This document shows, piece after piece, positions 1 to 64,000 of a stretch of DNA of 64,000 nucleotides. The notes beneath the pieces are model-generated. The model worked only from the letters and a program-made list of their open reading frames with translations. It was not told the origin of the DNA and did not search any database. The translations under genes and the position numbers were made by a program. The DNA lies in the NCBI GenBank assembly GCA_012522185.1, contig JAAYKY010000022.1, forward strand, positions 1 to 64,000, read 5' to 3'. This stretch comes from Flavobacteriaceae bacterium (lineage in GTDB: Bacteria > Bacteroidota > Bacteroidia > Flavobacteriales > Weeksellaceae). Every line of letters starts with the position of its first letter. Positions within the stretch are counted from its first letter, which is position 1.

Positions 1-1103
1 AAAACCGCCAGGATTTTATATGTAGCAATGCCCATATAAGTCGGCATTAGCAAAAGAATGGAAACAGCAACAATGATAGCGCCCCAAAGCATCGGTTTTC
101 GTGGCCCAAATTTTTGGAGAAGTTTCTCACCGATTCGGATGAATGCCACAATGGCAATTGCATAGCCCAAAGTTAAAAGCCCGGCAGATTCTGCAGTTAG
201 ATTTCCGGCGAGTTGCAAAAGCATCAGCGATACAATCAACATTCCGGCTACGCCGTTCAATAAAAAGTTGGAAATCGTTGCGCCTGTATAAGTTAAGTTT
301 TTGAAAAGTTTAAAATCAATGAAGGCATTGTCTTTCCCTTTTTCAGTTCGATAAAATAAATAACCAAAAATTAGAATGACAGCCATCAAAGCAATCGAAA
401 TCGGACTCGTCCAGCCCAATTCGCTACCCTGACTTACAAAAACTTGCAAAGCTATCATCACGATCACGAAGGTCAAAATACCTAAAATATCCTGTTTCTT
501 TTTCTCTCCTTTTTGTTCAACTTTGCTTTCAGGCGTTCCTTTTACCATGAAAAATCCGATGAGTGAAATTACTGCCGAAGCAAAAAAGATATAACGCCAA
601 CCTACATTTTCGGCCATTAAACCTCCAAAAAGCGAACAAAATCCAGAACCACCCCAAGAACCAATGGACCAAAGGCTGATGGCTCTTTGTCTACTTGCGC
701 CTTCCCAATAAGCTTTAATCAACGCCAAACTCGCAGGCATGATACAGGCTCCGGACAATCCTTGTAAAATTCGACCGGAAATCAAAACCGGAGCAGCTAA
801 ACCTCCTTCGGGCGTAAAACCAACCAATAATGAGCCGAGAATACTTAGAAGAAATCCAATGAGTATCATTTTCACCCGACCTATTTTGTCGGCCAATCCT
901 CCCAAAACCACTATAAAAATTCCAGAAAACAGAGCTGTAATGGAAACTGCAATGTTCATGATTGAGTTGTCAATGCCCAAGTCTTTGGCCATTATAACAT
1001 TGATATTCAGTGTAGTTTGAGCAAATAGCCAAAAGGCTAAGACTCCAAAGATAATCCCAAACAGAAGTTTATCGTTTCCTTGGTAATTCGCAGTATCATT
1101 CAT
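1..1103 (-). CDS. MFS drug exporter, DHA2-like (3' end outside window)
   Basis: The reading frame is open from an ATG at 1103 to the window edge, so the C-terminus is missing. The visible ~367 residues are a chain of hydrophobic segments typical of a 14-helix DHA2 (EmrB/QacA-like) proton antiporter. The loop between helices 2 and 3 reads GGLADKIGRVKM, matching the MFS motif A (G-x-L-x-D-x-x-G-R), and is followed by SGRILQGLSGACIMPASLALI, the region that carries the family's arginine and glycine-rich helix 4. A charged lysine/glutamate-rich loop around residues 190-200 lies between the two halves. The likely role is efflux of toxic organic cations at the inner membrane, but the substrate cannot be read from sequence. 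It is transcribed away from the lipoprotein genes upstream. Confidence 0.85.
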   Translation of the reverse strand, partial: MNDTANYQGNDKLLFGIIFGVLAFWLFAQTTLNINVIMAKDLGIDNSIMNIAVSITALFSGIFIVVLGGLADKIGRVKMILIGFLLSILGSLLVGFTPEGGLAAPVLISGRILQGLSGACIMPASLALIKAYWEGASRQRAISLWSIGSWGGSGFCSLFGGLMAENVGWRYIFFASAVISLIGFFMVKGTPESKVEQKGEKKKQDILGILTFVIVMIALQVFVSQGSELGWTSPISIALMAVILIFGYLFYRTEKGKDNAFIDFKLFKNLTYTGATISNFLLNGVAGMLIVSLMLLQLAGNLTAESAGLLTLGYAIAIVAFIRIGEKLLQKFGPRKPMLWGAIIVAVSILLLMPTYMGIATYKILAV

Positions 1104-1170
1104 CAGATGGATTTTCGATTAAGTTTTAAATTTAATCATTATATGAATACCTTCCCGAAAAAATTTAAAT

Positions 1171-1683
1171 TTATTGAGTAGCTGCCGGCTCAATCAACTT
1201 TTGAAAACTCAGGATGACAATATCATCAGTAAACATCAAAAGTTTTTGTCCGTCCTCCATGATGGCATATAGATTTACAGACCCTAAAGCATTTAGAAAA
1301 GCTTCTTCATCGACCCCTTCACAAAACATACGTGTGGAAGCAAATTTTTGAGTTTGAAATTTTATCAAACGTTCGTCGGCATCATAATGCCCAGCGATAT
1401 TATTGCACCCATTATTTCCAGCGACTTTGTGGTCATCAACAAAGTTCAAATAAGGTTTCTGAATTTTATAATGATGAATATCTTTTCCGCTTGTCGGTGA
1501 AAGATATTCCAATTGCCATTTTCCAAGCAAAGGATCTTTGGGCTGTACCAGCGAAGCGCCGGAATTTTCTGAATTTTCCATTATAGTAGTTTCTACTGAG
1601 TTCTGAGTAGTTTCAACACTGGTTTTCTGTGTATTGCAACTCATAAAAATCAGTGCGATTGATAAAGTGATTATTTTTTTCAT
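1171..1683 (-). CDS. META-domain lipoprotein
   Basis: A 170-residue protein with a lipoprotein signal peptide ending in the lipobox FMSC (Cys at about residue 16). Residues 50-160 resemble the META/HslJ domain: the GKWQLEY strand, then GNNGCNNIAGHYD, which is the family's conserved G-C-N core, and a second cysteine in TRMFCEG. HslJ-type proteins sit in the envelope and are linked to heat or novobiocin tolerance in E. coli, with unknown biochemical activity. Its start overlaps the stop of the upstream small secreted-protein gene by 4 bases (ATGA), so the two are translationally coupled. A second META lipoprotein lies at 5720-6142. Confidence 0.8.
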   Translation of the reverse strand: MKKIITLSIALIFMSCNTQKTSVETTQNSVETTIMENSENSGASLVQPKDPLLGKWQLEYLSPTSGKDIHHYKIQKPYLNFVDDHKVAGNNGCNNIAGHYDADERLIKFQTQKFASTRMFCEGVDEEAFLNALGSVNLYAIMEDGQKLLMFTDDIVILSFQKLIEPAATQ

Positions 1684-1973
1684 TTCTTCGAAATTAAATT
1701 ATTTAAAATTCCTTCAAAAACTCCGTCCAGGGTTTGCCGGACAATTGAACCCGGGAAATTCAGGTGTTCATATCTCTGCCGTTTCTTTTGTTTTTCTTCC
1801 CATGTTTCATCGTCCCACGACTTAATTCGTAAACCCAAATCAAATTTTTTGAAATCCTGATTTAGATTTAAATCGAATTTAGGGATATAAGCAGAATCTT
1901 TTTCCGCACTCGTTTCTTCTTGCGCAAAAGCAAAACTTGCCAAAAACATTAAAGCGATTGAAAAATTCTTCAT
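1680..1973 (-). CDS. Small secreted protein of unknown function
   Basis: A 97-residue protein with a clean N-terminal signal peptide (MKNFSIALMFLASFAFAQ, cleavage probable after AFA) and a hydrophilic, lysine/glutamate-rich mature part with no motif I recognise. It is the first gene of a two-gene unit with the META lipoprotein, overlapping it by 4 bases. The start codon lies only 4 nt after a perfect Bacteroidota -7 box (see the promoter entry), so the transcript probably has almost no leader. Function unknown. Confidence 0.65.
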   Translation of the reverse strand: MKNFSIALMFLASFAFAQEETSAEKDSAYIPKFDLNLNQDFKKFDLGLRIKSWDDETWEEKQKKRQRYEHLNFPGSIVRQTLDGVFEGILNNLISKK

Positions 1974-1977
1974 TTAA

Positions 1978-2008
1978 CAAAAATACTGATAGAAATGTTC
2001 ATAACAAA
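1978..2008 (-). promoter_or_regulatory. Bacteroidota-type promoter, near-leaderless
   Basis: On the minus strand TTTG (2008-2005) is followed after exactly 19 nt by TATTTTTG (1985-1978), matching the consensus TTTG-N19-TAnnTTTG. The ATG of the downstream gene follows 4 nt after the box, so transcription probably begins at or next to the start codon. It is divergent from the dnaN promoter. Confidence 0.7.
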
Positions 2009-2020
2009 TTAACAAAATTC

Positions 2021-2050
2021 TTTCTATTCATCATAAAAGATTTATTTTTG
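2021..2050 (+). promoter_or_regulatory. dnaN promoter
   Basis: TATTTTTG at 2043-2050 fits the -7 consensus TAnnTTTG. TTTC at 2021-2024, 18 nt upstream, is a one-mismatch -33 element. The predicted leader to the dnaN ATG is about 27 nt. Confidence 0.55.
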
Positions 2051-2081
2051 TCAATTAGTATTTTAGAAAAATTCACAACGT

Positions 2082-3200
2082 ATGAAATTCATCGTATCCA
2101 GCAGCAGTTTGCAGAAAAATGTTAACCTGATCAGCGGGGTTATTAATTCCAATAACACTTTGCCTATTTTAGACAATTTTTTATTTGAACTGGAAGGAAA
2201 CCAGTTAAAAATTACCGGTTCCGATTTGGAAACGACCATTTCAACCCTATTGGAAGTGGAGTCAGCTGACACAGCTAAAATCGCTATTCCTTCCAAAATA
2301 TTATCCGATACGTTGAAGACCTTTCCAGATCAACCTTTGACTTTTATTCAGAAAGAAGATAATTTATTGGAAATTGTTTCTGAACAAGGGAATTACCAAA
2401 TCGCTATGGAAAGCGCCGAAGAATTCCCTCAAGCACCAGAGATTCAAGACGCAACCGTATCTACATTACAGGCAGGAATTTTATCGGAAGCCATTTCCAA
2501 AACCCTTTTTGCCACCGGGAATGACGAGCTTCGTCCCGTGATGACCGGAGTGTTTTTCCAAGCCGCAACTGACAGCTTCCGATTTGTAGCCACAGATGCC
2601 CATCGTTTGGTTAAATACACGCGTAAGGATTTAAATGCAACGGAAACCGCAGAATACATCATGCCCAAAAAGCCATTGAATCTTTTAAAAAACATTCTGG
2701 CAGGAAGTAATGAAGACGTAAATATTGAATATAACCAGACCAATACAAGGTTTTCTTTTCAAAACATCGTTTTGATTTGTCGATTGATTGATGGAAAATA
2801 CCCCAATTATGAGGCGGTTATTCCAAAAGAAAATCCAAACGTATTGACTATCAACCGTAATTTATTTCTTACTTCCTTGAGAAGAGTTGCGATTTTCTCC
2901 AATAAAACCACCAATCAAGTTCGTCTGAAACTATCGGGAAGTTCGTTGGTCATTCATGCGGAAGACGTAGATTTTGCAAGCAAAGCCGAAGAGAGGTTGC
3001 CTTGCGACTACAACGGTGCCGATATGCAGATTGGATTTAATTCCAAATTCCTGATCGAAGTTTTAAATAATTTACAAGCTGACGATATCACTTTGGAAAT
3101 GTCTGAACCAAGTCGTGCCGGAATCATCAAACCGGTGGACGGACTGGAAGACGGAGAAGAAATCCTGATGCTGGTAATGCCGGTGATGTTGAATGCTTGA
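2082..3200 (+). CDS. dnaN: DNA polymerase III sliding clamp (beta subunit)
   Basis: At 372 residues this is the standard length for the beta clamp, with the three repeated clamp domains in order. The N-terminus MKFIVSSSSLQKNVNLISGV and the segment TGSDLETTI are conserved in the family, as is the central FRFVATDAHRLV and the C-terminal MLVMPV/M tail. The dimeric ring encircles DNA and tethers polymerase III and repair enzymes during replication. It is monocistronic or weakly linked to pheT, which starts 78 bp downstream. As is usual in Bacteroidota, dnaN is not beside dnaA here, so the location does not mark the replication origin. Confidence 0.97.
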   Translation: MKFIVSSSSLQKNVNLISGVINSNNTLPILDNFLFELEGNQLKITGSDLETTISTLLEVESADTAKIAIPSKILSDTLKTFPDQPLTFIQKEDNLLEIVSEQGNYQIAMESAEEFPQAPEIQDATVSTLQAGILSEAISKTLFATGNDELRPVMTGVFFQAATDSFRFVATDAHRLVKYTRKDLNATETAEYIMPKKPLNLLKNILAGSNEDVNIEYNQTNTRFSFQNIVLICRLIDGKYPNYEAVIPKENPNVLTINRNLFLTSLRRVAIFSNKTTNQVRLKLSGSSLVIHAEDVDFASKAEERLPCDYNGADMQIGFNSKFLIEVLNNLQADDITLEMSEPSRAGIIKPVDGLEDGEEILMLVMPVMLNA

Positions 3201-3278
3201 TTTAGTCGAGTAATTAGCAATGAGTGTCTTAAAAACTCATTTAGTCGCTGATTCCTTTTCACTAATTGCACAAAGAAA

Positions 3279-5708
3279 ATGAAAATATCCTATAACTGGC
3301 TTTCATCGCACATCAAAACCGATTTGGAAGTCCAAAAAATTGGTGAGATTCTGACCAATACCGGTCTTGAAGTCGAAGCCATTGAAAAATGCACTCAAAG
3401 CCATGAATTAAATGGCGTAGTAGTGGGAAAAGTCATCGCTCTTGAAAAACATCCGAATGCAGATAAATTAAAAATCGCCACCGTGGATATCGGATCTGGC
3501 GAAAATTTGCAAATCGTTTGTGGAGCTCCCAATATTGAAGAAGAACAAAAAGTTCCAGTAGCAACCGTTGGTACAATTTTACCTGCACCCGACGGTACTT
3601 CATTTGCCATTAAAGAAGCCAAATTACGAGGTGTAGAATCCTTTGGAATGATTTGTTCCGAAGCCGAATTGGGAGTGAGTGAAAACAATGAAGGAATCTG
3701 GGTGCTGGAACCCTCACATAAAATCGGAACACCAGTCAAAGATTTCATCAAAAAAAACAATTCCGATGTCCTGATTGAAATTGGATTGACCCCCAATCGT
3801 ACCGATGCGATGAGTCATTACGGAGTAGCACGTGATCTTCATGCGGCACTCAATGTATTGAAACAAAAATCAGAATTAACTCCAATTTCGTCGGAAAGTT
3901 TTGACAATCTGAAAATCTCCGGTAAAAATCCAATTGAAGTCGAAATAAAAAATCCTGAATTAGCGCCACGCTATGCCGGATTGTATTTAGAAAATATTGA
4001 AGTTAAACCTTCTCCAGAATGGATTCAGGAAAAACTTAAAACCATCGGATTGAATCCGATTAATAATGTAGTGGACATTACCAATTATATTTTGCACGAT
4101 TTGGGGCAGCCGCTACACGCCTTCGATGCCGAGAAAATTTCAGGAAAGAAAATCATCGTTCAGCAACTTCCTGCCGGAACGGAATTTACTACACTTGATG
4201 GTGTAAATCGAAAATTAAACGGTTCGGAACTAATGATTTGTGATGAAAACGGTGGGATGTGCATGGCGGGAATTTACGGTGGGATGAATTCGGGAGTAAC
4301 CGAAACCACCAAAAGTATTTTCCTCGAAAGTGCTTATTTTGATCCGGTTTCTATCAGAAAATCTTCAAAAGCCCATGGATTAAACACCGATTCCTCCTTC
4401 CGATTTGAACGAGGAGTCGATCCAAATATGACACTAACAGCCTTAAAAAAGGCAGCCATGATGTTGGCTGAATTTGCCGGAGCAGAAATCCAAGGCGAAA
4501 TTTTTGACTTCTACCCTGCTCCTATTGAGAATTTCAAAACGGTTTTGCGCTATCATAAACTCGATCAGTTATTAGGTGAAAGACTTCACCGTGAACAGGT
4601 TAAAGGAATTTTAGAATTACTTGACATTCAGATTGTATCGGAGTCCAACGAAACGCTTGAAGTTTCTATTCCACCTTATCGTGCCGACGTACAACGCGAA
4701 GTGGATGTGATTGAAGAAATTCTGAGAATTTACGGGTACAATAAAATCAAAACACCGGAAAAAATTTCATTTACACCGGTTAAAAATACAGAAAAAGACG
4801 CTCAAAAAATCGAAAATGCAATTGCACAAACCTTAATCGCAAGAGGGTTTCACGAGGCAATGAATAATTCGGTTGTAAAATCCGGCATTCAGCAAATTTA
4901 TGGTTTGGATGAAAGCAAATCGGTGAAACTCCTAAATCCTTTGAGTTCTGATTTATCGGTTATGCGTCAGTCGATGTTGTCTGGATTATTGGAAAACACA
5001 GCTTACAATATCAACCGAAAAACTTCGGATATCAAATTATTTGAATTCGGAAAAATTTATAATAAAACAGAAGAACACCAAGAGAATTATCGTCTGGCGA
5101 TTTTGATGTCTGGAAATAAATCCCATGAAAACTGGGCCACCCAAGAAGAAAAAACAAATTTCTTTACGCTGAAAGGCAAAGTTTCTGAAATTTTCAAACG
5201 ACTGGGAATCCATCAAATCGAAGAAAAACCTTATTCAAATTTGATTTATTCCGATGCACTTTCTCTAGAAAAGGACGGAAAAACTTTAGGAAGTTTAGGG
5301 AAAATTCATAAAAACATTCTCAAAAAAACAGATATATCTCAAGAGGTATTTTATGCAGAATTAAATTGGGAACTCATGCTCGAAATTGCTATTTCCAGCC
5401 AATTGAAGTTCAAAGAAATTGCAAAATTCCCGGCAGTAAACCGTGATTTAGCCTTGCTGATCGATCAAAATATCTTGTACAGCGAATTGTATAATTCCAC
5501 CCAAAATTTAAATATTAGTTTATTGAAATCCATGGAATTATTTGATGTGTACGAAGGTGATAAATTACCCGAAGGGAAAAAATCCTATGCGATGAGTTTT
5601 GTACTTCAGAATGAAGAAAAAACGCTGAGCGATGTTGAAATTGAAAACGTAATGAATGAATTAATTCGTAACTTTCAGCAAAATTTCAACGCGGAATTGA
5701 GAAATTAA
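3279..5708 (+). CDS. pheT: Phenylalanyl-tRNA synthetase beta subunit
   Basis: The 809-residue protein matches full-length bacterial PheT. Domains in order are an N-terminal OB-fold tRNA-binding domain (about 40-150, with KHPNADKLKIATVDIG and ICSEAELG), the B3/B4 editing domain (about 210-400, with NNVVDITNYILHDLGQPLHAFD and the SFRFERG motif), the B5 domain (about 400-480), a catalytic-like core and a C-terminal anticodon-binding FDX-ACB domain (about 715-809, with FPAVNRDLALL). It pairs with PheS, which is not in this window, to charge tRNA-Phe and to hydrolyse Tyr-tRNA-Phe. A lipoprotein gene follows after 11 bp and is probably co-transcribed. Confidence 0.97.
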   Translation: MKISYNWLSSHIKTDLEVQKIGEILTNTGLEVEAIEKCTQSHELNGVVVGKVIALEKHPNADKLKIATVDIGSGENLQIVCGAPNIEEEQKVPVATVGTILPAPDGTSFAIKEAKLRGVESFGMICSEAELGVSENNEGIWVLEPSHKIGTPVKDFIKKNNSDVLIEIGLTPNRTDAMSHYGVARDLHAALNVLKQKSELTPISSESFDNLKISGKNPIEVEIKNPELAPRYAGLYLENIEVKPSPEWIQEKLKTIGLNPINNVVDITNYILHDLGQPLHAFDAEKISGKKIIVQQLPAGTEFTTLDGVNRKLNGSELMICDENGGMCMAGIYGGMNSGVTETTKSIFLESAYFDPVSIRKSSKAHGLNTDSSFRFERGVDPNMTLTALKKAAMMLAEFAGAEIQGEIFDFYPAPIENFKTVLRYHKLDQLLGERLHREQVKGILELLDIQIVSESNETLEVSIPPYRADVQREVDVIEEILRIYGYNKIKTPEKISFTPVKNTEKDAQKIENAIAQTLIARGFHEAMNNSVVKSGIQQIYGLDESKSVKLLNPLSSDLSVMRQSMLSGLLENTAYNINRKTSDIKLFEFGKIYNKTEEHQENYRLAILMSGNKSHENWATQEEKTNFFTLKGKVSEIFKRLGIHQIEEKPYSNLIYSDALSLEKDGKTLGSLGKIHKNILKKTDISQEVFYAELNWELMLEIAISSQLKFKEIAKFPAVNRDLALLIDQNILYSELYNSTQNLNISLLKSMELFDVYEGDKLPEGKKSYAMSFVLQNEEKTLSDVEIENVMNELIRNFQQNFNAELRN

Positions 5709-5719
5709 AATCAAATCAG

Positions 5720-6142
5720 ATGAAAAAAATATTCGTTTTAATGGTGGTTTCAGGCTTGTTTTTCACAGCTTGTAAAACTTCGCCGGTTACTGATTTCAAT
5801 TCAGTTAAAAATCTGATCGAGTCCAACACATGGCTTTTACAAGATGAAAGCGGAACTGTCGTAAGTTATAATAATCAAGAGGTTACGATGAGTTTCACGA
5901 ATGACAACGGACTTCAAGCAGTGGGTTTTGCAGGTTGTAACCGTTATTTTTCCAGCGTTAGTCTTCAGCCCGGAACGATCAATTTTGGTCAGGCGGGTTC
6001 CACGATGATGGCTTGTCCGGAAATGGACGGTGAGCAAGCTTTCCTTGATTTGCTTTCGCAAGTAAATACTTACGAAGTGACAGCAACGGAACTTAAACTT
6101 TTTCAGGATAAAATTCTTTTGCTGAGATTTAAAAGAAAATAA
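5720..6142 (+). CDS. META-domain lipoprotein
   Basis: A 140-residue predicted lipoprotein: MKKIFVLMVVSGLFFTAC gives a clear signal peptide and lipobox with the lipidated Cys at residue 18. The mature part is one META/HslJ domain with a TWLLQDESG opening strand, GFAGCNRYFSSV, FGQAGSTMMACP and a C-terminal LLLRFKRK strand. The two cysteines in the GCN and ACP segments are the family's conserved pair. The gene begins 11 bp after pheT and is followed by a strong terminator, so it probably ends the pheT transcript. The exact function is unknown; relatives are envelope stress proteins. Confidence 0.82.
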   Translation: MKKIFVLMVVSGLFFTACKTSPVTDFNSVKNLIESNTWLLQDESGTVVSYNNQEVTMSFTNDNGLQAVGFAGCNRYFSSVSLQPGTINFGQAGSTMMACPEMDGEQAFLDLLSQVNTYEVTATELKLFQDKILLLRFKRK

Positions 6143-6161
6143 TTCATTCAAAACTCTATAG

Positions 6162-6192
6162 AAATCCCTGTCTCAATCGATGGGGATTTTTT
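6162..6192 (+). terminator. Rho-independent terminator
   Basis: Arms AAATCCCT and GGGGATTT (8 pairs including one G-T) enclose a 13-14 nt loop and run straight into a T tract. It ends the pheT/lipoprotein unit and lies between convergent genes. Confidence 0.75.
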
Positions 6193-6205
6193 ATACTTCT
6201 GAATT

Positions 6206-6922
6206 CTAAAATAATTTATAAGTAATTCCCCAGAAAACGCTGAAGTTAATCGGGCCGATGTCCTTTCCATAACCGGGAATTACCAAAGGATCGAGCCCTT
6301 GCTGTTTTTTACTTCCCAGATAAATTTCTGGACGAACCGAAACGTCCGCATAAAAATTACTCAGCAAACGAACCCTCGCTCCTCCCACTACTTCAACCCA
6401 ATACGCGCTTACATTTTCTGCCGGGAAACTTCCGTATTCGTCCACTTGATTACCCGAAGCTCTGATGGGATATGCGTTCACCGTTTGTTCGTACATCGCA
6501 TACGCAAAGCGCATTCCGGTGTAAAATCCATTCGATGCATCTTCATAATCCTGGGAAATAAACCAGTTAAAACCCAGCTTGAAAAACATTCCGTTTACAT
6601 CGATGTCCCAATCCAGTTCGTCATAATGATTTTTCTCGTAGCCTAATTCAGCAACAGCATTCCACTTTTTGTAAACCCGATAAGAAATCATGGCTTGCCC
6701 ACCCTGTTTATCGGTAAAAGCCGAAAGAACCGGATTGAATAAATCCACTCCTACAAAAAGATTTCCGGCTTTTTTCTGCGGATTAAAAATACTATCGGTA
6801 ATGGATTCTGTTTCCCGAACCAAAGTTTGGGTTTCAATTGCAATTGTATCTTCCTGCGCCCAAATTGGAGCAGAAGAAAGATTAATTGCTAAGGCGAATA
6901 TATAAATTGGTAATCGTTTCAT
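6206..6922 (-). CDS. DUF6048 family outer-membrane-like protein
   Basis: A 238-residue protein with an N-terminal signal peptide (MKRLPIYIFALAINLSSAPIWAQ). The mature region has alternating aromatic/hydrophobic strands (GVDLFNPVLSAF, WNAVAELGYEKN, FFKLGFNWFI, FYADVSVRPEIYLG) and ends in a strand with a terminal phenylalanine, as expected for a small outer-membrane beta-barrel. I place it in DUF6048 from its position directly after a DUF6452 gene and rlmD, a recurrent Flavobacteriia arrangement. Its start overlaps the upstream DUF6452 gene by 41 bases, implying coupled translation. Function unknown. Confidence 0.7.
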   Translation of the reverse strand: MKRLPIYIFALAINLSSAPIWAQEDTIAIETQTLVRETESITDSIFNPQKKAGNLFVGVDLFNPVLSAFTDKQGGQAMISYRVYKKWNAVAELGYEKNHYDELDWDIDVNGMFFKLGFNWFISQDYEDASNGFYTGMRFAYAMYEQTVNAYPIRASGNQVDEYGSFPAENVSAYWVEVVGGARVRLLSNFYADVSVRPEIYLGSKKQQGLDPLVIPGYGKDIGPINFSVFWGITYKLF

Positions 6923-7367
6923 CTGTTAAAACATTGGTTTCACCGGGTTCAATGGACTGAATATGGTTGTAAGTGGACTGATAACTCAGGTCTTCATACG
7001 TAATGCGAAATCCGCAAGCTTTGGAAACATATTCCGATTGGGTATTGTAATTCACCGTCAAAATATCTCGTTCAATATTGCTTCTGCGACGCAATCTGTA
7101 AAACATCTGCGACTCATCGAGTCCGCCCAAAGGCAGTTTGATACTGTCGGTAAAGGCCTTGAGATAAAGAGTATCGGGATCTGCGAAATCCGCTGTAGGA
7201 GAAGCTTCGATGGTCAAAGTATCGGCAAGGTTTTCCGTACCAATATTGTTTCGCATCACAACCGTCAGAAAAGGCGTTCCTTCTCCAACACAAACATCGT
7301 CCTCTTCACAGGAAACCGCAAAACCAAAGGAAATAAGGAGTCCAAAAATGAGATTTCTTTTCTTCAT
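6882..7367 (-). CDS. DUF6452 family lipoprotein
   Basis: A 161-residue lipoprotein. I take the start at 7367 because MKKRNLIFGLLISFGFAVSC forms a proper lipoprotein signal peptide from there; an upstream alternative at 7409 would add 14 residues and run into rlmD. After the lipidated Cys come a C-V-G-E-G-T-P stretch and a beta-rich domain with a conserved late cysteine (KACGFRITYEDL). The gene starts 4 bp after the rlmD stop and runs 41 bases into the DUF6048 gene, so rlmD, DUF6452 and DUF6048 form one operon. The family is restricted to Bacteroidota and has no known function. Confidence 0.72.
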   Translation of the reverse strand: MKKRNLIFGLLISFGFAVSCEEDDVCVGEGTPFLTVVMRNNIGTENLADTLTIEASPTADFADPDTLYLKAFTDSIKLPLGGLDESQMFYRLRRRSNIERDILTVNYNTQSEYVSKACGFRITYEDLSYQSTYNHIQSIEPGETNVLTDETITNLYIRLSN

Positions 7368-7371
7368 AATT

Positions 7372-8787
7372 CTAATGAATTCTTTCCAAAAGTACAACAT
7401 TTTCGACATGGTGCGTCTGTGGAAACATATCCACTGGCTGAACTTTTTTGATTTCGTAATGCGATTTCATCAATTCCAAATCCCTTGCTTGAGTCGCGGA
7501 ATTGCAACTCACATACACCACACGTTCTGGGTGAATTCTCAAAATCGTTTCTACCACATTTTTGTGCATTCCGTCACGTGGCGGATCGGTGATGATGACA
7601 TTGGGATGACCGTTTTGAGCGATAAATTCATCCGTAAAAATATCTTTCATATCGCCGCAATAAAACGTACAATTATCAATTCCGTTTCGTTCTGCATTTT
7701 CCTTTGCGGCATCAATCGCTTCCTGCACAGCTTCCACTCCTACTACTTTTTTTGCTTTTTTGGAAACGAATTGCGCAATCGTTCCCGTTCCGGTGTACAA
7801 ATCATAAACCGTTTCATCGCCTTTCAATCCGGCAAAATCACGGGTGATTTTGTACAATTCATAAGCCTGAGCGGGATTGGTCTGATAAAAACTTTTCGGC
7901 CCGATTTTAAATTGTAAATCTTCCATTTCTTCCATAATGAAATCCTGACCCGAATACGTCTGAATGTCCAGATCATAAATCGAGTCATTTCCTTTTGGAT
8001 TAATGGCATACAGCAAAGAAACAATCTGCGGAAATTTCGATTTTAAATTCTCCAAAAAAGCTTCACGCTTCTCTGTTTCTTCCCGAAAGAATTGAACCAA
8101 AACCATGAATTCTCCTTTTTGGTTGGAACGGATCATCAAAGTTCGCAGAAATCCGTCCTGATTTCTCAAATCAAAAAAATCATATCCGTTTTCATTGGCA
8201 AAACGACGAGCTTCGAGCCGAATGGCATTCATCGGTTCTTTTTGCAAATGACATTCTTGAATGTCCAAAACTTTGCTCCATTGTCCGGGAATATGAAAAC
8301 CGAGCGCATTTCGGTCGTAAGTTTCATCGGTATTTCGGATTTCATCCAGCGTAAGCCAACGCGAATTGGAAAAAGTAAATTCCAATTTGTTGCGGTAATA
8401 ATATTCTTCTGGCGAACCCAAAATCGGTGTGATTTCAAGGTTTTCAAATTTCCCGATACGAAGCAGATTATTTTCCACTTCATCTTGTTTGAATTTCAAT
8501 TGAGCATCATAACTCAGATTTTGCCATTTGCATCCGCCACAAACTCCAAAATGAATGCATCGGGGCGTCACTCTATGTGGTGAAGGACGGAGAATTTCAA
8601 CCGCTTTTCCTTCCATGTAACTCGATTTCTTTTTAAAAACCGAAACATTCACTAAATCGCCGGGCACCGCATCCTGAATCAAAACCGTTTTTCCTTCGTC
8701 TGTTTTCCCGATGGAAATCCCTTTGGCTCCCGCACGAAGCACTTCTATATTTCCCAGAAAAATCTCTTTCCGCTTTTTTCTTGCCAT
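7372..8787 (-). CDS. rlmD: 23S rRNA (uracil-5-)-methyltransferase RlmD
   Basis: 471 residues. An N-terminal TRAM RNA-binding domain (about 5-65) is followed by an iron-sulfur cluster site with cysteines at 77, 83, 86 and 179, then the Rossmann methyltransferase core (YDLYTGTGTIAQFVS, about 330) and the catalytic loop VYVSCNSATQ with the nucleophile Cys428. The enzyme uses S-adenosylmethionine to make m5U at position 1939 of 23S rRNA (E. coli numbering). RumA/RlmD and the related TrmA and RlmC are separated mainly by the cluster ligands, which are intact here. It heads an operon with two envelope proteins of unknown role, an unexplained but recurrent grouping. Confidence 0.88.
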   Translation of the reverse strand: MARKKRKEIFLGNIEVLRAGAKGISIGKTDEGKTVLIQDAVPGDLVNVSVFKKKSSYMEGKAVEILRPSPHRVTPRCIHFGVCGGCKWQNLSYDAQLKFKQDEVENNLLRIGKFENLEITPILGSPEEYYYRNKLEFTFSNSRWLTLDEIRNTDETYDRNALGFHIPGQWSKVLDIQECHLQKEPMNAIRLEARRFANENGYDFFDLRNQDGFLRTLMIRSNQKGEFMVLVQFFREETEKREAFLENLKSKFPQIVSLLYAINPKGNDSIYDLDIQTYSGQDFIMEEMEDLQFKIGPKSFYQTNPAQAYELYKITRDFAGLKGDETVYDLYTGTGTIAQFVSKKAKKVVGVEAVQEAIDAAKENAERNGIDNCTFYCGDMKDIFTDEFIAQNGHPNVIITDPPRDGMHKNVVETILRIHPERVVYVSCNSATQARDLELMKSHYEIKKVQPVDMFPQTHHVENVVLLERIH

Positions 8788-8854
8788 GGGGCAAAGATAC
8801 TTCTATTGTAGAATTGTAGAAAGTAAATTGTAGAATGTATTATGTAAAAAAACT

Positions 8855-8862
8855 TAACTTTG
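8855..8862 (+). promoter_or_regulatory. -7 box of pncA
   Basis: TAACTTTG matches TAnnTTTG exactly and sits 5 nt before the pncA ATG. No convincing TTTG lies at the right distance upstream. It implies a leaderless or near-leaderless message. Confidence 0.5.
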
Positions 8863-8867
8863 AAAAT

Positions 8868-9458
8868 ATGAAAACCCTAATTATAGTTGACATTCAAAAC
8901 GATTTTTTGGAAGGCGGAAGTTTGGCTGTTCCCAACGGAAATGATGTAATTCCGGTTTTGAATGAAATTCAAAAAGATTTTGATTTAATCGTAGCTACAC
9001 AAGATTGGCACCCGCAAAACCACAAAAGCTTTGCTGCGGAGCATCCCGGAAAAAATGAATTCGAAGTAATTGACTTGAACGGTTTGCAACAAGTCCTTTG
9101 GCCGGTGCATTGTGTACAAGGAAGTTTTGGAGCAGAATTTCATCAAGATTTAGAAAAAAATAACATAGAAGCCATTTTCCGAAAAGGAATGGAACGTGAA
9201 ATCGATAGTTATTCTGGTTTTTATGACAATGGAAAACGAAAAAACACCGGACTTTTTGGCTACCTGAAAGACAGAAAAGTGTCGGAAGTTTTCATCGCCG
9301 GATTAGCAGCCGACTTTTGTGTCTATTTCACAGCAAATGATGCTCTCGATTTGGGATTTAAAACCACCATCATCGAAGAAGCTTCCAAACCCATTAATGC
9401 TGAGAATTGGGAGAAACTAAAATTGGATTTCAAACAAAAAGGTGGAAATATTGTTTGA
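8868..9458 (+). CDS. pncA: Nicotinamidase
   Basis: A 196-residue cysteine hydrolase of the isochorismatase superfamily. MKTLIIVDIQNDFLEGGSL carries the catalytic Asp (VDIQNDF); ATQDWHPQNHKSF supplies the metal-binding Asp/His cluster; GLAADFCVYFTA carries the nucleophilic Cys. PVHCVQG is also typical of PncA. It converts nicotinamide to nicotinate in NAD salvage. I start at the ATG at 8868 because conservation begins there and the -7 promoter box lies just upstream; an earlier in-frame ATG would sit inside the promoter. Confidence 0.92.
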   Translation: MKTLIIVDIQNDFLEGGSLAVPNGNDVIPVLNEIQKDFDLIVATQDWHPQNHKSFAAEHPGKNEFEVIDLNGLQQVLWPVHCVQGSFGAEFHQDLEKNNIEAIFRKGMEREIDSYSGFYDNGKRKNTGLFGYLKDRKVSEVFIAGLAADFCVYFTANDALDLGFKTTIIEEASKPINAENWEKLKLDFKQKGGNIV

Positions 9459-9525
9459 CGAATTTACCAGATTTTTTTGGTCATTCTTTATTTTGTAAAT
9501 TTAAACTTTACTAAACAACTGAATC

Positions 9526-9879
9526 ATGGCAAACTGTCTGGAATGTGGTGATAAAATCATTGGTCGATCCGATAAAAAATTCTGCAATGATGGCTGTCGC
9601 AATAACTACAACAATAAGCTGAATCAGGATTCAAGCAGGCTGATGCGAAACATCAACAATCGTTTGCGTAGAAATTTTCGCATCCTTTCTGCTCTTAATT
9701 TCAAAGATGGAAAAGCCAAAACCACACAAGAAAAACTCATCCTTGAAGGTTTTGATTTCGAATATTTCACCAACCTGAAAGTTTATAAAAACGGAGCTGA
9801 ATATCGCTTCGTGTACAATATTGGATATAAATTTCTAGAAGACGACTGGTTATTGGTAGTCAAAAATGAATTGGATTAA
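9526..9879 (+). CDS. Small zinc-ribbon protein, function unknown
   Basis: A 117-residue protein whose N-terminus holds a CLEC-x(n)-KFC-NDGC pattern (Cys 4, 7, 19 and 23), a plausible four-cysteine zinc ribbon like those of DUF2116-type proteins. A basic helical part rich in Asn/Arg (residues 27-55) and a short beta-rich C-terminus follow. It is a type of conserved small protein common in Flavobacteriia; a nucleic-acid-binding role is likely from the ribbon and basic helix but is not shown. It converges with pepE, overlapping by 4 bases. Confidence 0.65.
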   Translation: MANCLECGDKIIGRSDKKFCNDGCRNNYNNKLNQDSSRLMRNINNRLRRNFRILSALNFKDGKAKTTQEKLILEGFDFEYFTNLKVYKNGAEYRFVYNIGYKFLEDDWLLVVKNELD

Positions 9880-10589
9880 TCCCAGAAATCATACAATTCT
9901 TCTAGTTCTACCGCTTCTACTCCACTTCGAAACAATCTCGCTGTGAAATTTCCTTTCAGTTCAATTTTTCCGTTTTCAATTTCCAACCAGCTTCCTTCAC
10001 GCAATCCCAAAACAGGCTGTGAATTGAATTTGTGAAATTCTTTGATTCGGGTTTCCCGGGTTTCGCCTTTGTGTGTCGAATTCAAATCGGGATCCAGATA
10101 ATGAGGATTGATGTTAAAAGGCAAAAATCCCAAAGCTTCAAAACTCGGCGGATACACAATCGGCATATCGTTGGTCGTCCCGATCGTCATTCCCGTAAGG
10201 TTCGTTCCCGCACTGCTTCCCATGTAGGGCGTTCCTTCGGAAACCACTTTTTTCAAAGTTTCCATTAAGTCGAGTTTGTACAAGGTTTTCAACAATAAAA
10301 ACGTATTTCCACCGCCCACAAAAATAGCTTTGGAATTTAAAATCGCATCTTTCGGATTTTCAAATTCATGAATTCCTTTGACTGATACATTCTTTTGAGC
10401 AAAAGCTTTTCGAGGCGCTTCCGTATATTCATCGTAAGTCACGCCCGAAGGACGCGCATAGGGAATGAATAAAATTTCATCGACATTTAGAAAATCGGTT
10501 GCTTCGTCCAGAATGTATTCCAAATAACCGCTTCCGTGAATGGTACTCGTACTGGCGGCCAAAATTTTATAGTTTGAATTTAGTTTCAT
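9876..10589 (-). CDS. pepE: Peptidase E (S51), aspartyl dipeptidase
   Basis: 237 residues from the ATG at 10589; the only longer option starts with TTG and lacks conservation. GSSAGTN holds the nucleophilic serine (about residue 126), INPHYLDPD the histidine and LGLREGSWL the acidic residue of the Ser-His-Glu triad of the S51 family. FVGGGNTFLLL is the conserved glycine loop. PepE cleaves dipeptides with N-terminal aspartate in the cytoplasm. It is divergent from the outer-membrane protein gene at 10660 with a 70 bp shared upstream region. Confidence 0.9.
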   Translation of the reverse strand: MKLNSNYKILAASTSTIHGSGYLEYILDEATDFLNVDEILFIPYARPSGVTYDEYTEAPRKAFAQKNVSVKGIHEFENPKDAILNSKAIFVGGGNTFLLLKTLYKLDLMETLKKVVSEGTPYMGSSAGTNLTGMTIGTTNDMPIVYPPSFEALGFLPFNINPHYLDPDLNSTHKGETRETRIKEFHKFNSQPVLGLREGSWLEIENGKIELKGNFTARLFRSGVEAVELEELYDFWD

Positions 10590-10659
10590 TTGTTCGCAAT
10601 TTAATAATTTCAAAAATTATGGAAAGGTTTTTGGTAAATTAGTCGCGTAAATTCCTTTT

Positions 10660-11553
10660 ATGCTTAAATCTATTTGTTCCCTCATTTTGATTGGCATCTT
10701 ATTGCCAATCAATGCCCAAACCGATAACGATCCGGTTTATGTCAATTATAATTTCTTTCCGAAACGCGATATGACGAAACAGGAAGAAACTGCCGTTTAC
10801 AGTCAGTTGGAAGCCAATTTAATTCTCCCTGGATTGAATTTAGGCGAAAAAACAAAAGTTTATACCAATCTGAATTATAAAATTTCCCAATACGATTTCG
10901 ATCAAAACACAGAAGGAGTTTTTCCTGAAAAATTGAATGACATTCGGCTGGGATTCATTGTGATGCACAAATTTTCCGATCAATGGCAAGCGATTCTTGC
11001 GCCACGCATAAATGCCCGAAGCGATTTCAAAGAAAAATTTGGAAAAAGAGATTTGTTTCCAAGTGTGCATTTATTGGGAATTCGTACCTCACCGGCCAAT
11101 GAAAACCTCTCCTACGGACTTGGTGTCAGCTACAACAACGAAGGCGTAAAAAATCTTGTCATTCCTTTGGCGATTTTGCAATACAAAACCGAGGATATCC
11201 GCATTTACACCATCATTCCGAGTTTTGTATATGCGATGATGACACCCTCAGAAAAACTTGAATACGGTCTGAGTATCAATCTGGAGTCGGGATTGTATCA
11301 TATCAATCGATTTTCAATGGATGACTCGCCCAATTACCTGAGTACTCAAAACATAACAATTGCTCCGACTTTGGGTTATCAGTTTGCCAAAGATTTATGG
11401 TTTAATTTCAAAGCCGGTTACGTACTTCCCGGAAAATATCGGTTGCTCGATGCCGATTTCGATTCCCTTCCCGGAATGGAGAAAAATCAATTCAAAGGCG
11501 GATTTTCGATTATGGGTGGCGTAAGTTTGAGAGTAAAAGATAACCTGAATTAA
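10660..11553 (+). CDS. DUF6268-like outer-membrane beta-barrel protein
   Basis: 297 residues with a signal peptide (MLKSICSLILIGILLPINAQ). The mature part is a series of amphipathic strands (LNYKISQYDF, LGFIVMHKFSDQWQAILAPRI, SYGLGVSYNN, YGLSINLESGLYHI, LWFNFKAGYVLPG, GGVSLRVKD) with periodic aromatic residues, as in a 10-14 strand barrel. It matches the general form of DUF6268 proteins of Bacteroidota. Function unknown; perhaps a surface or transport barrel. The 3' end overlaps the convergent monooxygenase gene by 4 bases. Confidence 0.65.
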   Translation: MLKSICSLILIGILLPINAQTDNDPVYVNYNFFPKRDMTKQEETAVYSQLEANLILPGLNLGEKTKVYTNLNYKISQYDFDQNTEGVFPEKLNDIRLGFIVMHKFSDQWQAILAPRINARSDFKEKFGKRDLFPSVHLLGIRTSPANENLSYGLGVSYNNEGVKNLVIPLAILQYKTEDIRIYTIIPSFVYAMMTPSEKLEYGLSINLESGLYHINRFSMDDSPNYLSTQNITIAPTLGYQFAKDLWFNFKAGYVLPGKYRLLDADFDSLPGMEKNQFKGGFSIMGGVSLRVKDNLN

Positions 11554-12707
11554 TATTCCATAAAATCTTTTTCGAGCAATTGTTTCAAAGGTCTTTGACT
11601 CAAAGTATCAGGCAAATTTCGAAGTAAATAATTTCGTGTGGAAATCAAAAATTGATTTTCAACTTGGGCAAATTTTCCAGCAATACGGGAAGTTTTGATG
11701 ATGTAATGCGTACGTTTCAAACGTCTTTTTTCGAAGTTTTCGCAAGCCATTTGCCAATCATTTTTTCTTAATTCATCCTGTAAAACCGCCACATCTTCTA
11801 TCGCCATACAAGCACCTTGTCCCATATTGGGCGTCGTGGCGTGCGCTGCATCGCCAATCAATAAAACACGGTCAAAATGATAACGGGAAATCGGTTTTAT
11901 ATCCACAATCGGGTTGCTTATCAGGTCTTTTTTGGCTGTTAAATTTAATATTTCAGGGATTATTTGATGGTAATTTTTAAATTGTTTTCGCAATTCTTTC
12001 AAACCAAATTCAGGAACCCCATCTTTCAAATTCGAACCGATGCAAGCGTACCAATAAATCCGATTTTCAGTCAAAGGTGTAATGCCAAACCGACCTTTGT
12101 TGCCCCAAGTTTCAATGCTTTTATGCAAATTTTCCTTTGGATTTTCCACCACGCCACGCCAACACCAATAACCCGCATAACGTGGTTTGGATTTCGGATA
12201 AAACAACTGACGAATTTGTGAGTTTACACCATCGGAACCTATCACAAAATCAAATTCACGAAGATTTCCGTCTTCAAATTCGATTTCCACTTTTTCATTA
12301 AGAATTCTTAAATCAATAAGTTTTTTATTGGTTTCAATTTTATCAGGACGAATTTTACTCAATAATAATTTGTGCAAATCCGCCCGATGAACCGCAAAAT
12401 TATCAGTATTATAACTTTGTTTAATTCGTTTCGTATCGGCAGAAATTATGATTTTTCCCTTGGCATCTGAAATTTCAAAATCTTTTAAATGGTTGCAAAT
12501 CGAAATTACTTCCTCATCCAAATTCAAATATTCAAAAGCCTTGATGGCATTCGAAGCCAAACCCATTCCGGCTCCAATTCCGCGGATTTCTTCCGCGGAT
12601 TCAAAAACACGGACGTCGAAACCCAATTTTTCCAACATAATGGCCGCCGTAAGTCCGGCGATTCCGGCTCCCACAATGGCAATGCTTTCTGATTTTGGTA
12701 AATTCAT
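11550..12707 (-). CDS. FAD-dependent aromatic/UbiH-like monooxygenase
   Basis: 385 residues of the p-hydroxybenzoate hydroxylase fold. The N-terminal Rossmann motif is AIVGAGIAGLTAAIML (GxGxxG, residues 10-25), the central DG motif is FVIGSDGVNSQIR, and the GD motif is VLLIGDAAHATTPNMGQGA. The family uses NAD(P)H and FAD to hydroxylate aromatic or isoprenoid substrates; no neighbour reveals the substrate. The ATG lies 5 nt after TAATTTCG, a one-mismatch -7 box, so this message may be leaderless. It stands alone. Confidence 0.85.
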   Translation of the reverse strand: MNLPKSESIAIVGAGIAGLTAAIMLEKLGFDVRVFESAEEIRGIGAGMGLASNAIKAFEYLNLDEEVISICNHLKDFEISDAKGKIIISADTKRIKQSYNTDNFAVHRADLHKLLLSKIRPDKIETNKKLIDLRILNEKVEIEFEDGNLREFDFVIGSDGVNSQIRQLFYPKSKPRYAGYWCWRGVVENPKENLHKSIETWGNKGRFGITPLTENRIYWYACIGSNLKDGVPEFGLKELRKQFKNYHQIIPEILNLTAKKDLISNPIVDIKPISRYHFDRVLLIGDAAHATTPNMGQGACMAIEDVAVLQDELRKNDWQMACENFEKRRLKRTHYIIKTSRIAGKFAQVENQFLISTRNYLLRNLPDTLSQRPLKQLLEKDFMEY

Positions 12708-12831
12708 TCACACGAAATTACTTAGAATTTAACCGTTAAAAAAAGATTTAAATCAGGCCGAAAATCCGTGACGAATAAGTTTTACCATTAAGAAGTGTGA
12801 AATTTCATTTATTTTTAAAGATAGGTTGAGT

Positions 12832-12845
12832 ATCAACAAGTTGAT
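12832..12845. repeat. Palindrome in the intergenic region behind the RES toxin
   Basis: ATCAACAAGTTGAT is a perfect 6-bp-arm palindrome with a 2 nt centre in the 213 bp gap between the monooxygenase start and the RES toxin stop. The rest of the gap is AT-rich and shows nothing else I can name. A TATCAAC/GTTGATA inverted repeat with the same arm sequence occurs upstream of nrdJ (50291-50320), so a shared binding protein is conceivable. Confidence 0.3.
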
Positions 12846-12920
12846 TTAAGAATTCCTTAATTCATTTATAAATTCTTAGAAGAATTCAATTATAACTTAC
12901 AGATTATCAAAAACTTAATA

Positions 12921-13382
12921 TTAAATCAATCTTTCGTCCCAGTTAAAATCCTCTTTTGATTTGATTTTTACTTTTCGCCTAAAATCAGGATGTTGAGTAT
13001 TGATTAAATAATTAAATTCTTTGGGAACCAAAGCAGAAGGAATTTTCAAAATCAACTTTTCCATCGATTGAAACCATTTCGAACCCAGGTTTTGCAAAAC
13101 TGGATAAGCTGAAACCGAACGCCAGTTTTCAGGCAAATCTTCCACAGAAATTTCCAGAATATCAGCTTCAGAAATAGCAAGTTCAATCACCAGAATTTTA
13201 TAAGATTCGTCAATGTTAATAAAAGCTCGATGCGCCGTCAATTCAAGCACAGACAAAGCGGGTGAACTTCCCGAATAAATTACATATTCCTCGTTTTTAT
13301 TCCATCGGTTGGCCACTCCGGAGGCCTTCAAAGATCCGGCATATTTTTCTTTTCGGATGTCGAAAACCAGAAGTTTAGACAT
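12921..13382 (-). CDS. RES-domain toxin (NAD+-consuming), TA system
   Basis: A 153-residue RES protein. The family's conserved residues are visible: Arg26 in GVANRWN, Tyr36 in VIYSGSS and Glu47 in LSVLELTAH. RES toxins fold like ADP-ribosyltransferases and degrade NAD+ by phosphorolysis or hydrolysis, stalling growth until neutralised. The ATG at 13382 overlaps the antitoxin stop region by 8 bases; a GTG 6 nt earlier is possible. The partner antitoxin is directly upstream, as in all RES-Xre systems, and the operon is controlled from the operator at 13809-13853. Confidence 0.88.
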   Translation of the reverse strand: MSKLLVFDIRKEKYAGSLKASGVANRWNKNEEYVIYSGSSPALSVLELTAHRAFINIDESYKILVIELAISEADILEISVEDLPENWRSVSAYPVLQNLGSKWFQSMEKLILKIPSALVPKEFNYLINTQHPDFRRKVKIKSKEDFNWDERLI

Positions 13383-13794
13383 TTTCACCGAATTCCATTG
13401 CTGTCAAGCGATTGTCAATAAGCTGGATCCCAGAAATCGTGTCCATAAAATCCATGGGAGCTTTGTTGTCGAGAAATGGATTGGGAAGTGTAAGCCAGTT
13501 TTCGAATTCGTCTTTGGTGGAAAAAACTTCCATACCGTGTTTGTACAAAGATAAAATCGAAACGATATGCTCCTTTGTGTTTTCCTTGATTTCGGTGTCT
13601 TTGGTTTTGTAGTTTCGGTAAGTGCGGGTGGTAATGTTTAGCCATTTGGAAATGATTTCATCGCTCAGGCCAATGAGTTCGTCCAAAATCTGAATAAAAC
13701 GGTTTTGAGTCTGGCTCAAATACATATACATCCCCGAAGGCTCATTTACGCAGGGTAATTCCGGCTCGATTCGTTTGTATTTTTTGGTTTCCAT
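13375..13794 (-). CDS. Xre/MbcA/ParS-type antitoxin (DUF2384)
   Basis: 139 residues from METKKYKRIE. The middle part (about 35-95) is a helix-turn-helix-like segment (LSDEIISKWLNITTRTYRNYK), and the C-terminus is the toxin-binding domain: FENWLTLPNPFLDNKAPMD then DTISGIQLIDNRLTAMEFG, matching the MbcA/ParS/Xre pattern in which the WL..PNP..L and G..-L segments cap the RES active site. It neutralises the adjacent RES toxin and should repress its own promoter through the paired operators upstream. Starting at residue 1 of a longer frame (13809) would place the start inside the -7 box, so the ATG at 13794 is preferred. Confidence 0.88.
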   Translation of the reverse strand: METKKYKRIEPELPCVNEPSGMYMYLSQTQNRFIQILDELIGLSDEIISKWLNITTRTYRNYKTKDTEIKENTKEHIVSILSLYKHGMEVFSTKDEFENWLTLPNPFLDNKAPMDFMDTISGIQLIDNRLTAMEFGENV

Positions 13795-13808
13795 TTTTTC
13801 TCTCTTCA

Positions 13809-13853
13809 CAAATTTAGGAATTTTTTCCTATCTATACATGCATTTTTTCCTAT
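13809..13853 (-). promoter_or_regulatory. RES-Xre promoter with paired operator repeats
   Basis: On the minus strand the 12-mer ATAGGAAAAAAT occurs twice (13853-13842 and 13831-13820), exactly 22 bp apart, two helical turns. The near copy lies just upstream of a perfect -7 box TAAATTTG (13816-13809), in the spacer; the expected -33 position falls between the copies. This is the layout expected for an autorepressed toxin-antitoxin promoter. Confidence 0.7.
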
Positions 13854-13884
13854 TTTTTATCTCTCATTCAAATTCTTAACTTCG
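13854..13884 (+). promoter_or_regulatory. Promoter of exonuclease III gene
   Basis: TTTT at 13854-13857, 19 nt, then TAACTTCG at 13877-13884: each element differs by one base from TTTG and TAnnTTTG. It is divergent from the toxin-antitoxin promoter and its -33 element abuts the far operator copy. Confidence 0.5.
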
Positions 13885-13903
13885 CAAACGTCAAATTTAT
13901 TCA

Positions 13904-14680
13904 ATGAAAATCTTTAGTTACAACGTAAATGGCATTCGTGCCGCAATGAAAAAAGGACTTAACGAATGGATTGCAGCGGCTCAGCCCGATGTACTTTGTC
14001 TGCAGGAAATCAAAGCCAATGAAGATCAGATACTCAATGAGATAGCCATTTTGACCGAAATGGGTTATCACTCGTATTGGCATTCGGCAGAGAAAAAAGG
14101 CTATAGCGGCGTTGCCATTCTGACCAAAGAAAAACCAATGCACGTGGAATTCGGGACCGGAATTGATTATATTGACAAAGAAGGACGTGTGCTGAGAGCT
14201 GATTTCCCTGGCGTTTCCATCATCAGCGTTTATGTTCCGAGCGGAACCAATATGGACCGACTGGATTTTAAAATGCAGTTTTGCCACGATTTTTTAAACT
14301 ATATAAAAGAACTTCAGATTTCACATCCCAACCTTGTGATTTGCGGGGATTATAATATTTGTCACGAAGCCATTGACATTTGGGATCCGGTGCGAAATGC
14401 CAAAGTTTCAGGTTTTTTACCGATGGAGCGCGAATGGCTTTCCTCCTATTTGGAAGAATGTGATTTGATTGATTCTTTCCGATATTTTGTCAAAGAACCG
14501 CATCATTATAGTTGGTGGAGCCAAAGATTTCCGAGTGTGCGACTGGACAACAAAGGCTGGAGAATTGATTATAATATGGTCAGTCGGCCATTGGAAAAAA
14601 AGATGGTGCGAGCTGCAATTTTGCCCGAAGCCAAACATTCCGATCATTGTCCCGTGATGGTGGAGTTGAATTTTGGTTGA
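13904..14680 (+). CDS. xth: Exodeoxyribonuclease III / AP endonuclease
   Basis: 258 residues of the EEP (exonuclease-endonuclease-phosphatase) family. The catalytic landmarks are all there: FSYNVNGIRAA (Asn), CLQEIKAN (metal-binding Glu), VYVPSGT, GDYNICH (Asp-x-Asn), SWWSQRFPSVRLDNKGWRID and the C-terminal SDHCPV (Asp-His). It repairs abasic sites and trims 3' ends of DNA. It shares an upstream region with the RES-Xre operon but is otherwise unlinked to it. Confidence 0.93.
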   Translation: MKIFSYNVNGIRAAMKKGLNEWIAAAQPDVLCLQEIKANEDQILNEIAILTEMGYHSYWHSAEKKGYSGVAILTKEKPMHVEFGTGIDYIDKEGRVLRADFPGVSIISVYVPSGTNMDRLDFKMQFCHDFLNYIKELQISHPNLVICGDYNICHEAIDIWDPVRNAKVSGFLPMEREWLSSYLEECDLIDSFRYFVKEPHHYSWWSQRFPSVRLDNKGWRIDYNMVSRPLEKKMVRAAILPEAKHSDHCPVMVELNFG

Positions 14681-14716
14681 GTTAATTCAAAAATCAATCG
14701 AGAAAATATTTCTTTG

Positions 14717-14736
14717 AGTACTTCAGAATAAGTACT
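14717..14736. terminator. Weak hairpin between convergent genes
   Basis: AGTACTT, loop CAGAAT, AAGTACT: a perfect 7-bp stem between the exonuclease III and truB stops. Neither side has a strong T run, so termination activity is uncertain. Confidence 0.35.
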
Positions 14737-14741
14737 TGGAT

Positions 14742-15443
14742 TTATTGATTCAGGAAATCCTCAAAAAACTTCTTTTCCAAAACTCGATTATCTGCATTTT
14801 CAACTGAAAATTCTCCAATTTTGGTTCGGCGAAGTTCAGTCAAATAAGCGCCGGATTTTAATGATTTTCCGAAATCATTTGCAAGTGAACGAATGTAAGT
14901 TCCCTTACCGCAATGAACTTCAAACTCCAGAAAAGGAATTTCTATTTTAGTAATTCGGAAATCGTAAATTGAAATTCGTCTCGGTTTTAATTCTACCTCT
15001 TTTCCGGCACGTGCCAATTCATAAAGTCGTTTTCCATCCACTTTCACGGCGGAATGAGCTGGTGGAAGCTGATCTATTTCTCCAATGAATTTTTGGGTAG
15101 TTTGCTGGATTAATTCTCCTGTGATATGTTCGATTGGAAACCTCTGATTTTCTTCTGATTCCGTATCATAAGTCGGAGTGGTAACGCCTAATTTAATCGT
15201 TCCGGTATAGACTTTTGATTCGGCTTGGATTTCATCAATCCGTTTCGTGAATTTTCCAGTACAAATTATCAGAAGCCCGGTTGCCTTGGGATCTAGAGTT
15301 CCTGCATGGCCGACTTTAATTTTTTTAAGATTATAAGCTTTTCGGATGTTCCAGCGGACTTTATTGACCACATCAAACGAAGTCCAATCCAATGGTTTAT
15401 CGATAAGAAAAACTTTTCCTTCTTGGATTTCTTCTGCAGTCAT
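14742..15443 (-). CDS. truB: tRNA pseudouridine(55) synthase
   Basis: 233 residues, short but complete for the Bacteroidota form without the C-terminal PUA extension. The catalytic motif GHAGTLDPKATGLL contains the essential aspartate; PPAHSAVKVDGKRLYELAR and CGKGTYIRSLANDFG are the other family signatures. It makes pseudouridine 55 in the T-loop of tRNAs. Its start overlaps the uppP stop by one base (TAATG), so it is translationally coupled as the last gene of ftsX-DUF3098-uppP-truB. Confidence 0.95.
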   Translation of the reverse strand: MTAEEIQEGKVFLIDKPLDWTSFDVVNKVRWNIRKAYNLKKIKVGHAGTLDPKATGLLIICTGKFTKRIDEIQAESKVYTGTIKLGVTTPTYDTESEENQRFPIEHITGELIQQTTQKFIGEIDQLPPAHSAVKVDGKRLYELARAGKEVELKPRRISIYDFRITKIEIPFLEFEVHCGKGTYIRSLANDFGKSLKSGAYLTELRRTKIGEFSVENADNRVLEKKFFEDFLNQ

Positions 15444-16255
15444 TATTTAAAAAACAATGAATAGGAAATGACGGTCAATCCCAGAATGATACAATAAATC
15501 GAAAAATAAGTCAATTTGGCTTTTTTCACTAATTCAATCATCCATTTGCATGCAAATAATCCTGCGATGAATGCTGCGAAAAACCCGGCTATCAAAGCAC
15601 CAACGGGCATCTCTCCGATTGACAAACCTCCTTCTTCCGAAGCGTCCAAAAACATCTTGACCGTGGCTCCAAAAATCAAAGGTAACACCATCAGAAATGA
15701 AAATCGAGCCGCTTTGGATTTATCATTACCCAATAAAATCGAAGTCGAAATCGTAGAACCTGAACGAGAAAGTCCGGGTAATAAAGCTGCAAAACCTTGC
15801 GCAATCCCGATTATAAATGAGTCTTTGTAGCCTACAGATTTACCTGTATTTTTCGCTCTGTCTGCAAAAAATAACAATCCCGAAGTGACCAAAAGCATAC
15901 AACCTACAACCAATAGATTTGAAAATAATTCTTCCAAGGTATCTTTCAATAAAACCCCTACAAGAGCTGCCGGAATCATGGATAATATAATTTTCAATGA
16001 AAACTGAAATTCTTCATTGTTTTGAAACTGAAACAGACCTTTGATGATTTGAGCTATGTCTTTTCTGAAAATCACAATCGTGCTCAATGCCGTTGCAAAG
16101 TGAAGAACGATGGCAAAAAGTAAATTTTCTTCTTCGTTAAAATGAATATTTAATACTTCTTGTGCAATTACAATATGGCCACTGGAAGATACTGGCAAAA
16201 ACTCGGTCAATCCTTGTACGATCCCGATGATAATCGCTTTGATAATTTCACTCAT
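15443..16255 (-). CDS. uppP: Undecaprenyl-diphosphatase (BacA type)
   Basis: A 270-residue polytopic membrane protein. GIVQGLTEFLPVSSSGHIVI near the N-terminus is the first UppP signature (Glu and Ser-Gly-His), and ALLPGLSRSGSTIS in the middle is the second. It dephosphorylates undecaprenyl diphosphate to recycle the lipid carrier for peptidoglycan and surface polysaccharides, and confers bacitracin tolerance. It overlaps the DUF3098 stop by 4 bases and truB by 1, inside a tightly packed four-gene operon headed by ftsX. Confidence 0.95.
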   Translation of the reverse strand: MSEIIKAIIIGIVQGLTEFLPVSSSGHIVIAQEVLNIHFNEEENLLFAIVLHFATALSTIVIFRKDIAQIIKGLFQFQNNEEFQFSLKIILSMIPAALVGVLLKDTLEELFSNLLVVGCMLLVTSGLLFFADRAKNTGKSVGYKDSFIIGIAQGFAALLPGLSRSGSTISTSILLGNDKSKAARFSFLMVLPLIFGATVKMFLDASEEGGLSIGEMPVGALIAGFFAAFIAGLFACKWMIELVKKAKLTYFSIYCIILGLTVISYSLFFK

Positions 16256-16536
16256 TCTCCTTTCGATTTATTGGGATTCATCATAATGGCATAAACCTCA
16301 ATCGCAAATCCAAGTAATACGATAAAAGGTGCCAAACGGATTCTTCTCCATGAGAAAATTCCATCGTTCCAATAATCCGGATCATAAGTTCCGTCCGGTC
16401 GGGTATTGGCATCTGGGCCCATCATCAGAAAAAAACCGATGAGAATAACCACTACCCCCACAACCATCAGAAGGTAGTTTTTTTTCCCAAAAAGGAATGA
16501 AAATTTTGAATTATCAATTTTGACCATTTTGCTCAT
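16252..16536 (-). CDS. DUF3098 small membrane protein
   Basis: 94 residues with two hydrophobic helices (about 17-39 and 69-87) separated by a loop rich in Asp/Gly/Pro (GPDANTRPDGTYDPDYWNDG) and the sequence FSWRRIRLAPFIVLLGF. This matches DUF3098, found almost always between ftsX and uppP in Bacteroidota. Its steady position suggests a role in cell division or wall synthesis, but none is established. It starts 18 bp after ftsX and overlaps uppP by 4 bases. Confidence 0.85.
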   Translation of the reverse strand: MSKMVKIDNSKFSFLFGKKNYLLMVVGVVVILIGFFLMMGPDANTRPDGTYDPDYWNDGIFSWRRIRLAPFIVLLGFAIEVYAIMMNPNKSKGE

Positions 16537-16554
16537 TTGTTCGAATTATTCAAA

Positions 16555-17445
16555 TTAATATAACTGATCAGTTCTTAGACGAAGGTATCTCCAAGTTGCA
16601 ATTCCTGTACTAATCAAAGCAATCACAACTCCAATGACAACCAAAATTAACATGAGCCAATAGAAATCGTCGTTCCACCAAGGCAAAGAAACAATTTCGG
16701 CAAAATAATACCATAATCCGCCCAAAGCCAAAATGGCAAGAATAGCTCCCAATAACCCCAAAACAGAACTTTGTAATAAAAACGGCTGAATAATAAACCT
16801 TCTTCTTGCTCCTACCAGCTGCATGGTTTTGATGCTAAAACGCTTGGCGTAAATCCTCAATCGAATCGAATTATTAATTAAAACCATCACGATGACCAAG
16901 AAAATTCCGGCAAGAACCATTAACCAAAAACGTATTTTATCAATATTGTTATAAACCGTAGTCATCAATTCATCATCATTCACAACTTCATTGATAATCG
17001 GATTGGCTTGAATGATTTCCTTTATACTGTCCACTCTATGCGGATCTACAAATTCCGGTTGCAAAGTTATTTGAACCGAAGCCGGAAAAATATTGGCTTC
17101 AAAAATAGCATTATCATCAATACCCAATTCATTTTTGGCAATTTCAGAGGCTCTTTCCTTAGAAATGTATTCGGTATTTTTTATAAATGAATGTTTGATT
17201 TTCAGCGAATCAATAAACTCCTGTTGCCTTGCCAATTCTCCGTCTTGTTGACGAGGATCGTACTCATCATTGAAAAAAGCTTCAAGTTTCAACTGTTCCT
17301 TGATGTAATCGGCATAGCTCTGTGCATTGATTACAATCAAACCAAAAATCCCAAGAAGAAACAGAACCAAGGCAATACTGATTACGACTGTAATATTGGA
17401 GGAACGAAGTCGGCCTTGATTAAATTTATCGCTCTGTTTTGACAT
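16555..17445 (-). CDS. ftsX: Cell division permease FtsX
   Basis: 296 residues: a cytoplasmic N-terminus, TM1 (about 19-40), an extracytoplasmic domain (41-175) containing the predicted coiled/regulatory region, then three C-terminal helices with the FtsX core (NNSIRLRIYAKRFSIKTMQLVGARRRFI and the final helices). With the ATPase FtsE, not in this window, it activates wall hydrolases at the division site. TACCTTTA, close to a -7 box, lies upstream on the minus strand. First gene of the operon with DUF3098, uppP and truB. Confidence 0.92.
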   Translation of the reverse strand: MSKQSDKFNQGRLRSSNITVVISIALVLFLLGIFGLIVINAQSYADYIKEQLKLEAFFNDEYDPRQQDGELARQQEFIDSLKIKHSFIKNTEYISKERASEIAKNELGIDDNAIFEANIFPASVQITLQPEFVDPHRVDSIKEIIQANPIINEVVNDDELMTTVYNNIDKIRFWLMVLAGIFLVIVMVLINNSIRLRIYAKRFSIKTMQLVGARRRFIIQPFLLQSSVLGLLGAILAILALGGLWYYFAEIVSLPWWNDDFYWLMLILVVIGVVIALISTGIATWRYLRLRTDQLY

Positions 17446-17618
17446 TCAATTTTAATTTGTGGCTAAAGGTATAAAAAATCTTTCTTTGGTCGGTTTAACT
17501 TCATCCTTTTAGATAAAGTTTAAGATAGAACGAGGGCGTTTAGATTTTATTATATTCAATTCCCAACAAAAAATTGAATTAAAGGAAACTTCATTCGCAG
17601 ATTTTGACTTGCTTTTTT

Positions 17619-17626
17619 TACCTTCG
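17619..17626 (+). promoter_or_regulatory. -7 box of rsmA-mgtE
   Basis: TACCTTCG (one mismatch to TAnnTTTG) ends 4 nt before the rsmA ATG, with TTCG at 17594-17597 as a possible weak -33. It suggests a leaderless transcript. Confidence 0.45.
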
Positions 17627-17630
17627 CACG

Positions 17631-18389
17631 ATGAGCGTTAAAGCCAAAAAGCATTTAGGACAGCATTTTCTGAAAGATGAAAACGTCGCCAAACAGATTG
17701 TAGAGGCACTGAGTTGGAACGGATATGAAAATGTTTTGGAAATCGGACCGGGAATGGGTGTACTGACTAAATATTTGATTCAAGAAAAAAAGAATGTTTC
17801 TGTAGTTGAAATTGACACAGAATCGGTAGAATATTTAAACAAAAACTATCCAGATCTTCCAATTTTCGCAGAAGATTTTCTCAAAATGAATTTAAGCGAA
17901 AGATTCCATCATCAGCCCATTTCTATTTTAGGAAATTTTCCTTACAATATTTCTTCGCAAATCGTTTTCAAAGTCATTGAAGATCGGGTTTTAGTACCGG
18001 AAATGGTGGGAATGTTTCAAAAAGAAGTAGCCGAAAGAATTTCTGCCAAGGAAGGCTCAAAAGTGTATGGAATTCTATCTGTTCTCACGCAAGCTTATTA
18101 CAAAGCCGAATATCTTTTTACGGTAGATGAAAATGTTTTCAATCCGCCACCCAAGGTAAAATCGGGTGTAATCCGCTTGACAAGATTTCGTGAAAAATTG
18201 GAAATAAACGAAAAATTGTTTTTCACGGTAGTCAAACTAGCCTTTAACCAAAGAAGAAAAACACTGCGTAACGCTCTCAAAAGTTTAAACATCGACGAAG
18301 ACAAAATTGAGGATAATTTACTTAACTTGCGAGCTGAACAGCTTTCGGTCGATAGGTTTATTGAATTAACCTCCAAAATAACCCAATGA
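17631..18389 (+). CDS. rsmA: 16S rRNA dimethyladenosine transferase
   Basis: 252 residues. [15 protein letters not shown] is the classic KsgA N-terminus, [15 protein letters not shown] is the SAM-binding motif I, and [16 protein letters not shown] holds the NxPY catalytic motif. [14 protein letters not shown] and [11 protein letters not shown] are further signatures. It dimethylates A1518 and A1519 of 16S rRNA during late 30S assembly. I start at the ATG at 17631, since an upstream in-frame ATG would lie in the promoter. It overlaps mgtE by 4 bases (ATGA). Confidence 0.95.
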
Positions 18390-19741
18390 ACGTAGAAATT
18401 AACAAAGATTTTATCAGTGTTTTGAGCGAGTATATTCGGGATCAAAATTCCCGAAAGGCGCTCGAAATGTTGGCTGAATTACACCCAGCGGATATTGCCG
18501 AAATCTTTGCTCAACTCGACGTAGATAAACAATCTTTTTTACTTTCACTTCTTGACAAAGATATTTCGGCCGATGTATTTCTGGAGTTGGAAGACGATGA
18601 CCGAAAGAAACTTCTAAATCAATTTTCTACCAAGGAAATCGCCGAAGAGCTTATCCCCGAAATGGATACCGACGACGCAGCGGACATTATTGGTGAACTT
18701 TCCGAATCACGTCAGGACGAAGTAATTGCTCAGATTGAGGACAAAGAACAAGCGCAGGACATTGTCGATCTTCTTCGTTATGATGAGGACTCGGCAGGTG
18801 GTCTGATGCGGAAAGAATTTGTAAGTGTCAACAAAAATTGGTCGGTAATCACTGCGGTTCGCGAAATGCGAAAACAAGCCGAAGACATGGAGGAAGTGTA
18901 TTCGATTTATGTAGTAGATGATCAGAATATTTTATTGGGGACACTTAGTTTGAAGAAATTATTGACGACTTCATCCAATACATTGCTTGAAGAACTTTAC
19001 AATGAAAAAATCCGCTACGTAAAAGCGGATCAAGAGGATGTAGAAGTAGCCAATCTCATTCAAAAATACGACCTGACTGAAATTCCGGTAGTTGATGAAA
19101 TGAAAAGGCTTTTGGGCGTCATTACGGTGGATGACATTCTGGATGTAGTTCGGGAAGAAGCCGAGGAAAACTATCAGTTAGCGGCGGGTATTACCAGCAA
19201 TGTTGATGCAGATGATAGCATATTAACGCTTACCAAAGCACGTTTGCCTTGGTTATTGATTGGAATGTTCGGTGGTTTGGGCGCAGGAAGTATCATCCAA
19301 AAATATGAAAATGCCTTGGAGTTGGTGTACGGTCTGGTTTTCTTCATTCCTTTGATCCAATCCACAGCCGGAAATGTCGGAATTCAATCTTCGGCTATTA
19401 TGGTGCAGGGTTTAGCCAATGGCACCATCAAAGGAAAACTGCTTAATCGATTAGGTAAAGAATTTTTATTGGCGCTTTTAAACGGTACTGGAATTGCCTT
19501 GATTGTTTTAATCATCAGTCATTTCCTTTTTGGAACGACTTTACTTACTTCCATAGCTATCATCATTGCGCTTATCACTGTAATTATCAATGCAGCTTTG
19601 ATAGGAACTTTTATCCCTATATTTTTAAACAGCCGTGGTATAGATCCTGCGGTTTCCACCGGACCTTTTATCACTACGAGCAATGATGTATTGGGAGTGT
19701 TTATTTATTTCATTGTCGCCAAAATGATTCTTGGCGTTTGA
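18386..19741 (+). CDS. mgtE: Magnesium transporter MgtE
   Basis: 451 residues with the full MgtE layout: an acidic N-domain (about 10-125, [14 protein letters not shown] and [11 protein letters not shown]), two CBS domains (about 130-255, ending in VIPVVD-like [21 protein letters not shown]) and five transmembrane helices with the pore signature [19 protein letters not shown]. The N and CBS domains sense cytosolic Mg2+ and close the channel when it is high. It is coupled to rsmA by a 4-base overlap, a pairing common in Bacteroidota. Confidence 0.95.
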
Positions 19742-20902
19742 TCATTTTTTCAATAGGATCTTAACTTCAGTTCCCGATTCTTTATCAGATTTAGCCACGA
19801 AAATCTTTCCTTTATGGTAATTTTCAATGATTCGTTTTGCCAGCGATAATCCCAATCCCCATCCGCGCTGTTTGGTGGTAAATCCGGGTTCGAAAATTCT
19901 TTTGTGTAATTTTTTGGGCATTCCTGGGCCCGTATCCGCCACCGAAATCACCACTTGCCTTTCCTCATCGGTCACATAAACATTTACTGCCCCTTTGTTC
20001 TGCATGGCATCGACTGCATTTTTGACCAAATTTTCAATTACCCAACTGTACAAAGCTGTATTTAGAGGAATTCGTACTTCTTCTTTATCGGAATTAAATC
20101 TCAAATCCACCTTTTTGGAAACTCGGTTTTTTAAGTAATTCACAGTAGTTTCAGTTACTTCGATTAGATTGGCAGGCTGAAGTTCAGGCAGAGAACCAAT
20201 CTTCGAAAAACGTTCGGTGATTTGATTCAAACGGTAAATATCTTTTTCAATTTCCAATACCGGCTCTTGATTTACTTCCTCCATTTTCAGAATTTCTACC
20301 CACCCCAAAAGCGAAGAAAGTGGCGTGCCAATCTGATGCGCCGTTTCTTTGGCCATTCCGGCCCATAAATAACTTTGTTCCGTGTTTTTTAAAGTTTTGA
20401 AATACCAATAACTGAAATAAACGAAAAGAATGATTATGAGAATTAAAATGATGGGATAATATTGCAATCTAGTAAGCAAAGGTGAATTTTCATAATAAAC
20501 ATACTGCATCCCAAATTCACCCAAATCTATCAGAATCGGTTCGCGGATTTGAGTCATCCGATGGATGGTATTTTTCATTTTCACCGAGTCATTCTGAATA
20601 TCTTCGGGAATATTTAGTACAGAATTTAACTCACCAGTTTCACTCAATAAAATTACAGGCATCGTGGTATTGCCATTGGCAATATCAATCAAAAAGTTTT
20701 GGGTGTCGGAACTCAGAAATTCATCGGATCCCATTAGTTGAACCGCTTTTGCGTAAGTTTCCATTTTCACTTGCTCCTCGACTTTGAGTTGTCTCACAAA
20801 TTGATTGGAAAACCAAACCGTCGCTCCAAATATGAGCAAAGCAAACAGAAATCCAATCCATTTGCTCAAATTCCGATTTTTCAAAAGATCAAAACGGTTC
20901 AT
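19742..20902 (-). CDS. Membrane sensor histidine kinase, orphan
   Basis: 386 residues: TM1 about 14-35, a periplasmic sensor part (about 36-145), TM2 about 150-168, then a dimerisation/phosphoacceptor helix with the H-box MAKETAHQIGTPLSSLLGW and an HATPase domain with N-box IENLVKNAVDAM, G1 DTGPGMP, F-box-like IFEPGFTTK and G2 GWGLGLSLAK. No response regulator lies beside it, so its partner is elsewhere. TAnnTTTG-like TACATTTA lies upstream. The signal is unknown. It converges with mgtE with no gap. Confidence 0.88.
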   Translation of the reverse strand: MNRFDLLKNRNLSKWIGFLFALLIFGATVWFSNQFVRQLKVEEQVKMETYAKAVQLMGSDEFLSSDTQNFLIDIANGNTTMPVILLSETGELNSVLNIPEDIQNDSVKMKNTIHRMTQIREPILIDLGEFGMQYVYYENSPLLTRLQYYPIILILIIILFVYFSYWYFKTLKNTEQSYLWAGMAKETAHQIGTPLSSLLGWVEILKMEEVNQEPVLEIEKDIYRLNQITERFSKIGSLPELQPANLIEVTETTVNYLKNRVSKKVDLRFNSDKEEVRIPLNTALYSWVIENLVKNAVDAMQNKGAVNVYVTDEERQVVISVADTGPGMPKKLHKRIFEPGFTTKQRGWGLGLSLAKRIIENYHKGKIFVAKSDKESGTEVKILLKK

Positions 20903-20989
20903 ATCCTGCTTTTGGGATGGTAAATGTATTAATTTTTTAAGGATTTAATTCAGACTTAAACCAATCTGAAGATCGAGAAATAAATAAAT

Positions 20990-21451
20990 TTATTTAAAAA
21001 TTTCAAATGAGTCCTTCACATTGTCCCAAAACTCATCGAGTTTGATAAGATTTTCTTTGAGAAAGCTTATGATTTCCGGCCAAGTTTCTTCATTAAAAAT
21101 GCTCACTTTTTCCAATCGAAGTTCGATTTTGCTAATTTCTTTTCCGGTATCTTCATAAAAGCTTCGAAACCAAATCCAGTCTTCGCCCATTTCAGATTCA
21201 AAAAGGTATTTAAATTCTTCAAATTGCTCAAACATTAGCTCTTGCATCTCACGATCTTTCAAAGCGATTTCTATGGCAATTCGAGCAGATTTATTGTCCA
21301 CATCCGTTTTGAAAAACAATTGTTTAATGCCTGTTTTATAATTAATCCAATTGACTTCTTCTCCACTGGCGGAATTCTGAAGTTTCATGTAACGACCAAA
21401 GGAAGTCCAAAATTTTTTACGGATTTGAAACGCTTCTTCTTTTGAATACAT
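20990..21451 (-). CDS. DUF4268 domain protein
   Basis: 153 residues matching the DUF4268 pattern: an aromatic, charged helix near the N-terminus (KKFWTSFGRYMKLQ), VNWINYKTGIKQLFFK, ARIAIEIALKD and W-x-W-F-R near the middle. DUF4268 proteins are thought to relate to restriction-endonuclease-like folds but have no confirmed activity. The ATG lies 4 nt after TTTATTTG, with TTTG 20 nt further up on the minus strand, another candidate leaderless promoter. It is divergent from the S9 peptidase gene. Confidence 0.72.
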   Translation of the reverse strand: MYSKEEAFQIRKKFWTSFGRYMKLQNSASGEEVNWINYKTGIKQLFFKTDVDNKSARIAIEIALKDREMQELMFEQFEEFKYLFESEMGEDWIWFRSFYEDTGKEISKIELRLEKVSIFNEETWPEIISFLKENLIKLDEFWDNVKDSFEIFK

Positions 21452-21562
21452 CCTGCAAATAAACTTAGAATAAGCCGGAAAATCAAATTCGCAAAAACTA
21501 AAACACTGTATTGTTCCATTAAGCAGATGGTTTTCCTATATTTGAAATCCAAATTAAAAAAT

Positions 21563-23476
21563 ATGAAGCGTCTGAGTTTATTTATTCTTTTCGGTTTTGG
21601 ATTAACCATTTCAACATTTGCACAAAACATGATGACACCTGAACTTTTATGGAAACTGAAACGACTTTCTCCAGTCGGGATTTCAGATGACGGAAAAAAT
21701 ATCATTTACAGCGTCACGGAATTCCAAGTCGAGACAGAAGAAAGAACAACCCAACATTATCGAGTTCCAGTACAAGGCGGAAACCCTGTGGAAATTCAAA
21801 ATCCATCGGAATTCATTACAGATAAATCTGTTTCGCCCGACGGAACCCGAAAAATTGAAGTCGAAAAAGTCAAACTCGATAAAGTTTTAGGCAAAGATTA
21901 TTATCCCGAATTTGAAAATTCAAACCTATATATTTACAATGATTTGTATTATCGTCATTGGGATAAATGGAATGATGGGACTTACAACCATCTCATTCTG
22001 AATATGAATGGCGATACAGAAGTGGAGGGTATCGATATCATGAAAGACGAACCCTTTCATAGTCCACAAATGCCTTTTGGCGGAAGTAGCGATTATACTT
22101 GGAACAATGAGGGAACGAAAATCCTTTATGTTTCCAAAAAGCTTCAAGGTAAAGAATACGCTACGAGCACGAATTCAGACATTTATGAATACGATATAAA
22201 ATCGGGAACTACAAAAAATATCACGGAAGGAATGCCTGGCTATGAAACCCATCCTGAATTTTCAAAAGACGGTGCGCTTGCCTTTTTGAGTATGAAACGT
22301 GATGGATACGAAGCCGATAAAAATGATATCATTGTTTTTCAAAATGGAAAAAAATACAATCTGACACAACATTGGGACGATACGGTTTTTGGATTCAAAT
22401 GGGCGGATAATGGCAAAGAAATTTATTTCAATGCTCCGGTGGGCGGAACCATTCAACTTTTCTCCGTCGAATTCAATCCCGGGAACACCCGAAACAATCC
22501 CAAAATTAAACAGATTACAAATGGAGAATTTGATGTAGCAGGCCTTGTCGGACAATCTGAAAATAATTTTATCGTCACTCGAACCGATATGAATCACGCA
22601 GCAGAAATTTATTCTGTAGATTTAAAAAACGGAAAAATGAACCAGATTACTCATGTAAATAAAGACATCTACGATAGGATTAAATTGAGTAAAGTTGAAA
22701 AACGAATGGTCAAAACGACCGACAATAAAGAGATGGTTACCTGGGTGATTTATCCGCCTGATTTCGATCCCAATAAAAAATATCCGACTTTGCTTTATTG
22801 TCAAGGCGGTCCACAATCACCGCTTTCACAGTTTTATTCCTTCCGTTGGAATTTTCAATTGATGGCGGCTCATGGATACATCGTTGTCGCTCCCAACCGT
22901 CGCGGAATGCCCGGGCATGGTGTGGAATGGAACGAAGCCATTTCCAAAGATTGGGGTGGACAAGTGATGGATGATTACCTATCAGCTATTGATGAATTGG
23001 CAAAAGAGCCTTACGTGGACGAAAAGAGATTGGGTGCTGTGGGTGCAAGTTATGGCGGGTATTCGGTCTTTTATCTGGCCGGAATTCACAACAAACGATT
23101 CAAAACTTTCATTTCGCATAATGGAGTTTTCAATTTACGATCCATGTACGGAACGACCGAAGAGCTTTGGTTTACCAATTGGGATGCCGGAGGAGCTTAT
23201 TGGGAAAAGGACAATGAGGCTGCCATGAAAACTTACAATGAATTTGATCCAAGTAATTTGGTAAGTAAGTGGGATACTCCTATGTTAATCATTCAAGGTG
23301 GTAAGGATTATCGAGTGCCAATTGGGCAGGGACAAGAAGCATTTCAAGCCGCTCAACTCCTGGGGCTTAAAAGTAGATTTTTGTTTTTCCCGGAGGAGAA
23401 TCATTGGATTCTAAGTCCTCAGAATTCAGTTATCTGGCATACGGAATTCTTCAAATGGTTGGAGGAAACTTTGTAA
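21563..23476 (+). CDS. Secreted S9 family peptidase (prolyl oligopeptidase type)
   Basis: 637 residues from the ATG at 21563, which gives a proper signal peptide (MKRLSLFILFGFGLTISTFAQ). Residues 25-390 form WD40/beta-propeller-like repeats; the C-terminal alpha/beta hydrolase domain has the nucleophile in VGASYGGYSVF, the Asp in IQGGKDYRVP and the His in FPEENHW. Such enzymes cleave short peptides in the periplasm or outside the cell. A TATATTTG -7 box at 21537-21544 fits its promoter. The restriction endonuclease gene starts only 26 bp downstream and may be read from the same transcript. Confidence 0.9.
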   Translation: MKRLSLFILFGFGLTISTFAQNMMTPELLWKLKRLSPVGISDDGKNIIYSVTEFQVETEERTTQHYRVPVQGGNPVEIQNPSEFITDKSVSPDGTRKIEVEKVKLDKVLGKDYYPEFENSNLYIYNDLYYRHWDKWNDGTYNHLILNMNGDTEVEGIDIMKDEPFHSPQMPFGGSSDYTWNNEGTKILYVSKKLQGKEYATSTNSDIYEYDIKSGTTKNITEGMPGYETHPEFSKDGALAFLSMKRDGYEADKNDIIVFQNGKKYNLTQHWDDTVFGFKWADNGKEIYFNAPVGGTIQLFSVEFNPGNTRNNPKIKQITNGEFDVAGLVGQSENNFIVTRTDMNHAAEIYSVDLKNGKMNQITHVNKDIYDRIKLSKVEKRMVKTTDNKEMVTWVIYPPDFDPNKKYPTLLYCQGGPQSPLSQFYSFRWNFQLMAAHGYIVVAPNRRGMPGHGVEWNEAISKDWGGQVMDDYLSAIDELAKEPYVDEKRLGAVGASYGGYSVFYLAGIHNKRFKTFISHNGVFNLRSMYGTTEELWFTNWDAGGAYWEKDNEAAMKTYNEFDPSNLVSKWDTPMLIIQGGKDYRVPIGQGQEAFQAAQLLGLKSRFLFFPEENHWILSPQNSVIWHTEFFKWLEETL

Positions 23477-23502
23477 ATTAATAATATATCAACTGCCTTA
23501 TT

Positions 23503-24267
23503 ATGGAAAATAAATATGTAAGTTTTGTATCAGATGAACATTTATTGTTGTGTATTGAGAATTTATACAACGCTTATATAAACGCAAAAAATAATATCTC
23601 TAAAAGAAAATTTTACAAAAACAAAATTGATACTTTTAAATTAACCTTTGACTCAAAATTCAATGACATTGACGAAAATGATTTAGTCCAGTCTGAAATT
23701 TTACGTCAGATAGATAAATCAATCAATAATTCTATCGGAACTTTTCACGAACAAATTTTAGGAGGAATTGATGGTTATGAAATTGGAAATTTGAGTGGAT
23801 TTGATATAAAAGCGAGTGATGATACGCTTTTTGCTGACATAAAAAATAAGCACAATACTATGAACAGTAGCTCTGCTGAAGCTTTGTTTCAAAAATTAGC
23901 AAGATTTGCAGATGATTATAAAAAAGCAAATTGCTATTGGGTTCAAATTTTAGCCAAAGGGAGTTTTAATGAACATTGGAGAGGCGATATAAACGGTAAA
24001 GAGTACAGCCATTCGAGAGTTTTTAAGATTTCAGGAGACCGGTTTTATGCGTTATTAGCAGGCGATGAATATGCTCTTTTTAAATTGTACCAAGCACTTC
24101 CTCAAGCAATTGATGATTTTTTAAATACTTTAGAAAAAGAAAAGAGCGTTGACGAACACTCAGCTTTAGATGAAATTGTATCGGAAACGAAAAGCACACA
24201 AAGATCAATTCTAGATCAGATTACATTTGAAAATTACAGATACTATTTAGGTTTTGATAAACTGTAA
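23503..24267 (+). CDS. Type II restriction endonuclease, Eco47II family
   Basis: 254 residues resembling the Eco47II/Sau96I family (PF09553), whose characterised members cut GGNCC. Family features seen are SEILRQIDKSINNSIGTFHEQ, GFDIKA then FADIKNKHNTMNS, which supplies the catalytic D..(x)..DxK (about Asp101, Asp112, Lys114), and the C-terminal LYQALPQAIDDFL. Its codons are more A/T-rich than the peptidase gene upstream, as is usual for mobile restriction genes. It converges with its methyltransferase and overlaps it by 25 bases. The recognition site is inferred from the family only. Confidence 0.85.
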   Translation: MENKYVSFVSDEHLLLCIENLYNAYINAKNNISKRKFYKNKIDTFKLTFDSKFNDIDENDLVQSEILRQIDKSINNSIGTFHEQILGGIDGYEIGNLSGFDIKASDDTLFADIKNKHNTMNSSSAEALFQKLARFADDYKKANCYWVQILAKGSFNEHWRGDINGKEYSHSRVFKISGDRFYALLAGDEYALFKLYQALPQAIDDFLNTLEKEKSVDEHSALDEIVSETKSTQRSILDQITFENYRYYLGFDKL

Positions 24268-25475
24268 TATTCATTCAAAAATTTTACAACCGAATAACCG
24301 ACTTCTTTGGCTAAATTAACCGGCACTGCATTTCCAATCTGCTTGTATTGTTGTGCTATTGAACCAGCAAATTCCCAATCATCAGGGAAAGTCTGTATTC
24401 TTGCGTATTCACGAACCGTGAAAGGACGAGTTTCATCTGGATGACATCGTTCGGTTTGCTTTTGGGCGGGGCTACAAGTCAATGTTAAACAAGGTTCATC
24501 CCAACCAATCCTTCGTGCCATACCGGTTTTACCACCGCCTAAATAGAAACTTCCTCCCATAAATTCTTTCTGAATATCTATAGGTAAATCTCTCCAATAT
24601 CCTTTTGGAGGCACCAAATCTAAAACTGCTTTTTTACTTTCAGGATATTTTGCACCAGGCGAATCCGGCACATCACATTCATAAAGTTCACCTCTTTTTA
24701 ATGCATCTTTCAGATTATAAATTTTCTTATACGGTTCTGGATAATCAAAAAAAACATCAATATCTTTTCTAATTCCAACTAGAAACAAACGTTCTCTTTT
24801 CTGAGGAACTTTATAAAAAATTGCTTTTAAAACTTGAACCGGAACTACATGATAACCAATCTCGTCTAAAATAGAAATCATCCCTTGCAATGTTTTCCCT
24901 TTGTCATGATTTAAAAGACCTCTGACATTTTCTCCAATACAAATTGCTGGATTTACTTCTTTCACAGCTCGCGCAAATTCATAAAACAAAGTTCCTCTTG
25001 CATCCTCAAATCCTAATCTTTTCCCAGCATAACTAAATGCTTGACAAGGAAAACCACCCGTCACAACATCTATTTTATTTTTATATTCAGAGAAATCAAA
25101 ATCTTTTATATCACCCTCTAAAACATTCCAATGAGGACGGTTAATTCTAAGCGTCTGGCAAGCAAACTTATCAATCTCATTCAAAGCAACACATTTTAAA
25201 CCTGCTTGTTCTAATCCAATTGCCAATCCTCCTGCTCCAGCAAACAATTCCAAAACTTTGTATTCCTGCAATGGTTCAACATAATTTGATATGTCTTCGG
25301 AAATATCTATAAATTCATCAAACAGTTCAAGAACATCCGACTTTTTGTACATTCTATAATTACTAATAGGTTCACGGGCTGCCAAAAGCTTCCCTTCTCT
25401 ATCCCATCTTCGGAGTGTTTCTTTACTTTTCCCAAGCAATTCTGCTGTTTCAGAAAGTGTTAGATATTCATTCAT
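24243..25475 (-). CDS. DNA (cytosine-5) methyltransferase with N-terminal MerR-like HTH
   Basis: 410 residues from the ATG at 25475. Residues 1-55 are a MerR/excisionase-type helix-turn-helix (YLTLSETAELLGKSKETLRRW and a wing YRMYKKSDV). The methylase follows: motif I LELFAGAGGLAIGL (about 78), motif IV GGFPCQAFS with catalytic Cys144, motif VI ENVRGLL (Glu182), motif VIII QKRERLFLVGI, a target-recognition region and motif X QIGNAVPVNLA. It protects the host from the Eco47II-like nuclease it converges with. The DNA-binding head suggests that the methylase represses its own promoter, as M.EcoRII, M.SsoII and M.MspI do with other HTH types; an inverted repeat covers its start region. Confidence 0.9.
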   Translation of the reverse strand: MNEYLTLSETAELLGKSKETLRRWDREGKLLAAREPISNYRMYKKSDVLELFDEFIDISEDISNYVEPLQEYKVLELFAGAGGLAIGLEQAGLKCVALNEIDKFACQTLRINRPHWNVLEGDIKDFDFSEYKNKIDVVTGGFPCQAFSYAGKRLGFEDARGTLFYEFARAVKEVNPAICIGENVRGLLNHDKGKTLQGMISILDEIGYHVVPVQVLKAIFYKVPQKRERLFLVGIRKDIDVFFDYPEPYKKIYNLKDALKRGELYECDVPDSPGAKYPESKKAVLDLVPPKGYWRDLPIDIQKEFMGGSFYLGGGKTGMARRIGWDEPCLTLTCSPAQKQTERCHPDETRPFTVREYARIQTFPDDWEFAGSIAQQYKQIGNAVPVNLAKEVGYSVVKFLNEYYSLSKPK

Positions 25476-25506
25476 AACCAAATTACATAACATTATACAA
25501 TGGTTA
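25475..25506. promoter_or_regulatory. Inverted repeat at the methyltransferase start
   Basis: TAACCA (25475-25480) and TGGTTA (25501-25506) are perfect inverted arms 20 nt apart, covering the region immediately upstream of the methyltransferase ATG. It is a candidate operator for the methyltransferase's own HTH domain. Confidence 0.4.
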
Positions 25507-25571
25507 CAAAAGTATTAAAATAATTCTTATTTCAAAATACGAATTTGTATATTTAAATAAAAAAATACACA

Positions 25572-26409
25572 ATGAAATTCGGAAAAGTAGAAAACCCAGA
25601 GCTGGTTGATTTCAGTTTGCCTAAAGACCATCCCGACACGAAAAAAATTCTTTCGAAACATAAGAAAAAGGATTTTGAGGCTTTTGTCGGCTGTGCCAAA
25701 TGGAATCGTGCCGATTTGAAAGGGTTTTATCCGCGTGGCACAAAGGACGAATTGACTTATTATTCCACATAGTTCAATTCCATCGAACTCAATGCTAGTT
25801 TTTATAAAATGCCTGATTGGCAACAAGTTCAAACCTGGAAAAACAAAACGCACGAAGGTTTTCAATTCTTCCCGAAAGTTCCCAATTTCATCACGCACTA
25901 TCGGCGATTGATCAACGTGGAAGAACCCATTCAGAACTTCGCAAATGCGGTGAGTAAATTTTGAAGAAAAACTTGGAATGGCTTTTATGCAATTGCATGA
26001 CAACTTCAAACCTAAAGATTTTGATCGTCTAAAAAATGCGCTGGAAGCTTTTCCAAAAGGTTTTCCGCTTGCTGTGGAAGTTCGCAATGAAGAATGGTTT
26101 TCTGATGAAAAAATCAATGATGAATTCTGCGCATTGCTCGAAAGTCTAAACATGGCAAACATCATTGTGGACACGGCCGGAAGGCGCGATATGATGCACA
26201 TGCGATTGACCAATCCGGTGGCTTTTATTCGATATGTAGGTGCGAACCATGAGTCGGATTATGACCGATTGGACGAATGGGTAGAAAGGATTAAAACTTG
26301 GAAAATCAGGGATTGCAAAAACTCTATTTCTTTGTGCATCAAAAACATTGAAATCGAGTCTCCCCTGCTCGCTTCGCAGTTTATTGAAAACTTAAATCTG
26401 GCATTATAA
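25572..26409 (+). pseudogene. DUF72 protein gene, broken by nonsense and frameshift
   Basis: Reading across the whole stretch restores a DUF72 (YecE-like) protein of about 278 residues: FVGCAKWNRADLKGFYP, then FNSIELNASFYKMPDW, FPKVPNFITHYRRL, FMQLHDNFKP and LAVEVRNEEWF. A TAG at 25770-25772 replaces what is usually a glutamine codon (CAG to TAG) in YYST-Q-FNSIE. A second lesion is one extra T in the run at 25959-25962, which puts TGA in frame at 25962-25964 and shifts the rest by +1; the frame resumes at GAA 25963. Two independent lesions in an otherwise well-conserved sequence indicate a recent pseudogene, directly beside the restriction-modification genes. Confidence 0.88.
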
Positions 26410-26501
26410 TTGGATTTAAAAGTTCCAGATAAAAATAATTCCGGAAATATTCAGACTTCGCTCGACATCCAATAATTTGCCGGAATTGAAAAACCAAAAA
26501 G

Positions 26502-27035
26502 ATGAAATTAAAAAAAATCTTTCCGTTTGCACTACTCTCAGGTTTATTCTTACTGATTTCATGTGGCAGTACAATTCCCGAAAATGCGCAAGCTGTACAA
26601 GGATTTCAAAAGGATAAATATTTGGGAAAATGGTATGAAATTGCTCGGCTTGATTTCAAATACGAAGAAGGTTTGAACAATACCACTGCCCATTATTCGC
26701 TGAATGAAAACGGTTCCATAAAAGTTGTAAACCGTGGCTATGACTACGAAAAAGAGGAATGGCGCGAAGCCAATGGAAAAGCGAAATTTGTCGGCGAAGA
26801 AAACATCGGGATGCTGAAAGTTTCCTTTTTCGGACCTTTTTATTCGGGGTATAATGTGATTGCGATTGATGAAGACTATCAATACGCCCTCGTCGCTGGT
26901 GAAAGCCTGAAATATCTTTGGATTCTTTCCCGCGAAACGACAATTCCGGAGGAAATTAAAAATGATTATTTAAAAATTGCAGAAGAAATCGGATATAAAA
27001 CTTCGGATTTGATTTGGGTAGAGCATAACCCCTAA
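26502..27035 (+). CDS. blc: Outer-membrane lipocalin lipoprotein (Blc-like)
   Basis: 177 residues with a lipoprotein signal peptide ending LLISC. The lipocalin signature GKWYEIARLDFKYE (G-x-W) begins near residue 42, followed by NNTTAHYSLNENGSIKVVNRGY and YNVIAIDEDYQYALV and the C-terminal ILSRET motif, all matching bacterial lipocalin. Blc-type proteins bind lysophospholipids or fatty acids at the outer membrane and are stress-induced. It stands alone and converges with the LytTR regulator gene. Confidence 0.9.
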   Translation: MKLKKIFPFALLSGLFLLISCGSTIPENAQAVQGFQKDKYLGKWYEIARLDFKYEEGLNNTTAHYSLNENGSIKVVNRGYDYEKEEWREANGKAKFVGEENIGMLKVSFFGPFYSGYNVIAIDEDYQYALVAGESLKYLWILSRETTIPEEIKNDYLKIAEEIGYKTSDLIWVEHNP

Positions 27036-27036
27036 A

Positions 27037-27780
27037 TTATTTCTCAAGCCATAGTTTAAAATCGTTTACCCTTTCGCGAGCCACAATCAACTCCTCCTCT
27101 ACTCCTTTGATAAACAACTGAAAACGACTTCCCGAATGCGTAGTTATACTGTCAATATAGGTAAGATTTATAATTGCATTTCGGCTGATTCGAAAAAAAA
27201 CTTTGGGATTTAGTTGCGATTCCAAATCAATTAAACTTTGTTCAATCGGATATTCGCGATTCTCGGTAAGTAGATAAGTTCCTTTATTTTTTGAATAAAA
27301 ACATCCAATATTCTCTACATTAATCGTCTTTAGATTCGATCCAATTTTCACCAAAAATCTTTCCCGATAAGGATTTTCAAAATTATTGATCAATAAATTT
27401 TTTAACTGAAATGAGTCCCAAATCATCGGATGAATTCGCTCCCGGTATTTCGCTAAAGCTTGACGCAAATCTATTTTATGAATAGGTTTCAATAAATAAT
27501 CTATACTATTGAATTTAAACGCTTTGAGCGCATATTCATCATAGGCGGTTGTGAAAATAATTGAACTTTTGGGCTTCACTTCTTTAAAAATCTCGAAACT
27601 AATTCCATCTCCAAGTTGAATGTCCAAAAAAATTAAATCGGGATCTTCATTATTTTGAAACCAATGAATGGATTCCTTCACGCTATTGAGCATCGCAATG
27701 GGTTCGATTCCTTCGTCTTGAAGTAATTTCACCAAATAGCGTGCAGCGGGTTTTTCGTCTTCTATGATGATGGTTTTCAT
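27037..27780 (-). CDS. LytTR-type response regulator
   Basis: 247 residues: a receiver domain (1-118) with acidic pair EDE near residue 7-9, phosphoacceptor Asp53 in LIFLDIQLGDG and Lys in DYLLKPI, then a LytTR DNA-binding domain (about 142-245, with FLVKIGSNLKTI, FFRISRNAIINL and a terminal ARERVNDFKLWL). LytTR domains bind paired direct repeats of about 9-11 bp; just such a pair lies upstream of the kinase gene. It is the last gene of the kinase-2TM-regulator operon (16 bp after the 2TM gene) and should be activated by the kinase encoded two genes upstream. Confidence 0.93.
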   Translation of the reverse strand: MKTIIIEDEKPAARYLVKLLQDEGIEPIAMLNSVKESIHWFQNNEDPDLIFLDIQLGDGISFEIFKEVKPKSSIIFTTAYDEYALKAFKFNSIDYLLKPIHKIDLRQALAKYRERIHPMIWDSFQLKNLLINNFENPYRERFLVKIGSNLKTINVENIGCFYSKNKGTYLLTENREYPIEQSLIDLESQLNPKVFFRISRNAIINLTYIDSITTHSGSRFQLFIKGVEEELIVARERVNDFKLWLEK

Positions 27781-27795
27781 GGATTTAATTTAGAA

Positions 27796-28092
27796 TCAAT
27801 TATTGGTTCTTATTTTTCTTTGCTTTTCTAATTCCTTTCGAATTTGTTTTTCTTTCCATGTCGAACTATTGAAAAACCCAAAAACGCCAAGTCCATGAAA
27901 AATCAATCCGATTCCCCATCCTGCAATCGGAAAAATAGGCCAGAAAAAACCTCCATTTCTCAAGCTAAGAAAACTTAAAAATCCGTTTACAATCAAATAA
28001 CAACTTAAGTGAATGTAAAATCCAATTTTCTCCTCGACTGCTTTTTTTGCAATCTCATACTCTTCTACTGTATAATTTTTTTGTGCTTCCAT
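27796..28092 (-). CDS. 2TM domain protein
   Basis: 98 residues with two transmembrane helices (about 25-42 and 50-72) and the 2TM-domain ending VFGFFNSSTWKEKQIRKELEKQRK. The same domain, very similar in layout, forms the C-terminus of the histidine kinase upstream (GFFNSSSWKDRMIQKELERKKK). 2TM proteins commonly sit beside LytTR systems in Flavobacteriia but have no assigned function. It lies between the kinase (16 bp) and the regulator (15 bp), all one transcript. An adaptor or partner role toward the kinase's own 2TM tail is an inference. Confidence 0.85.
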   Translation of the reverse strand: MEAQKNYTVEEYEIAKKAVEEKIGFYIHLSCYLIVNGFLSFLSLRNGGFFWPIFPIAGWGIGLIFHGLGVFGFFNSSTWKEKQIRKELEKQRKIRTNN

Positions 28093-28108
28093 AAGACTTT
28101 AATTTATT

Positions 28109-29461
28109 TTAGTTGAATCGTTCAGTTTCCTTTTTCTTTCGCTCTAATTCCTTTTGAATCATTCGATCTTTCCAAGAACTGGAATTAAAAAATCCAAAAA
28201 CCTCGATGTAATGGAAAAAAACGCCCATTCCCCATCCCAAAAGCGCCCAATAAGCCCAATCGTAACTTCCATCTCTTAAATCCAGAAACGTCAAAAAAAG
28301 ATTTACGATGATGTAACTCGCCAGATTCCAATAAAAATCCTGAACATCATCAACTCGTTTTTTCGCCGCTTTGATTTCTTCTTTTGTGTAATTTTGTTCT
28401 ACTTCCATAGCAATTGTTTTTTCTGTTAATAAAGGAATTCTTACCCTGAATTCTTCTGCAGTTTGATGAATTTCAACTTCTTTTCGGGTGAAAGTTTTAT
28501 AGCGATTTATGATGTTCCGAAGTCCTTTTCCAGTGCTATCATGAAGTTGACTCTTAAGCTGTAAATTATTTATAATCAACAAATAATATCCCTCCAAACT
28601 GACTTGAACCTTCAAAGGCTCTTCCGATGAAATTCGATTGTGTTTGATGCAATTCTCCAATAAGATCTGAAGCGAAAGTGGAACAATTTTATAACCAGTT
28701 GGAATTTCAGATGCAATTTCAAATTCAAGTCCGTCTTCGTATCGTTTCTGAATTAAATTCATATACGTTCGACTGAATTCAATTTCCTCTTCCAATGAAA
28801 CCAAAGCTTTGTCCTTTTGCTCCAATACGTAGCGATAAACCCTAGAAAGTTCCCCCACAAATTCTTGTGCATTCTCAGGGTTTTCTACTATCAATCCATT
28901 GAGCACATTCAAACTATTGAATAGAAAATGGGAACCGATTTGGGATTTTAAGGATTCATGTTCCGTGGAAATCTGTATGACTTTTTCCTTTTGTTCTTTT
29001 AATTTATGGGCTTGATAATGCTGAATTAGAGCGATAACGTGAAAAATAGTGGCAATCGTCGTAGCAATCCAAATCAACCTGCTCAGAGAATCCAAAGATT
29101 TCATGGAAAGTATCCAATTTGTAGAATCTTTCAAGTCGTTACCCAATACGAGCAACATCAGGAAATAGAGAATCCCTCCTGCCAAAAGTGTTACAATACT
29201 GCTTCCCAAAATTCCAGTCAACAAGCGTTTGGTAAAACTCTTCCAATCAAATCCTGGAAATTTCTTTTCCACAAAATCGGAAACAGGCGCATTGGCAAAA
29301 TAAAGTCCGATAGTGAAAAACAAAGTCCATAGAAAATTGGTCAATATGTCTTTCCACACGGGAAGTTGTTTGTTATTGAAGATGTACAACAAGATGAAAA
29401 ACAATGAAATCAGCACCGAAATCACGGAAATATTGCGGATATGTCGGTTCAGTTTTTTCAT
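28109..29461 (-). CDS. LytS-like histidine kinase with fused C-terminal 2TM domain
   Basis: 450 residues from the ATG at 29461; an upstream frame extension to 29599 would start inside the operator. Four hydrophobic segments occupy residues 12-28, 40-58, 82-107 and 125-147. The His_kinase domain has the phosphoacceptor His178 in QIGSHFLFNSLN (the usual Pro before His is Ser) and an HATPase with Asn270 (LLENCIKHN) and GKGLRNIINR. After the ATPase, residues 358-450 form a complete 2TM domain with EEIKAAKKRV, two helices and a basic tail. A kinase with membrane spans at both ends would place its catalytic core in a loop between membrane anchors. It heads the operon with a free 2TM protein and a LytTR regulator. 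Confidence 0.9.
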   Translation of the reverse strand: MKKLNRHIRNISVISVLISLFFILLYIFNNKQLPVWKDILTNFLWTLFFTIGLYFANAPVSDFVEKKFPGFDWKSFTKRLLTGILGSSIVTLLAGGILYFLMLLVLGNDLKDSTNWILSMKSLDSLSRLIWIATTIATIFHVIALIQHYQAHKLKEQKEKVIQISTEHESLKSQIGSHFLFNSLNVLNGLIVENPENAQEFVGELSRVYRYVLEQKDKALVSLEEEIEFSRTYMNLIQKRYEDGLEFEIASEIPTGYKIVPLSLQILLENCIKHNRISSEEPLKVQVSLEGYYLLIINNLQLKSQLHDSTGKGLRNIINRYKTFTRKEVEIHQTAEEFRVRIPLLTEKTIAMEVEQNYTKEEIKAAKKRVDDVQDFYWNLASYIIVNLFLTFLDLRDGSYDWAYWALLGWGMGVFFHYIEVFGFFNSSSWKDRMIQKELERKKKETERFN

Positions 29462-29539
29462 TTGATAAACCATTCTAAAATCAAAACACTGAGATAAATT
29501 ATAATCCGAATCATCGTTTTTACATTTAATTAATTGGAT

Positions 29540-29613
29540 CAAAATTCGCTCATCGAATAAATTTATCAAAAAACTTTTGGATGAACTGTAAAATTCCAAT
29601 GATGAATTGTAAA
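29540..29613 (-). promoter_or_regulatory. LytTR operator pair and promoter of the kinase operon
   Basis: On the minus strand the 13-mers TTTACAATTCATC (29613-29601) and TTTACAGTTCATC (29592-29580) differ by one base and are 21 bp apart, the pair geometry and ACAnTTCA core of LytTR-domain sites (AgrA, ComE). Ten nt further comes TTTG (29570-29567), then exactly 19 nt, then GAATTTTG (29547-29540), one mismatch to TAnnTTTG. The operator is placed as for an activator touching RNA polymerase at -33. Confidence 0.72.
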
Positions 29614-29634
29614 GTGTATATTAAGAATTTCTTT

Positions 29635-30756
29635 TCAATTCAATCCTTCCCACCATTTTGTGAAATTTTGAGTGGAATCTTTCAGAAAGAAAGTTTCGCC
29701 GATTTTGGGCGTCACATACGGCATTCCGACTTTTTCTGCTTCGATGATTACACGTTTCATCGGATCGTCCCAAGTATGATTTCCTAATTTGAATTTTGAA
29801 TTATGAACCGGCATAAATCGTTTCGCTTTCAGTTCCTGCGCGACTTTCACAACTTCTTCAGGCAAAAAGTGGATGTATTTCCATTTCTCATCATATTGTC
29901 CGTTTTCCAAAATCGCCAGATCAAATGGACCGAATTCCTCACCGATTTTTTTGAAATGTGAATCATAACCGGAATCTCCTCCAATGAAAATTTTGCTTTT
30001 AGGTGTTTCCAACACAAAAGAAACCCAAAGTGTGTTGTTTCGCTTAAAAGTTCTTCCCGAAAAATGCCTTCCCGGAACGGCATAAATCTGAATGGAATCA
30101 TCCAGTTTCAGACTTTCGTTCCAATCCAATTCAGTGATTATTTTTGGATCATATCCCCAATGTTCCAGGTGTGCACCTACGCCCAATCCGGTGATCACTT
30201 TTTTTACTTTGGGAATCAAATCAATAACTGTTTTATGGTCTAGATGATCGTAATGATCGTGTGTGATGAGCATATAATCAATTTCAGGAAGGTCGGCGGC
30301 CGTGGCAATTTCACTTCCGGGAAAAGCACGATTGGTACCCGCAAGCGGCGAAGCATTTCCGCTGAAAACCGGGTCAATCAGGTATTTTTTTCCTTCTAAT
30401 TGAATGTAATACGATGAATGCCCAAACCAAATCAGCAAATCTTCATCGGGATCTAAATTCTTCCAATCGGGTTTGACAGAAGGAATAGAATCCAGCGGTA
30501 CTACATTCGGATATTTTGTAAAAAGAAAATCCCAGAAAACGCCAAACATCGTATAACCTTCGGCCAACGAAGGTGTTTCTGTCAAGTTGTGAAATTGTCC
30601 ATTGCGGTAATTCGGAGATTTTTGAATTCGTTCCAAACGCTCTCCCGATGGTGCTTTCCCAAATATTGGATGTTGCATATAACCCCAAATTCCAAGGATC
30701 ATCAAACTCATCAGCACCAAAAATCCAATCAACATTTTCTTTATTTTTTTCTTCAT
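29635..30756 (-). CDS. MBL-fold metallohydrolase (UlaG/NAPE-PLD-like), membrane-anchored
   Basis: 373 residues with an N-terminal hydrophobic anchor (about 8-27) and a metallo-beta-lactamase fold. LLIWFGHSSYYIQLEG opens the domain, LITHDHYDHLD is the HxHxDH metal motif, PGRHFSGRTF and GGDSGYDSHFKKIG carry later ligands, and PVHNSKFKLG ends the site. The closest described families are the lactonase UlaG and the phospholipase D NAPE-PLD, which share this layout; the substrate is not known. The protein is probably anchored in the periplasmic face of the membrane. Confidence 0.85.
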   Translation of the reverse strand: MKKKIKKMLIGFLVLMSLMILGIWGYMQHPIFGKAPSGERLERIQKSPNYRNGQFHNLTETPSLAEGYTMFGVFWDFLFTKYPNVVPLDSIPSVKPDWKNLDPDEDLLIWFGHSSYYIQLEGKKYLIDPVFSGNASPLAGTNRAFPGSEIATAADLPEIDYMLITHDHYDHLDHKTVIDLIPKVKKVITGLGVGAHLEHWGYDPKIITELDWNESLKLDDSIQIYAVPGRHFSGRTFKRNNTLWVSFVLETPKSKIFIGGDSGYDSHFKKIGEEFGPFDLAILENGQYDEKWKYIHFLPEEVVKVAQELKAKRFMPVHNSKFKLGNHTWDDPMKRVIIEAEKVGMPYVTPKIGETFFLKDSTQNFTKWWEGLN

Positions 30757-30793
30757 ATTTTTTTTCGAAGTTCGTTTTTAATTTGAAAATTGC

Positions 30794-31387
30794 TTATTCA
30801 TCAATTTTCTCAAAATAATAGAACAATCCTTGCTTAACAAAAGTATCAAATTCCAATAATGACAAACTTAGATTATACTCCGAATTTATGTTTTTCATTT
30901 TTTCAAAGGTAGAATAATCAAACTCTCGAATTTCTTTATAAAATCTATTACCTAAATAATTAAAGTAATATTCTGTAATAACTGTATTATTTACACTTAT
31001 CTCACTTCCATCTTCAGTTGTAAACTTTTTAAAGTTCTGAGATTTATATTTAGATACATTTTCATTTAAAAGCTGAGAATATAGATCGGGGTTTACTTTT
31101 ATTTCCTGAAACTCTTTTTCATTATGAAACGCCTGAATTGAAAGTTCATTTTGATGAAAGAAAAAAAGTATATATACATTTTCCATTTTTTTATAAAAAT
31201 CCTCATCATTATATCGAACAATGAAGTAATTGTCATTTTCATTTAACGTGATGTCATTTTTTTGTGCTATCAAAAATGAAAATTCTGTTGCGAATTGTTT
31301 TTCTTTTACTCCCTGACTATCAACAACATTCGTTGAACACGAACTTGTTATGAATAATATCAAAAAGGAGATAATTAAAACTTTCAT
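30794..31387 (-). CDS. Lipoprotein of unknown function
   Basis: 197 residues with a clear lipoprotein signal (MKVLIISFLILFITSSC). The mature part is Asn/Lys/Phe-rich with predicted alpha-beta character (YFIVRYNDEDFYKKMENVYI and STFEKMKNINSEYNLSLSLL) and matches no family I recognise. It is markedly A/T-rich compared with its neighbours. It lies between the serine hydrolase and the MBL genes on the same strand with 58 bp and 37 bp gaps. Confidence 0.6.
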   Translation of the reverse strand: MKVLIISFLILFITSSCSTNVVDSQGVKEKQFATEFSFLIAQKNDITLNENDNYFIVRYNDEDFYKKMENVYILFFFHQNELSIQAFHNEKEFQEIKVNPDLYSQLLNENVSKYKSQNFKKFTTEDGSEISVNNTVITEYYFNYLGNRFYKEIREFDYSTFEKMKNINSEYNLSLSLLEFDTFVKQGLFYYFEKIDE

Positions 31388-31445
31388 GATTTTTAAATAC
31401 TAAATTGTCAATTCACTATTCAATTTTGTGAATTATAAATCTTAT

Positions 31446-32987
31446 TTAATCAACCTTCACAAAATCCAAATCCTGAAAATCATAACTGAAATCGGTCAAT
31501 GGAGAAATCGGCTCCATTTTCAATCCGGTGATTTTACCATTTTCGGTTTGGACAAAAACAAAAGCATCGGCGTGCAGATAGGCATTGTCCCACTTCACCG
31601 CATAGGTATTGTCTTTGTAATAAAACATTTCACCTTTCAACTGACCTGATCGTTTGGACGTGAAACGAAGTTTTCTTTTTTCGTTTGAAATTCTAATTTC
31701 CCCGAACCAATTGTCTTGATAAGTCCCGATTAAATCCTTGGTTTCGGGCTGTTTTGATTTTTTATTCTTCTCAACTGTTTCCCAAACTTCCGAAGTGATT
31801 TTATCTGCATCCCCTTTTCTTTGGGAAATCAATTCGTCGTATTCCTTTACCCAATCTCTTTCGGGAAGTCCGAGATAGAAATCTTTAATCGTATTGGAAA
31901 CCGCCATAAAAGCGGCACCTTCTTGTTGGTTCGTCAAAACAATGATGCCCAAATCGAGCTGCGGAAACATAATGATTTGCGTGACAATCCCTTCCAATCC
32001 GCCCGTGTGCGAAACCTGTAATTTCCCGGCCATGTCTTCCACCACAAAACCAAGTCCGTATGCCCGAAACAAAGAATGATAAGGTTCTTTGGTCGCGAAC
32101 GGCATCAAGGTCTGAGGTTTGGAAAGTTCGCGCATTCGCTCTTCCGAAACCAGTTGAATTCCCTCTTTCGTTTTCCCGTAATTCAATTGAAACTGAACCC
32201 ATTTTGTCAGGTCATTGACATTCGAATAAATTCCGGCGGCGGCATCAAAAATCGGATTGGTATATCGGTCGATGACTTTTAAATTACCGTCAATCGGAAC
32301 ATGGGGCGCAATGGCATTGGATTTATCTTTCAGCGTATTCCAATTGGGCGCTGTACGGTTCATTTCCAAAGGTTCTAAAAATTTCTTTTGAATGAAATCG
32401 GTCCAGCTCATTCCCGAAACTCTTTCGATCACCACTCCGGCAATGATGTACAATAAATTATCGTAATCATACTTCGAACGGAAATCCGAAACCGGTTTTA
32501 GAAACTGAATGTTTTGAATGATATCTCTGGGTGTAAAATCGTGTCCGTCCGGCCAGACCATCAGATCGCCTGCGCCGAGTCCGAGCCCGCTGCGGTGCGT
32601 CACCAAATCCCGAATGGTAAATTCTTCGGTCACATAATCATTGTACATTTTAAATTCGGGAATGTATTTTTTGACTTTATCGTCCCAATTGATTTTCCCT
32701 TCGTCGATCAAAAGCGCTATGGCAGTTGTGGTAAAAGCTTTGGAATTGGATGCAATCCCAAAATTGGTATCGGCATTTACTTTTTCTCCGGTTTCGATGT
32801 TGGCAAGGCCGTAACCTTTTGCCAGAACAACATTTCCGTTGTGAACAATCCCGACGGCAATGCCAGGTACATTAAAAGTTTCGAGGGTTTTCTCTACTAG
32901 AACATCGACTTTTTGTTCGGAAATCTCCTGCGAAAAAACGGTTGAAGCTAAGAAAATCAGAATCAGGAAAAAGTATTTTTTATTCAT
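31446..32987 (-). CDS. Serine hydrolase, class C beta-lactamase/DD-peptidase-like
   Basis: 513 residues: signal peptide (MNKKYFFLILIFLASTVFSQ), a beta-lactamase-family domain (about 25-365) with SxxK in ASNSKAF, YxN in YDYDNLLY and HTGG as the KTG-equivalent, then a C-terminal DUF3471-type lipocalin-like domain (about 405-513). Such proteins are peptidases, esterases or lactamase relatives; only enzyme tests could tell which. It is the first gene of a same-strand run with the lipoprotein and MBL genes. Confidence 0.88.
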   Translation of the reverse strand: MNKKYFFLILIFLASTVFSQEISEQKVDVLVEKTLETFNVPGIAVGIVHNGNVVLAKGYGLANIETGEKVNADTNFGIASNSKAFTTTAIALLIDEGKINWDDKVKKYIPEFKMYNDYVTEEFTIRDLVTHRSGLGLGAGDLMVWPDGHDFTPRDIIQNIQFLKPVSDFRSKYDYDNLLYIIAGVVIERVSGMSWTDFIQKKFLEPLEMNRTAPNWNTLKDKSNAIAPHVPIDGNLKVIDRYTNPIFDAAAGIYSNVNDLTKWVQFQLNYGKTKEGIQLVSEERMRELSKPQTLMPFATKEPYHSLFRAYGLGFVVEDMAGKLQVSHTGGLEGIVTQIIMFPQLDLGIIVLTNQQEGAAFMAVSNTIKDFYLGLPERDWVKEYDELISQRKGDADKITSEVWETVEKNKKSKQPETKDLIGTYQDNWFGEIRISNEKRKLRFTSKRSGQLKGEMFYYKDNTYAVKWDNAYLHADAFVFVQTENGKITGLKMEPISPLTDFSYDFQDLDFVKVD

Positions 32988-33103
32988 TTTTTTTAAATTA
33001 CGCCGTAAAAATAATTAATTAAATTCAAGTCTATATTGAATTCGATTTTAAGTTGGAAATGATTGTTTAATAAATTTGAACCACATTGTTTAATTTCTCG
33101 TAG

Positions 33104-33123
33104 CCCTGAGTTTCAACTCGGGG
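33104..33123. repeat. Extragenic hairpin related to the repeat block at 42.8-43.9 kb
   Basis: CCCTGAGTT-TC-AACTCGGGG, a 9-bp stem with one G-T pair, preceded by GTAG. It resembles the CCCCGAGCT/AGCTCGGGG hairpin in the two composite repeats further on, and lies between divergent genes. Confidence 0.5.
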
Positions 33124-33156
33124 AAATGATAATTAATTTAATCTTAATTTTAACGC

Positions 33157-33858
33157 ATGAAAGATTTAATGGGTCAGGCCATTTGGGACTATTACCACGA
33201 TAATTCTCCGGAGGATATTCAAACCGAAACTTCGATTTCGGAATTGGATGAACTTCCGGTGGAATATCTTTTCCGGGATTTCGAGGGAATGAATTTGCTT
33301 GAGCAAAAAGCGCTGGAACTCGCAAATGGAAAAGTTCTAGATGTTGGAGCCGGTGCTGGTTCGCATAGTTTGTATTTGCAAAATGAAAAAAATCTGGACG
33401 TAACGGCTTTGGATATTTCGCCCAAATCCATTGAAGTGTGCAAACTTCGAGGTGTTCAAAAAACGGTTTGTGAAAATTTATTGAACTATTCGCCCGAAGA
33501 AAAATTCGATACGATTTTACTTCTGATGAACGGAACCGGAATTTTTCAAACGATGGATCAAATTGATGTTTATTTGAAAAAACTTTCATCTTTATTAAAT
33601 CCAAACGGAAAAATCCTCATTGACGGAACCGATTTGCTTTATATGTATCAAAATCAGGAAGGAAATTTCTCCATTCCTATTGCGAATTATTATGGCGAAG
33701 TGGATTATTATCTTTATTACAAAGGCGAAAAAGAAATTCCTTTCAAATGGCTTTATCTGGATTATTTGCTTTTGAGTGATTTCGCTGAAAAACAGAATCT
33801 CAAAACTGATTTAATCCTCAAAGAAGGCGATGCTTATCTGGCCGAAGTTTCCAAATAA
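33157..33858 (+). CDS. SAM-dependent methyltransferase (class I)
   Basis: 233 residues. Motif I is KVLDVGAGAGSHSLYLQ (about 62-78), motif II ALDISPKSIEVCKLRG, and motif IV TILLLMNGTGIF, followed by LNPNGKILIDGTDL. The N-terminus (DLMGQAIWDYYHDN) is typical of a group of small-molecule methyltransferases in Flavobacteriia; the substrate is unknown. It stands alone between the serine hydrolase and miaE. Confidence 0.85.
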   Translation: MKDLMGQAIWDYYHDNSPEDIQTETSISELDELPVEYLFRDFEGMNLLEQKALELANGKVLDVGAGAGSHSLYLQNEKNLDVTALDISPKSIEVCKLRGVQKTVCENLLNYSPEEKFDTILLLMNGTGIFQTMDQIDVYLKKLSSLLNPNGKILIDGTDLLYMYQNQEGNFSIPIANYYGEVDYYLYYKGEKEIPFKWLYLDYLLLSDFAEKQNLKTDLILKEGDAYLAEVSK

Positions 33859-33902
33859 ATTTGGCTAACTTTGCTTCGGATTTTAAGAATCTGATATTCC
33901 TG

Positions 33903-33929
33903 AATAAAAGCTTTCAAAACGCTTTTATT
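33903..33929 (+). terminator. Hairpin between methyltransferase gene and miaE
   Basis: AATAAAAGC, 9 nt loop, GCTTTTATT: a perfect 9-bp stem but A/T-rich and without a long T run. It lies downstream of TAACTTTG (33866-33873), a perfect -7 box, so it may instead be a 5' leader hairpin of miaE. Confidence 0.4.
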
Positions 33930-33958
33930 TATGTTTAAATTTAATTTAGAATTGAATT

Positions 33959-34540
33959 ATGTTAGGATTAAAATTACCAACCGACCCACGATGGGCAAAC
34001 ATTGCCGAAGGAAATTTAGAGGAAATTCTTACTGATCATGCCTGGTGCGAACAAAAAGCTGCCTCCAATGCTATTTATTTGATAATCAACAATTCAGAAT
34101 TACCTGATTTGGTTACGACGATGACAGAAATTGCTTTGGAAGAAATGCAACATTTCCAAATGGTTCACAACATCATAAAAGAACGTGGTTATACATTGGG
34201 CAGAGAAAGAGCGGATGATTATGTAGGAAAGCTCATGAAATTCTGTAAAAAAGACGGTTCAAGAAATCAATCTTTCATCGATCGGCTTTTATTTGCTGCT
34301 ATGATTGAAGCCAGAAGTTGCGAACGTTTCCGTGTTTTGTCGACCAATATCAAAGACCAAGAATTGGCGAAATTTTATCATGAACTCATGGTTTCCGAAG
34401 CCAACCACTATACGGTTTTCCTTGGTTTTGCTCGAAAATATGCAGTGGATGTGGACGTTGAAAAACGTTGGCAGGAATGGTTGGACTTTGAAGGGGAATT
34501 GATTAAAAGCTACGGGACCAAAGAACAAATTCATGGGTAA
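33959..34540 (+). CDS. miaE: tRNA-(ms2io6A)-hydroxylase-like protein
   Basis: 193 residues of the ferritin-like MiaE fold. The diiron ligands are visible in four helices: HAWCEQKAAS (Glu), ALEEMQHFQMVH (Glu-x-x-His), MIEARSCERF (Glu) and VSEANHYTVF (Glu-x-x-His). In enterics MiaE hydroxylates 2-methylthio-N6-isopentenyladenosine 37 of tRNA. Bacteroidota homologues are annotated by similarity and not by assay. The length matches the family. Confidence 0.88.
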   Translation: MLGLKLPTDPRWANIAEGNLEEILTDHAWCEQKAASNAIYLIINNSELPDLVTTMTEIALEEMQHFQMVHNIIKERGYTLGRERADDYVGKLMKFCKKDGSRNQSFIDRLLFAAMIEARSCERFRVLSTNIKDQELAKFYHELMVSEANHYTVFLGFARKYAVDVDVEKRWQEWLDFEGELIKSYGTKEQIHG

Positions 34541-34574
34541 AGCCCTCCCCAAACCCCTCCCAAGGAGGGACTTA
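34541..34574. repeat. C-rich extragenic repeat with inverted arms
   Basis: A GC-rich patch directly after the miaE stop, with CCCTCCC-AA-GGAGGG arms preceded by a second CCCTCCCC. Such C-rich palindromic units are scattered between genes in many Flavobacteriia and stand out from the A/T-rich surroundings here. Confidence 0.5.
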
Positions 34575-34628
34575 AAATAGAGTATGAAAAAGCGAACTTC
34601 GAAATTCGCAAAACGATAAACCAAAAAC

Positions 34629-35207
34629 ATGAAACTAGAAAACATTGTAAAAGAAAGAAGCGGCAACGTATGTGAACTCAGCGGCGAAACTGGAAATTTA
34701 AACTTTTATGAAGTAGAACCAACTTCGGGAAATCAACCCGAAAGAACGATTTTAATTTCGGACAAAGCATTGGCTCAAATTGAAAAAAGAGAAGAACCGG
34801 ACAGTGGTTATTGGGAAAGGTTTTTAGCCTCGGCGATGTGGAGCGAAGTTCCGGGTGTCCAAGTGGTTTCTTGGCGAATGCTCAACCGTTTTCGCAATGA
34901 ATCTTGGGCAGCCGATGCGCTGGATATGATGTATTTGGACGATGAAACGCTCGAATGGGCCAAGGCTTCCGGAGATCATATGGGCGATGGAACGGTGGAA
35001 TTGCACAAAGACAGCAACGGAAATATTTTACAAAATGGTGATACCGTCACTTTGATCAAAGATCTGGACGTGAAAGGCTCTTCCATAACCGCAAAAATCG
35101 GGACAGCAGTTAGAAACATCCGTTTGGTTCATGACAATGTAGAACAAATCGAAGGAAAAGTGGAAGGTCAATCCATTGTGATTTTAACTAAATTTGTCAA
35201 AAAATAA
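34629..35207 (+). CDS. PhnA-domain protein
   Basis: 192 residues. The C-terminal 70 residues are a PhnA domain: DSNGNILQNGDTVTLIKDL then DVKGSSITAKIGTAVRNIRL and EGKVEGQSIVILTKF, which is very close to family consensus. An N-terminal part (about 1-110) has a C-x-L-S-G-E-T-G segment (CELSGETGNLNFYEVEP), fewer cysteines than the PhnA zinc ribbon. The family was named alkylphosphonate uptake protein, but that role is doubtful and it is better described as function unknown. A strong terminator follows. Confidence 0.82.
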   Translation: MKLENIVKERSGNVCELSGETGNLNFYEVEPTSGNQPERTILISDKALAQIEKREEPDSGYWERFLASAMWSEVPGVQVVSWRMLNRFRNESWAADALDMMYLDDETLEWAKASGDHMGDGTVELHKDSNGNILQNGDTVTLIKDLDVKGSSITAKIGTAVRNIRLVHDNVEQIEGKVEGQSIVILTKFVKK

Positions 35208-35228
35208 TTTGAAAACATTTAAATAATC

Positions 35229-35252
35229 AGTCCGCAAATTGCGGACTTTTTT
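35229..35252. terminator. Rho-independent terminator, probably bidirectional
   Basis: AGTCCGC, 5 nt loop AAATT, GCGGACT, followed by TTTTT. It sits between the convergent phnA-domain and GNAT genes. Confidence 0.78.
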
Positions 35253-35254
35253 GT

Positions 35255-35740
35255 TTATAAATTTAATTCAAAAATAAAATCATCCATTACATATCCATTT
35301 CCGATGTCGAAAACACCTTCGTCTATTTTATGGAAACCATTTGCTTCGTAGAAACCAATGGAACCTTTGTTTTCTTTATTGACATTCAGATAAATTGATG
35401 TTTTTTGATTTTGTTTTGCTAATTCGATTGCGCGGTTCAGAAGCAATTTTCCAAAACCTTTGCCACGAGTTTCTGCTTTTAAGTAAATTTTTGAAATAAA
35501 TAGTTTTTCTTCCGCAATTTCACAAACCAAATATCCGACAGGATTTTCGTTATCCATCAACATTTCCCATGAAATTCCTTCCTCGATTTCTGAACGAATT
35601 CTTTCGTCCGAATAAAACAATTCGAGCATATAATCTATTTGCTCTTGTGAAATGATTTTTATGTAATGTTCCTCCCAGATTTCGCGTGCCAGTTGCTGGA
35701 TGATAGGAATCTTGTTTATATTGATTTTAGTCAGTTTCAT
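35255..35740 (-). CDS. GNAT family N-acetyltransferase
   Basis: 161 residues. Acetyl-CoA binding motif A is ISKIYLKAETRGKGFGKLLLNRAIELAK (R/Q-x-x-G-x-G/A at RGKGFG), motif B is GFYEANGFHKI, and VGYLVCEIA is the preceding strand. The substrate, small molecule or protein, cannot be told from sequence. It is 7 bp downstream of a small membrane protein gene and likely shares its transcript. Confidence 0.87.
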   Translation of the reverse strand: MKLTKININKIPIIQQLAREIWEEHYIKIISQEQIDYMLELFYSDERIRSEIEEGISWEMLMDNENPVGYLVCEIAEEKLFISKIYLKAETRGKGFGKLLLNRAIELAKQNQKTSIYLNVNKENKGSIGFYEANGFHKIDEGVFDIGNGYVMDDFIFELNL

Positions 35741-35747
35741 TTTATTA

Positions 35748-36104
35748 TCAAATTAACCCCGAAGGCTTACCGATTTCATCGATATTTAGGTACTCTTTTT
35801 TCAACTTTTCTCTTTTCCAAATTATGCGTAACAGCTGATAAAAAATTATAAAATTAAAAGAAATCAAAATCCAAAGCGCCCAATCATAATAGTGGCTTGT
35901 GGCAAAATACAAATCAAAATGATGCCTAAGTAAGTAAGCTGAGATTTCATATCTTAAATAAATAAAAGGAAAACTACAGCTAAAGCCTCCGATTAAGAAA
36001 TAGACTATCGGAGGTTTATCATACTTATCACTGAGATAACTTATGAAAAGTTTAAATATGAGTAAGTTAGCTAATAGCAAATGAAAAGGCAGCATATAAG
36101 GCAA
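35748..36104 (-). CDS. Small membrane protein of unknown function
   Basis: 118 residues with three hydrophobic segments (about 5-23, 32-53 and 76-93), aromatic-rich, with a basic tail WKREKLKKEYLN. No family recognised. It precedes the GNAT gene by 7 bp on the same strand, so the two form a likely pair. The real start could also be the third codon (MLPFHLLL). Confidence 0.5.
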   Translation of the reverse strand: MPYMLPFHLLLANLLIFKLFISYLSDKYDKPPIVYFLIGGFSCSFPFIYLRYEISAYLLRHHFDLYFATSHYYDWALWILISFNFIIFYQLLRIIWKREKLKKEYLNIDEIGKPSGLI

Positions 36105-36209
36105 AGTTATGATTTCAGGGGTGAATTATTTTTCAAATTTAATGTTTAGTTTTTAAATTCTAATTTGGTTTTAAGGTTAAAACATTTTCAGATTCTCAGA
36201 ATTGAACTC

Positions 36210-36217
36210 TATATTTG
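36210..36217 (+). promoter_or_regulatory. -7 box of kbl
   Basis: TATATTTG, a perfect match to TAnnTTTG, 49 nt before the kbl ATG. The leader would begin with an AGGTTT/AAACCT hairpin (36223-36239). The -33 element is weak (TTTT). Confidence 0.5.
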
Positions 36218-36266
36218 TTGAAAGGTTTTTTTTAAACCTGAAACTTAAAAATTCAAACACAATATT

Positions 36267-37463
36267 ATGTACAGCGAAAAATTCCGGCAGCATTTGGCCA
36301 GCCAGTTATCAGATTTGGAAAATCAGGGATTGTTTAAAAAAGAAAGGATTATCGCTTCGCCACAAGCGACTGAGATTACCTTGGAAAACGGAAGTAAGTT
36401 ATTGAATTTCTGTGCCAATAATTATCTTGGACTTTCGGATCATCCGGAGGTGATAAAAGCTTCTCAATCTGTTTTGGACAATCGAGGCTATGGGATGTCT
36501 TCGGTACGCTTTATTTGTGGAACCCAAGATATTCACAAAGAATTGGAAGATCGAATTTCCAAATTCTTAGGTATGGAAGATACGATTTTGTATGCGGCGG
36601 CTTTTGATGCAAACGGTGGTGTTTTTGAGCCTTTGTTTACGGAAGAAGATGCGATTATTTCTGACGAGTTAAACCATGCCTCGATTATTGACGGAGTTCG
36701 TTTGTGTAAAGCAGCTCGTTATCGCTACAAAAACAATGATATGGAAGATTTGGAAGCCCAATTAAAGGATGCAGCTTCCAAAAATCATAGATTTACGATC
36801 ATCGTGACCGACGGCGTTTTTTCCATGGATGGAATTGTTGTGAACCTCAAAGCGGTTTGCGATCTGGCGGACAAATACGGAGCCCTTGTGATGGTAGATG
36901 ATAGTCATGCGACAGGTTTCATCGGGAAAACTGGAAAAGGAACTCACGAATACGCCGATGTGATGGGACGAGTAGATATCATCACTTCTACACTTGGGAA
37001 AGCTTTGGGTGGAGCCATGGGTGGATTTACTTCTGCCAAAAAAGAAATCATTGAAATGCTTCGTCAGAAATCAAGACCTTATTTGTTTTCAAATTCGTTG
37101 GCACCCGGAATTGTAGGTGCGGCTTTGAAGGTTTTTGATATGTTGGAGACCAATACTTCTTTGCGTGATAAATTAATTGAAAATTCCGAATATTTCAGAA
37201 CGCAAATGAAAGCAGCCGGATTTGACATTCCCGATGGCGATGCGGCCATTGTTCCGGTTATGCTGTACGATGCTAAATTATCACAAGAAATGGCCGATAG
37301 ACTTTTGGACGAAGGAATTTATGTCATCGGATTTTTCTTTCCGGTTGTGCCTCGTGACAAAGCGAGAATTCGTGTTCAACTTTCTGCGGCACATACGCGA
37401 GAACAACTTGACAAGGCAATTGCTGCTTTCACAAAAGTTGGAAAAGAACTTGGAGTGATTTAA
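36267..37463 (+). CDS. kbl: Glycine C-acetyltransferase (KBL)
   Basis: 398 residues, fold type I pyridoxal-phosphate enzyme of the alpha-oxoamine synthase group. [14 protein letters not shown] is the family N-terminus, [10 protein letters not shown] carries the PLP-stacking and Asp residues, and [13 protein letters not shown] contains the Schiff-base lysine. [11 protein letters not shown] and GFFFPVVP are characteristic of KBL as opposed to KAPA or ALA synthase. It turns 2-amino-3-ketobutyrate and CoA into glycine and acetyl-CoA in threonine breakdown. Threonine dehydrogenase is not adjacent here. Confidence 0.93.
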
Positions 37464-37488
37464 TCAAATAATTAGAAAATGAAATCGT

Positions 37489-37521
37489 CCTCTTGTCATT
37501 GATTTGGCAAGGGGATTTTTT
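37489..37521 (+). terminator. Rho-independent terminator of kbl
   Basis: CCTCTTGTCA pairs with TGGCAAGGGG over 10 positions counting G-T pairs, and is followed by ATTTTTT. It reaches the stop codon of the convergent SprE-like gene. Confidence 0.65.
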
Positions 37522-39886
37522 AATCCTTTCCACCTGGTGCCCCCGGGCTGTTGCGTCTTCTTTCTTCTTTCTTTTTTTCTTCTTCCATTTCCGCTTCTTT
37601 CTCAGAATCGCCATTTGACATCTCTCCACTTCCCTCCTCGGCTACTTTTTTACCATGTAGCAAATCCAAAATCTCTTGTGCTTTGGCTGCTTCCTCCGTT
37701 TTTGGATAAGCAATTAGAATAAGCTCAAGCGTCGAAGCGAAATTATCCTTTCCCTCTGTCTGACCAATTGCCAAAGCATTTAAAAGAGAGAATTTAGCTA
37801 TGATCTCTTCCGTCGGATATTTTTCAATGGCCTCGACTGTATTCGATTTCACTTTCGCAAATTCACCTGCTTTGTAGAGGTCGTAAGTTTCTTCATAAAA
37901 AGCAAGTGCTTCTTTGGTGGTAGGTGTGATGAAATCCACTTCCGGATTCAGAATGTATTCTGCATAAATCGAATTTGGATATTTGCTCAGAATCAGATTT
38001 TTATATTCCTCAGTTTTGTCTGTATTTCCTTCACGATCATTGATTCGATAAATTTGATAAAAAGCTTGGGCTTCTGTCAATTGTTCTTTTGGGGGCGTGG
38101 AAACTAAATGTTCAAGGGTTTCCGTTGCTGTTTTTGCATTTTTAAACAAATCATAATAACCGATTCCCAATGAAAGTTCCGTGGTGTCTCTTTCTATTTT
38201 CAGTTTATTCAATTCTGCCGGTTGGGTCGGAATCTGTTCCAAATAAAATTCCAATTCGTATCTTCTTGGGTTTTGTGAATCCACTTGTCCCAACATTTGT
38301 GCTTCCTGCTCTTCCAAGCTCAATGCGCCTCCGGTAGAACTTCTCCAGTTGTCACCCAATCGGACATTTCCCCAAATTCGTTTGAAATCATTTTGACCGT
38401 TGGACTTCAAAGAAGTATTGTAAAAATAAAAAGTATTTCCTCCTCTACCTCCCTCATCAAAGGAGCTTCCAAAACCTCCGCCCGGTGTTTGTGTTTGGAA
38501 AATGGTAGCTTCCTCTTCCATTTCTTTCTGGCGTTTGGCATCTTCTATTTTTAATTTAGCGATATAATCTCCAAAAAACTTTTCTTTTTCATCCGAAGTC
38601 ATATGAGCCAAATGAAGTATGCTGTCGTTTCGCTTGACCAAATAGTATTTCTCCATTAAGGATTTCAATGAATTATTTCGCTCGGTAATTCTCGCAATGT
38701 CTTTGTCATAAGGTGCTACGCTTAAAGCACTGTCATAATAAGCTGAGGCATGAACGTAATTTCCATGATCAAATTCTAAATCTGCATAGCGCTCGTAAGC
38801 AATTCCACGGATATAAGGATCGGACACTGGGCCTTCGAAGCTTTCTTTCAGATACTGACGAGCTTCTTTTATATTACCCGATTTATAAGCCATATCACCG
38901 ATTGCATAAAGGAATTCATTTCTTCTTGAAATATAATTTCCTTTTTTGGCCACGTCCAAAAGATGATTTTTATAGGAACTGTAGCTATTTCTTTCGGGAT
39001 CAAAATTTGCGGCGATTGCCAATTGAGATTTAACTTCCATTTCAAATCCAGGCTTCATCCGATAAACACGGGTAAAAGCTTCTCCGGCTTCATTTTGCAT
39101 TCCCAATTTTGAATAAAGTTGCCCCTCAATAAAGTGATAACGTGCTCTTCTTTTTTTGTTTTTTGTGTTTTGAATGGTTTTATCCAGCACTTCAATGGCC
39201 TCTTCGTATTCTTCTTTTCGAATTAAATTTTCAGCATAATATTTTAGAAAATTCTCACGCAAATCTTTTTTATACCCATCATCTTTGGTCAGGTTTTCCA
39301 AAATTCTTTCGCCTTCAAATTCATTTCCGATTTGTAAATGCGCCAAAGCTGTGTACAATCTAGCCTCGGGCGTAAACTTTTTGTGATAAGGAAGTCTGCT
39401 CTGCAAATAATTAAAAGCTTCGAGTGCTTCGAAACTTTTTCCATTGTTATAACGAGCTTTTCCTAAAATGAGATAAGCGCGCGTCATGCTTTTGTTCCGT
39501 TCTCTTCCCTCAATGAGCATAGAATGATTTTCGATGGCTTTCAATGCTTTTTGTTCCACTAAGTCAAATCCGGTAAGAGCTGGTTGATTGGTATTTCCAC
39601 CGCCTATCTGACCTCCTCTTAAGTTGAAGGACCCCGATACGGCTTCGGCATCAAAATCAGGTTGAACAATTTCAGGACGTGGATCAACGGGTAGAATTTC
39701 AGAATAATTATCCTGATAACTCATCTCAAGTTCGTCGATTTTTTTGTCCATTTCTTCTTCTGCATTGAACAAAGTATTGAACCAAGCAGTTGTATTGTGG
39801 AAAGCTCTGTTTGTTCCGGTATCCTTTTTGACGGAGCAACTCGTCATCAATGCCAAACAAGCGAATGCAATTAATTTCTTTTTCAT
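37520..39886 (-). CDS. sprE: SprE/PorW-like TPR lipoprotein (type IX secretion)
   Basis: 788 residues. A lipoprotein signal ends at LMTSC (Cys17), followed by the SprE hallmark NRAFHNTTAWFNTLFNAEEEMDKKI and SYQDNYSEILPVD, the same pattern as the N-terminus of Flavobacterium SprE and Porphyromonas PorW. Tetratricopeptide-like repeats fill about 140-420 (ILGKARYNNGKSFEALEAFNYL and similar) and more occur near 590-750, ending in a charged Gly/Pro tail. SprE is required for T9SS secretion and gliding in F. johnsoniae. A T9SS cargo is encoded at 60390-61823. Gliding itself cannot be claimed from this window. Confidence 0.8.
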   Translation of the reverse strand: MKKKLIAFACLALMTSCSVKKDTGTNRAFHNTTAWFNTLFNAEEEMDKKIDELEMSYQDNYSEILPVDPRPEIVQPDFDAEAVSGSFNLRGGQIGGGNTNQPALTGFDLVEQKALKAIENHSMLIEGRERNKSMTRAYLILGKARYNNGKSFEALEAFNYLQSRLPYHKKFTPEARLYTALAHLQIGNEFEGERILENLTKDDGYKKDLRENFLKYYAENLIRKEEYEEAIEVLDKTIQNTKNKKRRARYHFIEGQLYSKLGMQNEAGEAFTRVYRMKPGFEMEVKSQLAIAANFDPERNSYSSYKNHLLDVAKKGNYISRRNEFLYAIGDMAYKSGNIKEARQYLKESFEGPVSDPYIRGIAYERYADLEFDHGNYVHASAYYDSALSVAPYDKDIARITERNNSLKSLMEKYYLVKRNDSILHLAHMTSDEKEKFFGDYIAKLKIEDAKRQKEMEEEATIFQTQTPGGGFGSSFDEGGRGGNTFYFYNTSLKSNGQNDFKRIWGNVRLGDNWRSSTGGALSLEEQEAQMLGQVDSQNPRRYELEFYLEQIPTQPAELNKLKIERDTTELSLGIGYYDLFKNAKTATETLEHLVSTPPKEQLTEAQAFYQIYRINDREGNTDKTEEYKNLILSKYPNSIYAEYILNPEVDFITPTTKEALAFYEETYDLYKAGEFAKVKSNTVEAIEKYPTEEIIAKFSLLNALAIGQTEGKDNFASTLELILIAYPKTEEAAKAQEILDLLHGKKVAEEGSGEMSNGDSEKEAEMEEEKKKEERRRNSPGAPGGKD

Positions 39887-39903
39887 AAATTATCCAATCC
39901 CGA

Positions 39904-39934
39904 CAAAACTACAATAAAAACGCATTATTTAAAA
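39904..39934 (-). promoter_or_regulatory. Promoter of the SprE-like gene
   Basis: Minus-strand TAGTTTTG (39911-39904), a perfect -7 box, with TTTT 19 nt upstream (39934-39931) as a one-mismatch -33. The leader would be about 13 nt. Confidence 0.55.
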
Positions 39935-39986
39935 AAATCTTGTATGATAGGTTAAAATCTATTCAGATATTTGCATTTAATTATAA

Positions 39987-40856
39987 ATGGCAAAAAAAAA
40001 TAAAAACATATTTAGAAAATTGTTTCAAAAACACACCTTGATTATTCTCAATGAAGAATCACAGGAAGAGCAATTTTCTTTTCGCTTAAATCAAATGAAT
40101 GTATTGGTGGTGATTGCTTTGATTTCATTCTTCACCATTGCATTTACGGTTCTCATGTTACTTTATACGCCTTTGCACAATTACATACTTCCATCCGAAA
40201 AACAAATAAACGTTCAGGACAAAGAAGAAATTCTCAATTTAACCAATCAGCTTGAAGTTCTTGAGGAACGAACAAAGGCCAATGATCTTTACATCAAAAA
40301 TTTACGCGCCATTTTGAGTGGTGATGTTCCGATTCCGAATATTGACACGATGCAAACCCCAATTACTGTTTCTGTTGATTTGAGTAAAATCGATTTATCT
40401 CCGACCGAAGAAGACTTGGAATTACGAAAAGAAGTTGAAATGGAGGAATTGTTTAGCGTACAAGGGAGTCGTGACAATCAGGAATCTGGAAATCTATTAT
40501 TTACACCTTTGAAAGGAATCATAACCGCAGGATACGAGACCGAAGAAAACCATTTGGCCATCGATATTGCTGCTCAACAGGGCGAAGCCATCAAATCGGT
40601 TGCGATGGGAACCCTCATATTCACCGATTGGACACCCGATACAGGTTATGTAGTCGTCATTCAACATCAGCGCGGAATGATTTCGGTTTATAAACATGCT
40701 TTGACGGTTTATAAAAAAATGGGAGAAGTAGTCAAAAAAGGCGAAGTCATAGCAGCGGTTGGAAATACCGGAGAACTCACAACTGGGCCGCATCTTCATT
40801 TCGAACTCTGGATTGATGGAACACCGGTCGATCCGCAACAATATATTGTTTTTTAA
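39987..40856 (+). CDS. M23 family peptidase, membrane-anchored
   Basis: 289 residues: a basic cytoplasmic start, one transmembrane helix (about 35-58), a coiled-coil segment (about 75-110, EEILNLTNQLEVLEERTK) and a C-terminal LytM domain (about 168-289). Zinc ligands are visible as ENHLAIDIAA (His-x3-Asp) and TGPHLHFELW (His-x-His). It may act as a wall hydrolase or as an activator. It is divergent from the SprE-like gene and immediately followed, without a gap, by the GH3 gene, an arrangement I consider typical of Flavobacteriia. Confidence 0.88.
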   Translation: MAKKNKNIFRKLFQKHTLIILNEESQEEQFSFRLNQMNVLVVIALISFFTIAFTVLMLLYTPLHNYILPSEKQINVQDKEEILNLTNQLEVLEERTKANDLYIKNLRAILSGDVPIPNIDTMQTPITVSVDLSKIDLSPTEEDLELRKEVEMEELFSVQGSRDNQESGNLLFTPLKGIITAGYETEENHLAIDIAAQQGEAIKSVAMGTLIFTDWTPDTGYVVVIQHQRGMISVYKHALTVYKKMGEVVKKGEVIAAVGNTGELTTGPHLHFELWIDGTPVDPQQYIVF

Positions 40857-42365
40857 ATGGGATTCAAATCAGAAATAGCCAGAATTTTTGCCGGAATTAA
40901 TTCCAAAAGCGAAGAGAAATGGATCAAACATCCTGTTGAAGCTCAAACTAAAATCTTCCGTGAATTAATTTCAACCGCGAAACAAACCCAATTCGGGAAA
41001 GACCATGGATTTGAAAAAATCCAAACTTATGAAGATTTCAAAAACCAAGTTCCCATCCGAGATTATGAAGCTTTGAAATCCTATATCGATTTAATTCGAA
41101 ACGGAAAATCCGACGTTCTCTGGAAAGGAAAACCGCTTTATTTGGCCAAAACTTCGGGTACTACTTCGGGTTCCAAATACATTCCAATTTCAAAAGATTC
41201 AATGCCTTATCACATCAAATCAGCAAGAAATGCTTTGCTGAATTATATGAGGGAAACCGGAAAATCGGCTTTTGTGGAAGGTAAAATGATTTTCCTTCAG
41301 GGAAGCCCCGAACTGGAAAAAGAAAACGGTATCAACGTCGGACGTCTTTCGGGAATTGTGGCGCATTTCGTTCCGAAATACCTTCAGAAAAACCGAATGC
41401 CAAGCTGGGAAACAAATTGTATCGAAGATTGGGAAACCAAAGTCGATAAAGTGGTCGAAGAAACCCTGACTGAAAATATGACGCTGATTTCGGGAATTCC
41501 GCCCTGGCTGGTCATGTATTTTGAAAAATTAATTGAAAAATCAGGCAAAAAAAATATAAAAGAAATTTTTCCCAACCTCCAACTTTTGGTTACCGGCGGC
41601 GTCAATTACAATCCTTATCGGGAAAAAATGATTGAACTCATCGGCGAAGATCTGGACGTGATTCAGACCTATCCCGCTTCAGAAGGTTTCATCGGATTTC
41701 AGGATTCTGTCAAAGCCAACGATTTATTATTGTTGCTGAACCACGGAATTTTTTATGAATTCATTCCGGCTGACGAATTTTTTGATGAAAACCCAAGCCG
41801 AATTTCGATTCGGGACGTGGAGCTCGATAAAGATTATGTACTGATTCTCAACACAAACGCCGGACTTTGGGGCTATAACATCGGCGATACCGTTCGATTT
41901 ACCAGTCTTTCGCCTTATCGGATTGTGGTTTCCGGTCGGATTAAACATTATACTTCGGCCTTTGGCGAACACGTGATTGCGCACGAAGTCGAACAAGCAA
42001 TGCAAAAAACTTTGAAAAAATACCCGGCAAAAGTTTCGGAATTTACCGTCGCGCCAGAAGTCAATCCAGTCGAAGGACTTCCCTATCACGAATGGTTTGT
42101 GGAGTTTGCGGAAGAACCGGAAAATTTTGAATTATTCCGTCAGGAACTGGATAAAAACCTGAGAAGTTTTAATTCTTATTATGATGATCTGATTTCAGGT
42201 AATATTCTTCAGCAACTGAAAATCTCAAAAATAAAAAAGGAAGGATTCAATCAATTTATGAAATCCCAAGGCAAACTCGGTGGACAAAACAAAGTACCAC
42301 GACTTTCCAATGACCGGAAAATTGCCGATGAATTCTATAAACTGAATTTGGTGGAGGCAGAATGA
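40857..42365 (+). CDS. GH3 (auxin-responsive promoter) family protein
   Basis: 502 residues of the GH3 acyl-adenylating fold, normally associated with plants but common in Bacteroidota. The ATP-binding site shows as LAKTSGTTSGSKYIPIS, then QTYPASEGFIGFQD and the GYNIGDTVRFT loop (G-D-x-V), all family motifs. Plant GH3 enzymes adenylate and conjugate acyl acids such as jasmonate and auxin to amino acids; the bacterial substrate is unknown. Its ATG follows the M23 stop directly, so the two are co-translated. Confidence 0.87.
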   Translation: MGFKSEIARIFAGINSKSEEKWIKHPVEAQTKIFRELISTAKQTQFGKDHGFEKIQTYEDFKNQVPIRDYEALKSYIDLIRNGKSDVLWKGKPLYLAKTSGTTSGSKYIPISKDSMPYHIKSARNALLNYMRETGKSAFVEGKMIFLQGSPELEKENGINVGRLSGIVAHFVPKYLQKNRMPSWETNCIEDWETKVDKVVEETLTENMTLISGIPPWLVMYFEKLIEKSGKKNIKEIFPNLQLLVTGGVNYNPYREKMIELIGEDLDVIQTYPASEGFIGFQDSVKANDLLLLLNHGIFYEFIPADEFFDENPSRISIRDVELDKDYVLILNTNAGLWGYNIGDTVRFTSLSPYRIVVSGRIKHYTSAFGEHVIAHEVEQAMQKTLKKYPAKVSEFTVAPEVNPVEGLPYHEWFVEFAEEPENFELFRQELDKNLRSFNSYYDDLISGNILQQLKISKIKKEGFNQFMKSQGKLGGQNKVPRLSNDRKIADEFYKLNLVEAE

Positions 42366-42541
42366 ATGATTGAATTCTAAATAATTGAACACTCCGATAT
42401 TAGTTTGAAATTTCAGTTCATTTCTAAATTAAATCGTTCTATTTAAAACAAAAAAGACTCATAAACTGATAATTATCCTTTTCAATTCTTATTTGATTAT
42501 TTAACTTTAAGGTTTAATTATTTTAATTTAATCAACTGAAT

Positions 42542-42838
42542 ATGAGCACGAAAAGATTCCACGAATACGAAGTAATTTTCAAATACCTAACCGACAATAA
42601 AGGAGAAAAAGTGGACAAAGAACCGATTGAGTTTTTATTCCAAAATCATGATGATGTATTCAACATCGTAGATGTTCTGACCGAAAAAGATTTGTTTGAA
42701 GATAAATCCCAAACGGTTCAGTTTGCCATAGGTCTGAAACTCTTTGGAGATGTGATGATGAAAAATAAAGACCATGAATTATTTTCCGAAATGCGCCCTG
42801 CTTTTATTGAATTTATGAAGAAATTGAAAGGGAAATAA
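42542..42838 (+). CDS. DUF3861 family protein
   Basis: 98 residues fitting DUF3861 throughout: KRFHEYEVIFKYLTDNKGE, then FQNHDDVFNIVDVLTEKDLF, AIGLKLFGDVMMKN and a final RPAFIEFMKKLK. It is a small, soluble, acidic protein of unknown role present across Proteobacteria and Bacteroidota. It is separated from GH3 by 176 bp that contain a TAACTTTA box at 42502-42509, so it may have its own promoter. Confidence 0.82.
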   Translation: MSTKRFHEYEVIFKYLTDNKGEKVDKEPIEFLFQNHDDVFNIVDVLTEKDLFEDKSQTVQFAIGLKLFGDVMMKNKDHELFSEMRPAFIEFMKKLKGK

Positions 42839-42843
42839 CCCCC

Positions 42844-42980
42844 GTTTTGTCATGGTTTTTGCCGAAGCAAAAACACACGCCAAAACTTTATATTTTCCAA
42901 ATTACCCCGAGCTAAAGCTCGGGGTTATATAGCTTTAACTCCTACGGAGTTTTTATAAATGCAAAAACCTTGACAAGGTT
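42844..42980. repeat. Composite palindromic repeat, copy 1
   Basis: Four hairpins in order: a 44 bp unit (42844-42887) with arms GTTTTTGC/GCAAAAAC and outer GTTTTG/CAAAAC; CCCCGAGCT-AA-AGCTCGGGG (42905-42924); AACTCC-TAC-GGAGTT (42937-42951); AACCTTG-A-CAAGGTT (42966-42980). The first 44 bp are identical to copy 2. It lies between convergent DUF3861 and frnE genes. Confidence 0.85.
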
Positions 42981-43088
42981 AATTTAAAACAATCCATTCT
43001 TCTTAAGCTGTTTACAGCATCTTATCGCTTCTTAATAAAAATGAAGTTTCAATTTTCCTTAATGTTTAATTAGAAATTGACACTAAAA

Positions 43089-43796
43089 TCAATCACAAGT
43101 ACCGTCAGTTCTGCAGCTTTGTCCTTCTGACATTTCCAGTTTTATTTCAGGGTTTTCTTTTCGCCATTCCGTGAAAGATTTTCTCAAAGTATCTAAAAAA
43201 GCTTCGGAAGGTTGTGCACCCGAAACGCCATATTTTCGGTCAAACACAAAAAAGGGAACACCGGTCACACCGATGCTTCTCGCTTCCTGAATGTCCTGAT
43301 TCATTTTGTATTTAAACTGATCATCGGTAAATGCCGACTCCAATTCTTTTTCGTCCAAACCGGCTTCTTTTCCTAATTCTTTCAGCGTTTCCAAATCGGC
43401 AACATTTTTTCCGTCAGTAAAAAAAGCACGGAATAAAACTTCTTCCACTTCATCGCCCAAACCTTTGGTTTTTGCGAACTGAATGAGCTGATGTGCCTTT
43501 TGGGAATTTACCATCACCGATTTGTCCAAATGATATTCCAATCCGGCCTGACGTGCCATTTCAGTTACATTTGCTAACATTCCCTTCACTTGTTCTCGAC
43601 TCATCCCCTTTCTTTTGACCAGGTAATCTTCCTGGGATTCGGTCGCTACTTCAGGAACGGTCGGATCCAACTGAAAACTTTTCCATTCGACTTCAATTTT
43701 ATCTTTGTCAGGAAAATCAGCCAGTGCCATTTCAAAATTTCTTTTCCCGATGTAACAAAAAGGACACATTACATCGCTCCAGATTTCAATTTTCAT
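43089..43796 (-). CDS. DsbA-family oxidoreductase (FrnE-like)
   Basis: 235 residues. The thioredoxin-fold active site CPFC is at residues 11-14 (IWSDVMCPFCYIGKRNFE), an all-alpha insertion follows, and the cis-proline loop is GVTGVPFFVFDRKYGVSGAQ. The C-terminus adds two further cysteines (SCRTDGTCD), as in FrnE of Deinococcus, where extra cysteines assist redox cycling. No signal peptide is present, so a cytoplasmic disulfide isomerase or oxidoreductase role is expected. It is flanked on both sides by copies of one composite repeat in the same orientation. Confidence 0.88.
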   Translation of the reverse strand: MKIEIWSDVMCPFCYIGKRNFEMALADFPDKDKIEVEWKSFQLDPTVPEVATESQEDYLVKRKGMSREQVKGMLANVTEMARQAGLEYHLDKSVMVNSQKAHQLIQFAKTKGLGDEVEEVLFRAFFTDGKNVADLETLKELGKEAGLDEKELESAFTDDQFKYKMNQDIQEARSIGVTGVPFFVFDRKYGVSGAQPSEAFLDTLRKSFTEWRKENPEIKLEMSEGQSCRTDGTCD

Positions 43797-43820
43797 AACT
43801 TCTTGTTTTAATTTTTTAAT

Positions 43821-43943
43821 GTTTTGTCATGGTTTTTGCCGAAGCAAAAACACACGCCAAAACTATTTTCGTTTATTTTTTTATCCCCCGAGCTAAAGCT
43901 CGGGGCTACAAAGCTTTAACTCTTTTAAAACCTTGGCAAGGTT
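43821..43943. repeat. Composite palindromic repeat, copy 2
   Basis: The same order and orientation as copy 1: a 44 bp unit (43821-43864) identical to 42844-42887; the CCCCGAGCT/AGCTCGGGG hairpin (43886-43905); AGCTTTAACTC; and AACCTTG-G-CAAGGTT (43929-43943). It lacks the AACTCC/GGAGTT hairpin of copy 1. It lies between frnE and the truncated aldo/keto reductase. Confidence 0.85.
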
Positions 43944-43954
43944 ATCATGAAGAT

Positions 43955-44602
43955 TTATTTACTCACTTCATCAAGTAATTTCAAATCCTCAGCGTCCAGA
44001 TTTAGTTCGGTTACCGACAAAATCTGCGCCAATTGTTCTCTGGAAGTCGCACTTGCAATCGGTCCGCCGATGTTGGGTTGAGCCGACAACCAAGCCAAAG
44101 CGACCGTTGCCGGAACTGAATTATGCTTTTCAGCCACTTTATCCAACGCATTTAAAACATTCAGTCCTTTTTCGTTCAGATAGTTGGCTGCGCCTTGTCC
44201 GCGCGGGCTCTTATTGAAATCGGCTTCAGAGCGATATTTCCCACTCAAAAATCCGGAGACCAAAGCCGAATAAGGAAAAACCGTCAAACCGTATTCTGCT
44301 ACAATCGGTGCATAATCGGTTTCGTATCCGCTTCTTTCTACCAAATTATACAAAGGTTGGAAAACTTCGTATTTCGGAAGGTTATTGTGGGTTGAATATT
44401 CCAATGACTCCTTCAAACGAGCCGGAGAAATATTGGAAGCCGCAATATGTTTCACTTTTCCTGATTTTACCATTTCGGCAAAAGCTTCCAATGTTTCAGC
44501 AACCGGTGTTTTCTCGTCGTCATAATGCAAATAATAGAAATCAATGTAATCGGTTTGAAGTCTTTCAAGGGATTTGTCCACCGACTCCATCAAGTGCTTA
44601 GA
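43955..44602 (-). pseudogene. Aldo/keto reductase, 5' truncated
   Basis: About 215 residues show clear AKR sequence starting at SKHLMESVDKSLERLQTDYID, through YYLHYDDEKTP, VKHIAASNISPARL, FQPLYNLVERSGYE and the C-terminal LAWLSAQPNIGGPIASATS. The usual N-terminal ~100 residues, with the catalytic Asp and Tyr, are absent; what precedes the match in frame (to 44803) is an out-of-frame reading of an unrelated fragment. So the gene has lost its 5' end at about 44600-44615, where an unrelated segment joins. A shortened product could start at the Met in HLMESV but would lack the active site. Confidence 0.8.
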
Positions 44603-44918
44603 TTGGCAGCCGAACAAGGAAACAGGGAAGCCAAAAAGATTGTAAGAGCTTGGGATTAAGCACCAAGTAAATTCCTGTACCCGGGATTTCCATATCCAAG
44701 CGATCAGGCGAGACAATGGAAAGGCTGTAAAAAGCGGCATCGCCGGTTGGGCTTTTGCTGTATTGCAGGTCTTTGTAGTGAATCTTCTCCAATAAGTTTT
44801 CAAGACCTTCTTTTAAAAAGCCTAAAACTTCCGGGATGTCATCTTCTGTGATAACAGATGCCAGTGTCGGATAATACCTTTTGGCTATAATGGGTGGTGT
44901 TTCTGTTCCGTTGGGCAT
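44598..44918 (-). CDS. Unidentified gene fragment, cut at its 3' end
   Basis: 106 codons. The first ~89 look like real protein (VITEDDIPEVLGFLKEG, KSPTGDAAFYSLSIVSPDRL, EIPGTGIYLVLNP), a compact alpha-beta sequence I cannot assign. The last ~17 residues (KLLQSFW and on) fall where the aldo/keto reductase sequence begins in another frame, so the true 3' end is missing. It begins at ATG 44918, downstream of the endonuclease V gene on the same strand. It is probably part of the segment that displaced the reductase's 5' end. Confidence 0.5.
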   Translation of the reverse strand: MPNGTETPPIIAKRYYPTLASVITEDDIPEVLGFLKEGLENLLEKIHYKDLQYSKSPTGDAAFYSLSIVSPDRLDMEIPGTGIYLVLNPKLLQSFWLPCFLVRLPI

Positions 44919-44994
44919 AACAGTTGTTTTTGTTGAGTACTCGTTTCTCTTTTTATTTACAGCTTATCTCTTCTATCTTGACAATTTTTTTTAA

Positions 44995-45504
44995 TCAGAC
45001 TTCACATTTACTTTCTTTGGTTAAGTTATCCAATGTTTTCAAGATAGTTGGCATTCTATATTCTCCTTTCATATTTATTATCTTTTCCGCAACATCATTC
45101 AAATCTGTTCCAATTGAAGAAATGTATAAAGGAGTTTTACTTTTCCCTCGGTAAATTTCAATAGTCATATCTTTATTCGCATAAAAAGAACTTTTTGCAA
45201 TACCTATAACAGGAACTTGACAGTTTAAATGTTCATATAATCTCCCCCCCAAGCCATATTTCTCATTTTCTACATATACATGTCCATCAACTATAATGGC
45301 TTCCAAATCTGATAAATTTACTTTCTCGACTATTTTCAGAAGGCAAGGAAGTTCTCTTTTGTAAAACTCTCCCGGAATATATTCTTCTACTCTTTCTACT
45401 GTTTCAACCAAAATATTTTTTGGGTTCTCATCTTCCCAATTAAATAATACACCTACTACTTGTGCTTTTGTTTCTTTATAATAAGCGTCAATTGCTAATA
45501 GCAT
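44995..45504 (-). CDS. Compact endonuclease V family protein
   Basis: 169 residues, about 50 shorter than E. coli endonuclease V, yet the catalytic residues line up: Asp6 in LLAIDAYYKE, Tyr42 in EYIPGEF, Glu51 in YKRELPCLL, Asp73 in IIVDGHVYV and Lys104 in VIGIAKSSF. Endonuclease V nicks DNA or RNA near deaminated adenine (inosine). The N-terminal ~30 residues of the classical enzyme are lacking. It lies in a small cassette with a deaminase-type toxin remnant and its immunity protein; a link between a deaminase and an inosine-specific nuclease is tempting but is inference only. Confidence 0.75.
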   Translation of the reverse strand: MLLAIDAYYKETKAQVVGVLFNWEDENPKNILVETVERVEEYIPGEFYKRELPCLLKIVEKVNLSDLEAIIVDGHVYVENEKYGLGGRLYEHLNCQVPVIGIAKSSFYANKDMTIEIYRGKSKTPLYISSIGTDLNDVAEKIINMKGEYRMPTILKTLDNLTKESKCEV

Positions 45505-45561
45505 AAAATTTTAATTGATATTAATTCTAATTCTTTGTCTGGTATTCTTAACATAAAATTT

Positions 45562-45897
45562 TTAAATAATCGTTTCTACATAATTGCCATTTTCATCAAA
45601 AACTTGATGACTTATTAATTCCCCTTGTTCATTCCATCGTTTGAAAGACCTTATATTATAATCATACTTTTGAAAATATTCCTCTTTTAAATTACCATTT
45701 TCCCAATATTCTACCTGTCTACCCTCTAAAATACCTTCTTTGTATTCACTCTCATTTAACAATTGATTAGAATTCGGAGATTTATAAAATATAATTCCTG
45801 TAAAAGGAACTCCATTATAAAGTTTTACACCTCCTCCCCAATTAGTCGGCCTATCTCGTAAAGTTAGATTTGGATCATTATATTCTATTCTTATCAT
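45562..45897 (-). CDS. MORN/YwqK-type immunity protein
   Basis: 111 residues with repeated G-x-x-x-x-Y/W segments of the MORN-like YwqK antitoxin family: KLYNGVPFTGIIFY, EYKEGILEGRQVEYWENGNLKEEYF and the final FDENGNYVETII. YwqK-like proteins neutralise YwqJ-type deaminase toxins in polymorphic toxin systems. It lies directly downstream (6 bp) of a deaminase-toxin remnant, in the usual toxin-then-immunity order. The start is the ATG at 45897. Confidence 0.75.
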   Translation of the reverse strand: MIRIEYNDPNLTLRDRPTNWGGGVKLYNGVPFTGIIFYKSPNSNQLLNESEYKEGILEGRQVEYWENGNLKEEYFQKYDYNIRSFKRWNEQGELISHQVFDENGNYVETII

Positions 45898-45903
45898 TTT
45901 TCT

Positions 45904-46170
45904 TTAATTTAATGGATTAATGAATGTAACTAAATCGAGAATATGAAAACAGTCTGCACAAGTATGCTGTACAACTTCTGTTTGTTCAGTACCATATTTA
46001 ATATTTCGATTATAACCTAGTACATTGTCTTTTAGCCACATATCAAATACTTCATCTGAAGGTGGATTAGACATATAATTTGGGAATTTTTTCTTCGCCA
46101 AATCATCTAATGCTCTAATTTCACCATGAGCACCAGGATATTTTCCGGTATTTCCGAAATCAGTTTTCAA
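45904..46170 (-). pseudogene. YwqJ-like deaminase toxin C-terminus, orphan fragment
   Basis: About 88 residues: YPGAHGEIRALDDLAKKKFP carries the His-x-Glu metal/catalytic motif, and VVQHTCADCFHILDLVTFI carries the C-x-x-C zinc motif of YwqJ-related deaminase toxins. There is no ATG: the reading begins with TTG at 46170, open upstream only to a TAA seven codons earlier. The toxin has thus lost the large N-terminal delivery part of a polymorphic toxin and is either an orphan tip module or a remnant. Both deaminase motifs are intact, so it could be active if translated. Confidence 0.72.
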
Positions 46171-46337
46171 TTTAACTAAATCCTTGAATTAATTAAATTC
46201 AGTACCCATAATTCTCTGGAAATATTTGAATTAGTTTTTCATTGAGCCGGCAAAATTAAGGAATTTGATCCAAGGGAAAAAATACGAGATGCAAGTAAAT
46301 CTTTAAGTCAAATGATTATGAAGCTTTGGCTTAAAAC

Positions 46338-46366
46338 AAAAAAATGCGCACTTCCGCACGCATTTT
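46338..46366 (-). terminator. Rho-independent terminator of the lipoprotein gene
   Basis: Minus strand: AAAATGCG, loop, CGCATTTTTTT. An 8-bp stem with a T run, 22 bp past the stop of the lipoprotein gene at 46388-46894. The rest of the gap 46171-46337 shows only a TAATTTTG box on the minus strand followed by ATGAAAAACTAA, a three-codon remnant. Confidence 0.7.
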
Positions 46367-46387
46367 CTTTTTGTTTATTTTGTAAAT

Positions 46388-46894
46388 TTACAATACAGTC
46401 GGTTGACTATCGTCTATATTATAATACTGAACTACACTATTGTAATCACTGTAATCCACTTCGGTAGATCTTCCATAACTCGCCGGAACCAAAAGCACTC
46501 GGAATGATTGATTAATCACATAATTTGTGTTGTACAAATCAAAAGTTCCTCCAGCATAAATCACAAAATCATAACGTGAAAAATCATAATTGTAATCCAC
46601 TTCATGACCGTCATTTAGATAAAATGTGATAGGAATTTGTTGCCAAATAGGCGAATTATTATTGGTCGTTCCTACTTGCATATACATCAAAAGCATATCG
46701 GTCTCATACATGGGCGAATTAAATGACCTCGAGATTTGATAACTTCCGCCTACATTTTCAAAGTTTACGTTTCTTAAATCATAAACGATTGGGTAAGTGT
46801 CGTAATCCACATAAACCGTATCGTCGTCGGTAGAACAGCTGAGCATGACCAAACCGAAAAAAGTCATAGTCAGGAAAGGAATTAATTTCTTCAT
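46388..46894 (-). CDS. Lipoprotein of unknown function
   Basis: 168 residues with a lipoprotein signal peptide (FFGLVMLSC). The mature protein is Tyr/Asp/Asn-rich and beta-stranded (TYPIVYDLRNVNFENVGGSYQI, YDFVIYAGGTFDLYN). It is of a type of single-domain lipoproteins common in Flavobacteriia, with no known function. It is divergent from the aminotransferase gene and has its own terminator. Confidence 0.62.
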   Translation of the reverse strand: MKKLIPFLTMTFFGLVMLSCSTDDDTVYVDYDTYPIVYDLRNVNFENVGGSYQISRSFNSPMYETDMLLMYMQVGTTNNNSPIWQQIPITFYLNDGHEVDYNYDFSRYDFVIYAGGTFDLYNTNYVINQSFRVLLVPASYGRSTEVDYSDYNSVVQYYNIDDSQPTVL

Positions 46895-46961
46895 AATTTC
46901 TGATTTTATTTGTTTACTTTACTATTTCAAATCATATACCAAAAAATAATCTTCAATTCGT

Positions 46962-48098
46962 ATGAAAGATCAATTTTTATTAAATCCCGACATTCACTTT
47001 CTCAACTTCGGTTCTTTCGGAGCTTGTCCTAAACCGGTGTTTGAAGTTTATCAGAATTTCCAATTGGAACTGGAACAACAGCCCGTGAAATTCATTGCCG
47101 AAAATGCCTCGCAATATCTGAAAAATTCACGAATTGCTTTAGGAAAATATTTAAACTGCCCTGCTGATGATATGGTTTGCATTACCAATCCTTCCTACGG
47201 AGTTAATATTGTAGCTAAAAACCTGAATTTGAAACCGGGAGATGAAATTCTCACTACCGATATAGAATACGGTGCTTGCGATCGTACTTGGAACTATTAT
47301 TGTCAAAAGTCGGGAGCGAAATACATTCGAAGAAAATCGCTTTTTCCATTGGAAACCAAGGAAGAATTTGTCGAAGAATTCTTGAAAGGAATTACCCCCA
47401 AAACCAAACTTATATTCATTAGCCATATCACGAGTTCAACTGCCATTCGGCTTCCGGTAGAGGAAATCTGCAAAGCAGCACGTGAGCTAGGCGTAATGAC
47501 CTTTGTGGACGGCGCACATGGCCCGGCTCAGGTAGAAGTAAATTTAACCGAAATGAATCCGGATATCTACGTGGGTGCTTGTCATAAATGGATGATGGCT
47601 CCCAAAGGAAGTTCGTTTTTGTATGTCAGAAAAGAACATCAAGATTCTTTAGATCCTTTGGTCATTAGTTGGGGATATGATTCCGATGCGCCGAGTCATT
47701 CTCAATTTCTAGATTACCATGAAATGCAAGGAACACGCGATCTCTCTGCTTTTTGTTCAATTCCTGCTTGTATCGATTTTATGAAAGAAAATAATTGGAA
47801 AGAAGTCAGCGCAAATTGCAGAAAAATTGTTCAAGAAAATGCAGCCGAACTTTGTAAAATCACTGGCAATAAACCTTTGACAAATCTAACGGATGATTTC
47901 ATAGCGCAAATGTTCAGTTCTGAAATCAAAACCAAAAACCCAAAAGAATTACACGACTTATTGCTTGAAAAATACAAAATCGAAATTCCGATCATGGTTC
48001 ATGGAAATAAATCTTTTATCCGTTATTCCATCAATGCATTTAATTCTCAGAAAGATTTGGATCTATTATTCACTGCATTGAAGAAAATTTCAGAATAA
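46962..48098 (+). CDS. Class V aminotransferase (isopenicillin-N epimerase-like)
   Basis: 378 residues, PLP fold type I class V. The N-terminus DIHFLNFGSFGACPKPVF, the ITNPSYGVNIVAKNL cofactor loop, TFVDGAHGPAQV with the PLP-stabilising Asp, and YVGACHKWMMAPKGSSFLYV with the Schiff-base Lys are all in place. Relatives are isopenicillin-N epimerases and cysteine desulfurase-like enzymes; the actual substrate is unknown. It overlaps the next gene by one base (TAATG). Confidence 0.88.
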   Translation: MKDQFLLNPDIHFLNFGSFGACPKPVFEVYQNFQLELEQQPVKFIAENASQYLKNSRIALGKYLNCPADDMVCITNPSYGVNIVAKNLNLKPGDEILTTDIEYGACDRTWNYYCQKSGAKYIRRKSLFPLETKEEFVEEFLKGITPKTKLIFISHITSSTAIRLPVEEICKAARELGVMTFVDGAHGPAQVEVNLTEMNPDIYVGACHKWMMAPKGSSFLYVRKEHQDSLDPLVISWGYDSDAPSHSQFLDYHEMQGTRDLSAFCSIPACIDFMKENNWKEVSANCRKIVQENAAELCKITGNKPLTNLTDDFIAQMFSSEIKTKNPKELHDLLLEKYKIEIPIMVHGNKSFIRYSINAFNSQKDLDLLFTALKKISE

Positions 48099-48679
48099 TG
48101 AATCAGAAAAAACTTGCCCATGGAATTTCAAATTTCGGTCATCCTTTATTGACATTTCCGATTTTCATTCTTTGTCTTTTGTTTCTTCAGCAACCTTTAG
48201 AAAAAGCCATATGGATTTCGGCATTGATCATTCTCATCTTGTTCATTCCGCTTTATGTCAAAATCCGGCGGGGTACGAAATCAGGTAAATACAGTAATTT
48301 TGATATTTCCGATCGAAAGGAACGAAAGAATTTTTACCCATTTGTATTCTCCTTGGTTTTCTTGGTCATTTTAATTTTACACCTCACACAACAACCCAAA
48401 GAGATCATTCGCCCGCTTGTTTTGGGTTTGCTTTTGATTTTGGTGAATTATGCACTAAACTTTTTCATCAAGGTTTCTCTCCATGTTTCACTGACGGTTT
48501 TTCTCGGATTTTTAATTTTTGAAATAAATCCATTTTGGGGTGTTTTATTCATTCCATTTGTCTTTCTCATGGCTTGGTCTCGTTTGGAATTAAAGCGACA
48601 TTCGTTTTCAGAAATTCTCATAGGTCTGGCAGTCGGCATGTTAATTGGAGGATTTTATTTGAATTTAAATTTTATTTAA
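48098..48679 (+). CDS. Polytopic membrane protein with degenerate PAP2 signature
   Basis: 193 residues, about six helices. The pattern KIRRGTKSG...DRKERKNFYPF, KVSLHVSL and WSRLELKRHSFSE resembles the three PAP2 phosphatase motifs (K-x6-RP, PSGH, SR-x5-H-x3-D). In the second motif SLH stands where SGH is expected, and in the third Glu replaces Asp. It may still be a lipid phosphatase-like protein, or only share the fold. Translation is coupled to the aminotransferase gene by a one-base overlap. Confidence 0.6.
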   Translation: MNQKKLAHGISNFGHPLLTFPIFILCLLFLQQPLEKAIWISALIILILFIPLYVKIRRGTKSGKYSNFDISDRKERKNFYPFVFSLVFLVILILHLTQQPKEIIRPLVLGLLLILVNYALNFFIKVSLHVSLTVFLGFLIFEINPFWGVLFIPFVFLMAWSRLELKRHSFSEILIGLAVGMLIGGFYLNLNFI

Positions 48680-48754
48680 CTGAGCTTAAAGCTCTTTTAA
48701 AATCTGTAATTTCAATTCAAAATAGAATTTTAGGGTATTTTGTTTTAAGTTAAT

Positions 48755-48762
48755 TATCTTTG
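48755..48762 (+). promoter_or_regulatory. -7 box of tatA
   Basis: TATCTTTG, a perfect TAnnTTTG, ends 4 nt before the tatA ATG. No -33 TTTG sits at the normal distance. It suggests a leaderless message. Confidence 0.5.
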
Positions 48763-48766
48763 TCGG

Positions 48767-49096
48767 ATGAATTTTTCGGTTGTATTGCCTGCCTTTATTA
48801 GTTTTGAAGAATTAACACTCATACTTCTCATTTCTGTCCTTATCTTCGGGCCCAAAAAAATCCCGGAAGTAGCCAGAGGACTTGGGGAAGGTTTGCGTGC
48901 GATGAAAAAAGCCACAGACGATATCAAAAGAGAAATTATGACGCCCGTGGATGAAATCAATCCGATGAAAGACATTGAAGAAACCATTCAAAAAACCCAA
49001 GAGGAAATCAAGGATTCTATAACCGACATTCCTGATCCACAAAAAGAAATTGAAGAAACCTTGGACGATATGGTGGGTCCTATAAAACGTAAATAG
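48767..49096 (+). CDS. tatA: Twin-arginine translocase subunit TatA/E
   Basis: 109 residues: one N-terminal helix (about 8-25), the hinge FGPKKIPEVARGLGEGLRAMKKA that defines TatA (Phe-Gly, Pro-Lys-Lys, amphipathic helix), then a long acidic tail. TatA subunits form the pore for folded-protein export. TatC is not in this window. It overlaps the next gene by one base. Confidence 0.92.
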   Translation: MNFSVVLPAFISFEELTLILLISVLIFGPKKIPEVARGLGEGLRAMKKATDDIKREIMTPVDEINPMKDIEETIQKTQEEIKDSITDIPDPQKEIEETLDDMVGPIKRK

Positions 49097-49674
49097 TGCA
49101 GGAAATAATCCAATTAGATAAAGAGCTTTTTATTTTTTTAAACACCCTTGGATCCACAACATGGGATGGATTCTGGATTTTTCTTTCCGAAAGAACTTAT
49201 TGGATTCCGCTTTATATTTTCTTACTCTATCTTTTGTACAAGAATTTTGGATTAAAAAAAACCGGACTTATCTTGGCTTTGACCTTACTCATGGTTTTAT
49301 TTACCGATCAGATTACCAATCTTTTCAAAGACGGATTTCAACGACCTCGTCCTTGTTTCACTCCTGAATTCGAAGGAATTATGCGTGGTGTAGCCTGTGA
49401 AAGACGCGGGCTTTATGGATTTACATCGGCTCATGCTTCCAATCATTTTGCGATTGCATTATTACTTGGTCTGGTCTTTAGAAATAGTTACAAATGGATG
49501 CTTCCTGTTTTGATTATTTGGGCCGCGCTGATTGCTTACAGTCGAATTTACTTAGGCGTTCATTTTCCACTTGATGTGATTTGTGGCGCTGCCATGGGAT
49601 TGATTCTGGGCTGGTCTTTTTACAAATTATTTAACTACCTAACGGTTCGATACCCTGATTACTTCTCGAAATAA
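49096..49674 (+). CDS. PAP2 family phosphatase
   Basis: 192 residues with six helices. The three PAP2 motifs are complete: KDGFQRPRP (K-x5-RPRP), TSAHASNHF in the PSGH position (SAH) and SRIYLGVHFPLDV (SR-x5-H-x3-D). It is probably an undecaprenyl-diphosphatase- or lipid-phosphatase-type enzyme acting on the outer face of the inner membrane. It starts with GTG overlapping the tatA stop (TAGTG), so it is coupled to tatA. Confidence 0.87.
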   Translation: MQEIIQLDKELFIFLNTLGSTTWDGFWIFLSERTYWIPLYIFLLYLLYKNFGLKKTGLILALTLLMVLFTDQITNLFKDGFQRPRPCFTPEFEGIMRGVACERRGLYGFTSAHASNHFAIALLLGLVFRNSYKWMLPVLIIWAALIAYSRIYLGVHFPLDVICGAAMGLILGWSFYKLFNYLTVRYPDYFSK

Positions 49675-50007
49675 TCAACTTTTTCTTTGCTTCTTTTTGT
49701 GTCTTTTTTTTAGAATTTTCAGAACGTCACGCAATTTAAACCCGCGTGCATGAAGCGACATTAAATAATAGAAGAAAACATCGGCAGCTTCTTCCAAAAA
49801 GTTTTCATCACTGCCTTGTTCGGATGCGATGACCATTTCTACGGATTCCTCGCCCATTTTTTTGGCGATTTGAGAAGTTCCACGTTGATAATAACGCTTG
49901 ATTTTCCCCTCGGGGGCATCCGGCCGTTTTCCCTTTTCAATTTTATCTTCCAATTTTTTAAGAAAAGGAAAATCTTTCACGGTCTCAGGATTTTTAGGTG
50001 TTTCCAT
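49675..50007 (-). CDS. hisE: Phosphoribosyl-ATP diphosphatase, standalone
   Basis: 110 residues. The HisE/MazG-type all-alpha core is clear: RYYQRGTSQIAKKMGEESVEMVIAS then FLEEAADVFFYYLMSLHARGF, which carry the E-x2-E...E-x2-D metal-binding pattern. HisE performs the second step of histidine synthesis. In most Bacteroidota this domain is fused to HisI; here it is alone and unlinked to other his genes, so a MazG-like house-cleaning role remains possible. It has a basic tail (KKRHKKKQRKS). Confidence 0.8.
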   Translation of the reverse strand: METPKNPETVKDFPFLKKLEDKIEKGKRPDAPEGKIKRYYQRGTSQIAKKMGEESVEMVIASEQGSDENFLEEAADVFFYYLMSLHARGFKLRDVLKILKKRHKKKQRKS

Positions 50008-50411
50008 CTATGATTTCTGAATCGTAAATTTATCAAATTTTTTAATTGAAAAAAGGAATTTTGAGATTTCTTATTCAATTCTTCTTTCGAGAAATTTTTT
50101 ATATTTCGAAATCTTCTCACTTCTTACACTTAAATTCCTTGGTTATAGAAAATATTTCCAATCCAATTGAATTAAAAACATCACCTAAAAATCGATAAGC
50201 TTGTAAAAATCAACACCTTCTGCCTAACCATTAAATTTGAAAAGAATTTTAATTTAAATAAAATAAAATTTTAAATATTTGTAAACTTTTTATCAACCTG
50301 TAATTCTCAATAAGTTGATATTCAATTATTTATTTAATTAAATTTGCAAACTTTTTGTCATTATAATTTACCATTGTATCTTTATCGTCTCAAAAATATT
50401 ATACACAGTAA
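50008..50411. other. 404-bp intergenic region upstream of nrdJ
   Basis: Very A/T-rich. Apart from the regulatory elements listed at 50277-50385 I see no gene, no tRNA and no structured RNA. In particular, no B12-riboswitch-like sequence is apparent although the downstream reductase is B12-dependent. Confidence 0.6.
50277..50385 (+). promoter_or_regulatory. nrdJ promoter with 19-bp direct repeats
   Basis: TTTG (50355-50358), 19 nt, TATCTTTA (50378-50385) is a near-consensus promoter. A 19-bp element, ATTTGTAAACTTTTTATCA (50277-50295), recurs as ATTTGCAAACTTTTTGTCA (50343-50361) with two changes, the second copy covering the -33. TATCAAC/GTTGATA (50291-50297, 50314-50320) forms an inverted repeat in between. 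Likely operators of an unknown regulator. Confidence 0.62.
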
Positions 50412-52955
50412 ATGGATACATTGACAAAAAATAAGACTTTCTCGTATGAGGAAGCCTATCAATCATCATTGAACTATTTTGACGGAGACGACCTTGCCGC
50501 AAAAGTCTGGGTGAGTAAATATGCCTTAAAGGATTCGGATGGAAATATTTACGAAGAGAATCCGGACGATATGCACCAAAGAATTGCTGCGGAAATCGCC
50601 CGAATTGAAGCAAAATACCCCAATCCGATGTCGGAAAAGATAATTTTTGACCTCATCAAAAATTTTCGCTACATCATTCCACAAGGAAGTCCCATGACCG
50701 GAATTGGGAATCATTTCCAGATTGCTTCGCTTTCCAATTGCTTTGTCATCGGAAACGGTAGCAGCAGCGATTCCTATGGAAGCATCATGAAGGTGGATGA
50801 AGAACAGGTCCAATTGATGAAAAGACGAGGTGGCGTGGGGCATGATTTATCAAACATCCGCCCGAAAGGCTCTGCCGTTAAGAACTCCGCCCTTACCTCT
50901 ACCGGTTTGGTTCCGTTTATGGAGCGTTATTCCAATTCCACGCGTGAAGTAGCTCAAGACGGAAGACGCGGAGCTTTGATGCTTTCGGTTTCCATCAACC
51001 ATCCCGATTCGGAAGATTTTGTGAACGCTAAATTAGAACAAGGAAAAATTACGGGAGCCAATATTTCGGTGCGAATTGATGATGAATTCATGAAAGCAGT
51101 TCGGAACGATGAAACCTATGTTCAGAAATTCCCGATTTACAGTGAAAATCCAAAATATAAAAAAGAAATCAAGGCGCGTGATTTATGGCAAAAAATCATT
51201 CACAATGCTTGGAAATCGGCAGAACCGGGTGTTCTTTTCTGGGATACCATTATCAACGAGTCCTTGCCGGATTGCTATGCAGACCTAGGCTACGAAACCA
51301 TTTCTACCAATCCTTGTGGAGAAATTCCGCTTTGCCCGTATGATTCCTGCCGACTTTTAGCGGTCAACCTTTTTTCCTATGTGGAGGATCCATTTTCTAA
51401 AAAGGCAAAATTCAATTTTGATTTGTTCAAAGAACACGTCGGATATGCACAGCGAATGATGGACGATATCATCGATTTAGAAATTGAAAAAATCGATGCC
51501 ATTTTGGCCAAAATCGATTCCGACCCGGAAACGGAAGACGTCAAAGCAACCGAAAGAAATCTTTGGATAAAAATTCGCCAAAAAACAATTGAAGGCAGAA
51601 GAACCGGCGTGGGAATTACGGCCGAAGGCGATATGTTGGCTGCTCTGAACATTCGATACGGAAGTAAAGAAGGAAATGAATTCTCAACTTTGGTTCATAA
51701 AACTTTGGCGCTTGCAGCTTATCGTTCGTCTGTAGAAATGGCCAAAGAAAGAGGTGCATTCAGTATTTTTGATGCGAAAAGAGAAGCTAAAAATCCATTT
51801 ATTTTACGAATAAAAGAAGCCGACCCTGAACTTTACGAAGATCTACAAAAATTTGGTCGTAGAAATATTGCTTTGTTGACAATTGCTCCTACCGGAAGTA
51901 CTTCATTGATGTCACAAACCACTTCGGGAATTGAACCGGTATTCCTTCCGGTCTATAAAAGACGTCGCAAGGTAAATCCAAACGACAAAGATGTACGTGT
52001 GGACTTTGTGGACGAAGTAGGCGATTCTTGGGAAGAATATCTGGTTTTTCATCATCGGTTCAAACAATGGATGGAAGTCAATGACATCGACACCACTAAA
52101 AATTATTCGCAAGAAGAAATCAATAAAATCATAGAATTTTCACCTTATTATAAAGCCACTTCCAACGATGTGGACTGGCTGAGCAAAGTAGAAATGCAAG
52201 GCGCCATTCAAAAATGGGTTGATCATTCGATTTCGGTAACCATCAATATTCCGAATGAGGCAACCGAAGAATTGGTAAACGAACTTTACATCAAAGCATG
52301 GGAAGTGGGTTGCAAAGGCGTAACGGTTTATCGAGACGGTTCGCGTTCGGGTGTTTTGATTTCAAATGATGAGAAAAAAGAAGAAAAAACCGGATTGCTA
52401 TCTTCAACATTTCCAACCAAAAGACCTCAAACTCTGGAAGCTGATGTGGTAAAATTTCAAAACAACAAAGAGAAATGGATTGCCTTTGTCGGACTGATTG
52501 ATGGAAAGCCATATGAAATTTTCACCGGTTTGGCGGACGATGAAGAAGGTATTTTATTGCCTCGCTGGGTCAACAAAGGTCTTATCATCAAAAACCGTGA
52601 TGAAAATGGGAATTCTCGATATGATTTCCAATTCACCAATCTTCGGGGATACAAAACAACGATTGAAGGGCTTTCTCATAAATTCAATCCAGAATTCTGG
52701 AATTATGCTAAATTAATTTCCGGAACCTTACGACACGGAATGCCGATAGAAAATGTGGTAGAACTCATCAATCGTTTGGAACTGGATTCAGAGTCTATCA
52801 ACAATTGGAAAGCCGGAGTAGCACGCGCTTTGAAACGATACATTGCCGACGGCACTCAAGCTTCAGGAACTTGTTCCAGCTGTGGCTCAGACCAAGTCAT
52901 GTATCAAGAAGGATGTCTGACTTGTAAAAACTGCGGAAGCTCCAAATGCGGTTAA
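50412..52955 (+). CDS. nrdJ: Adenosylcobalamin-dependent ribonucleotide reductase (class II)
   Basis: 847 residues. The alpha/beta-barrel core has the first active-site cysteine in SNCFVIGN (about 112), the HDLSNIRP strand, the NPCGEIPL loop with the Asn/Cys/Glu trio (about 296-300), PTGSTSLM and VTINIPNEATEE. The C-terminus carries a four-cysteine zinc ribbon (SGTCSSCGSDQ...CLTCKNCG) ending in SSKCG with the reductant cysteines. It makes deoxyribonucleotides with B12 as radical source and works with or without oxygen. No nrdAB is seen here. A strong terminator follows. Confidence 0.92.
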   Translation: MDTLTKNKTFSYEEAYQSSLNYFDGDDLAAKVWVSKYALKDSDGNIYEENPDDMHQRIAAEIARIEAKYPNPMSEKIIFDLIKNFRYIIPQGSPMTGIGNHFQIASLSNCFVIGNGSSSDSYGSIMKVDEEQVQLMKRRGGVGHDLSNIRPKGSAVKNSALTSTGLVPFMERYSNSTREVAQDGRRGALMLSVSINHPDSEDFVNAKLEQGKITGANISVRIDDEFMKAVRNDETYVQKFPIYSENPKYKKEIKARDLWQKIIHNAWKSAEPGVLFWDTIINESLPDCYADLGYETISTNPCGEIPLCPYDSCRLLAVNLFSYVEDPFSKKAKFNFDLFKEHVGYAQRMMDDIIDLEIEKIDAILAKIDSDPETEDVKATERNLWIKIRQKTIEGRRTGVGITAEGDMLAALNIRYGSKEGNEFSTLVHKTLALAAYRSSVEMAKERGAFSIFDAKREAKNPFILRIKEADPELYEDLQKFGRRNIALLTIAPTGSTSLMSQTTSGIEPVFLPVYKRRRKVNPNDKDVRVDFVDEVGDSWEEYLVFHHRFKQWMEVNDIDTTKNYSQEEINKIIEFSPYYKATSNDVDWLSKVEMQGAIQKWVDHSISVTINIPNEATEELVNELYIKAWEVGCKGVTVYRDGSRSGVLISNDEKKEEKTGLLSSTFPTKRPQTLEADVVKFQNNKEKWIAFVGLIDGKPYEIFTGLADDEEGILLPRWVNKGLIIKNRDENGNSRYDFQFTNLRGYKTTIEGLSHKFNPEFWNYAKLISGTLRHGMPIENVVELINRLELDSESINNWKAGVARALKRYIADGTQASGTCSSCGSDQVMYQEGCLTCKNCGSSKCG

Positions 52956-52983
52956 AACTTGACTTGCTTTTTAACATTAGAAA

Positions 52984-53014
52984 GGTGCTGATTTTAATTC
53001 AGCATCTTTTTTTT
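52984..53014 (+). terminator. Rho-independent terminator of nrdJ
   Basis: GGTGCTGA, 7 nt loop, TCAGCATC, then eight T residues. Confidence 0.85.
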
Positions 53015-53095
53015 AATTCAATTCAAAAAACTCTAAAATCACGGTTCTCCTATTTATTTCGTCTAATTCGTAAGCTTAAAAAACCTAATTTTTAT

Positions 53096-53103
53096 TACAT
53101 TTG
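53096..53103 (+). promoter_or_regulatory. -7 box of eno
   Basis: TACATTTG, a perfect TAnnTTTG, 25 nt before the enolase ATG. The -33 element is not clear. Confidence 0.5.
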
Positions 53104-53128
53104 GGCAACAATTAAAATTCTATTATAA

Positions 53129-54421
<1,293 letters not shown>

Positions 54422-54448
54422 CCCATAGTAAAAATTGATAAATCTCAT

Positions 54449-54480
54449 TTTGAGAATTGAATGAGTTTATTGTATATTGC
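54449..54480 (+). promoter_or_regulatory. gltA promoter
   Basis: TTTG (54449-54452), 20 nt, TATATTGC (54473-54480), close to TTTG-N19-TAnnTTTG. It separates gltA from eno, with a 21 nt leader. Confidence 0.5.
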
Positions 54481-54501
54481 TATCCAAACTAAATAAAAAC
54501 A

Positions 54502-55788
54502 ATGTCAGATAAAGCAAAATTTATTCATAACGGATCAGAATTGGAATTTGATGTACCTCAAGGTACGATGAACGAGAAATACGTTGATTTTTCCAACTTC
54601 CGTTCCCAGACCGGTGGAATCATCACGCTGGATCCGGGGTATAAAAATACAGGTTCGTGTACGAGTGCCATCACCTATTTAGATGGCGAAGAAGGAGTTT
54701 TAATGTACCGTGGTTATCCGATTGAACAATTGGCGGAAAAATCAAACTTCGTGGAAGTTATGTACCTTTTATTGAAAGGAGAACTTCCTACGCAAGAAGA
54801 ACTTACAAAATTTGAAAACGATGTCATGGATCATGATATGGTTTCAGAAGATGTTACGAAAATTCTTTCCGCTTTCCCAAGCACCGCGCATCCTATGGGC
54901 GTTTTGTCCACTTTGACAAGTGCACTTACGGCATTTAACCCGAAAGCTGTCGATGCAAAATCAGAAACGGAAATGTACCGTGCAGCGGTTACTTTGATGG
55001 GGAAATTCCCGGTTTTGGCTTCTTGGACGCTTCGAAAAGTAAAAGGTTGGCCTTTGAATTATTCCGATAATAAATTGGGGTATGTTGAGAATTTCTATCA
55101 ATTAATGTTCAAACAACCCAACCGTGATTTGGAAATGGATCCGGTAATTATCAATGCTTTGGATAAATTATTAATTCTTCACGCCGACCACGAACAAAAC
55201 TGTTCTACTTCTACTGTACGATTGGTAGGGTCGGCTCACACAGGACTTTTCGCTTCTATTTCAGCCGGTGTTTCTGCACTTTGGGGACCTCTTCACGGAG
55301 GTGCAAATCAAGCCGTCGTAGAAATGCTGGATCAAATCAAAGAAGACGGTGGAAACGTTCAAAAATGGGTGGACAAAGCAAAAGACAAAAATGATGATTT
55401 CCGTTTGATGGGCTTCGGACACCGAGTTTATAAAAACTTTGATCCAAGAGCCCGAATCATTAAAAAAGCTGCCGATCAGGTTTTGGATAAATTAGGTATT
55501 CAGGACGAATCATTGGAAATCGCTAAAAAATTGGAACAAGCCGCTTTGGAAGACGAATATTTCATCTCCAGAAAATTATATCCAAACGTGGATTTCTATT
55601 CGGGATTGATTTACCGCGCATTTGGAATCCCAACCGAAATGTTTACCGTGATGTTTGCGGTGGGACGTTTACCAGGTTGGATTGCACAATGGATTGAAAT
55701 GCGTCAAAACAACGAACCGATTGGTCGTCCGAGACAAATTTATACCGGTGCACCAAAACGCGATTATATCGATATGAACAAAAGATAA
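54502..55788 (+). CDS. gltA: Citrate synthase
   Basis: 428 residues, type II (Gram-negative hexameric form). Catalytic residues sit in HADHEQNCSTSTVRLVGS (His), GPLHGGANQAVVEML (His) and GFGHRVYKNFDPRA (His/Arg), with the Asp in NVDFYSGLIYRAFG. It condenses oxaloacetate and acetyl-CoA to start the TCA cycle. It has its own promoter and a strong terminator. Confidence 0.97.
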   Translation: MSDKAKFIHNGSELEFDVPQGTMNEKYVDFSNFRSQTGGIITLDPGYKNTGSCTSAITYLDGEEGVLMYRGYPIEQLAEKSNFVEVMYLLLKGELPTQEELTKFENDVMDHDMVSEDVTKILSAFPSTAHPMGVLSTLTSALTAFNPKAVDAKSETEMYRAAVTLMGKFPVLASWTLRKVKGWPLNYSDNKLGYVENFYQLMFKQPNRDLEMDPVIINALDKLLILHADHEQNCSTSTVRLVGSAHTGLFASISAGVSALWGPLHGGANQAVVEMLDQIKEDGGNVQKWVDKAKDKNDDFRLMGFGHRVYKNFDPRARIIKKAADQVLDKLGIQDESLEIAKKLEQAALEDEYFISRKLYPNVDFYSGLIYRAFGIPTEMFTVMFAVGRLPGWIAQWIEMRQNNEPIGRPRQIYTGAPKRDYIDMNKR

Positions 55789-55806
55789 TTTTTCATATAG
55801 AACTTG

Positions 55807-55840
55807 AAAAGAGGCATTTCCAATCGGATTTGCCTCTTTT
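55807..55840. terminator. Bidirectional terminator
   Basis: AAAAGAGGCA and TGCCTCTTTT form a perfect 10-bp stem around a 14 nt loop, with T runs on both strands, between convergent gltA and the AAA-ATPase gene. Confidence 0.88.
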
Positions 55841-57048
55841 TATTGCGTCATAAATTTATGCGCTGGAATGATTTGGATTTGAAATCCTTCTTTTTCAATT
55901 TCATCTTCTTGATTTAAAGTCACAATGGTTCCCGATTTTTGGTCAGTATATTCCAAAGCTTCCATCAATCCGCCCAGTTCTCGATTGAAATTCTCATCGT
56001 TGATCTGATAACAAACCTGAACGACTTCTTTGACTTTTTCTTTTTCCATCGTTATGAAATCACATTCGCCTTTTCCTTTGAAATAAAATATTTCGCTGTA
56101 ATTGCGACGCAAATGCAGGAAAATCAGATTTTCCATTCTTCTTCCCCAATTTTGGGAAGTGGACAAAGAATTTTCCGAATAAATTCCCATATCCATGGCG
56201 TAAACTTTCTTGGGATTTCTTGCTTGAACCTTTAAGGAATGATTGAAAACCGGAACAAAATCCAGCAAATAAACATCTTTCAGATAAGAAAAATAATCCA
56301 GAAAAGTGGCAGCTGTTTTCACATCAAACATTCCGATTAATCGATTGGCTGAAACCAGATTTCCTATGTTGGTGATGAGATAACTGGTCAGCTGTCTCAA
56401 AGAAGAAACATCGCGCACACCGTGTCTTATCACAATGTCTTTCATCAAAATATCATCCACGAGGAAATTTAAAATCGGAGCATAATCGGTTTTTAAATAC
56501 TCGGGAATTCCGCCTTTTTGTAAATATTCCAAAACTGAATTTTCATCGGCTTTCAGATTTTTAAATTTTAAAAATTCAGAATAAGAAAAAGGAAATAATT
56601 CCATCGAAAGATGGCGTCCTGTAAGATGAGTTCCCAATTCTTTGCTCAACATCGAAGCATTGGATCCGGTTAAAACTATATTATAACCTTCGCGCAAAAG
56701 TTGATTGATAAATATTTCCCATTTTTTCACGATTTGGATTTCATCGAAGAATAATATTTTAACTTTTCTGCGCTCAATTTCCCGATGAAGTCTTTGAAAA
56801 TCATCTGAAGTAAATCCCGAAAGTCGTATATCTTCAAAATTCAGAAAAACTGACTCCTTGTCCTTTTCACGAAGTATCTGTAATAATAAAGTACTCTTGC
56901 CACATCTTCTCATCCCGGTGATTATAGTTGCAAATGAATTTATATGAGGAACTTTGTCCAAATCCTCTCTGGACATACCTATATTTTTCTCTAAGAAATT
57001 ATCCATTTGAGAATCGATAACCAAACTTATTTCTTCTTGTAAAACCAT
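55840..57048 (-). CDS. AAA ATPase with DUF4143 domain
   Basis: 402 residues. Walker A ITGMRRCGKSTLL (about 43-55), Walker B KILFFDEIQIVKKWE and sensor ITGSNASML lie in the N-terminal AAA_14 domain. The C-terminal DUF4143 part (about 195-400) has a winged-helix segment and the restriction-like nuclease core DFITMEKEKVKEVVQVCYQI. This class of paired ATPase/DUF4143 protein is widespread, often repeated or laterally acquired, and has no settled function. Its promoter contains three 23-bp direct repeats, unusual among the genes here. Confidence 0.85.
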   Translation of the reverse strand: MVLQEEISLVIDSQMDNFLEKNIGMSREDLDKVPHINSFATIITGMRRCGKSTLLLQILREKDKESVFLNFEDIRLSGFTSDDFQRLHREIERRKVKILFFDEIQIVKKWEIFINQLLREGYNIVLTGSNASMLSKELGTHLTGRHLSMELFPFSYSEFLKFKNLKADENSVLEYLQKGGIPEYLKTDYAPILNFLVDDILMKDIVIRHGVRDVSSLRQLTSYLITNIGNLVSANRLIGMFDVKTAATFLDYFSYLKDVYLLDFVPVFNHSLKVQARNPKKVYAMDMGIYSENSLSTSQNWGRRMENLIFLHLRRNYSEIFYFKGKGECDFITMEKEKVKEVVQVCYQINDENFNRELGGLMEALEYTDQKSGTIVTLNQEDEIEKEGFQIQIIPAHKFMTQ

Positions 57049-57063
57049 AAAGCAACTTTATAT

Positions 57064-57132
57064 ATTACAAATATACAATTTTATTTATTACTAATATATA
57101 ATTTCATACATTACTAATGTAAATTATTATAT
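57064..57132. repeat. Three tandem 23-bp repeats upstream of the AAA ATPase
   Basis: Units begin at 57064, 57087 and 57110, each starting ATTAC(A/T)AAT and ending in a T-rich part, with a constant period of 23 bp. The first contains TATATTTG on the minus strand (57075-57068), a perfect -7 box for the ATPase gene, 19 nt before its ATG. Confidence 0.65.
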
Positions 57133-57231
57133 AATAGTAAGATAAGAATGGGATTTAGGAATTAAATTTGATTGAAAAGAGCAGATGAAGCCTCAAAAAA
57201 TTGTAGATTTGTTATTCAAGCATAATAAATA

Positions 57232-58194
57232 ATGACCATTACTGAATTAAAGAACAGAACGCAAATTCCTGTCATCACTTCCCCTATGTTCATCGTTTCG
57301 GGAACCCAACTTGTGATTGAATCCTGTAAAAACGGAATCATCGGGACTTTTCCAGCACTCAATGGCCGAACAAGCGAAGATTTTGAAAAAATGCTCAACG
57401 AAATCAATTCCGAACTTGAGAAATTTGAAGCCGAAACCGGTAAAAAACCGGCTCCTTATGGTGTAAATTTAATTGTCAACCGCACCAATCCCCGACTTCT
57501 TCCCGATTTGGAGTTATGTGTAAAATACAAAGTTCCGCTTATTATTACTTCGTTGGGCGCTGTTAAAGAAATTGTAGATGCAGTTCATAGTTACGGTGGA
57601 TTGATTTTCCACGATGTGGTCAAAAAACGTCATGCCGAAAAAGCAGCTGAAGCCGGTGTGGATGGCATTATCTGTGTTTCGGCTGGAGCAGGTGGTCATG
57701 CCGGAATGGCACATCCATTTGCTTTGCTCAACGAAATCAGATCTTTTTATGACGGTGCTTTGATTATGGCCGGGAGCATCAATACCGGGCAGGAAGTATT
57801 GGCGGCGGAAATTGCCGGAGCGGATTTTGCCTATATGGGAACCCGTTTCATCGCTACGAAAGAATGTGCCGCTTCGGAAGAATACAAGCAAATGATTGTG
57901 GAGTCCGGGATTGATGATGTAATTTATACTGACGGCGTTTCGGGCGTTTCTGCCAATTTCTTGAAGAAAAGTATAGAACTCGCCGGGATTGATGTAAGCG
58001 AGAAAAAAGAAGAAGATTTTTCTAAATTGACAGGTGAACATGCCAAAGCCTGGAAAGACATCTGGTCGGCCGGACATGGCGTGGCGGAAATCAAAGATGT
58101 TCCTTCGGTTTCGGAATTGGTGGAAAGATTGAAATCCGAATACAAATCGGCTTTGGAAAAGACAAGAATTATTCAGGAAAATTTAAAATTTTAG
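57232..58194 (+). CDS. NAD(P)H-dependent flavin oxidoreductase, nitronate monooxygenase type
   Basis: 320 residues, TIM-barrel 2-nitropropane dioxygenase family. PVITSPMFIVSGTQLV is the N-terminal FMN site, CVSAGAGGHAG the glycine-rich phosphate loop and catalytic His, and IMAGSINTGQEVLAAEIAGADFAYMGTRFIAT the final FMN-binding strand. It oxidises nitronates such as propionate-3-nitronate with flavin. A TAGATTTG -7 box lies at 57204-57211. The acyl-CoA thioesterase starts 1 bp after its stop and shares the transcript. Confidence 0.88.
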   Translation: MTITELKNRTQIPVITSPMFIVSGTQLVIESCKNGIIGTFPALNGRTSEDFEKMLNEINSELEKFEAETGKKPAPYGVNLIVNRTNPRLLPDLELCVKYKVPLIITSLGAVKEIVDAVHSYGGLIFHDVVKKRHAEKAAEAGVDGIICVSAGAGGHAGMAHPFALLNEIRSFYDGALIMAGSINTGQEVLAAEIAGADFAYMGTRFIATKECAASEEYKQMIVESGIDDVIYTDGVSGVSANFLKKSIELAGIDVSEKKEEDFSKLTGEHAKAWKDIWSAGHGVAEIKDVPSVSELVERLKSEYKSALEKTRIIQENLKF

Positions 58195-58195
58195 A

Positions 58196-59062
58196 ATGAA
58201 AACGGCAAAGGAATTAATCGAACATATAGAATTAAAACAATTAGATAAAACGGTTTTTGAAGGAAAAAGCATAACGGTCGGAAGCCGAACGGTTTTTGGT
58301 GGACAGGTGCTTGCGCAAGCTTTGAATGCAGCTTATCGAACCGTTCCGGAAGAACGTTTTTGTCATTCGGCGCATGCTTATTTTATTTTGCCGGGCAATC
58401 TTCAGAAACCCATTCAGTACAAAGTTCAATTGGTGCGGGATGGTGGTAGTTTTACTACGCGCTATGTTTCGGCAGAACAAGAGGGACAAGCGATATTTGT
58501 TTTGGCGGCTTCGTTTCAGATCAAAGAAGAAGGCTATGAATTTCAGGAAGAAATGCCGGAAGTTCCAAATCCCGATACCCTTTTCAGTTGGGAGGAAATT
58601 TACGAGCAAGCGAAGGATTTTCTGCCTGAAAGTTTTGCACGGTTTCTGAGTTTGGAAAGGCCAATTACCTTTAAACCCACAGTTATTCATAATCCATTGG
58701 AGAAAGTAGATTTACCGCCGGTTCAGGATGTCTGGTTTAAATTTAACGATGTAAAAGAAAAATTGAGCATTCAGCATTTTCACGAAATGCTTGCGTACGC
58801 CTCGGACTATAATGTTCTGATTACCGCTTTGCAACCACATGCTTCTACAGCGCATTTTGGAAATATGTTGTTGGCAAGCCTGGATCATGCGATGTGGTTT
58901 CACCATGAACCGGCAGATTATTCCGGTTGGTTTTTGTATCATATTGAAGTTCCAAATACTTCGAATGCAAGAGGTTTGACTTCGGGGAAAATTTTCAGTC
59001 AGGATGGAAAATTAATTGCGAGTGTAGCACAGGAAGGCCTGATGCGAAAACTTATAAAATAA
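58196..59062 (+). CDS. tesB: Acyl-CoA thioesterase II (TesB)
   Basis: 288 residues, double hot-dog fold. GGQVLAQALNAAYRTV is the N-terminal helix motif, FILPGN and GGSFTTRYV follow, and the C-terminal half has LASLDHAMWFH with the catalytic Asp and IASVAQEGLMRK with the Gln. It hydrolyses medium- and long-chain acyl-CoA esters in the cytoplasm. The gene begins 1 bp after the nitronate monooxygenase stop, so the two form an operon. Confidence 0.92.
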   Translation: MKTAKELIEHIELKQLDKTVFEGKSITVGSRTVFGGQVLAQALNAAYRTVPEERFCHSAHAYFILPGNLQKPIQYKVQLVRDGGSFTTRYVSAEQEGQAIFVLAASFQIKEEGYEFQEEMPEVPNPDTLFSWEEIYEQAKDFLPESFARFLSLERPITFKPTVIHNPLEKVDLPPVQDVWFKFNDVKEKLSIQHFHEMLAYASDYNVLITALQPHASTAHFGNMLLASLDHAMWFHHEPADYSGWFLYHIEVPNTSNARGLTSGKIFSQDGKLIASVAQEGLMRKLIK

Positions 59063-59108
59063 TTTAAGTTTCATTTCAATAGAGATTTTTAGTATTTTTA
59101 AAGTCTCT

Positions 59109-60242
59109 ATGTACCATGAAATTTTAAATACTCTAATTCTTGTTGGGGCTATACAAGGATTAATTTTTAGTTTCATCGCTCTGACTTCTCCAAAATTCAG
59201 AAGCAAAAGCACTTTCTTTTTAGCTTTACTTATTCTGTGTTTTTCACTGAATAATTTTCAATATTACCTTTGGGAAACCGATATCGTCACCGCGGAATTT
59301 TTCTTTGGTGTTATTTACTTTCCATATGCTTCCCTAAGCATGGTGTTGTATTTTTTCTATGTGAAATTGTTTCTTTATCCCAAAAGTCGAGTTGATAAAA
59401 AATACGGATTCTTGTTTCTTCCTTGTCTGATTTTCTTTTTGTTTACGGTTTTTTATAAAATTGGAAATGCCTTGGATAGGCTTTCTGATGATACTAGATC
59501 TTTTTTTTCCAAGCTTGTTTATGTTCATGAGATTTTCAGTGTTCTTTTTTCCATTACTCTATTGGTCATGATTTACGCAATGATTTTAGGATTTGATAGA
59601 GAACAAACCAAGGGTGAAACAGAAATTCCGAGAACGAAATTAAACTGGTTGAAAATCATTTCATTGATTTCATTTTTTCTTTGTTTTATTTGGATAATTT
59701 CGATTTATGATGAACTAAATCACGGGGCTGATAATGTGAGTTATTATTACATTCTGTGGTTAGGTATGTCGGTTACGATTTATGTTTTAGGACACATTGG
59801 ACTTCATCGATATGGAGTTTTACAGGAGCGGAAACGCATTCAAAAATTTTCTGCCAATCGTCCTACGCATTTGCTTTCTGAAAACCATCCTTCCAAGAGT
59901 GAACAAGTTCAAAGGTTCGAAAATTTCGTTAAAACAGAGAAAAATTTTCTGAATTCCAATCTTTCTTTGGAATCGGTTGCCGATTCTTTGCAACTCAATA
60001 AAAGTTATCTTTCCCGAATAATTAATGGCGAATTGAAAACAAGTTTTTCTGATTACGTAAATGAACTCCGCGTTTCGGAAGCTAAAGTTTATCTAGAAAA
60101 TCCGGAATTCCAAAATTACACACTCATTTCCATAGGACTGGAAGCTGGTTTTAACTCAAAATCTACTTTTAATTCTACTTTTAAAAAATTCACTGGACTC
60201 ACTCCCTCCGAGTACAAATCCAGATTAAATAAATCAGACTAA
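59109..60242 (+). CDS. AraC-family regulator with membrane-spanning N-terminus
   Basis: 377 residues. Residues 5-235 hold about seven hydrophobic helices (LNTLILVGAIQGLIFSFIAL, FFLALLILCFSLNNF and on), a layout seen in many Flavobacteriia regulators that sense at the membrane. The C-terminal ~100 residues are an AraC HTH_18 domain (NLSLESVADSLQLNKSYLSRIIN, FSDYVNELRVSEAKVYL, SIGLEAGFNSKSTFNSTFKKFTGLTPSEYK). No target is evident from neighbours. It probably activates genes in response to an envelope or small-molecule signal. Confidence 0.86.
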   Translation: MYHEILNTLILVGAIQGLIFSFIALTSPKFRSKSTFFLALLILCFSLNNFQYYLWETDIVTAEFFFGVIYFPYASLSMVLYFFYVKLFLYPKSRVDKKYGFLFLPCLIFFLFTVFYKIGNALDRLSDDTRSFFSKLVYVHEIFSVLFSITLLVMIYAMILGFDREQTKGETEIPRTKLNWLKIISLISFFLCFIWIISIYDELNHGADNVSYYYILWLGMSVTIYVLGHIGLHRYGVLQERKRIQKFSANRPTHLLSENHPSKSEQVQRFENFVKTEKNFLNSNLSLESVADSLQLNKSYLSRIINGELKTSFSDYVNELRVSEAKVYLENPEFQNYTLISIGLEAGFNSKSTFNSTFKKFTGLTPSEYKSRLNKSD

Positions 60243-60332
60243 TGGATTAATTTAGCGTAGAAAATCAGTGATTGTAAAGATTTCGGACGTTTAAAATGAG
60301 ATGCTGACGAGATATTTCAGTTAAACAAAACA

Positions 60333-60361
60333 GAAATGAGTAAGATAATCCTACTCATTTC
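60333..60361 (-). terminator. Hairpin after the T9SS peptidase gene
   Basis: GAAATGAGTA, 9 nt loop, TACTCATTTC: a perfect 10-bp stem. On the minus strand it is followed by TGTTTTGTTT, a loose T-rich tail, so it plausibly ends the peptidase transcript. Confidence 0.5.
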
Positions 60362-60389
60362 CAATTCAGGCACTTAATAGATTAGTAGA

Positions 60390-61823
60390 TTATTCTTTGA
60401 TAAATTTCTTGTGCTCAATTTTATTTCCTGATTTCACTCGAACCAAGTAAACTCCTTTGGGCAAAGTGCTTATATTTAGTTGAACTTCATTTCCACTTGT
60501 TTTATTTTTGAAGTAAACTTTTCCATCCAATCCAAGTATATCCACAGCGTCAATGTTTTGATCCAATTTAAGATTCAATGTATTTCGGGCTGGATTTGGA
60601 TAAATACTCAGGTTGGTGAATTGACTTTCTTCCAATCCCATATTGGTGTTAATCCCAAAAATGGTTTCGTAAGTATTTCCACCGAAAGTGGCTGTAACTG
60701 TATAGACACCGTCCATCCAATTATTGTCGGTTTGAAATTCAAAGGCCGCATGGGCGGTCGCATAGAAAGCTCCCCAGTCGTTTGTCCAGTCCCAGTCGTA
60801 TAAAATTTCGTCGTTCGGCTTTTTAATTTTGATATTTGTTATGTCGCCGTGGTTTATGTCACGATAATAGATTTTAAGAAAAATCTTTTCTCCGGGCTCA
60901 AAGTTGATTTCTTCGTACGTATTTTCTATCACCGGACACTCCAAATCTTCTGTTCCGACATAGTGCGTGGATATTTTATTGATTCGTTTCACCGCATAAG
61001 GTTCTTGATTCTGCCACCAACTCTCATCGTTCATGGAATTGCAACTTCCTTGATAAGGGTCAATCACCTTGTTTTCAAAGTCCCGAACTTCGAAATGCAA
61101 ATGTGGCCAATTGCTACTACCAGAACTTCCGGCTATGCCTAAAAGTTCACCTGCCACCACTGTTTCACCAATTTCTTTTGCATTGAGTGTGTTTTTCTTA
61201 AAGTGCATATAAATCGTTTGTGAACCATCTGCGTGTTCCAAAACAAATCCATTCCAATTCGGATTTCCATTATTTTGACAATTTAAATCATAGAATCCAT
61301 CTTTTTTATTGATGATAATTCCATCGGCTGCTGCTAGCACTTCCATTATATTTTCTTCCATTCCTTTCCAAGCATACGGCCAAATAATAAAGTCGGTTCC
61401 CTGATGGTTTCCACTCCCCCAATCGTAAGTTCTGTTACCACAATTATAATCAAGCAGTTGATTGTTCCCGTTGAGATTATGATCTACATTGAAATTGATT
61501 GTATGGTATCCATAGCCCGAAAACTCTTCTTTGGGACGAATGGGCTCTACAAATAAAACCTGTGTATTGGAACGATTAAATGCATTGGGATTGTTTTGTA
61601 GAATTCTCGCTTTGTTCTCGGCGATTTCCATTTCCATCTCAAAACGGGTTTGATCAGGCAGACATTCGGTGTGTTCAAATTCGATCGAAAAAAATTGAGC
61701 ATTTTGAAAAATTTCTCCTTCTGATTTTAGAATCTGATAGTTGTCAATCGAATGAGCGGTTTCTTTAATCTGAGCATTTACCAGAAATGGTAGTGCAAGA
61801 AAAATGAGTACGAATTTTTTCAT
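60390..61823 (-). CDS. T9SS-exported M23 peptidase
   Basis: 477 residues. A signal peptide (MKKFVLIFLALPFLVNAQ) is followed by a prodomain-like part, a LytM/M23 domain (about 110-260, with GNHQGTDFIIW, ASNWPHLHFEVRD-like SNWPHLHFEVRD and TIYMHFKKN), a beta-sandwich segment and a C-terminal sorting domain starting NLSIYPNPARNTLNL and ending GNKIEHKKFIKE. That tail is the type A T9SS signal, so the protein is exported to the cell surface or medium. A role in degrading peptidoglycan or glycine-rich peptides outside the cell is likely. A large inverted repeat lies just upstream. Confidence 0.92.
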   Translation of the reverse strand: MKKFVLIFLALPFLVNAQIKETAHSIDNYQILKSEGEIFQNAQFFSIEFEHTECLPDQTRFEMEMEIAENKARILQNNPNAFNRSNTQVLFVEPIRPKEEFSGYGYHTINFNVDHNLNGNNQLLDYNCGNRTYDWGSGNHQGTDFIIWPYAWKGMEENIMEVLAAADGIIINKKDGFYDLNCQNNGNPNWNGFVLEHADGSQTIYMHFKKNTLNAKEIGETVVAGELLGIAGSSGSSNWPHLHFEVRDFENKVIDPYQGSCNSMNDESWWQNQEPYAVKRINKISTHYVGTEDLECPVIENTYEEINFEPGEKIFLKIYYRDINHGDITNIKIKKPNDEILYDWDWTNDWGAFYATAHAAFEFQTDNNWMDGVYTVTATFGGNTYETIFGINTNMGLEESQFTNLSIYPNPARNTLNLKLDQNIDAVDILGLDGKVYFKNKTSGNEVQLNISTLPKGVYLVRVKSGNKIEHKKFIKE

Positions 61824-61827
61824 AGTA

Positions 61828-61870
61828 ATTGAGATTTTAGTTTGATTACAAAACTAATTTCAATCTCAAT
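61828..61870. promoter_or_regulatory. Inverted repeat before the T9SS peptidase start
   Basis: Outer arms ATTGAGATT (61828-61836) and AATCTCAAT (61862-61870) and inner arms TTAGTTT (61837-61843) and AAACTAA (61851-61857) form a 16-bp stem with a four-base bulge on one side. It contains TAGTTTTG on the minus strand (a perfect -7 box), so it may be an operator or a leader hairpin. Confidence 0.5.
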
Positions 61871-61914
61871 TTAGAGTGTCTAAAATATTTACATTGTCAA
61901 AAATCAGTACATAT

Positions 61915-61948
61915 AAAATAAAAAAACCCGGACTTTTCTGCCCGGATT
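61915..61948 (-). terminator. Rho-independent terminator of the NTF2-like lipoprotein gene
   Basis: On the minus strand AATCCGGGC, loop AGAAAA, GTCCGGGTT (9 pairs with two G-T) followed by a T run. It ends the sigma-54-regulator/lipoprotein operon. Confidence 0.75.
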
Positions 61949-61970
61949 TGAAAGCATATTTTCTATATCA

Positions 61971-62450
61971 TCATTCGATTTTCATTGAATTTTTCAAGTA
62001 AAATGCTTCGATAATTTCGGCCATTGGGTAATCGAACCAATCGGTTTGTTTTATAATTTTCATGTCTGCGTCCAATTCCAGCCAAATCACAAATCGGGTT
62101 CCTTCGACTTCTTTTCCGTTGTAAATATAGGGCATGGTGGTTCCTTTTGCCACGATGGAAGTCGGACTGCTCACAATTTCTTCTACTTGAATTGTATTTT
62201 CGGTTTCGTATTTAAAAGCCGGATCTTTCCAGCCATAAAATTCTTCATACAAGAATTTCGGATCATCTGTTTTGGATTCGAAAGAGATGTTTTCATATTG
62301 AAATTCATCCGAATAAAAAGAGGTCATCTTCTCCACTTCTTTTCGTTTCGAATAGATTTCAAAAAACCTTTCCCCTATGTTTTGGGTTTTGTTTTCGCCG
62401 GCACATGAAAATAAAATCAGGGCTGAAAAACCAATCAATAAATACTTCAT
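61971..62450 (-). CDS. NTF2/SnoaL-like lipoprotein
   Basis: 159 residues with a lipoprotein signal ending ALILFSC. The mature part shows the NTF2-like cone fold: RFFEIYSKRKEVEKMTSFYSDEFQYENIS, KDPAFKYET, IVSSPTSIVAKGTTMPYIYNGKEVEGTRFVIWLELD and a final DWFDYP strand. SnoaL-type proteins bind small molecules or act as enzymes in a pocket; no function is known here. Its start codon lies directly after the upstream lipoprotein's stop, so the two are coupled. Confidence 0.7.
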   Translation of the reverse strand: MKYLLIGFSALILFSCAGENKTQNIGERFFEIYSKRKEVEKMTSFYSDEFQYENISFESKTDDPKFLYEEFYGWKDPAFKYETENTIQVEEIVSSPTSIVAKGTTMPYIYNGKEVEGTRFVIWLELDADMKIIKQTDWFDYPMAEIIEAFYLKNSMKIE

Positions 62451-62867
62451 TTAATTAGGAATTCTTTTTAAATATTCTTCGGGCATAATGTAGGTCAAAC
62501 TATCCGGACCTTTCATAGCCACCCATGTATCGTTATCGGACCAACCATAATATCTCACCGCCACATTTCCACCTTTGGGTTCGAGTTCGATAATCGTTCC
62601 ATCATCTACTTTCGACCAGTTTCCATGAGCTCTCCTTCCGTCTTCTGTCAATTCAAATGCATCGCCATTAAGTTTCAATTCAATTTTTTTTCCTTGAATT
62701 TCTCCTTTAAAACTTCCTTCGTATTTGATTTCTTCGGTATTTATCTGAGAAGTTTCTTCCAGAATTTCAATTTCTTCTTGCGTTAATTCTCCTTCTACGA
62801 CTTCTTCTTTCGTCCCACAAGAAAGAATTAAAAAGCAGCTCAAAATTGTTATATAAAATTTATGCAT
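62451..62867 (-). CDS. NlpE-like lipoprotein
   Basis: 138 residues from the ATG at 62867, where the lipoprotein signal MHKFYITILSCFLILSC begins. The mature part has an acidic spacer, then a beta-barrel-like domain (YEGSFKGEIQGKKIELKL, FELTEDGRRAHGNWSKVDDGTIIELEP) resembling the N-terminal domain of the copper/adhesion sensor NlpE. It lacks an obvious CxxC. It lies 41 bp behind a sigma-54 activator gene and probably belongs to the same operon. Confidence 0.68.
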   Translation of the reverse strand: MHKFYITILSCFLILSCGTKEEVVEGELTQEEIEILEETSQINTEEIKYEGSFKGEIQGKKIELKLNGDAFELTEDGRRAHGNWSKVDDGTIIELEPKGGNVAVRYYGWSDNDTWVAMKGPDSLTYIMPEEYLKRIPN

Positions 62868-62908
62868 AATCTTTTTTGGTTTCAACGAATCATCTCTTCG
62901 TTTTATTA

Positions 62909-64000
62909 TTATTTTCTTACAAAATTTTCCACATCTGTTTTAGAAACCGGATTTCCTCCGAGAATAAGCATTCTTTCGACCACGTTTCGAAGCTCGCGTA
63001 TGTTTCCAGTCCAATCGTATTTTTCCAGAATTTTAATCGCTTCTTCAGAAAACTCTTTAGGCGGCATTCCCGAAGATTCGGCGATCTGAGCAGAAAAATG
63101 CTGAACCAACTGAGAAATATCTTCGCGTCTTTCATTCAACCCAGGAACTTCAATCACTATAACAGCCAAACGATGGTATAAATCTTCACGGAAGCGTCCT
63201 TCTTCGATTTCTTTTCGCAAATCTTTATTTGTCGCTGCTATCACACGGACATCCACTTTGATTTCTCTGTCCGCTCCGACACGAGAAATTTTTGCTTCTT
63301 GAAGTGCTCTCAAAACTTTGGCTTGTGCAGAAAGACTCATATCTCCAATTTCATCCAAGAAAATCGTTCCACCGTTGGCAAGTTCAAATTTTCCTTCCTT
63401 GTCCTTATGCGCTCCAGTAAACGATCCTTTTACATGACCAAATAGCTCACTTTCAATTAATTCCGAAGGAATTGCTGCACAATTCACCTCAATCAAAGGC
63501 ATTTTGTTTCGTGAACTTTTTTCATGAATATGATGGGCTACAAGTTCCTTTCCCGAACCATTGGGCCCTACGATCAAAACCCTTGCATCGGTATCGGCAA
63601 CTTTGTTGATAATCGTACGAATATTCTCCAGAACTTTGGATTCGCCAACCATTTCATACCGCTTGGCTACTTTGCGTTTGAGTGCTTTGTTTTCAGAAGT
63701 TAGTTCTTTGTTTTTGGTCAAAAGAACTTTTTTATCGAGTGCATTTCTTACCGAACTTAGGAAACGATTCAAATCGGGTGGTTTTGAAATATAATCAAAA
63801 GCACCTTTTTTGATGCAATCCACAGCTGTTTCGATGTCGCCGTGTCCGGAAATCATCAGAAATGATAAATCAGGATTGTATTCCAAAGACTCTACTAAGA
63901 CTTGTACACCGTCTTTTTTCGGCATCTTTATATCACAGATTATCAAATCAAAATCTTCTGATTTGATTTTATTTAGACCTTCTTCTCCATCCTCCGCGAC
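62909..64000 (-). CDS. Sigma-54 response regulator without HTH (5' end outside window)
   Basis: The frame is open to the window edge; about 363 residues are visible and the first ~30 of the receiver are missing. Receiver features are DLIICDIKMP (phosphoacceptor Asp) and FDYISKPPD (Lys). The AAA+ domain (about 155-345) has Walker A VGPNGSGKELVA, the sigma-54 loop GSFTGAH in place of GAFTGAH, Walker B GGTIFLDEIG, and R-finger region FREDLYHRL. The protein ends 25 residues after NIRELRNVVERML, so the C-terminal Fis-type DNA-binding domain of NtrC proteins is absent. It likely activates sigma-54 promoters from solution or with a DNA-bound partner. Confidence 0.88.
   Translation of the reverse strand, partial: VAEDGEEGLNKIKSEDFDLIICDIKMPKKDGVQVLVESLEYNPDLSFLMISGHGDIETAVDCIKKGAFDYISKPPDLNRFLSSVRNALDKKVLLTKNKELTSENKALKRKVAKRYEMVGESKVLENIRTIINKVADTDARVLIVGPNGSGKELVAHHIHEKSSRNKMPLIEVNCAAIPSELIESELFGHVKGSFTGAHKDKEGKFELANGGTIFLDEIGDMSLSAQAKVLRALQEAKISRVGADREIKVDVRVIAATNKDLRKEIEEGRFREDLYHRLAVIVIEVPGLNERREDISQLVQHFSAQIAESSGMPPKEFSEEAIKILEKYDWTGNIRELRNVVERMLILGGNPVSKTDVENFVRK

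Follow-up and report, generated by a model that had tools for sequence, protein, structure and literature searches.

The window, by which we mean the whole 64-kb stretch of DNA analyzed here, carries on its minus strand an operon encoding a LytS-type histidine kinase, a 2TM-domain protein and a response regulator that combines a receiver with a LytTR DNA-binding domain (Table 1). A sequence-only reading of the locus had claimed that the operon encodes its own LytTR regulator, and this was borne out: the regulator gene, last of the operon, is the single LytTR gene of the 2.55 Mb genome. Both domains of the 27037-27780 product (PF00072 and PF04397) exceed the curated Pfam cut-offs, with 75.1 bits for LytTR (cut-off 22.6) and 56 bits for Response_reg (cut-off 30.2). 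The phosphoacceptor D53 is invariant in 20 sequences, and the LytTR signature FhRhHRS (PMC4227749) reads FFRISRN in the window regulator, in agreement at 5 of 7 positions. When solved structures were searched by sequence, nearly all matches were to receiver domains, and 3d6w was the sole LytTR-type structure reached. The kinase carries an HFLFNSLN box, and the co-encoding of a PF06580 kinase with a receiver-LytTR regulator identifies the pair as a LytS/LytTR two-component system. The reading frames for the kinase, the 2TM protein and the LytTR regulator are all intact, and the catalytic residues are kept. The H-box of the kinase reads IGSHFLFNSLN in the window and IGPHFLFNSLN in the relatives L002 and L004.

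Table 1. Coordinates of the operon, its upstream elements and a short upstream reading frame in the window
Feature	Position	Strand	Basis or remark
LytTR half-site 1 (distal), ACAATTCAT	29602..29610	-	about -75 to -67 from the predicted transcription start
LytTR half-site 2 (proximal), ACAGTTCAT	29581..29589	-	9-bp half-site and 12-bp spacer give a period of 21 bp; spans about -54 to -46
-33 promoter element TTTG	29567..29570	-	follows half-site 2 after 10 bp
-7 promoter element GAATTTTG (consensus TAnnTTTG)	29540..29547	-	half-site 2 begins 46 nt before its TTTG
18-codon ORF (MIRIIIYLSVLILEWFIK, then stop), probable remnant of a TPR-like gene	29458..29514	-	position and peptide similarity
LytS-type histidine kinase (PF06580) with C-terminal 2TM domain (PF13239)	28109..29461	-	Pfam
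2TM-domain protein (PF13239), 98 aa	27796..28092	-	Pfam
Response regulator: receiver (PF00072, phosphoacceptor D53) and LytTR DNA-binding domain (PF04397)	27037..27780	-	Pfam

The only two 2TM domains of the genome both lie in this operon, one as a stand-alone gene (27796-28092) and one fused to the C terminus of the kinase (28109-29461). Operons of relatives hold about two to five 2TM copies, a variation that suggests repeated local duplication. The ORF finder placed the kinase start at TTG 29599, which would put the operator described below inside the gene; the ATG at 29461 (MKKLNRH), as in relatives, is most likely the initiation codon. Directly upstream of the operator lies a gene for a metallo-beta-lactamase-fold hydrolase (29635-30756, minus strand), and the same hydrolase precedes the operon in L003 and L004 with 68-70% identity. 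Inspection by eye revealed no obvious terminator between hydrolase and operator, so that read-through into the operon is possible. Elsewhere in the window, an ORF at 24243-25493 (minus strand) looks by eye like a C5 DNA methyltransferase with a GGFPCQAFS motif, and the adjoining convergent ORF of 254 aa (region 23503-25493) could be its restriction enzyme partner.

The repeat pair and its promoter

Two 13-mers, TTTACAATTCATC (29613-29601) and TTTACAGTTCATC (29592-29580), start 21 bp apart on the minus strand; TTTACARTTCATC has no further exact match in the 64-kb window. The whole element reads ACAATTCAT-N12-ACAGTTCAT, then 10 bp, then TTTG-N19-GAATTTTG. The -33 TTTG and the 19-bp spacer are exact, and the -7 element departs from TAnnTTTG by one mismatch at its first base, an off-consensus base common to the closest relatives L002-L004. 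Pair and promoter had both been pointed out in the sequence-only reading, and both were recovered where it had placed them, the one-mismatch promoter lying 10 nt past the pair at 29570-29540. Since the flavobacterial -7 box occupies positions -12 to -5 (PMC9723704), the transcription start is predicted near 29535, and the half-sites are predicted to be centered near -71 and -50. The pair also agrees with the published definition of such operators as two direct repeats of 9-11 nt separated by 11-13 nt (PMC4847170).

In first-order Markov shuffles of the window, loose half-site pairs numbered 0.047 per 64 kb with both strands counted; none of 300 such shuffles contained a pair together with the promoter. 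Together with the reversed-pattern controls given below, these shuffles place the pair well outside chance expectation; it is the only pair without mismatch in the whole genome. We conclude from the sequence that it is almost certainly the operator of a LytTR regulator. The binder would be the regulator of the operon itself, because the genome holds a single LytTR gene, located in the same operon, and because the half-sites fit the published LytTR grammar.

Conservation and promoter logo

We collected 80 related Bacteroidota loci via relatives of the regulator, the closest of which belong to three Moheibacter genomes (77-79% identity), and scanned both strands for pairs of a loose half-site, ACAnYTSR, at spacings 8 to 60. 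As this pattern was derived from the same 80 loci, spacing and strand are the internal controls of the scan. On the coding strand, 55 loose pairs were found at spacing 21 and 0-3 at every other spacing, and the opposite strand of the 80 loci held none at spacing 21. In 48 of the 55 pairs, AnnTTTG occurs at exactly the distance seen in the window (+46, its TTTG 46 nt from the second half-site). The combined operator-promoter pattern ACANYTSR-N13-ACANYTSR-N35-ANNTTTG is matched in 32 of 148 genomes of the family and in 44 of 246 of the order, two sets that share some genomes, and its reversed form gave no match in either. By hand count, at least 26 of 38 family sites are followed within about 5 kb by a LytTR gene on the same strand; the mere presence of a LytTR gene is uninformative as a contingency test because 140 of the 148 family genomes have one. 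The sequence-only reading would have been refuted by absence of the pair upstream of orthologous operons, but the pair is there: each of the six genomes of the genus has it, as do many other Flavobacteriales, with a 21-bp period and a fixed promoter distance. A hand-made weight matrix, partly built from the sites of the window itself, was dropped as evidence and replaced by the spacing scan and independent genomes. We likewise make no phylum-wide claim: matches to a pattern relaxed to ACM are scattered outside Flavobacteriales, and some matches appear in the control too.

A logo drawn from 75 non-redundant sites and read at its unconstrained positions shows ACARYTCATCC, an A-tract in the spacer, then ACARTTC[A/G]GTA. 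The -33 position reads TTT, with the G present in 7 of 75 sites only, and the -7 box begins with C in 28 sites, G in 27, T in 20 and never A. C or G thus occupies this position in 55 of 75 Flavobacteriales sites despite an AT-rich background; unlinked TTTG-N19-NAnnTTTG matches, examined as a control for this base, were mostly background. A core promoter so systematically off consensus is what dependence on an activator would predict. Within the genus, all six genomes carry the full -33 TTTG, and the closest relatives share GAATTTTG, so that some basal activity without the regulator is plausible there.

Genes downstream of the sites

If the longest ORF with its start no more than 350 nt from the promoter is counted as the first gene, 61 sites yield four sequence clusters and five families of first genes, with no unrelated gene among them: a TPR-like exported protein plus DUF2141 (28 sites), LytS kinases (18), TonB-dependent receptors (13) and DUF2807 proteins (2). 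A Flavobacterium locus (L171) illustrates the organization, with a site, a TonB receptor gene, a second site, and then DUF2141, TPR, kinase, 2TM and LytTR genes in that order. Exceptions occur among sites viewed only in larger regions, in which a predicted membrane protein lies nearby in one case (L167) and an alpha/beta hydrolase follows the site in another (L170); in two further regions of this kind (L179, L180), the sites are upstream of other LytS/LytTR pairs. Three Flavobacteriales loci (L172, L173, L176) have sites before DUF2807 genes, beside genes that by appearance are PadR-type and PspC-like, hinting at a link to envelope stress. Another region (L181, 7461-7619) contains two divergent, back-to-back operator-promoter modules, one before a TonB receptor gene and the other facing away.

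Within the genus of the window genome, the module is found in six of six genomes. In the remaining five, the gene behind it, first in the operon, is TPR-like, with the kinase next where the sequence was read, and in two of them (L131, L222) a second site lies before a TonB receptor gene. A homology search of the window genome gave no match for the TPR-like protein, nor a close ortholog of the TonB receptor beyond partial matches of about 25%, and no other regulon member was recognized there as an ortholog with a site. Candidate second targets from scans of the same genome with 3 mismatches were discarded, the near-matches inspected lying in coding sequence or lacking a -7 box at the fixed distance; the reversed-pattern control of these scans also gave many matches (9 versus 26 and 24 versus 42).

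What may be left of the TPR-like gene is an ORF of 18 codons (MIRIIIYLSVLILEWFIK and a stop), which begins 25 nt from the TTTG, compared with 25-28 nt for the TPR-like gene in relatives, and whose stop overlaps the kinase start as ATGA. Its product resembles TPR signal peptides such as MQKLIIILSVLLL, with 8 of 13 residues identical. The summed in-frame similarity score counted from the start codon was reached by 155 of 20000 shuffled peptides and by 57 of 20000 shuffled DNA sequences; a local alignment of the leader against the TPR gene alone was not significant. With moderate confidence, we interpret this ORF as the scar of a deletion of the TPR-like gene, an interpretation that places the kinase start at 29461. 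The sequence-only reading had described the switch as intact with all parts visible. The pair, the promoter and the single LytTR gene are indeed present, but the first gene found in five other genomes of the genus is missing and no other regulon member with a site was recognized, so that the window genome appears to hold a reduced, mainly self-regulating version.

On balance, we think it probable that these sites belong to a Flavobacteriales-wide LytTR module of rigid geometry (21 bp, 46 bp) and off-consensus core, governing a small and so far undescribed regulon of the cell envelope that comprises 2TM, LytS/LytTR, DUF2141 and DUF2807 proteins, the TonB-dependent receptor and the TPR-like exported protein. 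The window genome, its first gene deleted, would have kept just the self-activating core of this regulon. This would join otherwise unnamed families, 2TM, the TPR-like protein, DUF2141, DUF2807 and the TonB receptor, in one regulon, and would provide an exact operator-promoter grammar with which the LytTR system of many flavobacteria can be searched. We found no description of this half-site grammar or of a Flavobacteriales-wide regulon in the open-access literature, which is weak evidence of absence.

Mode of action and relation to known systems

What was computed here is the site with its geometry, how far it is conserved, how it is linked to LytTR operons, and which families form the regulon; binding by the regulator, its dependence on phosphorylation, activation as the direction of the effect, and a signal are proposed by analogy with ComE, YpdB, AgrA and LytTR Regulatory Systems. 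We consider it highly probable that the LytTR regulator encoded by the operon has its operator in the repeat pair and, once phosphorylated, activates its own operon in a positive feedback. A membrane signal would activate the LytS-type kinase, which would phosphorylate D53 of the regulator. Two LytTR molecules could then bind at the half-sites, on the same DNA face given the two helical turns in 21 bp, just upstream of -33, and help RNA polymerase at a sub-consensus promoter, thereby raising expression of the kinase/2TM/LytTR operon. In related genomes, the same module would also drive the genes for the TPR-like exported protein, the TonB-dependent receptor and the DUF2141 and DUF2807 proteins. 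The self-activating switch proposed in the sequence-only reading is therefore supported by conservation among orthologs and by the single LytTR gene in the operon, while binding and activation are inferred.

The regulator could instead repress its own operon from the same operator, for example by blocking polymerase or by binding in the unphosphorylated state, and the full -33 TTTG and one-mismatch -7 box kept in the genus would allow a promoter able to fire unaided. This is unlikely, given that the half-sites end 10 bp upstream of -33 and do not overlap the core promoter, which is the activator position of ComE and of LytTR Regulatory Systems (LRS) (PMC6001120, PMC6193735), and that across Flavobacteriales the mostly missing -33 G (present in 7/75) and the off-consensus first -7 base (55/75) resemble activator-dependent promoters. 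Loss of the first gene and of the other targets may also have left a decaying, functionless switch, as the absent TPR-like gene with its probable 18-codon remnant, the lack of a TonB-receptor ortholog and of a second site, and the kinase H-box (IGSHFLFN versus IGPHFLFN in L002 and L004) could indicate. Both half-sites are nonetheless nearer the consensus than in several relatives, and the intact kinase, 2TM and LytTR frames with their catalytic residues argue for ongoing selection; we regard such a relic as quite unlikely.

That a different regulator binds the pair and happens to control the operon seems very unlikely from the sequence: the site grammar is LytTR-like, the operon encodes the sole LytTR protein of the genome, and most family sites lie upstream of LytS/LytTR operons. 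A chance repeat devoid of function is hardly credible, being already refuted by conservation at fixed geometry, by the shuffles and by the reversed-pattern controls. Activation of the operon by its own LytTR regulator is the reading we retain, and the window genome, as a minimal case with a single LytTR gene, offers a circuit that could be tested free of cross-talk from paralogs.

The type of site is already known from the ComE box, YpdB, LRS and a Bacteroides precedent (PMC6193735). The ComE box of Streptococcus pneumoniae and S. mitis, aCAnTTcaG-12-aCAgTTgaG, is near-identical to ACAATTCAT-12-ACAGTTCAT, has the same 21-bp period and likewise lies upstream of an autoregulated LytTR operon (PMC6001120). 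Its distance to the -10 box is 31-32 bp (42 in one case; PMC6001120), and that of the window pair to the -7 box is 33 bp. ComE, however, acts with a streptococcal sigma-70 promoter and a peptide-sensing kinase, whereas the window has a Bacteroidota TTTG/TAnnTTTG promoter, a LytS-type kinase (PF06580) with a 2TM domain, and target genes unrelated to those of ComE. In LRS, the repeats lie about 10 bp upstream of the promoter, and in an LRS-like case of B. thetaiotaomicron 11 bp upstream of TGTA-N19-TATCTTTG (PMC6193735). These systems, which are not two-component systems, pair a LytTR protein with a membrane inhibitor (PMC6193735), whereas the window operon encodes a histidine kinase and a receiver-LytTR regulator in place of such a pairing, and its half-sites differ in sequence from theirs. 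The window operon is thus a two-component system whose mode of working resembles the feedback loop of an LRS. Bacteroidota are rich in two-component systems, yet few transcription-factor sites have been defined in them; the remark in the sequence-only reading that such sites are rarely defined in this phylum is fair, except that direct repeats of the same logic had already been proposed for Bacteroides LytTR operons (PMC6193735).

YpdA/YpdB of Escherichia coli also combines a LytS-type kinase with a LytTR response regulator acting on a direct repeat, GGCATTTCAT, at a single target promoter, but its target is a separate transporter gene, yhjX, and not its own operon, and the repeat matches that of the window only partially (PMC4847170). 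AgrA of Staphylococcus aureus is likewise a LytTR activator of suboptimal core promoters, P2 and P3, that of its own operon included (PMC4227749); it works with another kinase class and signal, and its promoters are suboptimal in their spacer (PMC4227749), whereas those related to the window are off consensus at -33 and -7 bases across sites.
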